Assembly (NCBI RefSeq): GCF_014652355.1
Contig: NZ_BMYQ01000012.1
Location: 75,264 to 120,663 of the forward strand
Length of the DNA stretch: 45,400 nucleotides
Direction: 5' to 3'
DNA from: Gemmobacter lanyuensis
GTDB taxonomy: Bacteria > Pseudomonadota > Alphaproteobacteria > Rhodobacterales > Rhodobacteraceae
Shown in pieces: positions 1-45,400 of this stretch. The notes under the pieces are model-generated. The model made no database searches. It was not told the DNA's origin and saw nothing but the letters and a program-made list of their open reading frames with translations. The translations under genes and the position numbers were made by a program. The number at the start of each line of letters is the position of its first letter. Within the stretch, counting starts at the first letter, position 1.

Positions 1-113
1 TGAAAACCCGGGCCGTTTGCGTTTTTTGACTTGCCCAATTCTGTGATTTCGGCGCGACAACCCTGCCCGATTGCTGCTATTCTTGCCGGAAAAGAACAAC
101 AGGCCATGGAACG

Positions 114-806
114 ATGATCGAAGCAGACCTCCGCGACCGGATTCTGGAGAAACCGGAAGTCATCCTTGAGGACCGCGATCTGATGCGCGCCCTGATCGCC
201 GCTAATGACCGGGCGCTTGGCAGCAATGTGATCGACCTGCGTGGCATCGCGATGGAGCGGCTGGAAAACCGGCTGGAGCGTCTGGAAGACACCCATCGCA
301 CCGTCATTGCCGCGGCCTATGAAAACCTTGCCGGAACCAATCAGGTGCATCGGGCGATCCTGCAGATGCTCGACCCGCTGTCCTTCGAGGAGTTCCTGAA
401 AAGCCTTGCCACCGATGTCGCGCAGACGCTGCGGGTGGATTGCATCCGGCTGGTGCTGGAATCGGTGCAAGAGGCCGATGACCCCGCGCTGCGCCGACTG
501 GGGGATGTGCTGTTCGTGGCCGAACCCGGCTTCATCGCCGATTATGTCAGCGGCGGGCGCAATGTCAGCCTGCGGCCGGTGACGCTGCGCCAGACGATCC
601 CGACCTCGAACATGATCTATGGCGAAACGGCGGGCTGGATCCGGTCTGAGGCGCTGCTGCGGCTGGATTTTGGCAAGGGGCGGCTGCCGGGCCTTCTGGC
701 GATGGGGTCGGAAGACCCCCACCATTTCAAACCCACCCATGGCACCGATCTGCTAGCCTTTTTCGGCGGCACATTTGAGCGGACGATGCGCCGCTGGCTG
801 TCGTGA
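114..806 (+). CDS. DUF484 family protein
   Basis: A 230-residue soluble protein of the DUF484 family, which lies directly upstream of xerC in many proteobacteria. Residues about 1-90 are rich in charged and helical residues and include a predicted helix with the pattern MERLENRLERLEDTHR, probably a short coiled coil. The remainder resembles a GAF-like fold, as is usual for the family, with the typical late segment GLLAMGSEDPHHF before a C-terminal helix. Its last four bases overlap the GTG start of xerC, so the two are almost certainly co-transcribed and translationally coupled. No catalytic residues are evident and the biochemical role is unknown. The family call rests on length, the GSxDPxHF segment and the neighbour. 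Confidence 0.88.
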   Translation: MIEADLRDRILEKPEVILEDRDLMRALIAANDRALGSNVIDLRGIAMERLENRLERLEDTHRTVIAAAYENLAGTNQVHRAILQMLDPLSFEEFLKSLATDVAQTLRVDCIRLVLESVQEADDPALRRLGDVLFVAEPGFIADYVSGGRNVSLRPVTLRQTIPTSNMIYGETAGWIRSEALLRLDFGKGRLPGLLAMGSEDPHHFKPTHGTDLLAFFGGTFERTMRRWLS

Positions 807-1726
807 CGCTGGCCATTTCCCCCGCGGCGCGGGCCGCGCTGGACGAATGGCTGACCCATCTGCGCGCGCTGGACGGCCGGGCCGAAAAAACCATCACCGC
901 CTATGGTGCCGACGTGCGGGGCTGGCTGTCCTTTCTGGCGCATCACCGCGGCGGGACCGAGGGGCTTTCCGGTCTGATCACCGTGCCGATCACCGATCTG
1001 CGCGCCTGGATGGCGCATGAACGCGGGCGGGGTGTTTCGGCGCGGTCGGTGGCGCGGGCGCTGTCGGCGGTCAAGGGCTTTACCGCTTGGCTGGCCGACC
1101 GCCAGGGGGGCGACGCCACGGCCATCCTGTCGGCCCGCGCCCCGCGCTTTCAGAAAAAGCTGCCGCGTCCGCTGACCATCGAAGGTGCGGCCGAAGTGTT
1201 GGAGAGCGTGGGCGATGACGCGCGCGAACCCTGGATCGCCGCGCGCGATACCGCTGTAGTGACGCTGCTTTACGGCTGCGGTTTGCGGATCTCCGAGGCG
1301 CTGGGTCTGACCGGCGCCGACCATCCCCTGCCCGAGGTGCTGCGGATTCGCGGCAAGGGCGGCAAGGAACGGCTGGTGCCGGTGTTGCCCGCCGCCCGCG
1401 CCTCGGTTGCGGCCTATGTCGCGCAATGCCCGTATGACCTGACGCCCGAGGGCGCCTTGTTCCGTGGCACGCGGGGCGGCCCCTTGAACCCGCGCCTCAT
1501 CGCCGCGGCGATGGAGCGGACGCGCAACCGTCTGGGCCTGCCCGCCAGCGCCACGCCCCACGCTCTGCGCCACAGCTTTGCCACGCACCTTCTGGGGGCG
1601 GGCGGCGATCTGCGCGCGATTCAGGAACTTTTGGGCCATGCTTCGCTTTCCACCACCCAAGCCTATACGGGTGTCGATGCCGCGCGATTGATGGAAGTCT
1701 ATGAACGCGCACATCCGCGCGCCTGA
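803..1726 (+). CDS. xerC: Tyrosine site-specific recombinase XerC
   Basis: A tyrosine recombinase that, with XerD, resolves chromosome dimers at dif near the division septum. The N-terminal SAM-like core-binding domain spans about residues 1-105 and the catalytic domain follows. The expected catalytic set is present: Arg162 in YGCGLRISEALGL, a Lys in the GKGGKERLVPV beta-hairpin, the HALRHSFATHLL box (HxxR), His in LGHASLSTTQ, and the nucleophile Tyr288 in AYTGV. At 307 residues it has the usual Xer length. It starts with GTG inside the stop region of the DUF484 gene. That linkage favours XerC over XerD or a phage integrase, and no integron or att features adjoin it. Confidence 0.93.
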   Translation: MTLAISPAARAALDEWLTHLRALDGRAEKTITAYGADVRGWLSFLAHHRGGTEGLSGLITVPITDLRAWMAHERGRGVSARSVARALSAVKGFTAWLADRQGGDATAILSARAPRFQKKLPRPLTIEGAAEVLESVGDDAREPWIAARDTAVVTLLYGCGLRISEALGLTGADHPLPEVLRIRGKGGKERLVPVLPAARASVAAYVAQCPYDLTPEGALFRGTRGGPLNPRLIAAAMERTRNRLGLPASATPHALRHSFATHLLGAGGDLRAIQELLGHASLSTTQAYTGVDAARLMEVYERAHPRA

Positions 1727-2464
1727 ATGGTTGCTTTTCCGGGCCGGATGAAGGATCAAGGCCGCATGTCGATGCGTATCAAGGCTCTTCTCGTTCACCT
1801 TTTCACTGCCACCGGCGCGGTGCTGGCCATGCTTGCCATGCTCGAAGCCGTGGATGGCAAGTGGGATATGATGTTCCTCTGGCTGGTGGTGGCCCTGTTT
1901 GTGGACGGGGTCGATGGCCCGCTGGCCCGCAAATATGACGTCAAGCACAACTGGCCCACCTATGATGGCCAGCTGCTCGACCTCATCATCGACTATCTGA
2001 CCTATGTGTTCATCCCCGCCTTCGCCTTGTTCAAATCGGGGCTGCTGCCGGGCTGGACGGGCTGGATTGCGATTATCGTCATCACCTACGGGTCGGTGGT
2101 CTATTTCGTCGATACGCGGATGAAGACCAAGGACTGGTCCTTTGCGGGCTTCCCGGCCTGCTGGAACATGGTGGTGCTGGTCATGTTCGCGCTGCGGCCT
2201 GAACAATGGGTGATTCTGGCCATTGTGATCGCGCTGACCGTGGCGATGTTCACCAACCTGAAATTCGTCCACCCCACTCGGACGCAGCGCTGGCATGCCG
2301 TGACCCTGCCGATCTCCATCGCCTGGACGGTCTTTGCCGGCTGGGCGGCATGGCTTGATTTCCATCCCGGCAGCTGGGCGCATTGGGGGCTGGTGGCGAC
2401 CTCGCTTTACCTGACCTTCGCGGGCATTGCCCAGCAGATCATTCCAGAGCGCAAAGCCGCCTGA
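1727..2464 (+). CDS. pcs: Phosphatidylcholine synthase
   Basis: An integral membrane CDP-alcohol phosphatidyltransferase that condenses CDP-diacylglycerol with choline to make phosphatidylcholine, the one-step route found in many alphaproteobacteria. It shows the family signature DGxxAR followed by G and two Asp residues (DGPLAR then DGQLLDLIID). About seven or eight hydrophobic segments follow, beginning with LLVHLFTATGAVLAMLAML. The YDVKHNWPTYDGQLLD spacing between the two halves of the motif is longer than in phosphatidylglycerophosphate synthase and fits Pcs. The ATG at 1727 follows the xerC stop immediately. A second start, MSMRIKALL at residue 15 (about 1769), is equally plausible because the first 14 residues are not typical. 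Length is 245 residues, or 231 from the later start. Confidence 0.9.
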   Translation: MVAFPGRMKDQGRMSMRIKALLVHLFTATGAVLAMLAMLEAVDGKWDMMFLWLVVALFVDGVDGPLARKYDVKHNWPTYDGQLLDLIIDYLTYVFIPAFALFKSGLLPGWTGWIAIIVITYGSVVYFVDTRMKTKDWSFAGFPACWNMVVLVMFALRPEQWVILAIVIALTVAMFTNLKFVHPTRTQRWHAVTLPISIAWTVFAGWAAWLDFHPGSWAHWGLVATSLYLTFAGIAQQIIPERKAA

Positions 2465-2468
2465 GGGC

Positions 2469-2485
2469 AGGGGGCAACGCCCCCT
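2469..2485. terminator. GC-rich hairpin between convergent pcs and fucU
   Basis: A perfect 7-bp stem (AGGGGGC / GCCCCCT) with a three-base loop lies between the two convergent stop codons. It has no T-run on either side, so it is a candidate bidirectional transcript end rather than a textbook intrinsic terminator. Confidence 0.45.
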
Positions 2486-2491
2486 TCGGGT

Positions 2492-2929
2492 TCAGAACAC
2501 CACGCCCATCCGCAGGATGAAACAGCCGAACGCGCGGTTTTCCGTCGTGCGGACGACCGCGTATGATTGCGGCGCATGGGCGTAGAAATCCTGCCGCTCG
2601 ATCGACCGGGCCTTCGCGCCTTCGGGCAGGGCCGCGCCGATCACCTCCAAAGCCTCAAGATGCACCGGGTCGGGCGTGTCGCCCGCGCCGTCCCGCTGCA
2701 TCCAGAGCGCGCCGTAATCGGTAAATCCGTCCAGCGGCATCAGCCCGGTGATCAGGCGCAGCGCCTCGACCACATTCAGGCCCGGCAGCTCGACCACGCG
2801 GCCGCTGCGGGTGGGCAAGGCATGGGCCGGGTAGTTGCTGTCTACCACCGCCAGCTCATCGCCATGGCCCATCCGCATCAGCACATCCATCAGATCGGGC
2901 GTGACGCGCGGGTCGATTCCTTTCAGCAT
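2492..2929 (-). CDS. FucU/RbsD family sugar mutarotase
   Basis: A 145-residue protein of the RbsD/FucU family, which interconverts the anomers of fucose, ribose or related sugars after uptake. The N-terminus MLKGIDPRVTPDLMDVLMRMGHGDELAVVDSNYPA carries the conserved MGHGD segment with the catalytic His and the following Asp. The C-terminus ends in the usual aromatic/hydrophobic strand (CFILRMGVVF). FucU is more likely than RbsD because of the LKGIDP start and NYPA motif. It stands alone, with no sugar transporter or kinase next to it, so the substrate cannot be inferred. It converges on pcs and diverges from the gene at 3013. Confidence 0.88.
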   Translation of the reverse strand: MLKGIDPRVTPDLMDVLMRMGHGDELAVVDSNYPAHALPTRSGRVVELPGLNVVEALRLITGLMPLDGFTDYGALWMQRDGAGDTPDPVHLEALEVIGAALPEGAKARSIERQDFYAHAPQSYAVVRTTENRAFGCFILRMGVVF

Positions 2930-3012
2930 TCCATCTCTCCTGCCAGCCGGGGCCGGGTTGAGCGCGGGGGCAAAACCCGGTATGCCCGGCGCAAATTCCA
3001 GAGGAGAAAAGC

Positions 3013-3639
3013 ATGGACACGGCGGCGGTGGAAGCGCTGTTCACGCGTTCGGGGGGGGATTACCTCTTTGCCCGCTGGGGGCGGCCGATCGTGCCGGTGG
3101 TCTTTGGTGTCGATGATGCCACGCTGTCGGTGGTCAAGGGCGCGGTCGAGGCGGTGGTGATGCTGGCCGGGCATCGCATGGCCGAAACCGACCCCGAGCT
3201 GGGCGCCAATCTGATGATCTTCTTCTTCCGCGACTGGGCCGAGCTGCCGCAGGTGCCGAACCTCGACCGGCTGGTGCCGGATCTGGTGCCGCTCTGCGAC
3301 CGGCTGGCGGTGGCCGATGCCAACCAATACCGCATCTTCCGCTTTGACCCGGACGGGGCCGTCAAGGCCGCCTTTGTCTTCATCCGCATGGATCAGGCGC
3401 TCTCGGATGTGCCTGCGGAAACGCTGGCGCTGGTGCAGGCGGTGCAGACCATCCTCCTGTGGTCGGACCGTGCCTTTACCGACCAGTCGCCGCTGGCCAA
3501 GGTGGGGGAAACGGTGATCCTGCGCCCCGACATCGGCGCGCTGATCCGCGCCGCCTATGACCCGATCCTGCCGCCTGTGGCGCGCGATGCAAGCCACGCC
3601 TTGCGCCTTGCCGCCCGCGTGGCCCGCGCAGGGCACTGA
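3013..3639 (+). CDS. Conserved hypothetical protein, 208 residues
   Basis: I do not recognise a named domain. The protein is soluble-looking, acidic and rich in Val, Ala and Asp, with no signal peptide or membrane segment. It has several alternating hydrophobic strands, for example PIVPVVFGVDDATLSVVKGAVEAVV, and a segment NLMIFFFRDWAELPQVPNLDRLVPDL. Translation starts at an ATG preceded by GAGGAG at a good distance. Its stop is separated from the ybgC start by one base, so it is probably the first gene of the ybgC-tol-pal transcription unit. An envelope-linked role is inference from position only. Confidence 0.8.
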   Translation: MDTAAVEALFTRSGGDYLFARWGRPIVPVVFGVDDATLSVVKGAVEAVVMLAGHRMAETDPELGANLMIFFFRDWAELPQVPNLDRLVPDLVPLCDRLAVADANQYRIFRFDPDGAVKAAFVFIRMDQALSDVPAETLALVQAVQTILLWSDRAFTDQSPLAKVGETVILRPDIGALIRAAYDPILPPVARDASHALRLAARVARAGH

Positions 3640-3640
3640 G

Positions 3641-4048
3641 ATGCATCGCCACCCTGTCCGCGTCTATTACGAGGATACCGACCTTGCCGGGATCGTCTAT
3701 TACGCGAATTACCTGAAATTCATCGAACGCGGGCGCAGCGAATGGGTGCGCGCCCGCGGGGTGGATCAGGTGCAGATCAAGGTCGATCTGGGCATCGTCT
3801 TTGCGGTGCGCCGGGTGGTCGCCGATTACCTCAGCCCCGCGCGCTTTGACGATCAGCTGACCGTGACCACCGAACTGCGGGCGCTTGGCGGCGCGCGGAT
3901 CGACCTTTTCCAGCGGGTGCTGCGGGGGGATGATCTGCTGTTCACCGCCGAGGTGACGTTGGTCTGCCTTGGCCCGGAGGGTCGCGCCGCGCGGCTGCCC
4001 GCGGGCGTCAGATCGCGTCTTGAGGGCGATTTGCCGAAAAACGCATGA
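3641..4048 (+). CDS. ybgC: Tol-Pal-associated acyl-CoA thioesterase YbgC
   Basis: A hot-dog-fold acyl-CoA thioesterase of the 4-hydroxybenzoyl-CoA thioesterase class, 135 residues. The signature YYEDTDLAGIVYYANYLKF contains the catalytic Asp and the aromatic/Asn stretch, followed by the helix IERGRSEWVRARG. An in-frame extension is open back to 3557, but it lies inside the preceding gene. The ATG at 3641, one base after that gene's stop, gives the normal family length and motif position. YbgC heads tol-pal operons in many Gram-negative bacteria and may act on acyl groups of phospholipid metabolism. Here it precedes tolQ by 134 bases. Confidence 0.93.
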   Translation: MHRHPVRVYYEDTDLAGIVYYANYLKFIERGRSEWVRARGVDQVQIKVDLGIVFAVRRVVADYLSPARFDDQLTVTTELRALGGARIDLFQRVLRGDDLLFTAEVTLVCLGPEGRAARLPAGVRSRLEGDLPKNA

Positions 4049-4099
4049 CGGCTATGCGTCAGGCGCATGGGCGGCAATCCGCATTCTGACGAGGTTGTG

Positions 4100-4129
4100 T
4101 TGGCAATCCCCCTCAAAACCCGCTAGAAT
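4100..4129 (+). promoter_or_regulatory. Candidate promoter for the tolQ operon
   Basis: TTGGCA (4100-4105) and TAGAAT (4124-4129) are separated by 18 bases in the ybgC-tolQ gap. This would give a 5' leader of about 45 bases before tolQ. It is a match to the housekeeping consensus by eye only. Confidence 0.45.
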
Positions 4130-4182
4130 CACCTGTAATAACGGGGCCGGATAGAGCCTCTGGAACAGAACGAGCAGGCGTA

Positions 4183-4878
4183 ATGAACACGGAAACCCTT
4201 GCGGTGGCGCAGGAGATCGATTTCTCCATGCTCGCCCTTTTTGCACGCGCAACCCTGACGGTGAAGTTCGTCATGATCAGCTTGCTGGTCATGTCCTTCT
4301 GGTCGTGGTCGATCATCATTCGCAAACACCTGATGTTCCGCGCCGCCCGCGCCGAGGCCGAGATCTTTGATCGCGCCTTCTGGTCGGGTGAGCCGCTGGA
4401 TGAGCTGTTTGAAAAGATCGGTCCCACCCCGGAGGGCCAAAGCGAAAAGATCTTTGCCGCCGGCATGATCGAATGGCGCCGCAGCCACCGCGCTGATGGT
4501 GGCCTGATCGCAGGCGCGCAATCGCGGATTGACCGCGCCATGGACGTGGCCATCGCCCGCGAAAGCGAGACGCTGAACAGTGGTCTGTCGTTCCTTGCGA
4601 CCGTGGGGTCGACCTCGCCCTTCATCGGGCTGTTCGGCACGGTCTACGGGATCATGCACGCCTTCACCGAAATCGCCGCGACCAAGAACACCGACCTGGC
4701 CACCGTCGCCCCCGGTATTGCCGAGGCGCTGATGGCCACCGGCATCGGTCTGGTTGCCGCCATCCCGGCCGTGGTCTTCTACAACAAGCTCAACGCCGAC
4801 AGCGAACGCATCCTCGGCGGCTATGAGGCCTTCGCCGACGAATTCGCCACCATCCTTTCTCGCCAGCTGGACGCCTGA
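4183..4878 (+). CDS. tolQ: Tol-Pal system proton-channel subunit TolQ
   Basis: An inner-membrane protein of the TolQ/ExbB/MotA family that forms the pentameric stator energising TolA. At 231 residues it is a standard TolQ. The first membrane span is at about residues 20-45 (TLTVKFVMISLLVMSFWSWSIII), followed by a large cytoplasmic loop. Two C-terminal spans follow, with the family pattern LATVGSTSPFIGLFGTVYGIM and then TGIGLVAAIPAVVFYNK. It starts with ATG four bases before tolR begins after its own stop, so tolQ and tolR are translated from one message. Position before tolR-tolA-tolB-pal separates it from ExbB. Confidence 0.96.
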   Translation: MNTETLAVAQEIDFSMLALFARATLTVKFVMISLLVMSFWSWSIIIRKHLMFRAARAEAEIFDRAFWSGEPLDELFEKIGPTPEGQSEKIFAAGMIEWRRSHRADGGLIAGAQSRIDRAMDVAIARESETLNSGLSFLATVGSTSPFIGLFGTVYGIMHAFTEIAATKNTDLATVAPGIAEALMATGIGLVAAIPAVVFYNKLNADSERILGGYEAFADEFATILSRQLDA

Positions 4879-4881
4879 CCG

Positions 4882-5382
4882 ATGGGGGCCGGGGTCGTCA
4901 AGAAATCGGGCGGGGGCGGGCGCCGCGGGCGCCGTCGTGGCACCTCTGCCGCAATGGGTGACATCAACATCACGCCCTTCGTGGACGTGATGCTGGTGCT
5001 GCTGATCATCTTCATGGTCGCGGCACCGATGCTGACGGTCGGCGTGCCGATCCAGCTGCCGGAAACCGCTGCCGCCAGCCTGCCCACCGAACAGGAAGAG
5101 CCTCTGGCCGTGACTATCGCCGCCGATGGCAAGCTGTTCATCATGAACAGCGAAGTGGCCGAGGGCGAGCTGATCCCGAAACTGGCCGCAATCGCTGCGG
5201 AACGCGCCACCGACAAGGTGTTCCTGCGTGCCGATGGCACGGTTCCTTATGAGCGGGTGGCGCAGGTGATGGGCGCGCTCAATGCCGGGGGCTTCCGCAA
5301 TATCGGTCTGGTGACTGACAGCAACGGCCCGCTGATGGGCGGTGCGGTCGGTGGTGCGGCTGCCGCGCCGAACGAAGGCTGA
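4882..5382 (+). CDS. tolR: Tol-Pal system protein TolR
   Basis: A 166-residue inner-membrane protein of the ExbD/TolR family, with one N-terminal membrane span and a periplasmic domain. The N-terminus is a glycine/arginine-rich cytoplasmic tail. It is followed by MGDINITPFVDVMLVLLIIFMVAAPM, where the Asp of PFVDVMLVLL is the conserved proton-carrying residue. The periplasmic part (about residues 50-150) contains the usual VPIQLPET and VFLRADGTVPYERVAQVMGAL segments. It is three bases downstream of tolQ and ten bases upstream of the preferred tolA start. The C-terminal glycine/alanine tail is ordinary for the order. Confidence 0.95.
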   Translation: MGAGVVKKSGGGGRRGRRRGTSAAMGDINITPFVDVMLVLLIIFMVAAPMLTVGVPIQLPETAAASLPTEQEEPLAVTIAADGKLFIMNSEVAEGELIPKLAAIAAERATDKVFLRADGTVPYERVAQVMGALNAGGFRNIGLVTDSNGPLMGGAVGGAAAAPNEG

Positions 5383-5392
5383 GGCGGCGGCG

Positions 5393-6649
5393 ATGCTGCG
5401 TGACATGGACAGGAGCTTTGTACTCTCGGGGGCGGGACATCTGGTTCTGATCCTCTGGGTACTGTTTGGCGATTTCCTGTTCAGCCCGCCGGAACCCGAA
5501 GAGATGACGGTGACTTCGGTTTCCATGATCTCTTCCGCCGAATTTGACGCCATGATGAGCGGGGCCGCCGCCCCGTCAGAGACGCAGGCGACCGAGGACC
5601 CCGCGGCCGAGGCGCTGCCGGACACCCCGCCGCCGCCGCGCCCCGAACGCCCGGCCGAGCCGGTGACCGAAGAGGTTGCCGCCGCCGAGCCGCCGCCAGC
5701 GCCCGACGCGCCCGCCGAACCCGTGGCCGAGGACATCCCCGAGGCGGATATCGCCCAGCCCTTTGACGTGCCCGAACCCGTGGCCCCGCCGGCCGAACAG
5801 GAACAGCCGGTGGCGGTGCCGCCGACCTCGATCCAGCCGCGGCCGCGGCCCTCTACCCGCGTGGCGCCCACCCCGCAGGACGCCCCGCCCGAGGATGTGC
5901 CCGAGGCCGAGGAAGTCCAGCAGGCGGTGAGCGAGGACGCTCCGCCTGAAGCCCCGGTCGTGGAAGAGACACAAGAGGCAGCCGCCCCCGAGGAAGCCTC
6001 GACCGAGATCGTGACCGAGGCGACCGAGACGGAAGAGGCCCCTGCATTGGCGCCAACCGCCTCGATGCGGCCGAAATCGCGTCCGCGGGCGCCGCAAACG
6101 CCGGTGGAGACCCCGCCCGAAACCGAAACCGCCAGCGCCGCCGAAACGACGACCCCCGCGGAAGACCTGAGCCCCGCCGTCGACCAGCAGGCGACTGAAG
6201 ACGCCGTGGCCGAGGCCCTGGCCGCCGCTGCTGCCGAAAGCAGCACCTCGGACGCCGCGTCTGAAAGCGCCGCTTCGGATAGCCCGGCCTCCTCTTCCTC
6301 GGCCCCCTCCGGGTCGCTTGCGGCCAACGGTCCGCCGATGTCGGCAGGTGAGAAGGATGCGCTGCGGGTGGCGGTCGAACGCTGCTGGAACGTGGCCGCG
6401 CTTTCGACCGAGGCGCAGCGCACCACCGTTTCGGTGCGGGTCAAGCTGGGGGCGGACAAGAAGCCGGTCGCCACGACCATCGAGCTTGCGGAATCCAACG
6501 GATCACCCGCAGCAACCCGGCAGGCCTTTGAAGCGGCGCGCCGTGCGATCCTGCGCTGTGGGGCCAAGGGCTTTCCGCTGCCGGATGAAAAGTTCGACAC
6601 GTGGAAAGACCTGAAGCTGGTGTTTGATTCACGGGGGGTGGGCCTGTAA
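5393..6649 (+). CDS. tolA: Tol-Pal system energy-transducing protein TolA
   Basis: TolA spans the periplasm and links the TolQR motor to TolB and Pal. The protein has about 418 residues. Near its N-terminus is one membrane helix (SGAGHLVLILWVLFGDFLF). A very long proline/glutamate/alanine-rich region replaces the alanine/lysine helix of enteric TolA. The C-terminal globular domain covers about the last 100 residues (MSAGEKDALRVAVERCWN ... CGAKGFPLP) and has two cysteines. The frame is open upstream to 5342 inside tolR. I prefer the ATG at 5393, ten bases after the tolR stop, and the ATG at 5405 is also possible. The low-complexity spacer gives weak homology, so the call relies on topology and operon position. 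Confidence 0.9.
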   Translation: MLRDMDRSFVLSGAGHLVLILWVLFGDFLFSPPEPEEMTVTSVSMISSAEFDAMMSGAAAPSETQATEDPAAEALPDTPPPPRPERPAEPVTEEVAAAEPPPAPDAPAEPVAEDIPEADIAQPFDVPEPVAPPAEQEQPVAVPPTSIQPRPRPSTRVAPTPQDAPPEDVPEAEEVQQAVSEDAPPEAPVVEETQEAAAPEEASTEIVTEATETEEAPALAPTASMRPKSRPRAPQTPVETPPETETASAAETTTPAEDLSPAVDQQATEDAVAEALAAAAAESSTSDAASESAASDSPASSSSAPSGSLAANGPPMSAGEKDALRVAVERCWNVAALSTEAQRTTVSVRVKLGADKKPVATTIELAESNGSPAATRQAFEAARRAILRCGAKGFPLPDEKFDTWKDLKLVFDSRGVGL

Positions 6650-6715
6650 GCCCGGCCTTGGCAGCCCTGTCGCAGAAATGCGACAGGGGCCTGTCACAGA
6701 ATTGCAAGCCGGGCT
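6649..6715 (+). other. Nested stem-loop element in the tolA-tolB gap
   Basis: Directly at the tolA stop codon an outer stem (6649-6660 with 6705-6715, 11 bp with one bulged C) encloses a perfect 10-bp hairpin. The inner arms are CCCTGTCGCA (6665-6674) and TGCGACAGGG (6679-6688), closed by a GAAA tetraloop. The inner left arm is also directly repeated with two mismatches at 6690-6705. There is no T-run, so it looks more like an mRNA-processing, stability or attenuation structure than a simple terminator. Function is inferred. Confidence 0.6.
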
Positions 6716-6817
6716 AAACCGGCGCCAAACCGGGGTTGCGGCCATCCGTCGCCCCTTGATGCAGGAACGGGACGGGCCGGACAGACGTTCGGCCCCAGGA
6801 ACAGGAAAGAGGGTCAG

Positions 6818-8146
6818 ATGAGCCGCCTTCGCCATCTTCTCAGCGCCGCTGCCGTTGCGGTTGCCTTCGTGTCGGGGGTGGGTTTGTCCACCGCGGCGCG
6901 GGCTGAACTTACCATCACGCTGGGCACCCCGGTGATCGAGCCCATGCCCTTCGCGCTGCCCTCCTTCGTGGATGAAGGCGGTGCAGGCGGGATGGCGGGC
7001 GATATCAGCGCCGTGGTCGCGGCTGACCTGATCGGAACGGGCCTGTTTGAGCAGATCCCGCCGAACGCCTATATCCAGCAGGTCACGTCGTTTGATGCGC
7101 CGGTGTCTTATCCCGACTGGCAGGCCATCAATGCCCAGGCGCTGATCACCGGCGCGGTACAGGCAGGCGGCGGTCAGGTTGCCGTCAAATTCTGTCTGCA
7201 TGACGTCTTCGCCAACAACACGCTGGGCGAATGCCTGCAATTCGCGGGCGATGCGGGCAGCTGGCGCCGCGTGGCGCATAAAGTGGCCGATGCCGTCTAT
7301 AGCCGCATCACCGGCGAGACCGGCTATTTCGACAGCCGCGTCGTCTTTGTCGCGGAAAGCGGTCCGAAGAACCAGCGCCAGAAGCGCCTCGCGGTGATGG
7401 ATTACGATGGCGCCAATGTCAGCTACCTGACCGACAGCTCCTCGATCGTGCTGGCACCGCGCTTTTCGCCTGCGGGGGATCGCATCCTCTTCACCTCTTA
7501 CTCCTCGGGCTTCCCGCAGATCTATCTGATGGATGTGGCCAGCCTGCAGATCCGGTCGCTTGGCGAACAGCCCGGCACCATGACCTTCGCGCCCCGCTTT
7601 TCGCCCGATGGCAGCCGCGTGGTCTTCAGCCTGGAACGTGGCGGCAATACCGACATCTACCTGCTCGACATCAACTCGGGCAGCCTGTCGCAGCTGACCA
7701 ATGCGCCTTCGATCGAAACCGCGCCCTCGTTTAGCCCTGATGGCAGCCAGATCGTGTTTGAAAGCGACCGCTCGGGCGGTCAGCAGATCTACATCATGTC
7801 CGCATCGGGCGGCGAGCCGCGCCGTGTTTCGGGCGGGGCAGGGCGCTATGGCACGCCGGTCTGGTCGCCGCGCGGTGACTATATCGCCTTCACCAAGCAA
7901 AATCAGGGCCGCTTCCACATCGGCGTCATGCTGACCGACGGCAGCGAAGAAAAACTGCTGACCTCCTCTTATCTGGATGAAGGCCCGACCTGGGCGCCGA
8001 ACGGCAGGGTGATCATGTTCACTCGCCAACCCCCGGGCGAAGGCAGCCCGCAGCTCTGGACGGTGGATACCACGGGCCGCGTTCTCCGCCCGGTCCAGAC
8101 GGAAACCGCCGCCTCGGATCCGGCCTGGTCACCGCTGCTGCCCTGA
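6818..8146 (+). CDS. tolB: Tol-Pal system periplasmic beta-propeller protein TolB
   Basis: A periplasmic protein of 442 residues that binds Pal and TolA. A Sec signal peptide covers about residues 1-30 ([27 protein letters not shown], cleavage near ARA). An N-terminal alpha/beta domain follows to about residue 165. Five or six WD40-like/TolB blades then run to the end, each with the pattern [27 protein letters not shown] or a close variant ([38 protein letters not shown]). The ATG is preceded by GAGGGTCAG. It is 168 bases after tolA, a larger gap than elsewhere in the cluster and occupied in part by a stem-loop element, so tolB may have separate control. Confidence 0.96.
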
Positions 8147-8157
8147 GCGTGAATTCA

Positions 8158-8184
8158 TGCGCCGCCGATTCCCCCGGCGGCGCA
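8158..8184 (+). terminator. Hairpin in the tolB-pal gap
   Basis: A perfect 10-bp stem (TGCGCCGCCG / CGGCGGCGCA) with a seven-base loop begins 11 bases after the tolB stop. There is no T-run. It may act as an attenuator or 3' stabiliser that lets pal be expressed differently from tolB. Confidence 0.45.
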
Positions 8185-8245
8185 AAGCTGCTAGACATAG
8201 ACGAACATCCGGGCCCGATCGGCCACAAGGAAGAAGGAAAACACC

Positions 8246-8779
8246 ATGGCGTATGTTACCAAGGCTCTGCTGATCGTGGCCGCGCTCGGCCTTGCAGCCT
8301 GCAAGAACCCTGATCGTTACGGCGCGGGCGGCGCCGGTGGCATGGGCGGGGCCGGCGGCTATGGCGCGGGCGGCGTGAATGGACAGGGCCTTGGCGGGCC
8401 GAGCGATCCGACCTCGATCGCCTATTTCCAGCAGACGCTGGGGGACCGCGTGTTCTTCCTTGTTGACCAGTCGAGCCTGAGCGATGAGGCCCGCGGCATC
8501 CTGACCCGTCAGGCCCAGTGGCTGCAACAGAATGCCGACTATGCCATCATCATCGAAGGCCATGCCGACGAACAGGGCACCCGCGAATACAACCTTGCGC
8601 TTGGCGCCCGTCGTGCTTCGGCCGTGCAGGACTTCCTGATTTCGCAAGGCGTGTCGCCGAACCGCATGCGCACCGTGTCTTATGGCAAAGAGCGCCCGGT
8701 CGAGGTTTGTGCCGCGGAAGCCTGCTTTGCCAAGAACCGCCGCGCCGTGACGGTTCTGTCGATGGGCGCGGGGGCCTGA
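8246..8779 (+). CDS. pal: Peptidoglycan-associated lipoprotein Pal
   Basis: An outer-membrane lipoprotein of 177 residues that anchors the envelope to peptidoglycan and binds TolB. A lipoprotein signal peptide ends in the lipobox LAAC, so the mature lipidated residue is Cys19. A glycine-rich linker (about residues 26-50) comes next, then an OmpA-like peptidoglycan-binding domain. The domain signature is IIIEGHADEQGTREYNLALGARRASAVQDFL, followed by VSPNRMRTVSYGKERP and KNRRAVTVLS. The domain has the conserved Asp and Arg that contact diaminopimelate. Start ATG has an AAGAAGGAAA ribosome-binding region. It lies between tolB and cpoB, as expected. Confidence 0.97.
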   Translation: MAYVTKALLIVAALGLAACKNPDRYGAGGAGGMGGAGGYGAGGVNGQGLGGPSDPTSIAYFQQTLGDRVFFLVDQSSLSDEARGILTRQAQWLQQNADYAIIIEGHADEQGTREYNLALGARRASAVQDFLISQGVSPNRMRTVSYGKERPVEVCAAEACFAKNRRAVTVLSMGAGA

Positions 8780-8783
8780 TCCC

Positions 8784-9614
8784 ATGAAGCTGCGCGTTCT
8801 CGCGCTGGCTGTGATGCTGTTGCCCGGTCTGGCCCATGGTCAGGATCGGGCGCAGACTCTGGCCGATATCAAGGCCGAACTCGCCGCCCTGAACGGCGAG
8901 TTCAATGCCCTGAAATCGGAACTGATGACCTCGGGCGCCGTGACCAGCGGTGCCGCAGGGGGATCGGCCTTGCAGCGCATGGATTCCATCGAACAGGCGC
9001 TGGTGCGGCTGACAGCCAAGACCGAAGAGGTCGAGCTGAAGCTGAACCGCGTCGTCTCGGACGGTACCAACCGTCTGGGTGACTTGGAATTCCGGGTGAC
9101 GGAACTGGAAGGCGGCGACATCGGCGCCATCCCCGAAACGCCGCCTCTGGGTGGTGACACTGCCGCAGCTGCGCCTGCCGTAGCGCCCGCGGTTCCCGAA
9201 CAGACCCCGACTTCCGGGGGGGCCGAGCTTGCCATCGGCGAACAGGAAAGTTTCGACCGGGCCAAGGGGGTGCTCGGTCAAGGTGACTTTCGTGCCGCCG
9301 CGCAAGAGTTTGATACCTTTGCCCAATCCTATCCTGGCAGCCCGCTGATGCAGGAAGCGCAGATCCTGAAAGGGGATGCGCTGAAGCAGATGGGGGACAC
9401 CGCGAATGCCGCCCGTGCCTATCTTGATGCCTTTTCGGGCAAGCCGGACGGTGGACAGGCGGCGACGGCGCTGCTGAAACTGGGCGTATCGCTGGCCGAT
9501 CTGGGCCAGACGGCCGAGGCCTGCGTCACCCTGTCGGAGGTGGGCGTGCGCTTCCCGGCCAGCCCCGCCGCGACCGAAGCGCAGGGCAAGCTGGCGGGGA
9601 TGGCCTGCCCGTGA
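8784..9614 (+). CDS. cpoB: Cell division coordinator CpoB (YbgF)
   Basis: A periplasmic TolA-associated protein that couples peptidoglycan synthesis to outer-membrane constriction in enteric bacteria. Of its 276 residues, the first 19 or so are a signal peptide (MKLRVLALAVMLLPGLAHG). An N-terminal trimerising coiled coil follows (LADIKAELAALNGEFNALKSEL ... RLTAKTEEVELKLNRV). After a proline/alanine linker come C-terminal tetratricopeptide repeats beginning FDRAKGVLGQGDFRAAAQEFDTFAQSYP. Four bases separate it from the pal stop, and its stop overlaps the GTG of tilS. The repeats are the usual CpoB number, and there is no sign of truncation. Confidence 0.93.
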   Translation: MKLRVLALAVMLLPGLAHGQDRAQTLADIKAELAALNGEFNALKSELMTSGAVTSGAAGGSALQRMDSIEQALVRLTAKTEEVELKLNRVVSDGTNRLGDLEFRVTELEGGDIGAIPETPPLGGDTAAAAPAVAPAVPEQTPTSGGAELAIGEQESFDRAKGVLGQGDFRAAAQEFDTFAQSYPGSPLMQEAQILKGDALKQMGDTANAARAYLDAFSGKPDGGQAATALLKLGVSLADLGQTAEACVTLSEVGVRFPASPAATEAQGKLAGMACP

Positions 9615-10852
9615 CGGCGACCGAGGCCGCGCCGCTGGCTGCGGTGGCCCGATGGATGGACAGCGTTTCTCCCGCCCGGGTCGGCATTGCCGTCTCGGGC
9701 GGTGGCGATTCTGTGGCCCTGCTGCATCTGGCGCATTGCGCGGCACCGGGGCGGGTTGCGGCTGTAACGGTCGACCACGGGCTGCGCGCCGCATCTGCCG
9801 ATGAGGCCCGGCAGATGGCCGAGTATTGCGCCGACTTGGGTGTGCCGCACCGGGTGCTGTGCTGGTCCGGCCCTGCCGACAGCGGCAATCTGATGGCGCA
9901 GGCCCGGCAAGCGCGGTTCGCGCTGATTGCGTCCTGGGCGCAAGAACAGGGGCTGGGCTGTGTGGCGCTTGGCCATACTCTGGACGATCAGGCCGAAAGC
10001 TTTCTGATGAACCTGGGCCGCGCGGCGGGCCTTGATGGCCTGTCGGGCATGCGCGCCGATTGGCAGGCCGCGGGGGTCCGCTGGTGCAGGCCGCTGTTGG
10101 CCATCGCCCGTGCCGATCTGCGCGCTTACCTGCGTGGGCAAGGGATCAGCTGGATCGACGACCCCACGAATGAGGATGACCGCTTTGCCCGTGTCCGTGC
10201 GCGCCGGGCTGTGGCGGCTCTGCGCCCGGTGGCCGATCTGCAGGCGATTGGTCGCAGCATCGCCCATCTGGCCGCTCTGCGGGCCGATCTGACCCGCGCG
10301 CTTGGCGCTTGGGTGGCCGCGCATGTGACCGAGCGGGCAGGCGCCTTGACCTTCGACCGGGTTGCCTGGGCGGCGCTGCTGCCCGATCTGCGGCGGCGGC
10401 TGATCCCCGCCATTCTGCGCTGGATGACCGGCGCCGAACATCCCCCGCGTGAGGCGCAGCTTGCGCGGCTGATCGACGCGCTTTTGGCGGGGCAGGGGGG
10501 CACGCTGGGGGGCGTGCGTTTTCGGGCCAAAGGCAATCACATCTCTGTCATGCGGGAACCGCGCGCCGTGGCGGGCCTGTCGGTGCCCTGCCATGGTGCG
10601 GGCGGGCGCTGGGACGGGCGCTGGCGTCTGACCGGACCTGCGGCCAAGGGTGAGGAAATCCGGGCGCTTGGCGCCCAAGGCTTGGCACTTTGCCCCGACT
10701 GGCGCACGACGGGCAACCCGCGCGAAGCGCTGATCGTTTCCCCTGCCATCTGGGAGGGGGCGCGCCTTGTTGCGGCCCCCTTGGCCGGAAAAAGTGGCGG
10801 ATGGGTGGCGGAACCCGATCCTTCCTTCGGAATGTTCATCTTATCACATTGA
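9611..10852 (+). CDS. tilS: tRNA(Ile)-lysidine synthetase TilS
   Basis: TilS modifies the wobble cytidine of the CAU-anticodon tRNA(Ile) to lysidine, using ATP and lysine, so that the tRNA reads AUA codons. The N-terminal PP-loop ATPase motif SGGGDS is at residues 29-34, followed by VTVDHGLRAASADEA and ALGHTLDDQAESFLM, both typical of the family. The C-terminal part (about residues 210-413) is less conserved. Length is 413 residues. GTG start overlaps the cpoB stop by four bases, and this pal-cpoB-tilS-ftsH order is common in Rhodobacterales. A rare-codon link to ftsH is not implied. Confidence 0.94.
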   Translation: MTATEAAPLAAVARWMDSVSPARVGIAVSGGGDSVALLHLAHCAAPGRVAAVTVDHGLRAASADEARQMAEYCADLGVPHRVLCWSGPADSGNLMAQARQARFALIASWAQEQGLGCVALGHTLDDQAESFLMNLGRAAGLDGLSGMRADWQAAGVRWCRPLLAIARADLRAYLRGQGISWIDDPTNEDDRFARVRARRAVAALRPVADLQAIGRSIAHLAALRADLTRALGAWVAAHVTERAGALTFDRVAWAALLPDLRRRLIPAILRWMTGAEHPPREAQLARLIDALLAGQGGTLGGVRFRAKGNHISVMREPRAVAGLSVPCHGAGGRWDGRWRLTGPAAKGEEIRALGAQGLALCPDWRTTGNPREALIVSPAIWEGARLVAAPLAGKSGGWVAEPDPSFGMFILSH

Positions 10853-10876
10853 ACCCCCGCCCCAGATGTCTATTTT
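10849..10876 (+). promoter_or_regulatory. Candidate promoter for ftsH
   Basis: TTGAAC (10849-10854) and TATTTT (10871-10876) have a 16-base spacer at the tilS-ftsH junction. This is a plausible housekeeping promoter, judged by eye only. A heat-shock-type spacing was looked for and not found. Confidence 0.4.
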
Positions 10877-10932
10877 AGATCCAAAGACGCGCGCGGTCCC
10901 CCTGCGCGCGCCCGATGCCAAGGAGTTCCCTC

Positions 10933-12840
<1,908 letters not shown>

Positions 12841-12843
12841 GGC

Positions 12844-13623
12844 GTGGCCGCGCAGATGACAGATTGGAACCCCGGGGCCTATGCAAGGTTCCGGGGTTTG
12901 CGTTTGCGCCCCGCGATGGACCTGCTGGCCCAGGTGGGCGGCATCCCCGACGGGGTGGTGGTCGATCTGGGCTGCGGCGATGGGGCGGTGGCGCCGCCGC
13001 TGCGGCAGGCATTTCCGGGGCATGATCTGATCGGGATCGACAGTTCCCCGGCCATGCTGGCACAGGCGCGCGGCTATGACCGGACCGAGGTCTGTGACAT
13101 TGCCGATTGGCAGATGAAGGGGACCGTCGCGCTGATCTTTTCCAATGCGGCCTTGCATTGGTTGGGGGATCATGCGCGGCTCTTGCCGCGTCTGGCGGCA
13201 AATCTGATGCCGGGCGGGGTGCTGGCGGTCCAGATGCCGGATCAGTTTCTGGCGCCGTCGCATCGGATCTTGCGGGATCTGGCAGAGACGATGTTCCCGG
13301 ATCGGTTCGATTTTGCGGATTACCACCCGCCGGTTCTGACGGCGGCGGAGTATTGGGACATTCTGGCGCCGCTGGGCGTGGCCACGATCTGGGAAACGAC
13401 CTACCTTCAGCCATTGTCCGCGTCCACCGCCGGGCATCCGGTCCGTGCCTTTACCGAAAGCACGGCGATGCGGCCGTTTCTGGCGCAGCTCGACCCAGAG
13501 GCGGCACAAGCCTTCACGGGCGCCTATGACGCGGCGCTTGCCGTGCCCTATCCGATTCAGCCGGACGGAGGGGCACTGATGCCCTTCCGCAGGCTGTTCA
13601 TGGTGCTGCGCGTCACAGGTTGA
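12844..13623 (+). CDS. Class I SAM-dependent methyltransferase, trans-aconitate methyltransferase-like
   Basis: A soluble methyltransferase of 259 residues. Motif I is VVVDLGCGDGAVAPPLRQAFPGHDLIGIDSSPAML, followed by a DIADWQ acidic motif and the post-motif SNAALHWLGDHARLLPRLAANLMPGGVLAVQMPDQF. The opening TDWNPGAYARFRGLRLRPAMDLLAQV and the NAALHWLGD segment resemble trans-aconitate 2-methyltransferase (Tam). Substrate assignment is nevertheless uncertain in this superfamily. It begins three bases after ftsH with GTG, and an ATG at 12856 (MTDWNPG) is an equally good start. It probably shares the ftsH transcript. Its last 11 bases overlap the end of the convergent RTX gene. Confidence 0.82.
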   Translation: MAAQMTDWNPGAYARFRGLRLRPAMDLLAQVGGIPDGVVVDLGCGDGAVAPPLRQAFPGHDLIGIDSSPAMLAQARGYDRTEVCDIADWQMKGTVALIFSNAALHWLGDHARLLPRLAANLMPGGVLAVQMPDQFLAPSHRILRDLAETMFPDRFDFADYHPPVLTAAEYWDILAPLGVATIWETTYLQPLSASTAGHPVRAFTESTAMRPFLAQLDPEAAQAFTGAYDAALAVPYPIQPDGGALMPFRRLFMVLRVTG

Positions 13624-14911
13624 AGTCGGATTCGATCAGCATCGGCCGTCCGTTGCCCAGCACGTCGATGGCAAAGTCAGAGATGCGATCCCCGTTCAGA
13701 TCGGCCAGAACGCGCTGCCCGTCTGCCGTATCTGCCACGCGCAGCTGACCCGCCTGCCCGGTAAAGACGGTCACGAAGGTAAAGCTGCCAAACCCGTCGG
13801 CAGCGCCATTGGCGTCGATCTGTGCAAGGCCGATGCGGTCGCCTTCAGCGCGGTTGAAATCGACGATGACATCGCGCCCGGTCGATAGGACGGTGCTTTC
13901 ATCCGCCTTCAGGAAGATGAAGCGGTCTGCCCCGGCGTCGCCCTGCAGGCGGTCGCGCCCCGCGGCGCCGTGCAGCACGTCATCGCCCACGCCGCCAAAA
14001 AGTCGGTCGTTGTCCTCATTGGCAAAGAGCATGTCATTGCCCTCGCCCCCGACCATGAAATCCGCACCGGCACCGCCATAGATCCTGTCGCCATTCCCCC
14101 CGCCGAAAAGCCGGTCATTGCCGTTCTGCCCGGCAATATAATCGAACCCCATCCCGCCGTAGGCAGTGTCGTTGGCGCCCCCCATGAACAAGTCGTCATT
14201 GCCGCCGGCGCCGTCAAAGATATTGGCGTTATAGTTGCCGCCCACGGCGCCCTCGACGCTGTCGCGCAGCTGATCGCCGAAATCGCTGCCGAGGATATTG
14301 TTGAAGCCGTTCAGCTGGTCGCCCGCCGCATGGCCTCCACGGCCGGTGGTCGTGGTGCCGAAGGTGAAGGTCACATTCACCGCGGCATCGGACCCGGCAT
14401 AGCTGACCCAGTCGGTCAGGTTAGCTCCGCCGGAAAGGGAATCGGCCCCGGCGCCGCCCGAAATGGTATCGCTGTCGTCGCCGCCGCTGATCGTGTCATT
14501 CCCGCCCTCGCCGAAGAGACGGTCGGCGCCATAGCTGCCGCTCATCGAATCTGCGCCGGTGCCACCGTAGATCACGTCATTTCCGGCATCGCCATTCAGG
14601 GTATCGTTCCCGCCTTCGCCGAGGATGCGGTTGTTCAGCTCGCTCCCATCGATCCAGTCCGCGCCGGAAGACCCGCGGGCGTTCTCGATTTGCCCGACCA
14701 CCACGAGGCGGTTGCCGGTATTGCCCACGTAATAGATGCCCGAAGACTGAAGCGTGACGCCGTTGAAAATGGACTAGCCCAGATCAATCGACTGGCTGGT
14801 ATGGGCCTCTCTCAGGATCATCCAGTCGATTCCGACACCATCATCAACCAGGGTCACGGTGCTGCTGCCATTGCTGACGAGGTCTTCGATGTAATAGAAG
14901 TTGTTGGCCAT
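13613..14911 (-). pseudogene. RTX calcium-binding protein gene interrupted by an in-frame amber codon
   Basis: Reading down the minus strand from the ATG at 14911, preceded by GGAGGATTGGGAG, a single frame runs for 432 codons to 13613. Codon 46 is TAG (14774-14776). Before the stop is MANNFYYIEDLVS ... ILREAHTSQSIDLG. After it the same frame continues SIFNGVTLQSSGIYYVGNTGNRLVVVGQIENARG, then about a dozen GGxGxDxL nonapeptide repeats, and a C-terminal sheet domain typical of type I secretion substrates (DRFIFLKADESTVL ... DVIVDFNRAEGDRI). The nearest downstream start, GTG at 14728, has no ribosome-binding site. No frameshift or deletion is visible, so this is a point nonsense change, a readthrough codon or a base error. 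No type I exporter genes lie nearby. Confidence 0.8.
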
Positions 14912-15024
14912 CTCCCAATCCTCCACCAGGACGAACGCGATTAGCGTCAGGGTTGCAGGGAATCAGGCGGCGCGCCAGCACGAATCACGTAAGGGAAGCC
15001 TCCTTGGCGGACTGCCCATCGTGA

Positions 15025-15040
15025 TGGAATTAATATTCCA
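15025..15040. promoter_or_regulatory. Inverted repeat upstream of the interrupted RTX gene
   Basis: TGGAAT and ATTCCA arms flank TAAT, an AT-rich interruption in a GC-rich divergent region. It lies 114 bases upstream of the RTX start and 160 bases upstream of fhs. It is a possible operator, with no known regulator assigned. Confidence 0.35.
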
Positions 15041-15072
15041 CGGCAGACAAATTTCCGCATGAATGTTCCATA

Positions 15073-15086
15073 TTTCCGATCGGAAA
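15073..15086. promoter_or_regulatory. Perfect 14-bp palindrome upstream of fhs
   Basis: TTTCCGATCGGAAA is fully self-complementary and lies 114 bases before the fhs start. Together with the repeat at 15025 it suggests regulator binding in the divergent region. Confidence 0.4.
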
Positions 15087-15199
15087 CCGCAGCTGGCGAT
15101 TTTGCGGGTAACTGTGTCGCAATCGCGCCTTTCAGCCGGGCTTCCTGTCGCTATCGTGCCGCCAAAGCAATCCGGGCGCCACACCCAAGGGAGTAAGAG

Positions 15200-16876
15200 A
15201 TGTCGTTCAAGACAGATATTGAGATCGCGCGCGAAGCGAAGAAAAAGCCGATTCAAGAGATCGGCACCAAGCTTGGCATCCCGACCGAGCATCTGCTGCC
15301 CTACGGCCACGACAAGGCCAAGGTGAGCCAGGAGTTCATCCGCTCGCTCGACGGCAAGCAGGATGGCAAGCTGATCCTCGTGACGGCGATCAACCCGACC
15401 CCGGCGGGCGAAGGCAAGACCACCACCACCGTGGGTCTGGGCGATGGCCTGAACCGCATCGGCAAGAAAGCCGTGATCTGTATCCGTGAAGCCTCGCTCG
15501 GCCCGAACTTCGGGATGAAGGGTGGCGCAGCCGGCGGCGGCATGGCCCAGGTCGTCCCGATGGAGGAGATGAACCTCCACTTCACCGGCGACTTCCACGC
15601 CATCACCAGCGCCCACAACCTGCTGTCGGCGATGATCGACAACCACATCTACTGGGGCAACACCCTGGGGATCGACGAGCGTCGCGTCGTGTGGCGCCGC
15701 GTCATGGACATGAACGACCGCGCCCTGCGCGACATCGTTGTCTCGCTCGGTGGCGTGTCGAACGGCTTCCCGCGTCAGACCGGCTTTGACATCACCGTGG
15801 CCTCCGAAGTCATGGCAATCCTCTGCCTGTCGAACGACCTGGAAGACCTGCAGAAGCGTCTGGGCGACATCGTTGTGGCCTATACCCGCGACAAGACGCC
15901 GATCTACTGCCGCGACATCAAGGCCGACGGCGCCATGACCGTGCTGCTGAAAGATGCGATGCAGCCGAACCTGGTGCAGACGCTGGAAAACAACCCGGCC
16001 TTCGTGCATGGCGGCCCGTTCGCCAATATCGCGCACGGCTGCAACTCGGTCATCGCGACCAAGACCGCGCTGAAGCTGGGCGAATATGTTGTCACCGAAG
16101 CGGGCTTCGGGGCCGACCTCGGCGCAGAGAAGTTCTTTGACATCAAGTGCCGCAAGGCGGGTCTGAAACCGGCAGCTGCCGTGATCGTGGCCACCGTCCG
16201 CGCCATGAAGATGAACGGCGGCGTCGCCAAGGCCGATCTGGGGGCCGAGAATGTCGAGGCCGTCAAGAAGGGCTGCCCGAACCTGGGCCGTCACATCGCC
16301 AACGTGAAATCCTTCGGCGTGCCGGTCGTCGTGGCGATCAACCACTTCTACAGCGACACCGATGCCGAAGTGGCGGCGGTGAAGGAATATGTGGCTGCCC
16401 AGGGCGCCGAGGCCATCCTCTGCAAGCACTGGGCGCAAGGCTCGGCCGGGATCGAAGATCTGGCCAATGCCGTCGTCAAACTGGCGGAATCGGGCGCTTC
16501 GAACTTTGCCCCGCTCTACCCGGACGAAATGCCGCTGTTCCAGAAGATCGAAACCATCGCCAAGCGCATCTACCACGCTGATGAAGTGCTGGCCGACAAG
16601 TCGATCCGCGATCAGCTGAAAGCTTGGGAAGCCGCTGGCTACGGTCATCTTCCGATCTGCATGGCCAAGACGCAGTACTCGTTCTCGACCGACCCGAACC
16701 TGCGCGGCGCGCCGACGGGCCATTCGGTGCCGGTGCGTGAAGTGCGTCTGTCGGCCGGTGCCGGCTTCATCGTCGCCATCTGCGGCGAGATCATGACCAT
16801 GCCGGGCCTGCCGAAAGTGCCTTCGGCTGAAGTGATCCGCCTGAACGACGAAGGCCACGTCGAAGGCCTGTTCTGA
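15200..16876 (+). CDS. fhs: Formate-tetrahydrofolate ligase
   Basis: This enzyme joins formate to tetrahydrofolate with ATP to give 10-formyl-tetrahydrofolate, a central step of one-carbon metabolism. At 558 residues it is a full-length monofunctional enzyme. Visible landmarks are the nucleotide-binding loop [18 protein letters not shown], the downstream [36 protein letters not shown] segment, and [17 protein letters not shown] is preceded by AAGGGAG. It is followed by a chorismate mutase-type gene and two folD genes on the same strand. This suggests a unit supplying or draining folate-bound carbon, as in Rhodobacterales that use formate, methylated amines or DMSP. Confidence 0.97.
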
Positions 16877-16944
16877 TCAGCGGCCGCGCCTTGCCATCAT
16901 ACCCGCGAGGGTTTACCTCGCGGGAAACCTCATCGGAGGATATG

Positions 16945-17238
16945 ATGAAGGCCCCGACTGATTGCCACAACATGACCGAACTGCGCGCCGCCATCGATGC
17001 GCTGGACAGTCAGATCGTGGCGCTGATTGCGCGGCGGGCCGGTTACATCGACCGGGCCGCCGAACTCAAACCCGCCGAGGGTCTACCCGCCCGCATTGAT
17101 GAACGTGTCGAGGATGTGGTGGCCAAGGTCTGCGCCCGCGCCAATGCAGAGGGGCTGGACCCCGCGCTTGTCGAACAGATCTGGCGGATGATGATCGAAT
17201 GGTCGATTGCCCGCGAAGAGCAGGTGCTGGGACGGTAA
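16945..17238 (+). CDS. AroQ-type chorismate mutase family protein
   Basis: A small all-helical protein of 97 residues in the AroQ/PchB fold family, whose members rearrange chorismate to prephenate or split isochorismate. Helix 1 has ELRAAIDALDSQIVALIARRAGYIDRAAELK, with the expected early Arg, second Arg and Lys. The next helix has RIDERVEDVVAKVCARANAEGL, and the last one LVEQIWRMMIEWSIAREE. GGAGGA at 16935-16940 favours the second of two tandem ATG codons, at 16945. The frame is open upstream to 16891 without a better start. Its place between fhs and folD is notable because no other aromatic-pathway gene is present. True activity is unproven from sequence. Confidence 0.85.
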   Translation: MKAPTDCHNMTELRAAIDALDSQIVALIARRAGYIDRAAELKPAEGLPARIDERVEDVVAKVCARANAEGLDPALVEQIWRMMIEWSIAREEQVLGR

Positions 17239-17322
17239 TCCGCGCGCCGACGCCCGATGCGCTGGCAGGGGATCGTGATGTTTCAAGGGGTTGGTGCGCC
17301 ACCCCGTCAGAGGACGACAGCG

Positions 17323-18216
17323 ATGACCGCTACCCTGATTGACGGCAAGGCCATTGCGGCCCGCATGGTCGAAGAGGTCCGCGCCGATGCGGCCGCGCTG
17401 GCCGAGCGGGGCTGGGCGCCGCGCCTCGTGTCGATTTCCGTGGGCGATGTCGCCGCGGCCGAGCTTTACGTCCGCAACCAGCAGAAAAGCGCAGAAGCCG
17501 CAGGCCTGCAGTTCGAGGCACGCAATTACCCCGCCGAGATCAGCCTGGAGCAGCTGACCGGCGTGCTGATGGGCCTGAACGCGGATCCGCGCGTGAACGG
17601 CATCATCATCCAGCGCCCGCTTCCGGCGCATATCCCGGTCAAGACGCTGCAGAAGGCCATCCATCCGCTGAAGGATGTCGAGGGCATGCACCCTGCCTCG
17701 ATCGGGAATATCGTTTACAACGACCTCGCCCTTGGCCCCTGCACGGCGGTGGCGGCGGTCGAGATTCTGAAAACCCTGCCCTTGAACATCCAGGGGCTGG
17801 ATGTCTGCGTGATCGGCCATAGCGAGATCGTGGGCAAGCCCATCGCCTTCCTGATGATGGGTCTGGGCGCAACGGTCACCGTCTGCCACCATATGACGCG
17901 GCAGGTTGCCGTCCACAGCCGCGCGGCCGATGCCGTGTTCGTGGCGGTGGGCAAGCCCGGTCTGGTCACGGGCGAGATGCTGAAACCCGGCGCCGCGCTG
18001 ATCGATATCGGGATCAACCGCATCACCGATGCGGACGGCAAGGGCCGGACCGTCGGCGACGCTGATTTCGACAGCTGTTCAAAGGTTGCGGGCTGGATCA
18101 CCCCGGTTCCGGGCGGGGTGGGGCCGGTCACGGTGGCCACGCTGCTCAAGAACGCGGTGCTGGCGACGCGGATGCAAATGGATCATTACTCTGCCGCCTT
18201 CGCGGTGGAACGCTGA
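17323..18216 (+). CDS. FolD paralogue with altered active site (first copy)
   Basis: A 297-residue member of the bifunctional methylenetetrahydrofolate dehydrogenase/methenyltetrahydrofolate cyclohydrolase family. It keeps the fold landmarks: GIIIQRPLP, GHSEIVGKPIAFLMM in the Rossmann domain, and [17 protein letters not shown] near the end. In the YVxxKxK signature the catalytic Lys is Gln53 (YVRNQQKS). The preceding PAS motif has become AAA. The DVDGF motif has become DVEGM, with Glu120 in place of Asp121. In human FolD a Lys-to-Gln change at this site removes cyclohydrolase but leaves dehydrogenase activity. The copy may therefore be a dedicated dehydrogenase or a regulator, which is inference. 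ATG is preceded by GAGGACGACAGCG. It is 12 bases before the second copy. Confidence 0.9.
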   Translation: MTATLIDGKAIAARMVEEVRADAAALAERGWAPRLVSISVGDVAAAELYVRNQQKSAEAAGLQFEARNYPAEISLEQLTGVLMGLNADPRVNGIIIQRPLPAHIPVKTLQKAIHPLKDVEGMHPASIGNIVYNDLALGPCTAVAAVEILKTLPLNIQGLDVCVIGHSEIVGKPIAFLMMGLGATVTVCHHMTRQVAVHSRAADAVFVAVGKPGLVTGEMLKPGAALIDIGINRITDADGKGRTVGDADFDSCSKVAGWITPVPGGVGPVTVATLLKNAVLATRMQMDHYSAAFAVER

Positions 18217-18228
18217 GGAGACAAGGCC

Positions 18229-19119
18229 ATGACGGCAGCAATCATCGACGGCAAGGCCTTTGCGGCCAAGGTGCGGGGCGAAGTGGCGGCACATGTCGCG
18301 CGCCTGAAGGAAGAACACGGCATCCAGCCCGGTCTGGCCGTGGTTCTGGTGGGCGAAGACCCGGCAAGCCAGGTCTATGTGTCCTCCAAGGGCAAATCGA
18401 CCGTTGAGGTGGGCATGAAATCGGTCGAGCACAAGCTGCCTGCCGACACCTCCGAGGCTGATCTGCTGGCGCTGATCGCGCGTCTGAATGCTGACAGCTC
18501 GATCCACGGCATTCTGGTGCAACTGCCGCTGCCGGGGCATCTGAACTCGGAACTCGTGATCAACTCGATCGATCCGGCCAAGGATGTGGACGGGTTCCAC
18601 ATCTCGAACGTCGGTCTTCTGGGCACGGGGCAGAAGTCGATGGTTCCCTGCACGCCGCTGGGCTGCCTGATGATGCTGCGTGACCATCACGGGTCGCTGG
18701 CCGGGCTGAATGCCGTGGTCGTGGGCCGGTCGAACATCGTGGGCAAGCCGATGGCGCAGCTGCTGCTGGGCGACAGCTGCACCGTGACCATCGCGCATAG
18801 CCGCACCAAGGATCTGGCCGCGGTCTGCCGCGGGGCCGATATCCTCGTGGCCGCCGTGGGCCGCCCCGAGATGATCACCGGCGACATGGTGAAGCCGGGC
18901 GCCACCGTGATCGACGTGGGCATCAACCGGATCGAGCGGGACGGCAAGGGTAAGCTGGTGGGCGATGTCCATTTCGACAGCGCCAAAGAGGTGGCCGGTG
19001 CCATCACCCCGGTGCCGGGTGGCGTGGGGCCGATGACCATTGCCTGCCTGCTGGCCAATACGCTGACGGCCTGCTGCCGCGCCAATGGCCTGCCCGAACC
19101 CAAGGGTCTGACAGCCTGA
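18229..19119 (+). CDS. folD: Bifunctional methylenetetrahydrofolate dehydrogenase/cyclohydrolase FolD (second copy)
   Basis: The canonical FolD of 296 residues, which oxidises methylene-tetrahydrofolate and hydrolyses methenyl-tetrahydrofolate to the 10-formyl form. All catalytic residues are present: Lys54 in YVSSKGKS, Gln in GILVQLPLP, and Asp in [12 protein letters not shown]. The cofactor domain has [18 protein letters not shown], and the C-terminus has [20 protein letters not shown]. Start ATG follows GAGGAGACAAGGCC. It sits immediately after the altered paralogue and downstream of fhs, which makes the formate branch complete. A terminator-like hairpin follows. Confidence 0.96.
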
Positions 19120-19145
19120 TTTTAGGCCCCTGTTGAACCTGCATG

Positions 19146-19167
19146 ACCCCGCGCCCTGACGCGGGGT
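19146..19167 (+). terminator. Hairpin terminator after folD
   Basis: An 8-bp stem (ACCCCGCG / CGCGGGGT) with a six-base loop starts about 26 bases after the folD stop. It is followed by a mixed T-containing stretch. It is a probable end of the fhs-folD transcript. Confidence 0.6.
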
Positions 19168-19269
19168 TAAGCATTTGCACTGCCATATTTTTCCGCGAAT
19201 TATGATTGCGAAATAAAACTTCTGCGCGTATGCCTTGGGCGTGGTTGTTAGCGATTGCTGATTGGACAG

Positions 19270-20055
19270 ATGGCCGGATTCCTGACGGTTCTACGCGCGG
19301 ACCTCAAAAGTCCCGTTCCCTTGATCGCATGGGTTGTTCTGAGCCTGATCATCGGCATATCTGGCCCCTTCGGCAGCTACGTGGCGCTTCAGCCGGGGCC
19401 ACGGCTGCTTTACTGGTTCATCTTCGTGGGTGTGGGCATTTTGGTGGGGATGGTGATCCGCGCCGTTGTTCACGGCCTGTGGGGCCTGCGCGATTTCCAG
19501 CGCGGGGCTTTTCTGGTCGCCCTGCTGGCCACGGTCGTGCTGACGCCGCCGCTTTATTTTCTGGCAGATGCCGTGTTTGACCATGCGCGCGCATCGACCC
19601 CTTCGATGGCTGATATGGCCACCTTCATCTTCGCGGTGTCACTGTCGCTGGGCGCATTCCGGCATTCCGTTGCGGATGCAGTGCCGCACTTTGCCGAAGT
19701 GGCGATTGCCGTTCCGGCCGAGCCTGAATTGCCCCTGATCGTTCAGCGCCTTGATTCGGCGTTGCAGGGGCGGCTGGTCGCGTTGACGGTGCGTGACCAT
19801 TATGTCGATGTCTATACGACGGCGGGGCAGGGGGCGGTGCTGATCCGTCTGGGCGATGCGATCCGCGAAGCTGCGCCCGAAGACGGCGATCAGATCCACC
19901 GCTCACACTGGGTGGCATGGTGGGCCGTGACCGGGGTCGAGCGTGAGGGCGGCAAGCATTACGTGCGCCTGTGCCCCGCGCAGCGCCTTCCGGTCAGCAA
20001 AACTCATCTCGGCAAGCTGGAAGAGCGCGGCCTGCTGGAGCGCGAGCCCGCATAG
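19270..20055 (+). CDS. Membrane-anchored LytTR DNA-binding regulator
   Basis: A 261-residue protein with four predicted N-terminal membrane segments: PLIAWVVLSLIIGISGPFG, LLYWFIFVGVGILVGMVIRAVV, AFLVALLATVVLTPPLYFLA and a shorter one near residue 125. It ends in a C-terminal LytTR domain (about residues 160-255). That domain shows LVALTVRDHYVDVYTTAGQGAVLIRLGDAI, HRSHWVAWWAVTGVERE and YVRLCPAQRLPVSKTHLGKL. Such proteins may bind DNA while tethered to the inner membrane. TTG and ATG starts are both available, and I use ATG at 19270. No sensor kinase adjoins it. The final 52 bases overlap the end of the convergent pdeM gene. Confidence 0.85.
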   Translation: MAGFLTVLRADLKSPVPLIAWVVLSLIIGISGPFGSYVALQPGPRLLYWFIFVGVGILVGMVIRAVVHGLWGLRDFQRGAFLVALLATVVLTPPLYFLADAVFDHARASTPSMADMATFIFAVSLSLGAFRHSVADAVPHFAEVAIAVPAEPELPLIVQRLDSALQGRLVALTVRDHYVDVYTTAGQGAVLIRLGDAIREAAPEDGDQIHRSHWVAWWAVTGVEREGGKHYVRLCPAQRLPVSKTHLGKLEERGLLEREPA

Positions 20056-20702
20056 GGATAGGGGATCGCCCGCGCGACCCGCCCGGTCAGGATGGCCAGC
20101 GCCCCCGGCCCCATCAGCGCCGCCAGCGCCGGGTCCGCACAATCCATGCCCCCGGTATAGGCGCCATAGGCGGGCAGGATCATGCGCTGCGGATTTGACA
20201 GCAGAAAACAGGGCGCCGCCCGCCCGGCAAGCCGCGCCTTGGGGTGATAATGGCCCGAGATCTCGGCCTCCCCGCCCTCGGCTGCGATATGGCGAAAGAT
20301 CAGCGGTCCCAGCTGCATCTGCGGCAGCTGTCTGCCCGTCAGAGTAAGGGGGCCGGGGTCGTGGTTCCCTTCGACCCAGAACCAGTCGCGCCCAGCCATC
20401 AGGCCAGTCAGCCGGGCGTGATCCTCGGCGGTGATGTCCTCGGCGGCGGCCAGATCATCGAAACTGTCGCCCAGGCAGATGACCTGTTCGGGCTGTGTGT
20501 TGGCGATGTCGGCGGCCAGACGGTCCAGCGTGGCGCGCGTCTCATAGGGGGGCAGCAGCACGCCCCCCCGCCGCGCCAGCCGCGCCGATTTGCCGAAATG
20601 CAGGTCGGACACGACCAGCAGGCGCCGATCGGGCCAGAACAGCGCCCCGGTGGGCAGGGCCAGCAGCGGCTGCCCGGCAAAGGTGAAGGCAAAGGCGGTC
20701 AT
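20004..20702 (-). CDS. pdeM: Ligase-associated DNA damage response metallophosphoesterase PdeM
   Basis: A calcineurin-like phosphoesterase with the metal motifs in order: VVSDLHFGKS, CLGDSFDDL, WVEGNHDPGP and EISGHYHPK. The family is named from bacterial clusters with an Lhr-type helicase, an ATP-dependent DNA ligase and an exonuclease, thought to act in DNA repair. Here it follows the helicase gene by 41 bases on the same strand. The ATG at 20702 gives MTAFAFTFAG and 232 residues. An upstream in-frame start at 20738 is less likely. The last 20 or so residues are arginine/serine-rich and encoded antisense to the LytTR gene end. Confidence 0.88.
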   Translation of the reverse strand: MTAFAFTFAGQPLLALPTGALFWPDRRLLVVSDLHFGKSARLARRGGVLLPPYETRATLDRLAADIANTQPEQVICLGDSFDDLAAAEDITAEDHARLTGLMAGRDWFWVEGNHDPGPLTLTGRQLPQMQLGPLIFRHIAAEGGEAEISGHYHPKARLAGRAAPCFLLSNPQRMILPAYGAYTGGMDCADPALAALMGPGALAILTGRVARAIPYPYAGSRSSRPRSSSLPR

Positions 20703-20743
20703 GGCCCCTGATCTGCCCGATCCCGACGGGCGGTGCAACGCCC

Positions 20744-23137
20744 TCAGGCCAGCCCGGCCGCGGCCATGAGGCGGGCCGCCGCCGCCTCGGCGAGACGTTC
20801 GCGTCCTTCGCCCTGCACGGGGATGCGACCGGGTTCCAGAAAGAGGGGCGCCGCCAGCGGCGTGACCCGATCCAGCCGGACAAGGTCGATCCGGCCCGCA
20901 ACTTGGGTCAGCCGGTCTTCGATGCGCCCGAAATCGACCATGCCGCGCATCGCCTCTTGCCGGGTGATGCGCAGCATCAGGTGATCGGGGTCAAAGCGGC
21001 GCAGCGTGTCATAGAGGATGTCCGATGAAAACGTGGCCTGCCGCCCGGTCTTGCGCCGCCCCTGATGGCTGCGTTCGATCAGCCCCGCGATGATCGCGCT
21101 GGCGCGGAAGGTGCGTTTCATCACCGCGTTTTCAGCGAGCCAGGTTTCCAGCCCTTCGCGCAGCTGCGCCAGATCGAACAGCATGCCGACCTCGGTCACG
21201 GGTTCCAACCCCCAGATCAGCGTGGCGTAATCGGTGCAGACAAAGCCCAGCGGGGCCAGGCGCAACTCCTCCATCCGCTTGGTCACCAGAATCCCCAGCG
21301 TCTGCTGTGCGTTGCGCCCGGCGAAACCGTAAAGGCACAGATGTTCCCGCCCCTCATGCGGAAAGCTTTCGCAGAGCAGCCGGTCGGGTTCCGGCATCCG
21401 CGACACCTGCCGCTGCAGATTCAGCCATTTGGCGGTATGGGCGGGCAGGTCGGGCCAGCTGGGGCGTTGCAGCTGATCCAGAATCCGGTTGGCAAGCAGG
21501 GTCGAGGTGGCGAATTTCGTGCCGTTGAAAACCGCAACCTTGGGGTCGCGCCCCGGTTGGCGGCTGACCTCGACCGTCAGTTCATTGAGGTTTTCGTAGC
21601 GCACGACCTCGCCGCCGATCAGAAAGGTATCGCCGGGGGTCAGGGTCGCGGCAAAGCTTTCCTCGATCTCGCCCAGGGGAATGCCGCCCATCCGTCCCTT
21701 GAGCCGCACCTTCAGCGTTTCAATGTCGATGATGGTGCCGAGGTTCTGCCGCAGGACGGCGGCGGCGCGCGGGTCGCGCAGCTGCCATTTGCCATCGCGC
21801 TGCATCAGGCGTTGCCATCGGTCATAGGCGCGCAGGGCATAGCCGCCCGTCGCGCAAAAGTTCAGGCAATCGTCGAAATCTGCGCGGCTCAGCGTGGCAT
21901 AGGGGCCTGCGGTGATGACCTCGGTGTAAAGATCATCGGCCAGAAACGGCCCGGCGCAGGCGGTGGCAAGGATATGCTGGCACAGCACATCCAGCGGGCC
22001 GGGGCCGCGGGGTTCGCCATCCAGACGGTGATCGCGCACGGCCTCAAGCGCGGCCTGACATTCGATCACCTCCCAGCGGTTGGCGGGCACCAGCAAAGCG
22101 CGCGAGGGCGCATTGTAGCGGTGGTTCGCCCGCCCGATGCGCTGCACCAGCCGCTTCACATTGCGCGGCGCACCGACCTGGATGACCAGATCGACATCGC
22201 CCCAGTCGATCCCGAGATCGAGCGATCCGGTGCAGACCACCCCGCGCAACGCCCCGGCGGCCATCGCGGCCTCGACCTTCTCGCGCGCTTCGCGCGACAG
22301 GCTGCCGTGATGGATGCCGATGGGCAGCGCATCCTCATTCGCGAGCCAGAGGTGGTGGAAGAAAATCTCGGCCTGCGCGCGGGTATTGTGAAAGATCAGC
22401 GTGGTGCGGTGGCGGCGGACCTGCTCCAGAATATCCGGGATCGCATAGCGCCCGCCCCCACCGGCCCAAGGGGGCGGGGCCTCGGTCTCCAACATGGCGA
22501 TATCTGGGTCGGGGCCGGGATCGGCATGCAGGATCTGCGCGCCCCCGCCCAGAAACCGCGCAAGGGCGGGCGGGTCTTCCACCGTCGCCGACAGGCCCAC
22601 CCGCCGCAGCCCCGGCGACAGGCTTTGCAGCCGCGCAAGGCCCAGCATCAGCTGATCGCCTCGCTTGCTTTCGGCCAGGGCGTGGATCTCGTCCAGGATC
22701 ACCCGCTGCACCCCGGCGAAGATGCGCGGCGCGTCTTCGTAGCTGAGCAGCAGCGCCAGGCTTTCTGGTGTGGTCAGAAGGATATGCGGTGGATCGGCGC
22801 GCTGACGCTTGCGCTGGGTGGCGCCGGTATCGCCGGTGCGGTCCTCAACCCGGATGGGCAGGCCCGCCTCTTCGATCGGGCGGCGGAGGTTGCGCCGGAT
22901 ATCCGCCGCCAGCGCCTTCAGCGGCGAGATATAGAGCGTATGGAGCCCCGCCTTCGGCGCTGCCGTGATTTCGGCCAGCGACGGCAGAAACCCCGCCAGC
23001 GTCTTGCCCCCGCCTGTGGGCGCAATCAACAGCGTGGCGGGGTCGGCGGCGGCCTCGAGCATCGCGCGTTGATGCGGGTGCAGCTGCCAGCCACGGGCGG
23101 CGAACCAGTCGGACAGGGCGGGGGGCAGATGGGTCAT
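20744..23137 (-). CDS. Lhr-type ligase-associated DEAD/DEAH helicase
   Basis: A superfamily 2 DNA helicase of about 797 residues, of the Lhr-core group associated with PdeM. Motifs read in order are IAPTGGGKT (Walker A), a LYISPLKALAAD segment, LLTTPESLALLLS, LDEIHALAES (motif II), LSATVEDPPAL (motif III), TLIFHNTRAQAE and RLVQRIGRANHR (motif VI). The long C-terminal part contains the winged-helix and Lhr-specific domain. Start at 23137 (MTHLPPALSDWFAARGW) fits family starts. An upstream GTG at 23188 adds 17 unlikely residues. It is probably co-transcribed with pdeM. The ligase and exonuclease partners are absent here. Confidence 0.92.
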   Translation of the reverse strand: MTHLPPALSDWFAARGWQLHPHQRAMLEAAADPATLLIAPTGGGKTLAGFLPSLAEITAAPKAGLHTLYISPLKALAADIRRNLRRPIEEAGLPIRVEDRTGDTGATQRKRQRADPPHILLTTPESLALLLSYEDAPRIFAGVQRVILDEIHALAESKRGDQLMLGLARLQSLSPGLRRVGLSATVEDPPALARFLGGGAQILHADPGPDPDIAMLETEAPPPWAGGGGRYAIPDILEQVRRHRTTLIFHNTRAQAEIFFHHLWLANEDALPIGIHHGSLSREAREKVEAAMAAGALRGVVCTGSLDLGIDWGDVDLVIQVGAPRNVKRLVQRIGRANHRYNAPSRALLVPANRWEVIECQAALEAVRDHRLDGEPRGPGPLDVLCQHILATACAGPFLADDLYTEVITAGPYATLSRADFDDCLNFCATGGYALRAYDRWQRLMQRDGKWQLRDPRAAAVLRQNLGTIIDIETLKVRLKGRMGGIPLGEIEESFAATLTPGDTFLIGGEVVRYENLNELTVEVSRQPGRDPKVAVFNGTKFATSTLLANRILDQLQRPSWPDLPAHTAKWLNLQRQVSRMPEPDRLLCESFPHEGREHLCLYGFAGRNAQQTLGILVTKRMEELRLAPLGFVCTDYATLIWGLEPVTEVGMLFDLAQLREGLETWLAENAVMKRTFRASAIIAGLIERSHQGRRKTGRQATFSSDILYDTLRRFDPDHLMLRITRQEAMRGMVDFGRIEDRLTQVAGRIDLVRLDRVTPLAAPLFLEPGRIPVQGEGRERLAEAAAARLMAAAGLA

Positions 23138-23228
23138 GGCGCAATCATAGTGCGCTGGCGCGTCGGGGAAACCCCGCTGCCGGGACAACGGTCTTGCACG
23201 CCGCGCCGTGGCGCCCTAGTGCTGGGGC

Positions 23229-24041
23229 ATGAAAATCTTGTTTCTGGGCGATGTGATGGGGCGCGCCGGCCGTGCCGCCATCGTGGAGCGGCTGCCGGGC
23301 CTCAGGGCCGAATGGGGCCTCGATTTCATTGTGGTGAACGGCGAAAACGCCTCATCCGGGGCGGGGCTGACGGGCGAACACGCCAAGCTCCTGCTGGCGG
23401 CCGGGGTCGATTGCCTGACGCTGGGCGATCATGCCTTTGATCAGAAGGACATGCTGTCGTTCATCGAACAGGAACAGCGCATCATCCGGCCGCTGAACTT
23501 TTCCAAGATCGCACCGGGGCGCGGGGCGCGGCTTTTCACCGATGCGCGCGGGCGCAAGGTGCTGGTCACGCAGGTTCTGGGCCAGGTCTTCATGAAGCGG
23601 CCCTTCGATGATCCGTTCTCGGCCGTGGATACGGTGCTGAAGCAGCACCCGCTGGGCGGTCTTGCCCAGGCAATCATCGTGGATGTGCATTGCGAGGCGA
23701 CGTCCGAGAAGATGGCGATGGGCCATTGGTGCGACGGACGCGCAAGCCTTGTGGTCGGCACCCATACCCATGTGCCGACGGGCGACGCGCAGATCCTGCA
23801 GGGGGGCACCGCGTATCTGACCGATGCGGGCATGTGCGGCGATTACAACTCGGTCATCGGGATGGAGAAGCTGGAGCCGCTGCGCCGCTTCATCACCGGC
23901 ATGCCGAAAGAGCGTTTTCAGCCCGCGAATGGCCCGGCGACCCTGTCGGGCGTCTATGTCGAAACCGATGATCGCACCGGCCGGGCCGAGAAGGTGCGGA
24001 TGATCCGCATCGGTGGGCGGCTGGAAGATGCGCGTCCCTGA
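23229..24041 (+). CDS. YmdB family metallophosphoesterase (2',3'-cyclic nucleotide phosphodiesterase type)
   Basis: A 270-residue member of the TIGR00282 family, whose Bacillus homologue YmdB hydrolyses 2',3'-cyclic nucleotides and influences biofilm and motility choice. Metal-site motifs are FLGDVMGRAGR, VVNGENASSGAGLT, TLGDHAFDQKD, VDVHCEATSEKMAMG and GTHTHVPTGDAQIL. The GNH triad common in the family reads GDH here, so one metal ligand is Asp rather than Asn. This may be usual in the order. ATG at 23229 is the first base of a well-fitting start 92 bases from the divergent helicase start. It stands alone, with a 152-base gap after it containing no gene. Confidence 0.9.
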   Translation: MKILFLGDVMGRAGRAAIVERLPGLRAEWGLDFIVVNGENASSGAGLTGEHAKLLLAAGVDCLTLGDHAFDQKDMLSFIEQEQRIIRPLNFSKIAPGRGARLFTDARGRKVLVTQVLGQVFMKRPFDDPFSAVDTVLKQHPLGGLAQAIIVDVHCEATSEKMAMGHWCDGRASLVVGTHTHVPTGDAQILQGGTAYLTDAGMCGDYNSVIGMEKLEPLRRFITGMPKERFQPANGPATLSGVYVETDDRTGRAEKVRMIRIGGRLEDARP

Positions 24042-24193
24042 CGCGCAAGACCTGCCCGATTATTGTTCTGTTCTGCCGCGCGGAGAGAGTATTCTTTCCT
24101 TTTCCGGGGCGTAAAGAGCACGCTTTGCACGAATCCTTTGCTTTTGGGGGGATTATTATCTACTGATCCGGTCGAGTTTAACTTGGGGGTCCC

Positions 24194-25978
24194 ATGCTTG
24201 GTCTAGAACTCGCGCAGCAGACGCAGGCCTTGTTGTCGCTCGGTATTCTGGCGGTGATGTTCGTTTTCTTTGTCCGAGAGACGTTTCCCGTCGAAGTGAC
24301 CGCAATCATGGGCGCGGCGGCGATGATCCTTTTGGGTATCCTGCCCGAGAAAGAGGCCCTCAAGGTTCTGTCGAACAACGCGCCTTGGACAATTGCCCTG
24401 ATGTTCATGGTCATGGGGGGGCTCGTCCGCACCGGCGCCGTTGAAATGATCATCGGCCTTGCCGAAAGCCATGTCGGCAACCGACCCAAGACCACCATCG
24501 CCGTGCTGTTTGGCTTTGTGGCCGTGGCCTCTTCGGTCATGAACAACACGCCGCTGGTGGCCGTGATGATCCCCGTGGTCATCCAGATCGCGGCGCGCAT
24601 CGGGAAAGCGCCTTCCAAGCTTTTGATCCCGCTCAGCCATATGACGGTGCTGGGGGGGATGATTTCGCTGATCGGCACCTCGACCAACCTGTTGGTGGAC
24701 GGCTCTGCGCATGACGCGGGGCTGCCGCACTTCGGATTGTTCGAAATTGCACCGCTCGGCCTGGCTGTGACTGTGGTTGGCGGCCTTTATCTGGCGCTTT
24801 TTGGTAACTACCTTTTGCCCGAACGCCAGTCGATGGCCTCGCTTCTGGGCGATCGCAAGCGGATGAAATACTTCACCGAGGTCGCGATCCCCGAGGACTC
24901 TGTTCTGGTCGGCAAGCCGGTGCTTGAGGTGCAGCAGTTCAAACGCTCGGGCGTGCGGGTGATCGATGTGCTGCGGGGCGATCTGTCGCTGCGCCGCGAT
25001 CTGAACGCGGCCGTGCTTGAGGCGGGCGACCGCGTCGTCCTGCGGACCGAGATGACCGAGCTTCTGGACATGCAGAACCGCACCGACATGCGGATCGTGG
25101 ACAAGCTGTCTTCGGTGCAGACCGAAACCGTCGAGGTGCTGATCACCCCCGGCTGCCGCATGATCGGCCGCAGCCTGGGCGAGATGCGCCTGCGCCGCCG
25201 CTATGGCGTCTATGTCCTGGCGGCCCATCGCAAAAGCCAGAACATCGGCCGCCAGCTGGATGAGCTGGTCGTGCAGGTCGGCGATACGCTGCTGCTCGAG
25301 GGCGCGATGGAGGACATCAAGCGCCTCGCCGACGATATGGAAATGGTGGATGTCAGCCACCCCAAACAGCGCGCCTATCGCCGGGGCAAGGCCCCCATCG
25401 CCATCGGGGCGCTGCTTTTCGTGGTGGTGCTGTCCTCGTTTGATGTGGCGCCGATCTACACGCTGGGCTTCTTTGCCGTCGCCGCAATCCTGCTGTCGCG
25501 CTGCATCGACAGCGACGAGGCGCTGAGCTTTGTCGATGGCCGTCTCATGGCGATGATCTTCGCCATGCTTGCCGTGGGCGAGGGGCTGGACCGGTCCGGT
25601 GCGGTCGAGCTGATCGTGACCGGGGTGAAACCCTGGATGGAGGGTCTGCCCCCCTTCCTCATGATCCTTGCGATCTATCTGCTGGGCCTGATCCTGACCG
25701 AGTTCCTGTCGAACAACGCTGTGGCGGTGATCTATACCCCCATCGCGATCGAACTGGCACATCAGCTGGGTGTTGATCCGCGGCCCTTCGTGGTGGCAGT
25801 CATGTTTTCGGCCACGCTCGCCTTTGCGACGCCGGTGGGGTATCAGACCAATATGATGGTCTATGGCCCCGGGGGCTACAAATTCACCGACTTCACCAAG
25901 GTCGGCATCCCGCTCAATATCCTCACCTGGCTGGTCTGTTCGGCGCTGATCCCGCTGCTCTGGCCGCTTTATCCCTGA
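24194..25978 (+). CDS. SLC13/DASS-type permease with two RCK_C (TrkA-C) domains
   Basis: A 594-residue anion or carboxylate transporter of the divalent anion:sodium symporter family. The N-terminal half has about six spans with the substrate motifs SVMNNTPLVAVMIP and LIGTSTNLLVDG. A cytoplasmic insert at about residues 225-390 holds two TrkA-C domains (EDSVLVGKPVLEVQQFKRSGVRVIDVLRGD and ITPGCRMIGRSLGEMRLRRRYGVYVLAAHR). The C-terminal half repeats the transport motifs as FLSNNAVAVIYTPI and YQTNMMVYGPGGY. Substrate may be sulfate, phosphate or a dicarboxylate and cannot be read from sequence. It is followed by a hairpin and then yebC. Confidence 0.9.
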   Translation: MLGLELAQQTQALLSLGILAVMFVFFVRETFPVEVTAIMGAAAMILLGILPEKEALKVLSNNAPWTIALMFMVMGGLVRTGAVEMIIGLAESHVGNRPKTTIAVLFGFVAVASSVMNNTPLVAVMIPVVIQIAARIGKAPSKLLIPLSHMTVLGGMISLIGTSTNLLVDGSAHDAGLPHFGLFEIAPLGLAVTVVGGLYLALFGNYLLPERQSMASLLGDRKRMKYFTEVAIPEDSVLVGKPVLEVQQFKRSGVRVIDVLRGDLSLRRDLNAAVLEAGDRVVLRTEMTELLDMQNRTDMRIVDKLSSVQTETVEVLITPGCRMIGRSLGEMRLRRRYGVYVLAAHRKSQNIGRQLDELVVQVGDTLLLEGAMEDIKRLADDMEMVDVSHPKQRAYRRGKAPIAIGALLFVVVLSSFDVAPIYTLGFFAVAAILLSRCIDSDEALSFVDGRLMAMIFAMLAVGEGLDRSGAVELIVTGVKPWMEGLPPFLMILAIYLLGLILTEFLSNNAVAVIYTPIAIELAHQLGVDPRPFVVAVMFSATLAFATPVGYQTNMMVYGPGGYKFTDFTKVGIPLNILTWLVCSALIPLLWPLYP

Positions 25979-26008
25979 TTTCACAGGGGCAGGGTGCCGT
26001 TGCCGGGC

Positions 26009-26032
26009 CGGGGGGTTGCCGCAAACCCCCCG
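26009..26032 (+). terminator. Hairpin between SLC13 permease and yebC
   Basis: A perfect 9-bp stem (CGGGGGGTT / AACCCCCCG) with a six-base loop lies 30 bases after the permease stop. No T-run follows, so it is a likely but atypical terminator. Confidence 0.5.
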
Positions 26033-26080
26033 TCTGGTGTAGAGGAGCCCATCACCAATACTGGGACTGGAGTAGAGGCC

Positions 26081-26824
26081 ATGGCAGGCCATTCTAAATG
26101 GGCGAACATCCAGCATCGGAAGGGCAAGCAGGATAAGCTGCGCTCGAAGATGTTCTCGAAGCTGGCCAAGGAAATCACCGTGGCCGCCAAGATGGGCGAC
26201 CCCGATCCCGACAAGAACCCGCGTCTGCGTCTGGCGGTGAAGGCGGCCAAGGCCGTTTCCATGCCGAAGGACGTGATCGAACGCGCCATCAAGAAGTCGC
26301 AGGGCGGCGATGCCGAAAGCTATACCGAGATCCGGTACGAAGGCTATGGCGTCAACGGGATCGCGATCATCGTCGAGGCGATGACCGACAACCTGAACCG
26401 TACCGCATCAAACGTGCGCAGCTATTTCACCAAATGCGGTGGCAACCTGGGTCAAAGCGGCTCGGTCGCGCACAGCTTTGACCGCGTGGGCGAGATCACC
26501 TATCCCGCCTCGGTCGGCGATGCTGACACGGTCATGATGGCGGCGCTGGATGCCGGGGCCGATGACGTGGAATCGGATGACGAAGGTCACTGGATCTATT
26601 GCTCGGTCGAGGCGCTTTCGGAAGTGTCGGACGCACTGGAAAAGACCCTTGGGGAATCGACCGAATCCAAGCTGATCTTCAAGCCGCAGACCCGCACCGA
26701 GGTGGATCTGGAAACGGCACAAAAGCTCATGCGGCTGATCGACATGCTCGAAGAAGACGATGATGTGCAGACCGTGACGCACAACTTCGATATTCCCGAT
26801 GATGTGGCGGCCCAGCTGGGCTGA
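26081..26824 (+). CDS. YebC/PmpR family DNA-binding regulator or ribosome-associated factor
   Basis: A 247-residue protein with the invariant family N-terminus [18 protein letters not shown], which fixes the start at 26081. Central segments include [77 protein letters not shown], and the acidic VESDDEGHW region. The family includes transcription regulators and, for some members, translation factors easing ribosome stalling at polyproline. Full length with no damage. A strong terminator follows, so it ends its transcript. In many relatives it precedes ruvC, which is not seen here. Confidence 0.95.
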
Positions 26825-26844
26825 TTGGTCTTGACGATCTGGCG

Positions 26845-26870
26845 AAGGCCCCCGGTTCCGGGGGCCTTTT
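26845..26870 (+). terminator. Intrinsic terminator of yebC
   Basis: An 11-bp stem (AAGGCCCCCGG / CCGGGGGCCTT) with a two-base apparent loop is followed by TTTT. It begins 21 bases after the yebC stop. Confidence 0.88.
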
Positions 26871-26887
26871 GCATTTCATGCACCCGC

Positions 26888-26933
26888 AAAAAAAAGTGCC
26901 CCCGGAGGCCAAGTGTCTGGCAGATCCGGGGGC
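26888..26933 (-). terminator. Intrinsic terminator of the receiver-like gene
   Basis: On the minus strand an 8-bp GC stem (26926-26933 with 26898-26905) with an internally paired loop is followed by eight consecutive T residues (26888-26895 as A on +). It lies 55 bases past the stop of the gene at 26988 and faces the yebC terminator. Confidence 0.88.
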
Positions 26934-26987
26934 GAGGCGGAGCAGGGAGCACGGGAAGGAAATGTCCCCCCGATCTGGAGTGTCGCG

Positions 26988-27584
26988 TTAGCGACCCTCG
27001 TCAGACCGAGGGGGCCCGGAAAGCGCGCGATTGCGGATCGCGCTGTCCACCCCCAGAAGGAAGGCGGCCCGCGAAACTGGCTTTCTCAGGGTCGTGTCGC
27101 AGATGGGGCTGCGTTCTACCGAAAAGTCATGAGCCTTCACATTTTCGGAAACGAGCACCACCGGCAAACTCGGATGTGCGGCGCGCAGCCGCAGGCAAAA
27201 ATCTGTCACGTCATCGGCATCGCCGATCTGGTCTGCATCCAGCAGCATGAAATCGAACATCGCCCCATATTGGATCAGCCATTCGAAGGGGATCAGGCCC
27301 TGGCCCAGCCGGATGGTGGTGGCGCCCGCTTGGCGCGCCCAATCTTCCAGCTGGTCGGCCTCTTGTGCGAAGCGACCGCAGATCAGGCCGTAGCGTCCGA
27401 TCCAGTTGGCGCTGTTCACCAGCTTCCCGTAGCTGTCGAACAGGGCGGCCGTGGTGGATTGGGGCGCATGAGGAATTGCCGGGCGAATCTGGACCCTGCG
27501 TTCAGGCAGCACCCATTGCCGGAGCGTCGCCCACCCCTTCCGCAGGACCTGGGGTAGATCAGGGGTCTGAATCGTTCCGACCAT
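26988..27584 (-). CDS. Degenerate receiver-domain protein, orphan
   Basis: A 198-residue protein whose C-terminal half looks like the second half of a response-regulator receiver. The expected phospho-acceptor is Asp116 in MFDFMLLDADQ, with Ser146 in PVVLVSENV and Lys168 in TLRKPVSRAAF. The acidic pair normally near the first strand is not apparent in the TTIRLGQGLIP region, so magnesium binding may be weakened. Residues 1-70 have no recognised domain and no DNA-binding output domain. ATG at 27584 is preceded by AAGGAGGGGAG. It diverges from a winged-helix gene. I infer a pseudo-receiver or single-domain regulator, and no partner kinase is visible. Confidence 0.75.
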   Translation of the reverse strand: MVGTIQTPDLPQVLRKGWATLRQWVLPERRVQIRPAIPHAPQSTTAALFDSYGKLVNSANWIGRYGLICGRFAQEADQLEDWARQAGATTIRLGQGLIPFEWLIQYGAMFDFMLLDADQIGDADDVTDFCLRLRAAHPSLPVVLVSENVKAHDFSVERSPICDTTLRKPVSRAAFLLGVDSAIRNRALSGPPRSDEGR

Positions 27585-27665
27585 GGTACTCCCCTCCTTT
27601 TGTTCTACCGGGTCTGGGCGCCGTTTTCCCGCCGCGGCGGACGAATACACGCATTGGTTGCGGAC

Positions 27666-27694
27666 ATGTTCTGTTACCCATAGAAGGCTGTCAA
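27666..27694 (-). promoter_or_regulatory. Candidate promoter for the receiver-like gene
   Basis: On the minus strand TTGACA (27694-27689) and GAACAT (27671-27666) are separated by 17 bases. The -35 is a perfect match and the -10 is weak. It would give a leader of about 75 bases. Confidence 0.4.
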
Positions 27695-27717
27695 TATGAT
27701 AATTTATATCGCATGAT

Positions 27718-27739
27718 TTCTTGCAAAAAGTTGCAAGAA
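27718..27739. promoter_or_regulatory. Perfect 9-bp inverted repeat in divergent region
   Basis: Arms TTCTTGCAA and TTGCAAGAA flank AAAG, in an AT-rich patch between the divergent receiver-like and winged-helix genes. It overlaps a candidate -35 element for the rightward gene and is therefore a good operator candidate for autoregulation. Confidence 0.55.
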
Positions 27740-27758
27740 TCGTCGCAGGTGCTATTGT
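27731..27758 (+). promoter_or_regulatory. Candidate promoter for the winged-helix gene
   Basis: TTGCAA (27731-27736) and TATTGT (27753-27758) have a 16-base spacer. The -35 lies within the right arm of the inverted repeat. The match is by eye only. Confidence 0.4.
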
Positions 27759-27818
27759 CTAAAAGGGCTTTGGTGCCGCATGATCAGGTAAACGCGCTGT
27801 AAACGGGGGTGGTTCCGA

Positions 27819-28115
27819 TTGGATGTGAAAAGTGTTGCGCAGCTTCGCGCCCTGCTGTTCGAGATGGAAAAGTCTCTGGGCTTGGCCGAACTCTCCCAGA
27901 ACGAGAAGGACGTGCTTTACGCGATCAATCAGCTCGCGAAGTCTGATGCCAATTTGGTAAAATCCGATCAGATCCGCTCTCACCCTCTTGTCTCAGAGAT
28001 TCCTTCGGCGTCGTTCCACCGCGCGCTCAAAAGTCTGCTCAAACGTGGGCTGGTCTCCCATGCGCCGGAAACCAAGGCGCGATCCTATATTGTCAACGCT
28101 GAACTTCAGGTTTAA
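27819..28115 (+). CDS. Small winged-helix DNA-binding protein
   Basis: A 98-residue, mostly helical protein. The core SQNEKDVLYAINQLAKSDANLVKSDQIRSHPLVSEIPSASFHRALKSLLKRGLVSHAPETKARSYIV has the layout of a MarR-like winged helix: a helix, a recognition helix around SASFHRALKSLLKRG, and a wing ending in RSYIV. The frame starts with TTG at 27819 (a GTG at 27825 is also possible), with a GGGGGTGG stretch upstream. No ligand domain is present. Its position beside a perfect palindrome suggests a repressor that may control itself and the neighbours, as inference. It is followed closely by the membrane-protein gene. Confidence 0.7.
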   Translation: MDVKSVAQLRALLFEMEKSLGLAELSQNEKDVLYAINQLAKSDANLVKSDQIRSHPLVSEIPSASFHRALKSLLKRGLVSHAPETKARSYIVNAELQV

Positions 28116-28151
28116 TTTATCGCGGTGATAATCAAGGGAGCGCCCGCGCGC

Positions 28152-28742
28152 ATGACACTGAACTGGACACGTGAGATCGGTGCAGTGTCCGTTTGCCTTG
28201 GGGTGATGTTCGGGTCTACCTTTCTTGTCGTGCAGTTGAACGATCTGGGCAAAAGCCTGTTCCCCGGCATGATCCTGCAGCTGGGTGGCATCCTCTTCCT
28301 GCCGCATGGTGTTGCGCTTCTGTCAACATGGGTGCTGGGCTGGCGGGCGTTTTTGCCCCTGTTCGCGGCCACCGTCTTTGCCTTGGCACTCGGCCGCGGG
28401 ATTGAGGCGGTAACGGTCACAATGCTGCTTCTGATGGCCGTGAAAGCCGCGACAATGCCGGCGGCCTTTGATCTGTTTCGTCTATGCAAGATAGATGCGC
28501 GCGGCGACGGGGCCTTCATGTTCAACTGGCGGCTGCTGATGCTGATCGGCTTTTTGTCGTCGATGCTGAACAATCTCTGGCGCTACATGCTGAACTGCTG
28601 TGGCGACATGACGGCAAGCAAGATGCTTGCGGCCTATTCTCTGTCGATCTTCGGTGACATGATGGGGGTGCTGGTGGTCATGTTGGGGATGATGCTGGTG
28701 TTCCGCCATATGCGGCAGCGGCAGCTGCGCGCACAGGTCTAA
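28152..28742 (+). CDS. Polytopic membrane protein of unknown function
   Basis: A 196-residue hydrophobic protein with five or six predicted membrane helices. Examples are IGAVSVCLGVMFGSTFLVV, ILQLGGILFLPHGVALLS, FLPLFAATVFALALG, VTMLLLMAVKAATMPAA, LMLIGFLSSMLNNLWRYM and GDMMGVLVVMLGMMLVF. I recognise no transporter or enzyme signature. It has some resemblance to the membrane halves of integral-membrane sensor domains but no output domain. ATG at 28152 gives a loose ribosome-binding fit (AAGGGA), and a GTG at 28125 is possible. It starts 36 bases after the winged-helix gene, so the two are probably one operon. Its stop overlaps the convergent argP stop by four bases. Confidence 0.7.
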   Translation: MTLNWTREIGAVSVCLGVMFGSTFLVVQLNDLGKSLFPGMILQLGGILFLPHGVALLSTWVLGWRAFLPLFAATVFALALGRGIEAVTVTMLLLMAVKAATMPAAFDLFRLCKIDARGDGAFMFNWRLLMLIGFLSSMLNNLWRYMLNCCGDMTASKMLAAYSLSIFGDMMGVLVVMLGMMLVFRHMRQRQLRAQV

Positions 28743-29605
28743 GGTGGCAGCAGCTGCCTGGCCGCCGTGCGGATCAGGGTGCGTGTCAGACCGCTCAGCG
28801 CCGGGGCAGTTCGTCGCGCCAGCTGCCAGTGCAGCGGCACATCCAGATGGGCGCCGGGCAGCAGCGCCACCAGACGCCCCTCGGCAATCAGGTCTGCGAC
28901 AAGCGGCAGCGGGTTCATGCCCCAGCCCAGCCCCGCCAGCGCCGCATCGACAAATCCTTGGGATGACGCGATGCGATGTGTGGGAAAGGCAAGCCCGCCC
29001 CCGATATTCTGGGCAAGCCAATCGGTCTGAAGCCGGTCATTGTCGGAAAAGGTCAAGGCGGGGGCGCGGGCCATGCTGATACGGTCTGGCCCCTCGGGGA
29101 GCCAGCGGGCGATGAATCCGGGGCTTGCGGTCGCAAGATAACGCAAATGCCCCAAGGGGTGCGTATCGCAGCCCTGCAGCGGCCCGGGATGCGAGGTGAT
29201 GGCCGCAGCGACCTCGCCCCGTCGCAGCCATTCCTGGCTGACATCCTGGTCGTCGATGACAATGTCGAACAGCAGCCCTTCGGTCGCGGCCAGTGCCGGG
29301 ATCACCCAGGTGGCAAGGCTGTCGGCATTCACGGCAATTCGCACCGTGGTGGGGCGCGGATCGGGCAAGGGCAGGGCGGCTTCCAGCAGCATCACCTCAT
29401 CATGGTGCTGGATCAGGCGCAGGCCCATCTCGGTGGCGCGGCAGGGCTGCCCGCGCAGAATCAGCAGCGCGCCGATCCGGTCTTCCAGCGCCTTGATCCG
29501 CTGGGACACAGCGGAGGGCGTCAGCCCCAGCTGCGCCGCCGCCAGATCAAAGCTGCCGCGTCGATGCACCGCCGCCAGCGCGGCCAGATTGGGATAGTCG
29601 AGCAT
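28739..29605 (-). CDS. argP: LysR-type regulator of the ArgP/LysG group
   Basis: A 288-residue LysR-family regulator. The N-terminal winged helix has FDLAAAQLGLTPSAVSQRIKALEDRIGALLILRG, where SAVSQRIKALE is the recognition helix, followed by a C-terminal effector domain. It is divergently transcribed from a LysE-type exporter, with 89 bases between starts. This is the arrangement of argP-argO in E. coli and lysG-lysE in Corynebacterium, in which the regulator activates export when arginine or lysine is high. The gene name is therefore based on family plus context. Whether it responds to arginine or lysine is not determined. Confidence 0.85.
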   Translation of the reverse strand: MLDYPNLAALAAVHRRGSFDLAAAQLGLTPSAVSQRIKALEDRIGALLILRGQPCRATEMGLRLIQHHDEVMLLEAALPLPDPRPTTVRIAVNADSLATWVIPALAATEGLLFDIVIDDQDVSQEWLRRGEVAAAITSHPGPLQGCDTHPLGHLRYLATASPGFIARWLPEGPDRISMARAPALTFSDNDRLQTDWLAQNIGGGLAFPTHRIASSQGFVDAALAGLGWGMNPLPLVADLIAEGRLVALLPGAHLDVPLHWQLARRTAPALSGLTRTLIRTAARQLLPP

Positions 29606-29694
29606 TAGGAAAACTTAATCACATCCAGAATTATTAATTGGATTGATCCCCGTGCGCCCGCCTATGTCAAGCGCATCAGGACGGAGAAGATGAG

Positions 29695-30297
29695 ATGTGG
29701 GAAGCTGCGATTTCGGGATATCTGGTGGCGCTAAGCCTGATTGCCGCCATCGGCGCACAGAACGCCTTTGTGCTGCGGCAGGGGCTGCGGCGCGAACATG
29801 TGGGCATCGTGGTTGCGATCTGCGCGCTGTCGGATGCAGTGCTGATCACCGCCGGGGTTGCGGGCTTTGGCACGCTGGCCCAGGCCGTGCCGTGGTTTGG
29901 TGAGGCGATGCGCTGGCTGGGCGTGGCCTTTCTGGCCACCTATGGCGCGATGCGCTTTCTTGCAGCCCGCAGGGGCGGCGAGGCTCTGATCCCGAAGGGG
30001 GACGAGTCGGTGCCGCTGCGCCGTGTGGTGGCGATGTGCCTGCTGTTCACCTGGGCCAACCCGCATGTCTATCTGGATACGCTGGTGCTGATCGGATCGG
30101 TGTCGGCGCAATATGCCCCGCATGGGGTGGCCTTCGGGACCGCGGCGGCCATGGCCTCGGTGTCGTTCTTCAGCGCGCTGGGGTTCGGGGCGCGGTTGCT
30201 TGCGCCGGTCTTTGCCAAGCCTCGCGCCTGGGTGGTGCTGGAGGTGATCATCGGCTGCACCATGTGGGCGCTTGCGCTCGGGCTTGCGCTTGGCTGA
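29695..30297 (+). CDS. argO: LysE/ArgO family amino-acid exporter
   Basis: A 200-residue inner-membrane exporter with the LysE-family start SGYLVALSLIAAIGAQNAFVLRQGLRREH, in which the GAQNAFVLRQG motif is diagnostic. The segment ALSDAVLITAGVAGFGTLAQ follows, and later CLLFTWANPHVYLDTLVLIG. About six membrane helices are predicted. Its position beside argP supports export of basic amino acids, probably arginine or lysine. ArgO versus LysE cannot be separated by sequence alone. The ATG is followed directly by the first helix. Confidence 0.88.
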   Translation: MWEAAISGYLVALSLIAAIGAQNAFVLRQGLRREHVGIVVAICALSDAVLITAGVAGFGTLAQAVPWFGEAMRWLGVAFLATYGAMRFLAARRGGEALIPKGDESVPLRRVVAMCLLFTWANPHVYLDTLVLIGSVSAQYAPHGVAFGTAAAMASVSFFSALGFGARLLAPVFAKPRAWVVLEVIIGCTMWALALGLALG

Positions 30298-30363
30298 CGC
30301 GATTGTGCGGGGCACAAACTGGGCCTTGCGGTCCGCATGCGGCTGGGGTTGGGTTGCGTCATC

Positions 30364-31263
30364 ATGATGGAACGCGACCTGGAAATGCGCCCTGTGCAGG
30401 GCGTGCTGTGGATGCTCGCCTCGGGCCTGAGCTTTGTGGGCGTCAATGCGCTGGTGCGCTGGCTGGGCACCGATCTGCCCGCCGCGCAAAGCGCCTTCCT
30501 GCGCTTTGCTTTCGGCGTGGTGTTTCTGATCCCGACCATTCTGCCCGTCTTGCGCGCGGGGTTCGCGCCCGGGGCGCTGCCGCTGTTTCTGGGGCGGGGT
30601 GTCGCGCATACGGCGGCGGTGATTTTCTGGTTCTATGCCATGGCGCGCCTGCCCGTAGCCGAGGTCACGGCCATCGGCTATCTGAACCCCATCCTTGTCA
30701 CGCTGGGTGCAGCGCTTCTGTTTGGTGAAAGGCTGGGTCTGCGGCGGATGCTCGCTGTCGCTGTGGCCATTCTGGGCGCCGTGATCGTGCTGCGCCCCGG
30801 CCTGCGGGATCTTTCGCTGGCGCATCTGTCACAGGTCTGCGCGGCCAGCGGCTTTGCCGCGTCTTATCTTTTCGCAAAGCGGTTAAGCGGCCTCGCCTCG
30901 GCCGGGGCGATCGTCGCGATGCTGAGCCTTTGCGTCACCCTTGGCCTTCTGCCCTTCGCGCTGCTGAACTGGCAGCCCGTCACGCTGGTGCAGCTGGGGG
31001 CGCTGGCGGTGGTCGCGCTCTGTGCAACCACGGGCCATTACTGCATGAGCCGTGCCTTCGCCGTGGCGCCCATGGCGGTGACGCAACCTGTCACCTTCCT
31101 GCAGCTTGTCTGGGCCACGCTGCTGGGCCTTCTGGTCTTTGGCGAGGGGATTGATGGCTTCGTCCTTTTGGGGGGCGCGATCATCATCACCGCCATCAGC
31201 GCGAATACCTGGCGCGAGGCGCGGCTGCGCCGCCGCGCCGATGAGGTCGCGGCCGCCCTTTGA
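30364..31263 (+). CDS. EamA/DMT superfamily transporter
   Basis: A drug/metabolite transporter of about 299 residues with ten predicted helices in two EamA repeats. The first repeat begins VLWMLASGLSFVGVNALVRWLG and ends near LLFGERLGLRRMLAVAVAILGAVIVLRPG. The second begins ASGFAASYLFAKRLSGLAS and ends in LLVFGEGIDGFVLLGGAIIITAISA. The repeat-ending motif FGE appears in both halves, as is normal for the family. Several ATG codons compete for the start (30364, 30367 and 30385), and the ribosome-binding signal is weak for all. Substrate unknown. Located 66 bases after argO, so possibly co-transcribed. Confidence 0.88.
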   Translation: MMERDLEMRPVQGVLWMLASGLSFVGVNALVRWLGTDLPAAQSAFLRFAFGVVFLIPTILPVLRAGFAPGALPLFLGRGVAHTAAVIFWFYAMARLPVAEVTAIGYLNPILVTLGAALLFGERLGLRRMLAVAVAILGAVIVLRPGLRDLSLAHLSQVCAASGFAASYLFAKRLSGLASAGAIVAMLSLCVTLGLLPFALLNWQPVTLVQLGALAVVALCATTGHYCMSRAFAVAPMAVTQPVTFLQLVWATLLGLLVFGEGIDGFVLLGGAIIITAISANTWREARLRRRADEVAAAL

Positions 31264-31410
31264 CCGTGATCCGCGGCATTTGAACCGCCTTTTTCCGATG
31301 CGCCCCGCAATCGCCCCAGCTTGGCCGCGGGCTGCCATGGTCTGTTAAGCCCCCGCACATCCTGACCGCCGATCCTGACCCCGGGTGAGAATTGGGTGTG
31401 GAGGTCTGCC

Positions 31411-34400
31411 GTGGGCAGCTTCTTCGGTCGGGGCACGTTTCGTGCCGCGGCGGCGCATATGGTGGCGGGGGTCACCGATATTGCGCTGCGGGTTGTGGAT
31501 GGCGTGGTGCAGGTCTTTACCACCACGCGGGCAGGCGGGGGCCTGCTGTCGCTGGAGCTGCAGACCACGGGGGTGGGCCTGCGGTTGATCGATCAGGCTG
31601 GGGTCGCGGCAGGCACGGTGCTTTCCGCCCCGGCGCAGATCACTGTGCTGTCCGGGGCCGGTCCGGATCGCCTCATCTGGACGGGGGGCATCGTCCTCGG
31701 CAGTCATCTGCTGGGCCGCGCCGGGGGGATCGGCGCGGCAGAGACAGGCGCTTTGCCACCCGGTCCGATCTCGGCACAGACCTTCACCACGCTGGGCGAT
31801 GCTGCCTTTGCCATTCTTGCCCCGCTTGGGGAAAACCGGCTCTTGGTGTGTCGCATGACCGCCACGGGGCAGATGGTGGCAGTGGATGGCACCGATCTGG
31901 GCAATCCCGTGCAGCAGGCGGTCGACATCACGGCGCTTGCCGCGCTGCGCATCGGAGCTGCGCATTATGTGCTGTCGCTGTCCGCGGCAGAGGAAAGCCT
32001 GCGGGTCTGGGCGCTTGGACCGAATGGCACGCTGACCGCCGTATCACAGGTGGGGGCTGGAGCGGGTCTTGGTCTTTCCACCCCCTCGGCCCTGGAGGTC
32101 GTGGAGCTTGCCGGGCGGTCCTACGCGTTGATTGCCGGGGCGGGGTCGTCGTCGATTTCGGTCGTGGCGCTTGAACCGGGGGGGCAGATGCGGCTTGCGG
32201 ATCACGTTATCGATACGCTGGAAACGCGGTTTCAGGGCGTTCAGGCGCTGGCCAGCGTGCAGATTTCCGGGCGGGTCTTCGTCTTTGCCGGCGGTGGTGA
32301 CGGCGGGCTTCAGGCCTTTGAGCTGATGCCGGGGGGGCGGCTTGTTGCCGCCGGGCAGGTTCTGCCCGCCACCGCCCTGCCACTGGACGACATCACCGCG
32401 CTGGCAGCGGTTGTTCAGGGCGACCGCATCGAACTGGTTGTCGGTGCCGAAGGCTCCGGCTTGATCCGTTTGGGTTTCGACCCTGGCCCCCTTGCCGTGC
32501 CGCTGTCGGGTGGTGCGGGTGATGACAGCCTTTCTGGCGGCGACCGGGGCGATCTGATCCTGGGGCGGGCGGGGAATGACCGTCTCTCAGGCGGGGCGGG
32601 GGCAGATATCCTGTCAGATGGCGCCGGAATGGATGAGATGGATGGCGGGGCGGGCGCCGATCTTTTCGTGCTGGCGGCCGATGGGCAGGCCGATACGATC
32701 CGAGGCTTCGTTCCGGGCGAGGATCGCATCGACCTGTCCGGCTGGGGACGGATCTATTCGGTCGAGGCGCTGCCGATGGTGGGGCGCCGCGGTTGCGTCG
32801 TCATCCGCTGGGGCGAGGAAGCGCTCTACATCTATTCTGCCGATGGGGCGGATATGGACCCCGGCATCTTTACCTCGGCCGATGTCTTCGGTCTGTGGCA
32901 TGTCACCACGCCCGCCGTCATTCCGGGGCGACAGATCGCCTCGGGGCCGGATCGGGAAACCCTGACGGGCGGGGGCGGGGCCGACACGCTGCTGGCGGAT
33001 GGTGGCGGCGATCTGCTTTCAGGCGGGTCGGGCACGGATTTGGCCGATTACGGCCGGGCCAGCGGGCCGGTCCGCGCAAACCTTGGGCTCGGCCCGCTGG
33101 CTCCGCAGCTTGCCGGGCAGGACAGGTTCCAGTCGGTCGAGGATCTGGCCGGTGGTATCCATGACGATACCCTGACGGGCAACGCGGCCGACAATCTTCT
33201 GCTGGGACGACAGGGCAATGATCGGCTGATCGGCGGGGCAGGCCGCGATCGGCTTATGGGCGGGGCCGGGGACGACAGCCTGAACAGTGGCCTCGGGGCC
33301 GATCTTCTGGATGGTGGCGACGGGCGCGATTGGGCGCGATGGCACCGGGCAACCATCTCCGTTCAGGTGGATCTGACGCTGGCGGTGCAAAGCGGCGGCG
33401 CCGCAGCGGGCGACCGCCTGATCGGGATCGAGAACCTGCTGGGCGGCCGCTACGCCGACCGTCTGGCGGGGGATGCCACGGCGAACGCCCTGTCCGGGGG
33501 TGGCGGCAGTGACAGGCTGGAGGGACGCGCGGGGGCCGACACGCTGAACGGGGGGGAGGGAAATGACAGTCTGACCGGGGGCAGCGGGGCCGACCTGCTG
33601 CTGGGGGGCGCGGGCGCGGACTGGGCGGTCTATGCCGGGGCCGCGGCTGTTCGGGTCGATCTGGCCTTGGCCGGGCAGTGGCAAGATACGGCTGGGCAGG
33701 GGCGCGACTGGCTCTCGGGGGTCGAACATCTGTCCGGTGGTGCCGGGGGCGATCGTCTGGCAGGCGGCCGCACGGCCAATATCCTGTCCGGCGACGCAGG
33801 AGATGATCTGCTTCAGGGGCGTGAGGGCGCCGATACGCTGATCGGTGGGGCGGGCAATGATATTCTGTCTGGCGGGGCGGGAAACGATTGGGCGGTCTAT
33901 CGCGGCGGCGCAGCCCTGCGGATCGACCTGCGCCTGACGACGGCGCAGGCCACCGGGCAGGGGCGGGATGTGCTGTCATCGGTTGAAAACCTATGGGGCG
34001 GGGCGGGGGCCGACGCCTTGGCGGGAAATGCGGCCGACAACCGCCTTCTGGGGCAAGACGGGGCAGACAGCCTGTTCGGGTTTGATGGCAATGATCGGCT
34101 GCAAGGCGGCAATGGCAACGACCTGCTCTCTGCCGGGCGGGGCAATGACCTGTTGTTGGGCGGGGACGGGAATGATCATCTGCGGGCCGGACCGGGCCGC
34201 GATCAGACAACGGGTGGCAGCGGCTTTGACACGGTCGAATTGACCGGCCCGGGGGGAAACCGCATTTCGCTGGCCGTGACAGGGTGGCAGGCGCGTCCGG
34301 GGGGCGCGGTGCTGCTTGCCGGGGTTGAGGGGCTGATGGGTGCGGCGGGGCAGGACACGCTATCGGGCCATGCCGGGGCCAATATGGTCTGGGGTGGGGG

Positions 34401-34788
34401 CGGCGCGGATCAGCTTTTTGGTCTGGCGGGGGCGGACTGGCTGTTGGGGGGGGGAGGGGCCGACCGCCTCGCAGCCGGCAGCGGGGATGACTGGCTGGAC
34501 GGCGGGGCGGGCAATGACTGGCTCTCGGGTGGGACCGGGGCCGACCGCTTTGTCTTTTCCGCGGGCGCCGATCGCATCGTCGATCTGTCGTGGGCCGAGG
34601 GCGACCATCTGCTGCTGACCCTTGCCGCCCTGCCGCAGCTGCGTGGCCTGAGCCCCACCACCATCGTCGAACGCTGGGGCGTCGATCTGGGGGCCGAGGT
34701 GCGCCTTGATCTGGGCGCAGCCGGGCAGGTCACGCTGGCGGGGATGGCCTCGCTCTCGGAACTTCGCGCGGTGATCGAGGTGATCTGA
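31411..34788 (+). CDS. Large RTX calcium-binding protein with propeller-like N-terminus
   Basis: A 1,125-residue, presumably type I secreted protein. Residues about 15-355 hold imperfect repeats of about 45-50 residues with the pattern ALxxxxLxGxxYxLxAGxGxxSLxVxxLxPxGxLxxxxxV, suggesting a beta-propeller. From about residue 365 it has many GGxGxDxLxGG calcium-binding nonapeptides. Five modules interleave with these, beginning near residues 542, 639, 736, 825 and 939, each with DWAxYxGxxxxRxDLxL ... GQGRDxLSxVExLxGG ... NxLxG. It ends with DRFVFSAGADRIVDLSWAEGDHLLL, a secretion-signal-like tail. GTG at 31411 is preceded by GGAGG. No exporter genes lie nearby. Role may be adhesion or surface layer formation, as inference. 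Confidence 0.85.
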   Translation: MGSFFGRGTFRAAAAHMVAGVTDIALRVVDGVVQVFTTTRAGGGLLSLELQTTGVGLRLIDQAGVAAGTVLSAPAQITVLSGAGPDRLIWTGGIVLGSHLLGRAGGIGAAETGALPPGPISAQTFTTLGDAAFAILAPLGENRLLVCRMTATGQMVAVDGTDLGNPVQQAVDITALAALRIGAAHYVLSLSAAEESLRVWALGPNGTLTAVSQVGAGAGLGLSTPSALEVVELAGRSYALIAGAGSSSISVVALEPGGQMRLADHVIDTLETRFQGVQALASVQISGRVFVFAGGGDGGLQAFELMPGGRLVAAGQVLPATALPLDDITALAAVVQGDRIELVVGAEGSGLIRLGFDPGPLAVPLSGGAGDDSLSGGDRGDLILGRAGNDRLSGGAGADILSDGAGMDEMDGGAGADLFVLAADGQADTIRGFVPGEDRIDLSGWGRIYSVEALPMVGRRGCVVIRWGEEALYIYSADGADMDPGIFTSADVFGLWHVTTPAVIPGRQIASGPDRETLTGGGGADTLLADGGGDLLSGGSGTDLADYGRASGPVRANLGLGPLAPQLAGQDRFQSVEDLAGGIHDDTLTGNAADNLLLGRQGNDRLIGGAGRDRLMGGAGDDSLNSGLGADLLDGGDGRDWARWHRATISVQVDLTLAVQSGGAAAGDRLIGIENLLGGRYADRLAGDATANALSGGGGSDRLEGRAGADTLNGGEGNDSLTGGSGADLLLGGAGADWAVYAGAAAVRVDLALAGQWQDTAGQGRDWLSGVEHLSGGAGGDRLAGGRTANILSGDAGDDLLQGREGADTLIGGAGNDILSGGAGNDWAVYRGGAALRIDLRLTTAQATGQGRDVLSSVENLWGGAGADALAGNAADNRLLGQDGADSLFGFDGNDRLQGGNGNDLLSAGRGNDLLLGGDGNDHLRAGPGRDQTTGGSGFDTVELTGPGGNRISLAVTGWQARPGGAVLLAGVEGLMGAAGQDTLSGHAGANMVWGGGGADQLFGLAGADWLLGGGGADRLAAGSGDDWLDGGAGNDWLSGGTGADRFVFSAGADRIVDLSWAEGDHLLLTLAALPQLRGLSPTTIVERWGVDLGAEVRLDLGAAGQVTLAGMASLSELRAVIEVI

Positions 34789-34792
34789 CCGC

Positions 34793-35581
34793 TCAGATCC
34801 CGTCCATGCAGGCCGCCGCCAGGGCCGAGGCCGGGTCGACCAGACCGTCGATCACGTCGAAATGGTGCTTGCCGGGGTCCACGGTCCAAGGGCAATCCCA
34901 GGCCTCGGACAGGGTGCGCGCCTGCCACAGAAAAGCCGGGCGTTCCTGCCCCCCAACCCAGACATGCGCCTGCACCCCGTCCTGCAGCGTCAAACGGGCC
35001 GGGCTTTCGGCCGCACATTCGGCGGCATCGAGCCGCAGCTTGGCGTTCATTCCGGTCACCATCAGCGGCGCAAGATCGGCCAGCGGCGAAATCGGCACCA
35101 CCCGCCGCAGCCCCGGCACCGCCTGATCGGCACAGCCCATGCGCGCCGACAGATGCCCCCCCGCCGAATGGCCGGTGATGACCATCGGCAGGTCCGGCAG
35201 CCGCGCCGCCACCATTTGTGCCGCGCGGGCGATCTGCGCCGTCATCCTGCCGATGCGCGCCTCGGGCGCAAGGGTGTAAGAGGGCATGGCACAGGCCCAC
35301 CCCCGCGCCACCGCCCCGGCCGCCAGATGCGACCAGAGCTCGCGCCCGAAGGCCAGCCAATAGCCGCCATGGATGAACATCAGCACCCCGCGGGGCGCGC
35401 CCGCGGGCAGGAACAGGTCCAGCGCCTCGCGCGGGGTGGGGCCATAGGGCAGGTCCAGCTCGGCCCGCGCGCCCATCGCGCTGCGGAAGGCCGCGGCCTC
35501 GGCCTGCCAGCGGGGGGGATAGCCCTCGGCCCCGGCGATGAAAGCCCCGTTGGAATAGGCGGTGTCTGGATCTTGCATCAT
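34793..35581 (-). CDS. Alpha/beta hydrolase, kynurenine formamidase/esterase-like
   Basis: A 262-residue alpha/beta hydrolase. The oxyanion motif HGGYW is at residues 71-75, the nucleophile Ser139 is in the elbow GHSAGG, and a C-terminal His is in DPGKHHFDVIDGL with Asp nearby. The HGGYW motif and the opening YSNGAFIAGAEGYPPRW are typical of the BD-FAE/arylformamidase-like group. Substrate could be N-formylkynurenine or an ester. No kynurenine-pathway gene is adjacent, so I leave the symbol blank. Two tandem ATG codons mark the start at 35581. It diverges from macA and ends four bases from the RTX gene stop. Confidence 0.82.
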   Translation of the reverse strand: MMQDPDTAYSNGAFIAGAEGYPPRWQAEAAAFRSAMGARAELDLPYGPTPREALDLFLPAGAPRGVLMFIHGGYWLAFGRELWSHLAAGAVARGWACAMPSYTLAPEARIGRMTAQIARAAQMVAARLPDLPMVITGHSAGGHLSARMGCADQAVPGLRRVVPISPLADLAPLMVTGMNAKLRLDAAECAAESPARLTLQDGVQAHVWVGGQERPAFLWQARTLSEAWDCPWTVDPGKHHFDVIDGLVDPASALAAACMDGI

Positions 35582-35682
35582 GGTCCCTGCGTTGGCACTG
35601 CGACGGCATCACCGCTTTGCAGCGCCGGAAATCTGCGCGACAAACGTTGGACGGTCAAAGGAAAAGCGTCAGAGGTACCCCC

Positions 35683-36918
35683 ATGTCCGACCAGCCCGAG
35701 ATGCAGAAGATCCTGCTTGCCGCCCGTCCCGGCAAGGGCCGCTGGATCTGGGGCCTGTTGGCCTGCGGGGCAGGGGTGCTTGTGGCGTTCTGGTTGTTCA
35801 GCGGCAGCGACAGCCCGCAAATCAGCTACGAGACTGCCCCCGCGTCCCGCGCCACGCTGACTGTGATCGTCACCGCCACCGGCACGGTGCAACCCACGAC
35901 CGAGGTCGAGGTTTCCTCCGAGCTTTCGGGGACGCTGGCCGAGGTGGCGGTCGATTATAACGACCGGGTCGAGGTGGGCCAGATGCTCGCCCGGCTCGAC
36001 AGCCGCAAGATGGAGGCGCAGGTCGCCAATGCCGAGGCCGCGCTGGCCCGCGCCCGCGCGCAGGTCACCCAGGCCGAGGCGACGGTGCGGCAGGCCGACG
36101 CCGAACTGACCCGCGCCCGCGCGCTCGACCGGCGCGGCATCACCAGCCAGAGCAATCTGGAAACCGCCGAGGCCGAGGATGACCGCGCCCGTGCCGCATT
36201 GGAAAGCGCCCGCGCCGATCTGACGCTGGCCATGGCCAACCTCGCGCTGGAAGAGGCCGATCTCGACAAGGCGCAGATCCGGTCGCCCATCCGGGGGATC
36301 GTGCTGGAGCGCACGGCGGAACCGGGGCAGATCGTGGCCTCTTCGCTGAATGCGCCGGTCCTTTTTACGTTGGCCGAGGATCTGTCCCGGATGGAATTGC
36401 AGGTGGATATTGATGAGGCGGACATCGGCCAGGTTTCGGTCGGTGATCCCGCCCTGTTCACGGTCGAGGCCTGGCGCGGTCAGAGCTTCCCCGCCCGCAT
36501 CATCCAGCTGCGCTACGCCCCCGAGGAAACCGACGGCGTCGTCACCTACAAGGCGGTCCTCTCGGTTGACAACAGCAACGGCAAACTGCGCCCCGGCATG
36601 ACCGCCACCGCAGAAATCACCGTGGAAACCGTGACCGATGCGCTGACCGTGCCCAATGCCGCCCTGCGCTACGCCCCGCCGCCGGTTGCAACCCCGACCG
36701 AATCCTCGGGCGGCGGGCTGATCGGCCTTCTGATCCCCGACCGCCCCAACAGCGACAGCGGCCTTGCCACCGGCCGGTCGGTCTGGGTGCTGCGCGATGG
36801 CGCCCCGGTCGAGGTGGCCGTGACGGTCGGCGCCAGCGATGGCACCCGCACCGAAATCCGCGACAGCACGCTTGCCGCGGGCGATGCCGTCATCATCGAT
36901 CAGCGCACGGGGGAATAG
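35683..36918 (+). CDS. macA: MacA-like periplasmic adaptor of an ABC efflux system
   Basis: A membrane-fusion protein of 411 residues linking an inner-membrane ABC permease to an outer-membrane channel. One N-terminal anchor helix (WIWGLLACGAGVLVAFWLF) is at about residues 18-36. A lipoyl-like domain follows with ATGTVQPTTEVEVSSELSGTLAEVAVDYNDRVEVGQMLARLD. A long alpha-helical hairpin spans about residues 108-195 (AQVTQAEATVRQADAELTRARALDRRGITSQSNLETAEAEDD). Beta-barrel and membrane-proximal parts come after. The ATG at 35683 is chosen over an upstream frame extension (35617). The next gene starts within two bases of its stop. No outer-membrane TolC gene is present. Confidence 0.88.
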   Translation: MSDQPEMQKILLAARPGKGRWIWGLLACGAGVLVAFWLFSGSDSPQISYETAPASRATLTVIVTATGTVQPTTEVEVSSELSGTLAEVAVDYNDRVEVGQMLARLDSRKMEAQVANAEAALARARAQVTQAEATVRQADAELTRARALDRRGITSQSNLETAEAEDDRARAALESARADLTLAMANLALEEADLDKAQIRSPIRGIVLERTAEPGQIVASSLNAPVLFTLAEDLSRMELQVDIDEADIGQVSVGDPALFTVEAWRGQSFPARIIQLRYAPEETDGVVTYKAVLSVDNSNGKLRPGMTATAEITVETVTDALTVPNAALRYAPPPVATPTESSGGGLIGLLIPDRPNSDSGLATGRSVWVLRDGAPVEVAVTVGASDGTRTEIRDSTLAAGDAVIIDQRTGE

Positions 36919-36919
36919 C

Positions 36920-37621
36920 ATGTCCGCCCCGCTGATGGAGTTTCGCGGCGTCTCGCGCCGCTACGGGCAGGGCGAGGCCGAGGTCCGCGCTCTCGACCAG
37001 GTGGATCTGACGATCCGCGCGGGGGAATTCGTGGCGATCATGGGGCCGTCCGGGTCGGGCAAATCCACCGCGATGAACATCATCGGCTGCCTCGACCGCC
37101 CCAGCGCGGGCGACTATCTCTTTCAGGGCACCGAGGTCGGCCGCTGGTCGCAGGATGCGCGCGCGCTGCTCCGGCGCGAATTTCTGGGCTTCGTCTTTCA
37201 GGGCTTCAACCTGCTGCCCCGCACCACCGCGCTTGAAAACGTGGAACTGCCGATGATCTACAAGGGCATCCCCCGCCCCGAGCGCATCGCCCGCGCGCGG
37301 CAGGCGCTGGCCCGCGTGGGGCTCGCCGGGCGCGAAGGGCATGACCCATCACAGCTCTCGGGCGGGCAGCAGCAGCGCGTCGCCATTGCCCGCGCGCTGG
37401 CCGGGAACCCCAAGGTCATCCTCGCCGATGAACCGACCGGCAACCTTGATACCCAACGCTCGCGCGAGATCATGGCCCTGCTGACCGATCTGAACCGCGA
37501 AGGCATCACCATCGTCATGGTCACCCATGAAGAAGACATGGCCCGCCATGCCCGCCGCCTGATCGTCTTCGTCGATGGCCATCTGGCCCGCGATCAGGCC
37601 CAGGAGGCCACCCCATGCTGA
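36920..37621 (+). CDS. MacB-type ABC transporter ATP-binding protein
   Basis: A 233-residue ATPase of the LolD/MacB class. Motifs are GPSGSGKST (Walker A), the Q-loop VFQGFNLLPRTTALENVELP, the signature [19 protein letters not shown], and Walker B VILADEPTGNLDT, followed by a His in VMVTHEEDMARHA. This system has the ATPase and permease as separate proteins, whereas E. coli MacB is a fusion. The ATG at 36920 comes one base after the macA stop, and the gene overlaps the permease start by seven bases. Together the three genes form one operon. Confidence 0.93.
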   Translation: MSAPLMEFRGVSRRYGQGEAEVRALDQVDLTIRAGEFVAIMGPSGSGKSTAMNIIGCLDRPSAGDYLFQGTEVGRWSQDARALLRREFLGFVFQGFNLLPRTTALENVELPMIYKGIPRPERIARARQALARVGLAGREGHDPSQLSGGQQQRVAIARALAGNPKVILADEPTGNLDTQRSREIMALLTDLNREGITIVMVTHEEDMARHARRLIVFVDGHLARDQAQEATPC

Positions 37622-38823
37622 CAGAGACCCTCCGCCTTGCCGTGCAGGCGATCCGGCGCAATCTGATGCGCTCTCTGCTGACGGTGCTGGGCGTGGTGAT
37701 CGGCGTGGCCGCGGTCATCGCCATGGTCACGGTGGGGCAGGGGTCCTCCGCTCAGGTCACGGCCGAGGTCGAAAGCCTTGGCTCCAACCTCGTGATCCTG
37801 CGCCCCGGCAAACAGTCGATGGGCCCCCCAAGCGCCCGCGACAGCGCGCCGGCCTTCCGCCTGGCCGATGTGGCGGCGCTGCAAGGCCTCTCCTCGGTGG
37901 CCTATGCCGTGCCCATCGTCAGCAGCACCCAGACAGTGATCTTCGGCAATGCCAATGTAACGACCACCATCACCGGCACTTCGGTCGATTACCTCGCGCT
38001 CGGCGGCTGGACCCTGCAGCACGGCCGCGCCTTCACCGACAGCGAAGACCGCGCCGGCACGCCCGCCTGCCTCCTGGGAGAGACGGTGCGCGCCGCGCTC
38101 TTCGGCCAATCCGATCCCACGGGCGATACCATCCGCGTCAAATCGCTCTCCTGCACGGTGATCGGCACCTTGGCCCCCAAGGGCGCCTCGACCATGGGGC
38201 AGGATCAGGATGATACGGTGCTGATGCCCGTGCGCGCCGTGCAACGCCGCCTTGCCGGCTCGGCCGAGGTCGCCTCCGTCTCCATCGGGCTCAAGTCCGG
38301 CGTCAGCACCACCCGCGGCATCCGCGACATCACCGCCCTCATGAGCGAACGCCGCCGCATCGCCCTGGGCCAAGAGGATGACTTCAGCGTCTTCGACCTC
38401 AAACAGATCGCCACCGCCCTTTCCGGCGTCAGCGCTGTCCTTACCGGCCTTCTCAGCGCGGTGGCAGCGGTCAGCCTGCTGGTTGGCGGCATCGGCATCA
38501 TGAATATCATGCTGGTCTCGGTCACCGAACGCACCCGCGAAATCGGCATCCGCCTTTCGGTCGGCGCCACTGCCGCCCAGGTCCTGCTGCAGTTCCTGGT
38601 CGAGGCGGTGGTCCTCTCTCTCGCCGGTGGCCTCCTCGGCATCCTTCTGGGCCTTGGCCTTGCCGCCCTTGCCGCAGGGATCATGGGCATCCCCTTCCTG
38701 CCCTCCCTCCCCGTCATCGCCCTGGCCTTCGCCTTCTCGGCCGTCGTGGGCGTGATCTTCGGCTACTTCCCCGCCCGCCGCGCCGCCCGCCTCGACCCGA
38801 TCGAGGCCCTGCGTCACCAATGA
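37615..38823 (+). CDS. MacB-like ABC transporter permease
   Basis: A 402-residue inner-membrane permease of the FtsX/MacB type. One N-terminal span (LMRSLLTVLGVVIGVAAVIAMVTVGQG) precedes a large periplasmic domain (about residues 45-270) containing the MacB_PCD region. Three C-terminal spans follow, including VSLLVGGIGIMNIMLVSVTERTREIGIRLSVGATAAQVLLQFLVEAVVLSLAGGLLGILLGLGLAALA. The ERTREIGIRLSVGA segment is the cytoplasmic coupling region. It lies at the end of the macA-ATPase-permease operon and is followed by a terminator. Substrate could be a macrolide-like compound or peptide but cannot be read from sequence. Confidence 0.92.
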   Translation: MLTETLRLAVQAIRRNLMRSLLTVLGVVIGVAAVIAMVTVGQGSSAQVTAEVESLGSNLVILRPGKQSMGPPSARDSAPAFRLADVAALQGLSSVAYAVPIVSSTQTVIFGNANVTTTITGTSVDYLALGGWTLQHGRAFTDSEDRAGTPACLLGETVRAALFGQSDPTGDTIRVKSLSCTVIGTLAPKGASTMGQDQDDTVLMPVRAVQRRLAGSAEVASVSIGLKSGVSTTRGIRDITALMSERRRIALGQEDDFSVFDLKQIATALSGVSAVLTGLLSAVAAVSLLVGGIGIMNIMLVSVTERTREIGIRLSVGATAAQVLLQFLVEAVVLSLAGGLLGILLGLGLAALAAGIMGIPFLPSLPVIALAFAFSAVVGVIFGYFPARRAARLDPIEALRHQ

Positions 38824-38840
38824 ACGCGGCCCCAAAGCAA

Positions 38841-38874
38841 AGGACCGGGGCGCAAAACCCCAGTCCTCATTTTC
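38841..38874 (+). terminator. Terminator of the macAB operon
   Basis: A 10-bp stem with one mismatch (AGGACCGGGG with CCCCAGTCCT) and a seven-base loop is followed by CATTTTC. It begins 18 bases after the permease stop. Confidence 0.7.
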
Positions 38875-38899
38875 TGTCTGAAAATATCCTCGGGGGGGC

Positions 38900-38918
38900 G
38901 GGGGGCAGACAGCCCCCC
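38900..38918 (-). terminator. Terminator-like hairpin after phoB
   Basis: On the minus strand GGGGGGC and GCCCCCC arms flank TGTCT, starting about 19 bases past the phoB stop. A C-rich run and then ATATTTTCAG follow. It faces the macAB terminator. Confidence 0.55.
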
Positions 38919-38936
38919 GGCGCCGCCCGCCGCCCC

Positions 38937-39629
38937 TCAGCCAAGCGCGTATCCCGCGCCCCTGACCGTCCGCAGCGGATCTTCCCCGCCATGCTGGCAC
39001 AGCGCCTTGCGCAACCGCCCGATATGCACATCCACCGTCCGGGTATCGACATAGATGTCGCGCCCCCAGACCCGGTCCAGCAAGGCCTCACGGCTCCAGA
39101 CCCGGCCGGGTTTCTCCATGAAGGTGGTCAGCAGGCGGAACTCGGTCGGACCCAGCTTCAGCACCTTGTCGGCGCGGTAGACGCGGTGGGTCTCGGGGTC
39201 GAGGCGGATATCCCCGAATTCCAGCACCACCCCCGCGGTCGAGGGCCGTACCCGCCGCAGCTGTGCCCGCGCGCGGGCCATCAGCTCCAGCACCGAATAG
39301 GGCTTGATCACATAATCATCGGCCCCGGTTTCCAGCCCGCGCACCCGGTCCACCTCTTCGGCGCGGGCCGACAGCAGGATGATCGGAATATTGCGCGTCT
39401 CGGGCCGCATTTTCAGGCGGCGGCAGACCTCGATCCCCGACAGATTGGGCATCATCCAGTCCAGGATGATGATATCGGGCGCGGCCTCGTCCACCAGCAT
39501 CATCGCCTCTTCGCCGTCACCCGCTTGGGCAACGGCAAAGCCTTCGGCTTCAAGGTTGTAGGCCAGGACTTCCCGCTGCGCGGGCTCATCCTCGACCAGC
39601 AGAACCGTCGGCTGGTTATGGCTCGACAT
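38937..39629 (-). CDS. phoB: Phosphate regulon response regulator PhoB
   Basis: A 230-residue OmpR/PhoB-type response regulator. The receiver spans residues 1-122, with acidic residues VEDEP, phospho-acceptor Asp57 in IIILDWMMPNLSG, Ser in ILLSARAEE and Lys in YVIKPYS. The C-terminal winged helix has EFRLLTTFMEKPGRVWSREALLDRVWG and the recognition helix VDTRTVDVHIGRLRKAL. The LDWMMP motif and the closing RTVRGAGYAL are typical of PhoB. It follows phoU by three bases, so it is the last gene of the pst operon. phoR, which would encode its kinase, is outside the window. Confidence 0.95.
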   Translation of the reverse strand: MSSHNQPTVLLVEDEPAQREVLAYNLEAEGFAVAQAGDGEEAMMLVDEAAPDIIILDWMMPNLSGIEVCRRLKMRPETRNIPIILLSARAEEVDRVRGLETGADDYVIKPYSVLELMARARAQLRRVRPSTAGVVLEFGDIRLDPETHRVYRADKVLKLGPTEFRLLTTFMEKPGRVWSREALLDRVWGRDIYVDTRTVDVHIGRLRKALCQHGGEDPLRTVRGAGYALG

Positions 39630-39632
39630 GGC

Positions 39633-40358
39633 TCACTCCTGCCGGATCGAGGCCGCAGATAGCGCCGAAATCCCGGATTCCTTGGGCCGCTCATCCTCGG
39701 GCATCCGCCCTTCGACCAGATAGATCACCTGTTCGGCGATGGCGGTGGCGTGGTCGCCCACGCGCTCGATGTTCTTGGCGATGAAATGCAGATGCATGCA
39801 GGCGGTGATATTGCGCGCGTCTTCCAGCATATGGGTCAGGAATTCGCGGAACAGCGCATTGTACATCTGATCGACCTCATGGTCGCGCAGCCGCACATCC
39901 GCCGCCATCCGCGCATCCCGCGCGATATAGGCATCCAGCGCATCCTTGAGCAGGATCACCACCGACCGCGCCATGCGGCGGATCGACCCGGCCGCGCCGT
40001 CGATGGGCGACATCTGCGACAGCACCACGCTGCGCTTGGCGAGGTTCTTGGCATAGTCGCCGCAGCGTTCCAGATTGGCCGCAATCCGCATGACCGACAG
40101 CACCGTCCGCAGGTCCGATGCGGTGGGGCCGCGCAGCGCGATCAGCCGGGCGCATTCCTGCTGGATCTGTTCCTCCAGCGCGTCGATGGCCTTGTCATCC
40201 TGACGGACGCGGGCGGCCAGCTCTTCGTCGCGGGTATCGAGCGCCTGCGCCGCATCCAGCATCGCGGCCTCGACCAGACCGCCCATCTTCATCACAAGGG
40301 CCTGCACCGCTTCAAGATCACGGTCGAAGGCGGAAACGATATGCTTTTCGGAATTCAT
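39633..40358 (-). CDS. phoU: Phosphate transport regulator PhoU
   Basis: A 241-residue protein made of two three-helix bundles, which bind metal and link the Pst transporter to the PhoR kinase so that PhoB is kept inactive when phosphate is ample. The conserved acidic motifs are DKAIDALEEQI in the first bundle and DHEVDQMYNALFREF in the second. AANLERCGDYAKNLAKR and AKNIERVGDHATAIAEQV also match the family. Start ATG at 40358 has GAGGAG seven bases upstream. The frame is open further upstream, but the family begins at MNSEKHIV. Confidence 0.95.
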   Translation of the reverse strand: MNSEKHIVSAFDRDLEAVQALVMKMGGLVEAAMLDAAQALDTRDEELAARVRQDDKAIDALEEQIQQECARLIALRGPTASDLRTVLSVMRIAANLERCGDYAKNLAKRSVVLSQMSPIDGAAGSIRRMARSVVILLKDALDAYIARDARMAADVRLRDHEVDQMYNALFREFLTHMLEDARNITACMHLHFIAKNIERVGDHATAIAEQVIYLVEGRMPEDERPKESGISALSAASIRQE

Positions 40359-40368
40359 CGCAGACTCC

Positions 40369-41166
40369 TCAGCCGATCCGGCCGGTGATGTAGGATTCAG
40401 TCCGCGGGTCGCGCGGATTGGTGAAGATCTGGCCGGTCTCGCCGTATTCGACCAGATTGCCGAGGTGGAAGAACGCGGTGCGCTGGCTGACACGGGCGGC
40501 CTGCTGCATCGAATGGGTCACAATCACCACCGAGAACTGCGAGCGCAGCTCGTCGATCAGCTCTTCGACCTGGGCCGTGGCAATCGGGTCCAGCGCCGAG
40601 CAGGGCTCGTCCATCAAAAGCACCTCGGGCGAGGTGGCGATGGCGCGGGCGATGCACAGGCGCTGCTGCTGGCCGCCCGAAAGGCCGGTGCCGGGCGCCG
40701 TGAGACGGTCTTTCACCTCATTCCAGAGCGCGGCCTTGCGCAGCGAGGTTTCGACCACCTCATCCAGCTCGGTCTTGTTGCGGGTCAGGCCGTGGATCTT
40801 GGGGCCATAGGCCACATTGTCATAGATCGACTTGGGGAAGGGGTTGGGCTTCTGGAACACCATTCCCACCCGGGCGCGCAGCGTGACCGGGTCGACGCGC
40901 TTGTCGTAGATGTCTTCGCCATCCAGCTTGATCTCGCCCAGCACCCGCGCCGAGGCGACGGTGTCGTTCATCCGGTTCAGGCAACGCAGGAAGGTGGATT
41001 TGCCGCAGCCCGACGGGCCGATGAAGGCGGTGACAGTGCCCGAAAGGATGTCGATATCGACATCTTTCAGCGCGTGGTTTTCGCCGTAATAGACCTGCAC
41101 GCCGCGGGCGGTGATCTTGGCGGTGTTGGTGGACACGGTTCTCTCCGCAATTCGCATGTCGTTCAT
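40369..41166 (-). CDS. pstB: Phosphate ABC transporter ATPase PstB
   Basis: The ATP-binding subunit of the PstSCAB importer, 265 residues. Walker A is GPSGCGKST, the Q-loop [20 protein letters not shown] is diagnostic for PstB, the signature is [16 protein letters not shown], and Walker B is [13 protein letters not shown]. The start [12 protein letters not shown] at 41166 is preceded by AAGAGG. The N-terminal 30 residues are longer than in E. coli but normal here. It lies ten bases downstream of pstA and ten bases upstream of phoU. Confidence 0.96.
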
Positions 41167-41176
41167 CGTGGGCCTC

Positions 41177-42517
41177 TTACCAACGGCGTTCAAAACGGCG
41201 GCGCAGCACGATGGCGACCGCATTCATGGTGAGCAGGAACAGCAGCAGGACAATGATCGCCCCCGAGGCGCGTTCCACGAAGGCCGGGTCGGCGCGCTGC
41301 GTCCATTGATAGACCTGCACGGGCAGGGCGGTGGCGGGCTGCATCAGCCCTTCCGGCGGCGCCGCTGGGAAGTCCTTTACGAAGGCAACCATCCCGATCA
41401 GCAGAAGCGGCGCGCTCTCGCCCAGGGCACGGGCAAGGCCCAGGATGGTTCCCGTCAGGATGCCCGGCATGGCCAGCGGCAGCACATGGTGGAAGATCGA
41501 CTGCATCTTGGAGGCCCCGACCCCCAGCGCCGCATCGCGGATCGAGGGCGGAACCGCCTTCAGCGCGGCGCGGGTGGCGATGATGATCGTGGGCAGCGTC
41601 ATCAGCGTCAGCACCAGCCCCCCCACCACCGGGGCCGATTGCGGCAGCCCCATGAAGTTGATGAACAGCGCCAGCGCAAGGATACCATAAACGATCGACG
41701 GCACCGCCGCGAGGTTCGCGATATTCACCTCGATCATGTCGGTCCATTTGTTCTTGGGGGCCAGTTCCTCAAGATAGATCGAGGTGGCCACCCCGATGGG
41801 CAGCGACAGGACCAGCACGATCAGCATCATATAGGCCGAGCCGAGGATGGCCACGCCCAGACCCGCCGCCTCGGGACGCAGTTCCGAGGCATCCGATGCG
41901 GTCAGGAAGGCGAGGTTCAGCCGCGTCTCGATCATGCCGGCATCGGCCATCGCCTGGGCCACCTTCAGCTGTTCGGGGCTGATGTTGCTGTCGCGTTCGG
42001 CGGTTTCCAGCGTGACGCGGCCCTTGAAATAGCCATCCACCCGGCTGGTGGCATAAGCGTCGAATGCGATGGTCTGGCCGATCAGGCCGGGGTCTGCCAG
42101 CACACGGTCGCGCAGGTCGGCCGGCGCTTCCTTGGACAGAAGGCCCATGATCTCTTTGGATTTCAGGCCCTGGGTGTCGATGCCCTTGGCGGCCAACTCG
42201 TCCTCGATCGCCTTCTGCACCAGCTTGCCATAACCAATGGTGGTGACCTTCTTCATCACTGCCGGGTCGCGGGTGCCGGATTTGTCCAGCACCTTTTCAT
42301 CCAGCGTGATCGGGATCTGCACAAAGGTTTGGCGGAAGGCGCCAAGGCCATTCCCCAGAACCGAAGTCAGCAGGAAGACCAGCGCCAGAAGACCAACCCC
42401 CACGGCCATCATGCCGTAAAGGCGGAAGCGCATCTCGGCGGCCTTGCGGCTGCGCGTGCGGCTGTCTGCGACCAGAAGGGATTTCGGCGCGGCGGCGTGT
42501 TGGCTCGCGTCGGTCAT
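41177..42517 (-). CDS. pstA: Phosphate ABC transporter permease PstA (long form)
   Basis: An integral membrane subunit of the phosphate importer, 446 residues. The C-terminal binding-protein-dependent permease domain (about residues 225-440) has six spans and the ATPase-contact loop of the family near [23 protein letters not shown]. It carries an extra N-terminal part of about 150 residues with one span ([21 protein letters not shown]) and a periplasmic region. This is the long form common in alphaproteobacteria and differs from the roughly 300-residue E. coli protein. Its ATG overlaps the pstC stop by four bases, indicating translational coupling. Confidence 0.95.
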
Positions 42518-43971
42518 TCGTATTGCTCCCGATACTTCCGCACGATCACAAGCGCGAGGACGTTGAGGCCAAGGGTAAAGCAGAAGAGGGTGAGGCCAAG
42601 CGCGAAGGCCACCAGCGTTTCGGGGCTGGCGAATTCGGTGTCGCCGGTCAGCTGGCTCACGATTTTCACGGTGACGGTGGTCATCGCCTCAAAGGGGTTG
42701 ACGCTCAGCTTTGCGGCCGCCCCGGCGCCCATGACCACGATCATGGTTTCGCCAATGGCGCGGCTGGCGGCCAGCAGGACCGCCCCCACGATGCCCGGCA
42801 AGGCGGCGGGCAGCACCACGCGCTTCACGGTTTCCGACTGGGTGGCGCCAAGCCCGAAAGACCCGTCCCGCATCGCCTGCGGCACCGCGTTGATGATGTC
42901 ATCTGACAGCGACGAGACATAGGGGATCAGCATGATCCCCATGACAAGGCCTGCCGTCATCACCGAGGACGAGGAATTGCCAAGGCCCAGCGGCATCGCC
43001 AGCCAGTCGCGCAGGATCGGGCCGACGGTGACCAGCGCGAAAAGCCCGTAGACGATCGAGGGGATGCCCGCGAGGATTTCCAGCAGCGGCTTCGCGGTCG
43101 CCCGCACCTTGGGCGAGGCATATTCCGACAGGTAGATCGCGGCCATCAGACCGATGGGGGCGGCGACGACAAGGGCAATGAAGCTCACATAGATCGTACC
43201 CCAGACCAGCGGCCAAAGGCCAAGGTCCGACCCGCCGCGGAACTGCGGGTTCCAGGTGGTCGAGAAAAAGAATTCGGACGCCGGGTAGATGCGGAAGAAA
43301 TGCCAGCTTTCCACCACCAGCGAGGCGATGATGCCGAAGGTCGTGGCCACCGCGATCAGCGAGCTTGCGATCAGCAGGACGACGATGAACTGTTCCACCA
43401 GATTGCGCGCGCGCTGTTCGGGATGAACCCGCATCAGCGCGAACAGGAAGCCACCCGCCGCCACGATCAGCGCGGCGATGGTCATCATGCCCGTCAAGCT
43501 CGCCCCCAGATCGCGGTAGGCGATGGCTGCATTGAAAATAGCCGGGTCAAGATCGGCGCCGAAGGCCACGCCCACACCCGCCATGCGGTCGGAGAGGGCA
43601 GGCAGGTCGGCGGCCAGCGCGGCCACGGCGGCGGTATCCAGCCCCTCACGCGCGACCAGCACATCCAGCCCATCCGCCAGACGGCGCACATCGGCCATCA
43701 CGAGATCGGTGCTGCTCGTGGCCGTTTCGGCGGCGGGCAGGGTGTTCGTGATCCGGGTTTCCAGCAGGGTCGGCTGCAGGAACAGCCAGGCCACCATCAC
43801 CAGCAGTGCCGGCACGGCCGTGAACAGAAAGACGGACCAACCATAGAAAGAGGGCAGCGAATGCAAGGCGCGTGCGTCGCCCTTCACAGCCGAGAGCGCC
43901 CTTTGGCGCCCGAGAAGGAAGCCCGCCGCAGCAAGGCCCAGAATGATCAGGGTAAGGAGACCAACGCTCAT
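42514..43971 (-). CDS. pstC: Phosphate ABC transporter permease PstC (long form)
   Basis: The partner permease of PstA, 485 residues. The N-terminal third has two or three spans and a periplasmic segment rich in Ala and Asp. The permease domain follows, containing GLWPLVWGTIYVSFIALVVAAPIGLMAAIYLSEYAS and the ATPase-contact loop QAMRDGSFGLGATQSETVKRVVLP. The last span is FCFTLGLNVLALVIVRKY. It follows pstS by 60 bases, in which a stem-loop lies. Length is greater than E. coli PstC (319 residues), as in other Rhodobacterales. Confidence 0.95.
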   Translation of the reverse strand: MSVGLLTLIILGLAAAGFLLGRQRALSAVKGDARALHSLPSFYGWSVFLFTAVPALLVMVAWLFLQPTLLETRITNTLPAAETATSSTDLVMADVRRLADGLDVLVAREGLDTAAVAALAADLPALSDRMAGVGVAFGADLDPAIFNAAIAYRDLGASLTGMMTIAALIVAAGGFLFALMRVHPEQRARNLVEQFIVVLLIASSLIAVATTFGIIASLVVESWHFFRIYPASEFFFSTTWNPQFRGGSDLGLWPLVWGTIYVSFIALVVAAPIGLMAAIYLSEYASPKVRATAKPLLEILAGIPSIVYGLFALVTVGPILRDWLAMPLGLGNSSSSVMTAGLVMGIMLIPYVSSLSDDIINAVPQAMRDGSFGLGATQSETVKRVVLPAALPGIVGAVLLAASRAIGETMIVVMGAGAAAKLSVNPFEAMTTVTVKIVSQLTGDTEFASPETLVAFALGLTLFCFTLGLNVLALVIVRKYREQYE

Positions 43972-43992
43972 GACTGCGTCCGCTTGAGAGGG

Positions 43993-44017
43993 AAAAGGGG
44001 CGCGATGATCGCGCCCC
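43993..44017 (-). terminator. Hairpin between pstS and pstC
   Basis: A perfect 9-bp stem (GGGGCGCGA / TCGCGCCCC) with a three-base loop, followed on the minus strand by TTTT. It is a likely partial terminator or 3' stabiliser that lets pstS be made in excess over the membrane genes. Confidence 0.65.
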
Positions 44018-44031
44018 CCTGTGTTCTTGTC

Positions 44032-45087
44032 TTATTCCAGCGGGCCCATCGGGGTTTCGGCCGCCACGGCTTCCTGCGTCTTGGCCAGTTCCGGATCCGA
44101 AACGAGGCCGTAAGCCGCCAGCGGGCCATCGGGGCCAGCCATGTCATCCGACACGAAGAATTCGATGTATTCCTTCAGGCCGGGGATCACGCCCAGGTGG
44201 GCTTTCTTGACGTAGAAGTAGAGCGGACGCGACACCGGATAGTCGCCCGACGAGATGGTTTCCACCGAAGGCACCACGCCGTCGATCGTCGCCACTTTCA
44301 GCTTGTCGGTGTTGTTCTGGTAGAACGACAGACCGAACACGCCAACCGCGTTCTTGTTCGCGTCGATGCGCGACAGGGTTTCGGTATAGTCGCCGTCGAT
44401 ATCGACAGAAGCGCCATCGGTGCGGACCTTGAGGCAGTTGTCCACGGCCTCTTCCTTCTTGGCGTCGTCATCCGCGCCGGTCGAGGCGGCGAGGAACAGG
44501 TCATAGGCGCCGGTGGCCTTGCAGCCTTCCTCCAGCAGCTTCACGTCGAACACTTCGCGCGTGCCGTGCTTGGTGCCGGGGATGAACGCCAGGATGTCCT
44601 GCGCCGGAAGGGCTGCGTTCACATCGGCCCAGGTCTTGGCGCTGTTCGGGGCGATGGCGCCGTCCTTGGCAACATTGGCGGCCAGCGCGCCATAGACATC
44701 AGCCGGGGTCAGGGCGAAATCGGCGCCGTTCAGATCGCTCGCGAAGACGATCCCGTCATAGCCGATGCGGACTTCCATGATCTCTTCGACGCCATTGGTC
44801 TTGCAGAGGTCGATGTCCGACTGCTTGATGCGCGACGAGGAATTGGCGATGTCGATGGTGTTTTCGCCCACGCCTTCGCAGAGCTTCTTGCGGCCCGCAC
44901 CCGAACCGCCGCCTTCAACGACCGGCGTCGGGAAATCGAAGTTTTCACCGAAGGCTTCGGCCACGATCATGGCGTAGGGCAGCACGGTCGACGAACCGGC
45001 AACCTGAACGTTGTCGCGCGCCATCGCTGCGGTGGCCGAGACGGCTGCGATCGCGATCGCAGAGGCGGTGATCTTCATGGCAGACAT
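44032..45087 (-). CDS. pstS: Phosphate-binding periplasmic protein PstS
   Basis: The periplasmic phosphate receptor of the Pst importer, 351 residues. A signal peptide (about residues 1-23, cleavage after AMA) leads to the mature start RDNVQVAGSSTVLPYAMIVAEAFG. The phosphate-binding loops are GSSTVLPY, VVEGGGSGAGRKKLCEG and the later KHGTREVFDVK. ATG at 45087 has AGGAG at a good distance and an in-frame MKITA three codons on. A regular Pho-box array starts 70 bases upstream. It heads the pstSCAB-phoU-phoB operon. Confidence 0.96.
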   Translation of the reverse strand: MSAMKITASAIAIAAVSATAAMARDNVQVAGSSTVLPYAMIVAEAFGENFDFPTPVVEGGGSGAGRKKLCEGVGENTIDIANSSSRIKQSDIDLCKTNGVEEIMEVRIGYDGIVFASDLNGADFALTPADVYGALAANVAKDGAIAPNSAKTWADVNAALPAQDILAFIPGTKHGTREVFDVKLLEEGCKATGAYDLFLAASTGADDDAKKEEAVDNCLKVRTDGASVDIDGDYTETLSRIDANKNAVGVFGLSFYQNNTDKLKVATIDGVVPSVETISSGDYPVSRPLYFYVKKAHLGVIPGLKEYIEFFVSDDMAGPDGPLAAYGLVSDPELAKTQEAVAAETPMGPLE

Positions 45088-45144
45088 GGAATTGCTCCTG
45101 CTTGGTCCTGTATCCAGACGCATCCGGCGTCCTTGGCCGAGGGG

Positions 45145-45196
45145 GTATCCGTCTCGTGTGACCCATATGTAAGATTCGTGTGACAGTTTTGTAAAA
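45145..45196 (-). promoter_or_regulatory. Pho-box array and -10 element for pstS
   Basis: Four half-sites are spaced exactly 11 bases apart on the plus strand: TGTGACC (45157), TGTAAGA (45168), TGTGACA (45179) and TGTAAAA (45190). The 11-base period is that of PhoB direct repeats, and TGTGACA most resembles the reverse-complement PhoB half-site. A possible -10, GGATAC, lies on the minus strand at 45150-45145. Distance to the pstS start is about 70 bases. Confidence 0.7.
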
Positions 45197-45400
45197 CAGC
45201 ACCCGGCCCGAGGCAAATCTTCCCGCCCGCCCGAAAATCCGCAGCCACGGCCCCCGCGGCCCGCCGGATCTTCCTTCCAAGACGGGCCGTATGATTGCAG
45301 GTCGGCGCCGGTTAGGGCTGTATGCCCCGATTGTTGTTTGACACTGGACCTGCACCGGTTCTGTTCCGGTCAGGTGCTCATGTTAGGCGGCCCTCTGTTC

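Follow-up and report, generated by a model that had tools for sequence, protein, structure and literature searches.

A conserved alphaproteobacterial FolD paralogue with a fixed loss of the catalytic lysine and a proposed role in one-carbon oxidation

Why would a bacterium maintain, directly upstream of a standard folD gene, a second folD whose product lacks the catalytic lysine of the bifunctional enzyme? The question is raised by a 45,400-nucleotide stretch of the Gemmobacter lanyuensis genome (assembly GCF_014652355.1, contig NZ_BMYQ01000012.1, positions 75,264 to 120,663), hereafter the window. It can be approached through the residues that distinguish the variant protein, the age and distribution of its clade, the genes that accompany it, and the enzymes with which it can be compared.

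The folD pair of the Gemmobacter lanyuensis window

The genes are arranged on the + strand in the order fhs, encoding formate-tetrahydrofolate ligase (15200..16876; PF01268, with NF010030 over its cut-off), a type II chorismate mutase gene (CM_2; 16933..17238) that forms part of a recurrent fhs-chorismate mutase-folD neighbourhood, the variant folD (17323..18216; 297 aa) and the canonical folD (18229..19119; 296 aa). The start of the variant was set at 17323 rather than at the in-frame ATG at 17257 because the alignments of homologues begin at 17323. As the initial annotation had described, the two folD genes stand 12 bases apart downstream of fhs, with coordinates and codons in agreement. These two genes account for every PF02882 match in the assembly, where fhs has a single match. 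The second copy is indeed standard, with Lys54, Gln98 within an intact VQLPLP motif and Asp121 within DVDGF, and it passes the NCBIfam cut-off of NF010785. The two products, each a full-length FolD with both PF00763 and PF02882, share 44% identity by BLASTP.

By its domains and predicted fold, the variant belongs to the FolD superfamily. It scores 107.6 bits against PF00763 (cut-off 32.8) and 183.3 bits against PF02882 (cut-off 27), and the FolD fold is present in a predicted structure model. Among the 30 NCBIfam FolD models that matched, it lies below the cut-off in all 25 shown, the best score being 289.4 bits where 421 is required, and two tested features of bifunctional FolD, the catalytic Lys of YxxxK and the Asp of DVDG, are absent. 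Because Lys, Asp and NCBIfam cut-offs all fail, the RefSeq label 'bifunctional' on two annotated plasmid copies of the variant is untrustworthy.

Elsewhere in the window, a methyltransferase gene (12844-13623, +) resembles trans-aconitate 2-methyltransferase at a score under that model's cut-off, and a gene for an RTX calcium-binding repeat protein (13613-14728, - strand; PF00353 in six stretches) lies between it and fhs. Downstream of folD, the product of an ORF at 19255-20055 (+) carries a LytTR DNA-binding domain at its C-terminus (28.7 bits, against a cut-off of 22.6).

Residue signature, age and distribution of the variant clade

The signature of the variant was defined in an alignment of 116 non-redundant variants and 118 canonical sequences, from which identical sequences and two short fragments were left out; each sequence was assigned to whichever of the two window proteins gave the higher BLAST score, irrespective of the signature residues. 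One dropped fragment is the rear part of a copy with a broken reading frame (locus L122), whose front ORF stays among the 116 and may cause some odd letters after residue 237 of the alignment.

Three replacements affect the pterin end of the active site. Gln53 (codon CAG, 17479..17481, +) replaces the catalytic Lys54 (E. coli numbering), with Gln in 116/116 variants and Lys in 118/118 canonical proteins, and Glu120 (GAG, 17680..17682, +) replaces the pterin-binding Asp121, again without exception on either side (Glu 116/116, Asp 118/118), a split well outside what chance would produce. Arg98 (CGC, 17614..17616, +) takes the place of Leu99 of VQLPLP, which reads IQRPLP in the variant; the preceding Gln97 is kept in every one of the 116 variants and is always followed by Arg, where canonical proteins have Leu (116/118) or Phe (2/118). 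In addition, Ala44-Ala45-Ala46 stand for PAS, Ala46 replacing Ser47, a serine that is kept in 12 of the 116 variants. Tyr49 and the PGGVGP glycine loop are retained.

Two further positions lie at the cofactor end. His166 (CAT, 17818..17820, +), in the loop GHSEIVGKP, is His in 116/116 variants, Arg in 118/118 canonical alphaproteobacterial proteins and Ala in E. coli FolD, while His190 (CAT, 17890..17892, +) is His in 115/116 variants, Ser in 117/118 canonical proteins and Arg in E. coli; the window's canonical counterparts are Arg167 and Ser191. The residues singled out in the initial annotation (Gln53 at codon 17479, Glu120 at codon 17680, AAA for PAS) were all verified, but Arg98, His166 and His190 had been missed. 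Likewise, its statement that the Rossmann and PGGVGP motifs are intact holds for the latter and only partly for the former, where GRSNIVG has become GHSEIVG and AHSRTK has become CHHMTR. Judging from the HS/HH motif, His190 probably occupies the place of human Ser197, which has a role in the choice between NADP and NAD (PMC9173628). NAD specificity was considered on the strength of the two histidines and then downgraded, since E. coli FolD, an NADP user (PMC6443876), has Ala and Arg at these positions; sequence leaves NAD versus NADP undecided.

Altogether, by the thresholds applied, 33 alignment columns are fixed differently between the 116 variant and 118 canonical sequences. Because the patterns of the motif-based scan that yielded the best 80 loci included Glu120 and His166, the count was redone on 42 variants that profile or tblastn searches had recovered without motif patterns, and all five signature residues were present in 42/42.

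Pairwise identity is 41.4% between the variant and its canonical neighbour, 40.1% between the variant and E. coli FolD, and 53.1% between the canonical protein and E. coli FolD. A quick maximum-likelihood tree built from 53 variants, 29 canonical proteins and E. coli FolD groups the variants as one clade (SH-aLRT 99), with 2.31 changes per column along its stem; the position of the root is unsure because the program warns of long branches. A recent tandem duplication was rejected, as the variants form one clade and the window's copy is no nearer to its neighbour than to E. coli FolD. The possibility of a pseudogene was also rejected: dN/dS is 0.055-0.14 in four pairs (NG86), which indicates purifying selection, and the variant matches listed for the order and class samples have no internal stop. 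Judged from these comparisons, the variant is an old, maintained paralogue that now adjoins folD, and not a decaying or young tandem copy.

Within the window's order, a close homologue occurs in 14 of 101 genomes (the window's included, all 101 belonging to its family). Nine carriers show 82-100% identity and constitute the window's own group A, five at 56-60% constitute group B, and in the other 87 genomes the matches reach no more than about 36-53%, the upper values coming from fragments. In a sample of the class, the variant was detected in 20/289 genomes, representing 15/219 genera, with the threshold set at 1e-90; every match listed was at 3.5e-134 or better. A sample of the phylum yielded 15/397 genomes at 1e-105, all of them Alphaproteobacteria, the number of genomes of other classes in that sample not being given. 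The motif-based scan of named genomes recovered at least 578 confirmed relatives among at least 594 stretches, and the best 80 of these relatives belong to genera that include Gemmobacter, Tabrizicola, Rhodobacter, Thioclava, Aliiroseovarius, Shimia, Nioella and Pelagimonas. The Gln53/Glu120 pair is thus no peculiarity of this strain, an outcome that the initial annotation had named as refuting it; the pair is invariant across the non-redundant variants, and the Gln/Glu form constitutes a conserved clade within the Alphaproteobacteria.

Gene neighbourhoods and partner genes

Among the best 80 of the at least 578 loci, the variant lies upstream of a canonical folD at a distance of 317 bases or less in 77 (25 bases or less in 65 of these 77), and fhs lies upstream in 74. 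The initial annotation raised the question whether the variant is always placed beside fhs and a canonical folD; such an arrangement holds only in the window's subclade. In other subclades the variant adjoins tdm, tmm or gmaS, lies near genes for formate dehydrogenase or sarcosine oxidase, or has no recognised one-carbon (C1) gene near it. The order fhs-folD-variant, with folD genes overlapping by four bases, is found in a different subclade (loci L151 and L159, and plasmid p-SCP4 of Ponticoccus alexandrii); since the two gene orders occur in separate regions of the tree, the folD pairing probably arose at least twice. L151 and L159 are located on different contigs of a single genome (G354), which therefore has two such units.

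Several of these neighbourhoods contain C1 genes. On p-SCP4, the series comprises formate dehydrogenase genes, fhs, folD, the variant and tdm. Group B loci L040-L043 contain tdm, tmm and a gmaS-type synthetase, and the ORFs of L042 pass the NCBIfam cut-offs for trimethylamine N-oxide demethylase, trimethylamine monooxygenase and type III glutamate-ammonia ligase; in the group B locus L039, tdm and tmm were not found, and only a distant glutamine-synthetase-like ORF was present. Further examples are mgsC-like and gmaS-like genes in L145, a tmm-like gene in L155, a formate dehydrogenase alpha gene adjoining the variant in L162, sarcosine oxidase alpha and thymidylate synthase genes close to it in L163, and, in Paracoccus aminovorans, a BCCT transporter gene beside the variant with choline genes about 8 kb away. 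In 35 widely read loci found without motifs (L033-L043, L145-L163, L195, L196 and L199-L201), a C1 gene, defined as fhs, folD, tdm, tmm, gmaS, mgsC, formate dehydrogenase or sarcosine oxidase, was seen in 17 (18 including an ORF of L157 read by eye), and none was recognised in the remainder, about half. Taken as a set, the neighbours point to tetrahydrofolate (H4F)-linked C1 oxidation.

Other arrangements were observed as well. A close relative of the window's variant belongs to an fhs-variant-tmm cluster (L065, 2961-10179), where gmaS and mgsC are encoded on the opposite strand and a canonical folD is not within reach. Two loci of large-genome alphaproteobacteria (L199 and L201) have the variant in tail-to-tail orientation with a series of ORFs that, read by eye, resemble glycolate oxidase subunits; in L200 such a series is about 2 kb away. 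The chorismate mutase ORF lies before the variant in 45 of the best 80 loci and between the two folD genes in 4, with none found in 31. This chorismate mutase/isochorismate-lyase-like gene was rejected as a variant-specific partner, since it also stands between fhs and folD in 8/16 loci read that lack the variant.

Partner genes were also counted across whole genomes. In each of the 32 carriers examined, one or more other FolD proteins score above the Pfam cut-off, with Lys and Asp kept in 32/32. In one carrier (G113), the only other FolD (L190, 728-1741, - strand) keeps Lys and Asp and has ELPLGP for VQLPLP, Glu replacing Gln; it is divergent and possibly another odd form. The fhs gene does not discriminate carriers (32/32) from non-carriers (35/36). 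The methylamine genes are enriched in carriers, gmaS being found in 20/32 versus 15/48 non-carriers (Fisher p 0.011) and full-length tdm, counted only if the alignment starts before query residue 30, in 16/32 versus 8/48 (Fisher p 0.0025), in tests whose carriers include other families, whose non-carriers come only from the window's family and in which relatedness is uncorrected. Group B has gmaS in 5/5 and tdm in 5/5. A link between the window's subclade and methylamine genes was looked for and not found, as group A has gmaS in 3/9 and tdm in 1/9, against 15/48 and 8/48 in non-carriers. The overall association comes from subclades other than the window's, and the window's subclade is tied to a general fhs-folD module rather than to methylamines.

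Proposed function, alternatives and known systems

Replacement of Lys56 by Gln in human FolD reportedly abolishes cyclohydrolase activity and spares the dehydrogenase. In published accounts, human Lys56 acts with Gln100 in substrate activation and in proton transfer during the cyclohydrolase step, and Tyr52 has a stacking role in related enzymes (PMC3368264, PMC3338484, PMC6443876, PMC9173628). Asp125 is described as invariant and binds the pterin head (PMC6443876), and Leu101 is one of seven key residues of the human and Leishmania enzymes (PMC3368264). A catalytic role of the lysine in the dehydrogenase step has been doubted, its cyclohydrolase role being left open (PMC9173628). E. coli FolD K54N has no detectable cyclohydrolase activity, about 19% of the dehydrogenase activity, and is insensitive to carolacton (PMC5688156). 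From the roles assigned to the lysine and from this mutant, we infer that the variant is an active H4F dehydrogenase without cyclohydrolase activity. The joint change of Asp to Glu and Leu to Arg at the pterin end, absent from K54N, is compatible with a different substrate or mode of binding, and normal folate binding is not assured, because Glu stands at the invariant Asp together with a new Arg98.

The reading favoured here, and considered moderately probable, is that the variant is a dedicated 5,10-methylene-H4F dehydrogenase without cyclohydrolase, oxidising methyl-derived C1 units alongside canonical FolD and Fhs. Methyl groups from methylated amines, glycine betaine/choline or similar compounds would yield methylene-H4F, which the variant would oxidise to methenyl-H4F with NAD or NADP. 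The adjoining canonical FolD would then open the methenyl ring, which also opens spontaneously (PMC5688156), Fhs would release formate with ATP, and formate dehydrogenase would complete the oxidation. The THF-linked pathway is the presumed route of methyl-group oxidation in marine alphaproteobacteria (PMC4744692, PMC3160333). The initial proposal that the first copy has lost cyclohydrolase activity, with the work split by the pair, is favoured by clade-wide conservation, by the Lys/Asp-containing FolD of all carriers and by E. coli K54N, but the constant fhs/folD adjacency that went with it was not borne out. Counted against the dedicated-dehydrogenase reading are Glu and Arg98 at the pterin site, a C1 gene in only about half of the non-motif loci, a group A devoid of gmaS/tdm association, and a variant carried by only 14/101 genomes of the order. 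We know of no activity for any variant member found.

A more ambitious form of the proposal, advanced only tentatively, is that the variant represents an unrecognised C1-oxidation enzyme of Alphaproteobacteria, a FolD-derived dehydrogenase re-tuned at both its pterin and cofactor ends, possibly fed directly by Tdm, sarcosine oxidase or related enzymes, while canonical FolD would open the ring.

A changed substrate is a rather unlikely alternative. Gln53, Arg98, Glu120 and Ala46 would then mark another one-carbon pterin species, adduct or direction, the protein being a dehydrogenase or a ligand-capturing enzyme that might, for example, receive methylene-H4F or adducts of formaldehyde with H4F straight from Tdm, sarcosine oxidase or similar GcvT-domain enzymes. 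Three of the seven key human/Leishmania residues (PMC3368264) have been altered together and then frozen, the long stem fits a functional shift, and the neighbours include Tdm, with its GcvT-like part, and sarcosine oxidase alpha. However, the fold as a whole is retained, as are Tyr49, Gln97 and the glycine loop, the change from Asp to Glu is conservative, and no evidence gathered here names another substrate.

It is improbable that the variant is still bifunctional, with Gln53, Arg98 and the two histidines providing an alternative acid-base group and the protein offering extra capacity, perhaps with NAD instead of NADP. The RefSeq name of the two plasmid copies, presumably given by homology, and the position of Arg98 next to Gln97 in the same loop would suit such a role, but the E. 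coli cyclohydrolase requires Lys54 (PMC5688156), and both the failure against the NCBIfam FolD models shown and the presence of another Lys/Asp FolD in every carrier argue the other way. Least credible is a non-catalytic, folate-binding or regulatory subunit, which would bind either folate or the cofactor and influence canonical FolD, for instance in mixed dimers: E. coli FolD is a dimer (PMC5688156) and the two genes adjoin in nearly all of the best 80 loci, but conservation is high in the Rossmann domain and at the other active-site residues, and in many carriers the variant lies far from canonical folD.

The existence of a FolD paralogue clade with a fixed loss of the lysine is clear from the sequences; its function is proposed and testable. 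The parts considered here of the open-access papers PMC3160333, PMC4744692, PMC4543880, PMC9173628, PMC11064299, PMC12478193, PMC13390433, PMC11306105, PMC6443876, PMC3368264, PMC3338484, PMC5688156 and PMC5934484 contain no mention of a natural bacterial FolD paralogue without this lysine. The Roseobacter map of choline oxidation has a single bifunctional FolD step (PMC4744692), which would split in two under the more ambitious form of the proposal. Should a separate dehydrogenase carry the FolD step in many marine alphaproteobacteria, pathway reconstructions, NADH/NADPH balances and 'bifunctional' annotations would need correcting. The clade offers a natural experiment on the separation of FolD's two activities.

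Compared with canonical FolD of E. coli and P. aeruginosa (40-44% identity), the variant has the same two-domain fold, active-site helix, Tyr, Gln97 and PGGVGP, but differs in Lys54 to Gln, Leu99 to Arg, Asp121 to Glu, the mostly missing Ser47 and the altered cofactor loop. Yeast MTD1 (PDB 1edz), an NAD-dependent methylene-H4F dehydrogenase, is reported to be monofunctional; the variant would function like this eukaryotic and distant protein (27% aligned identity), cyclohydrolase loss presumably being independent in each. MtdA belongs to a protein family other than FolD. In methylotrophs, MtdA and Fch divide dehydrogenase and cyclohydrolase between separate proteins (PMC4543880), as proposed here, whereas the variant dehydrogenase would be FolD-derived and its cyclohydrolase partner would be canonical FolD. 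E. coli K54N shares the missing lysine, and its combination of lost cyclohydrolase and residual dehydrogenase activity is proposed likewise for the variant; the mutant, however, is a laboratory-selected single change with very slow growth (PMC5688156), whereas the variant constitutes a natural clade with many more fixed changes.
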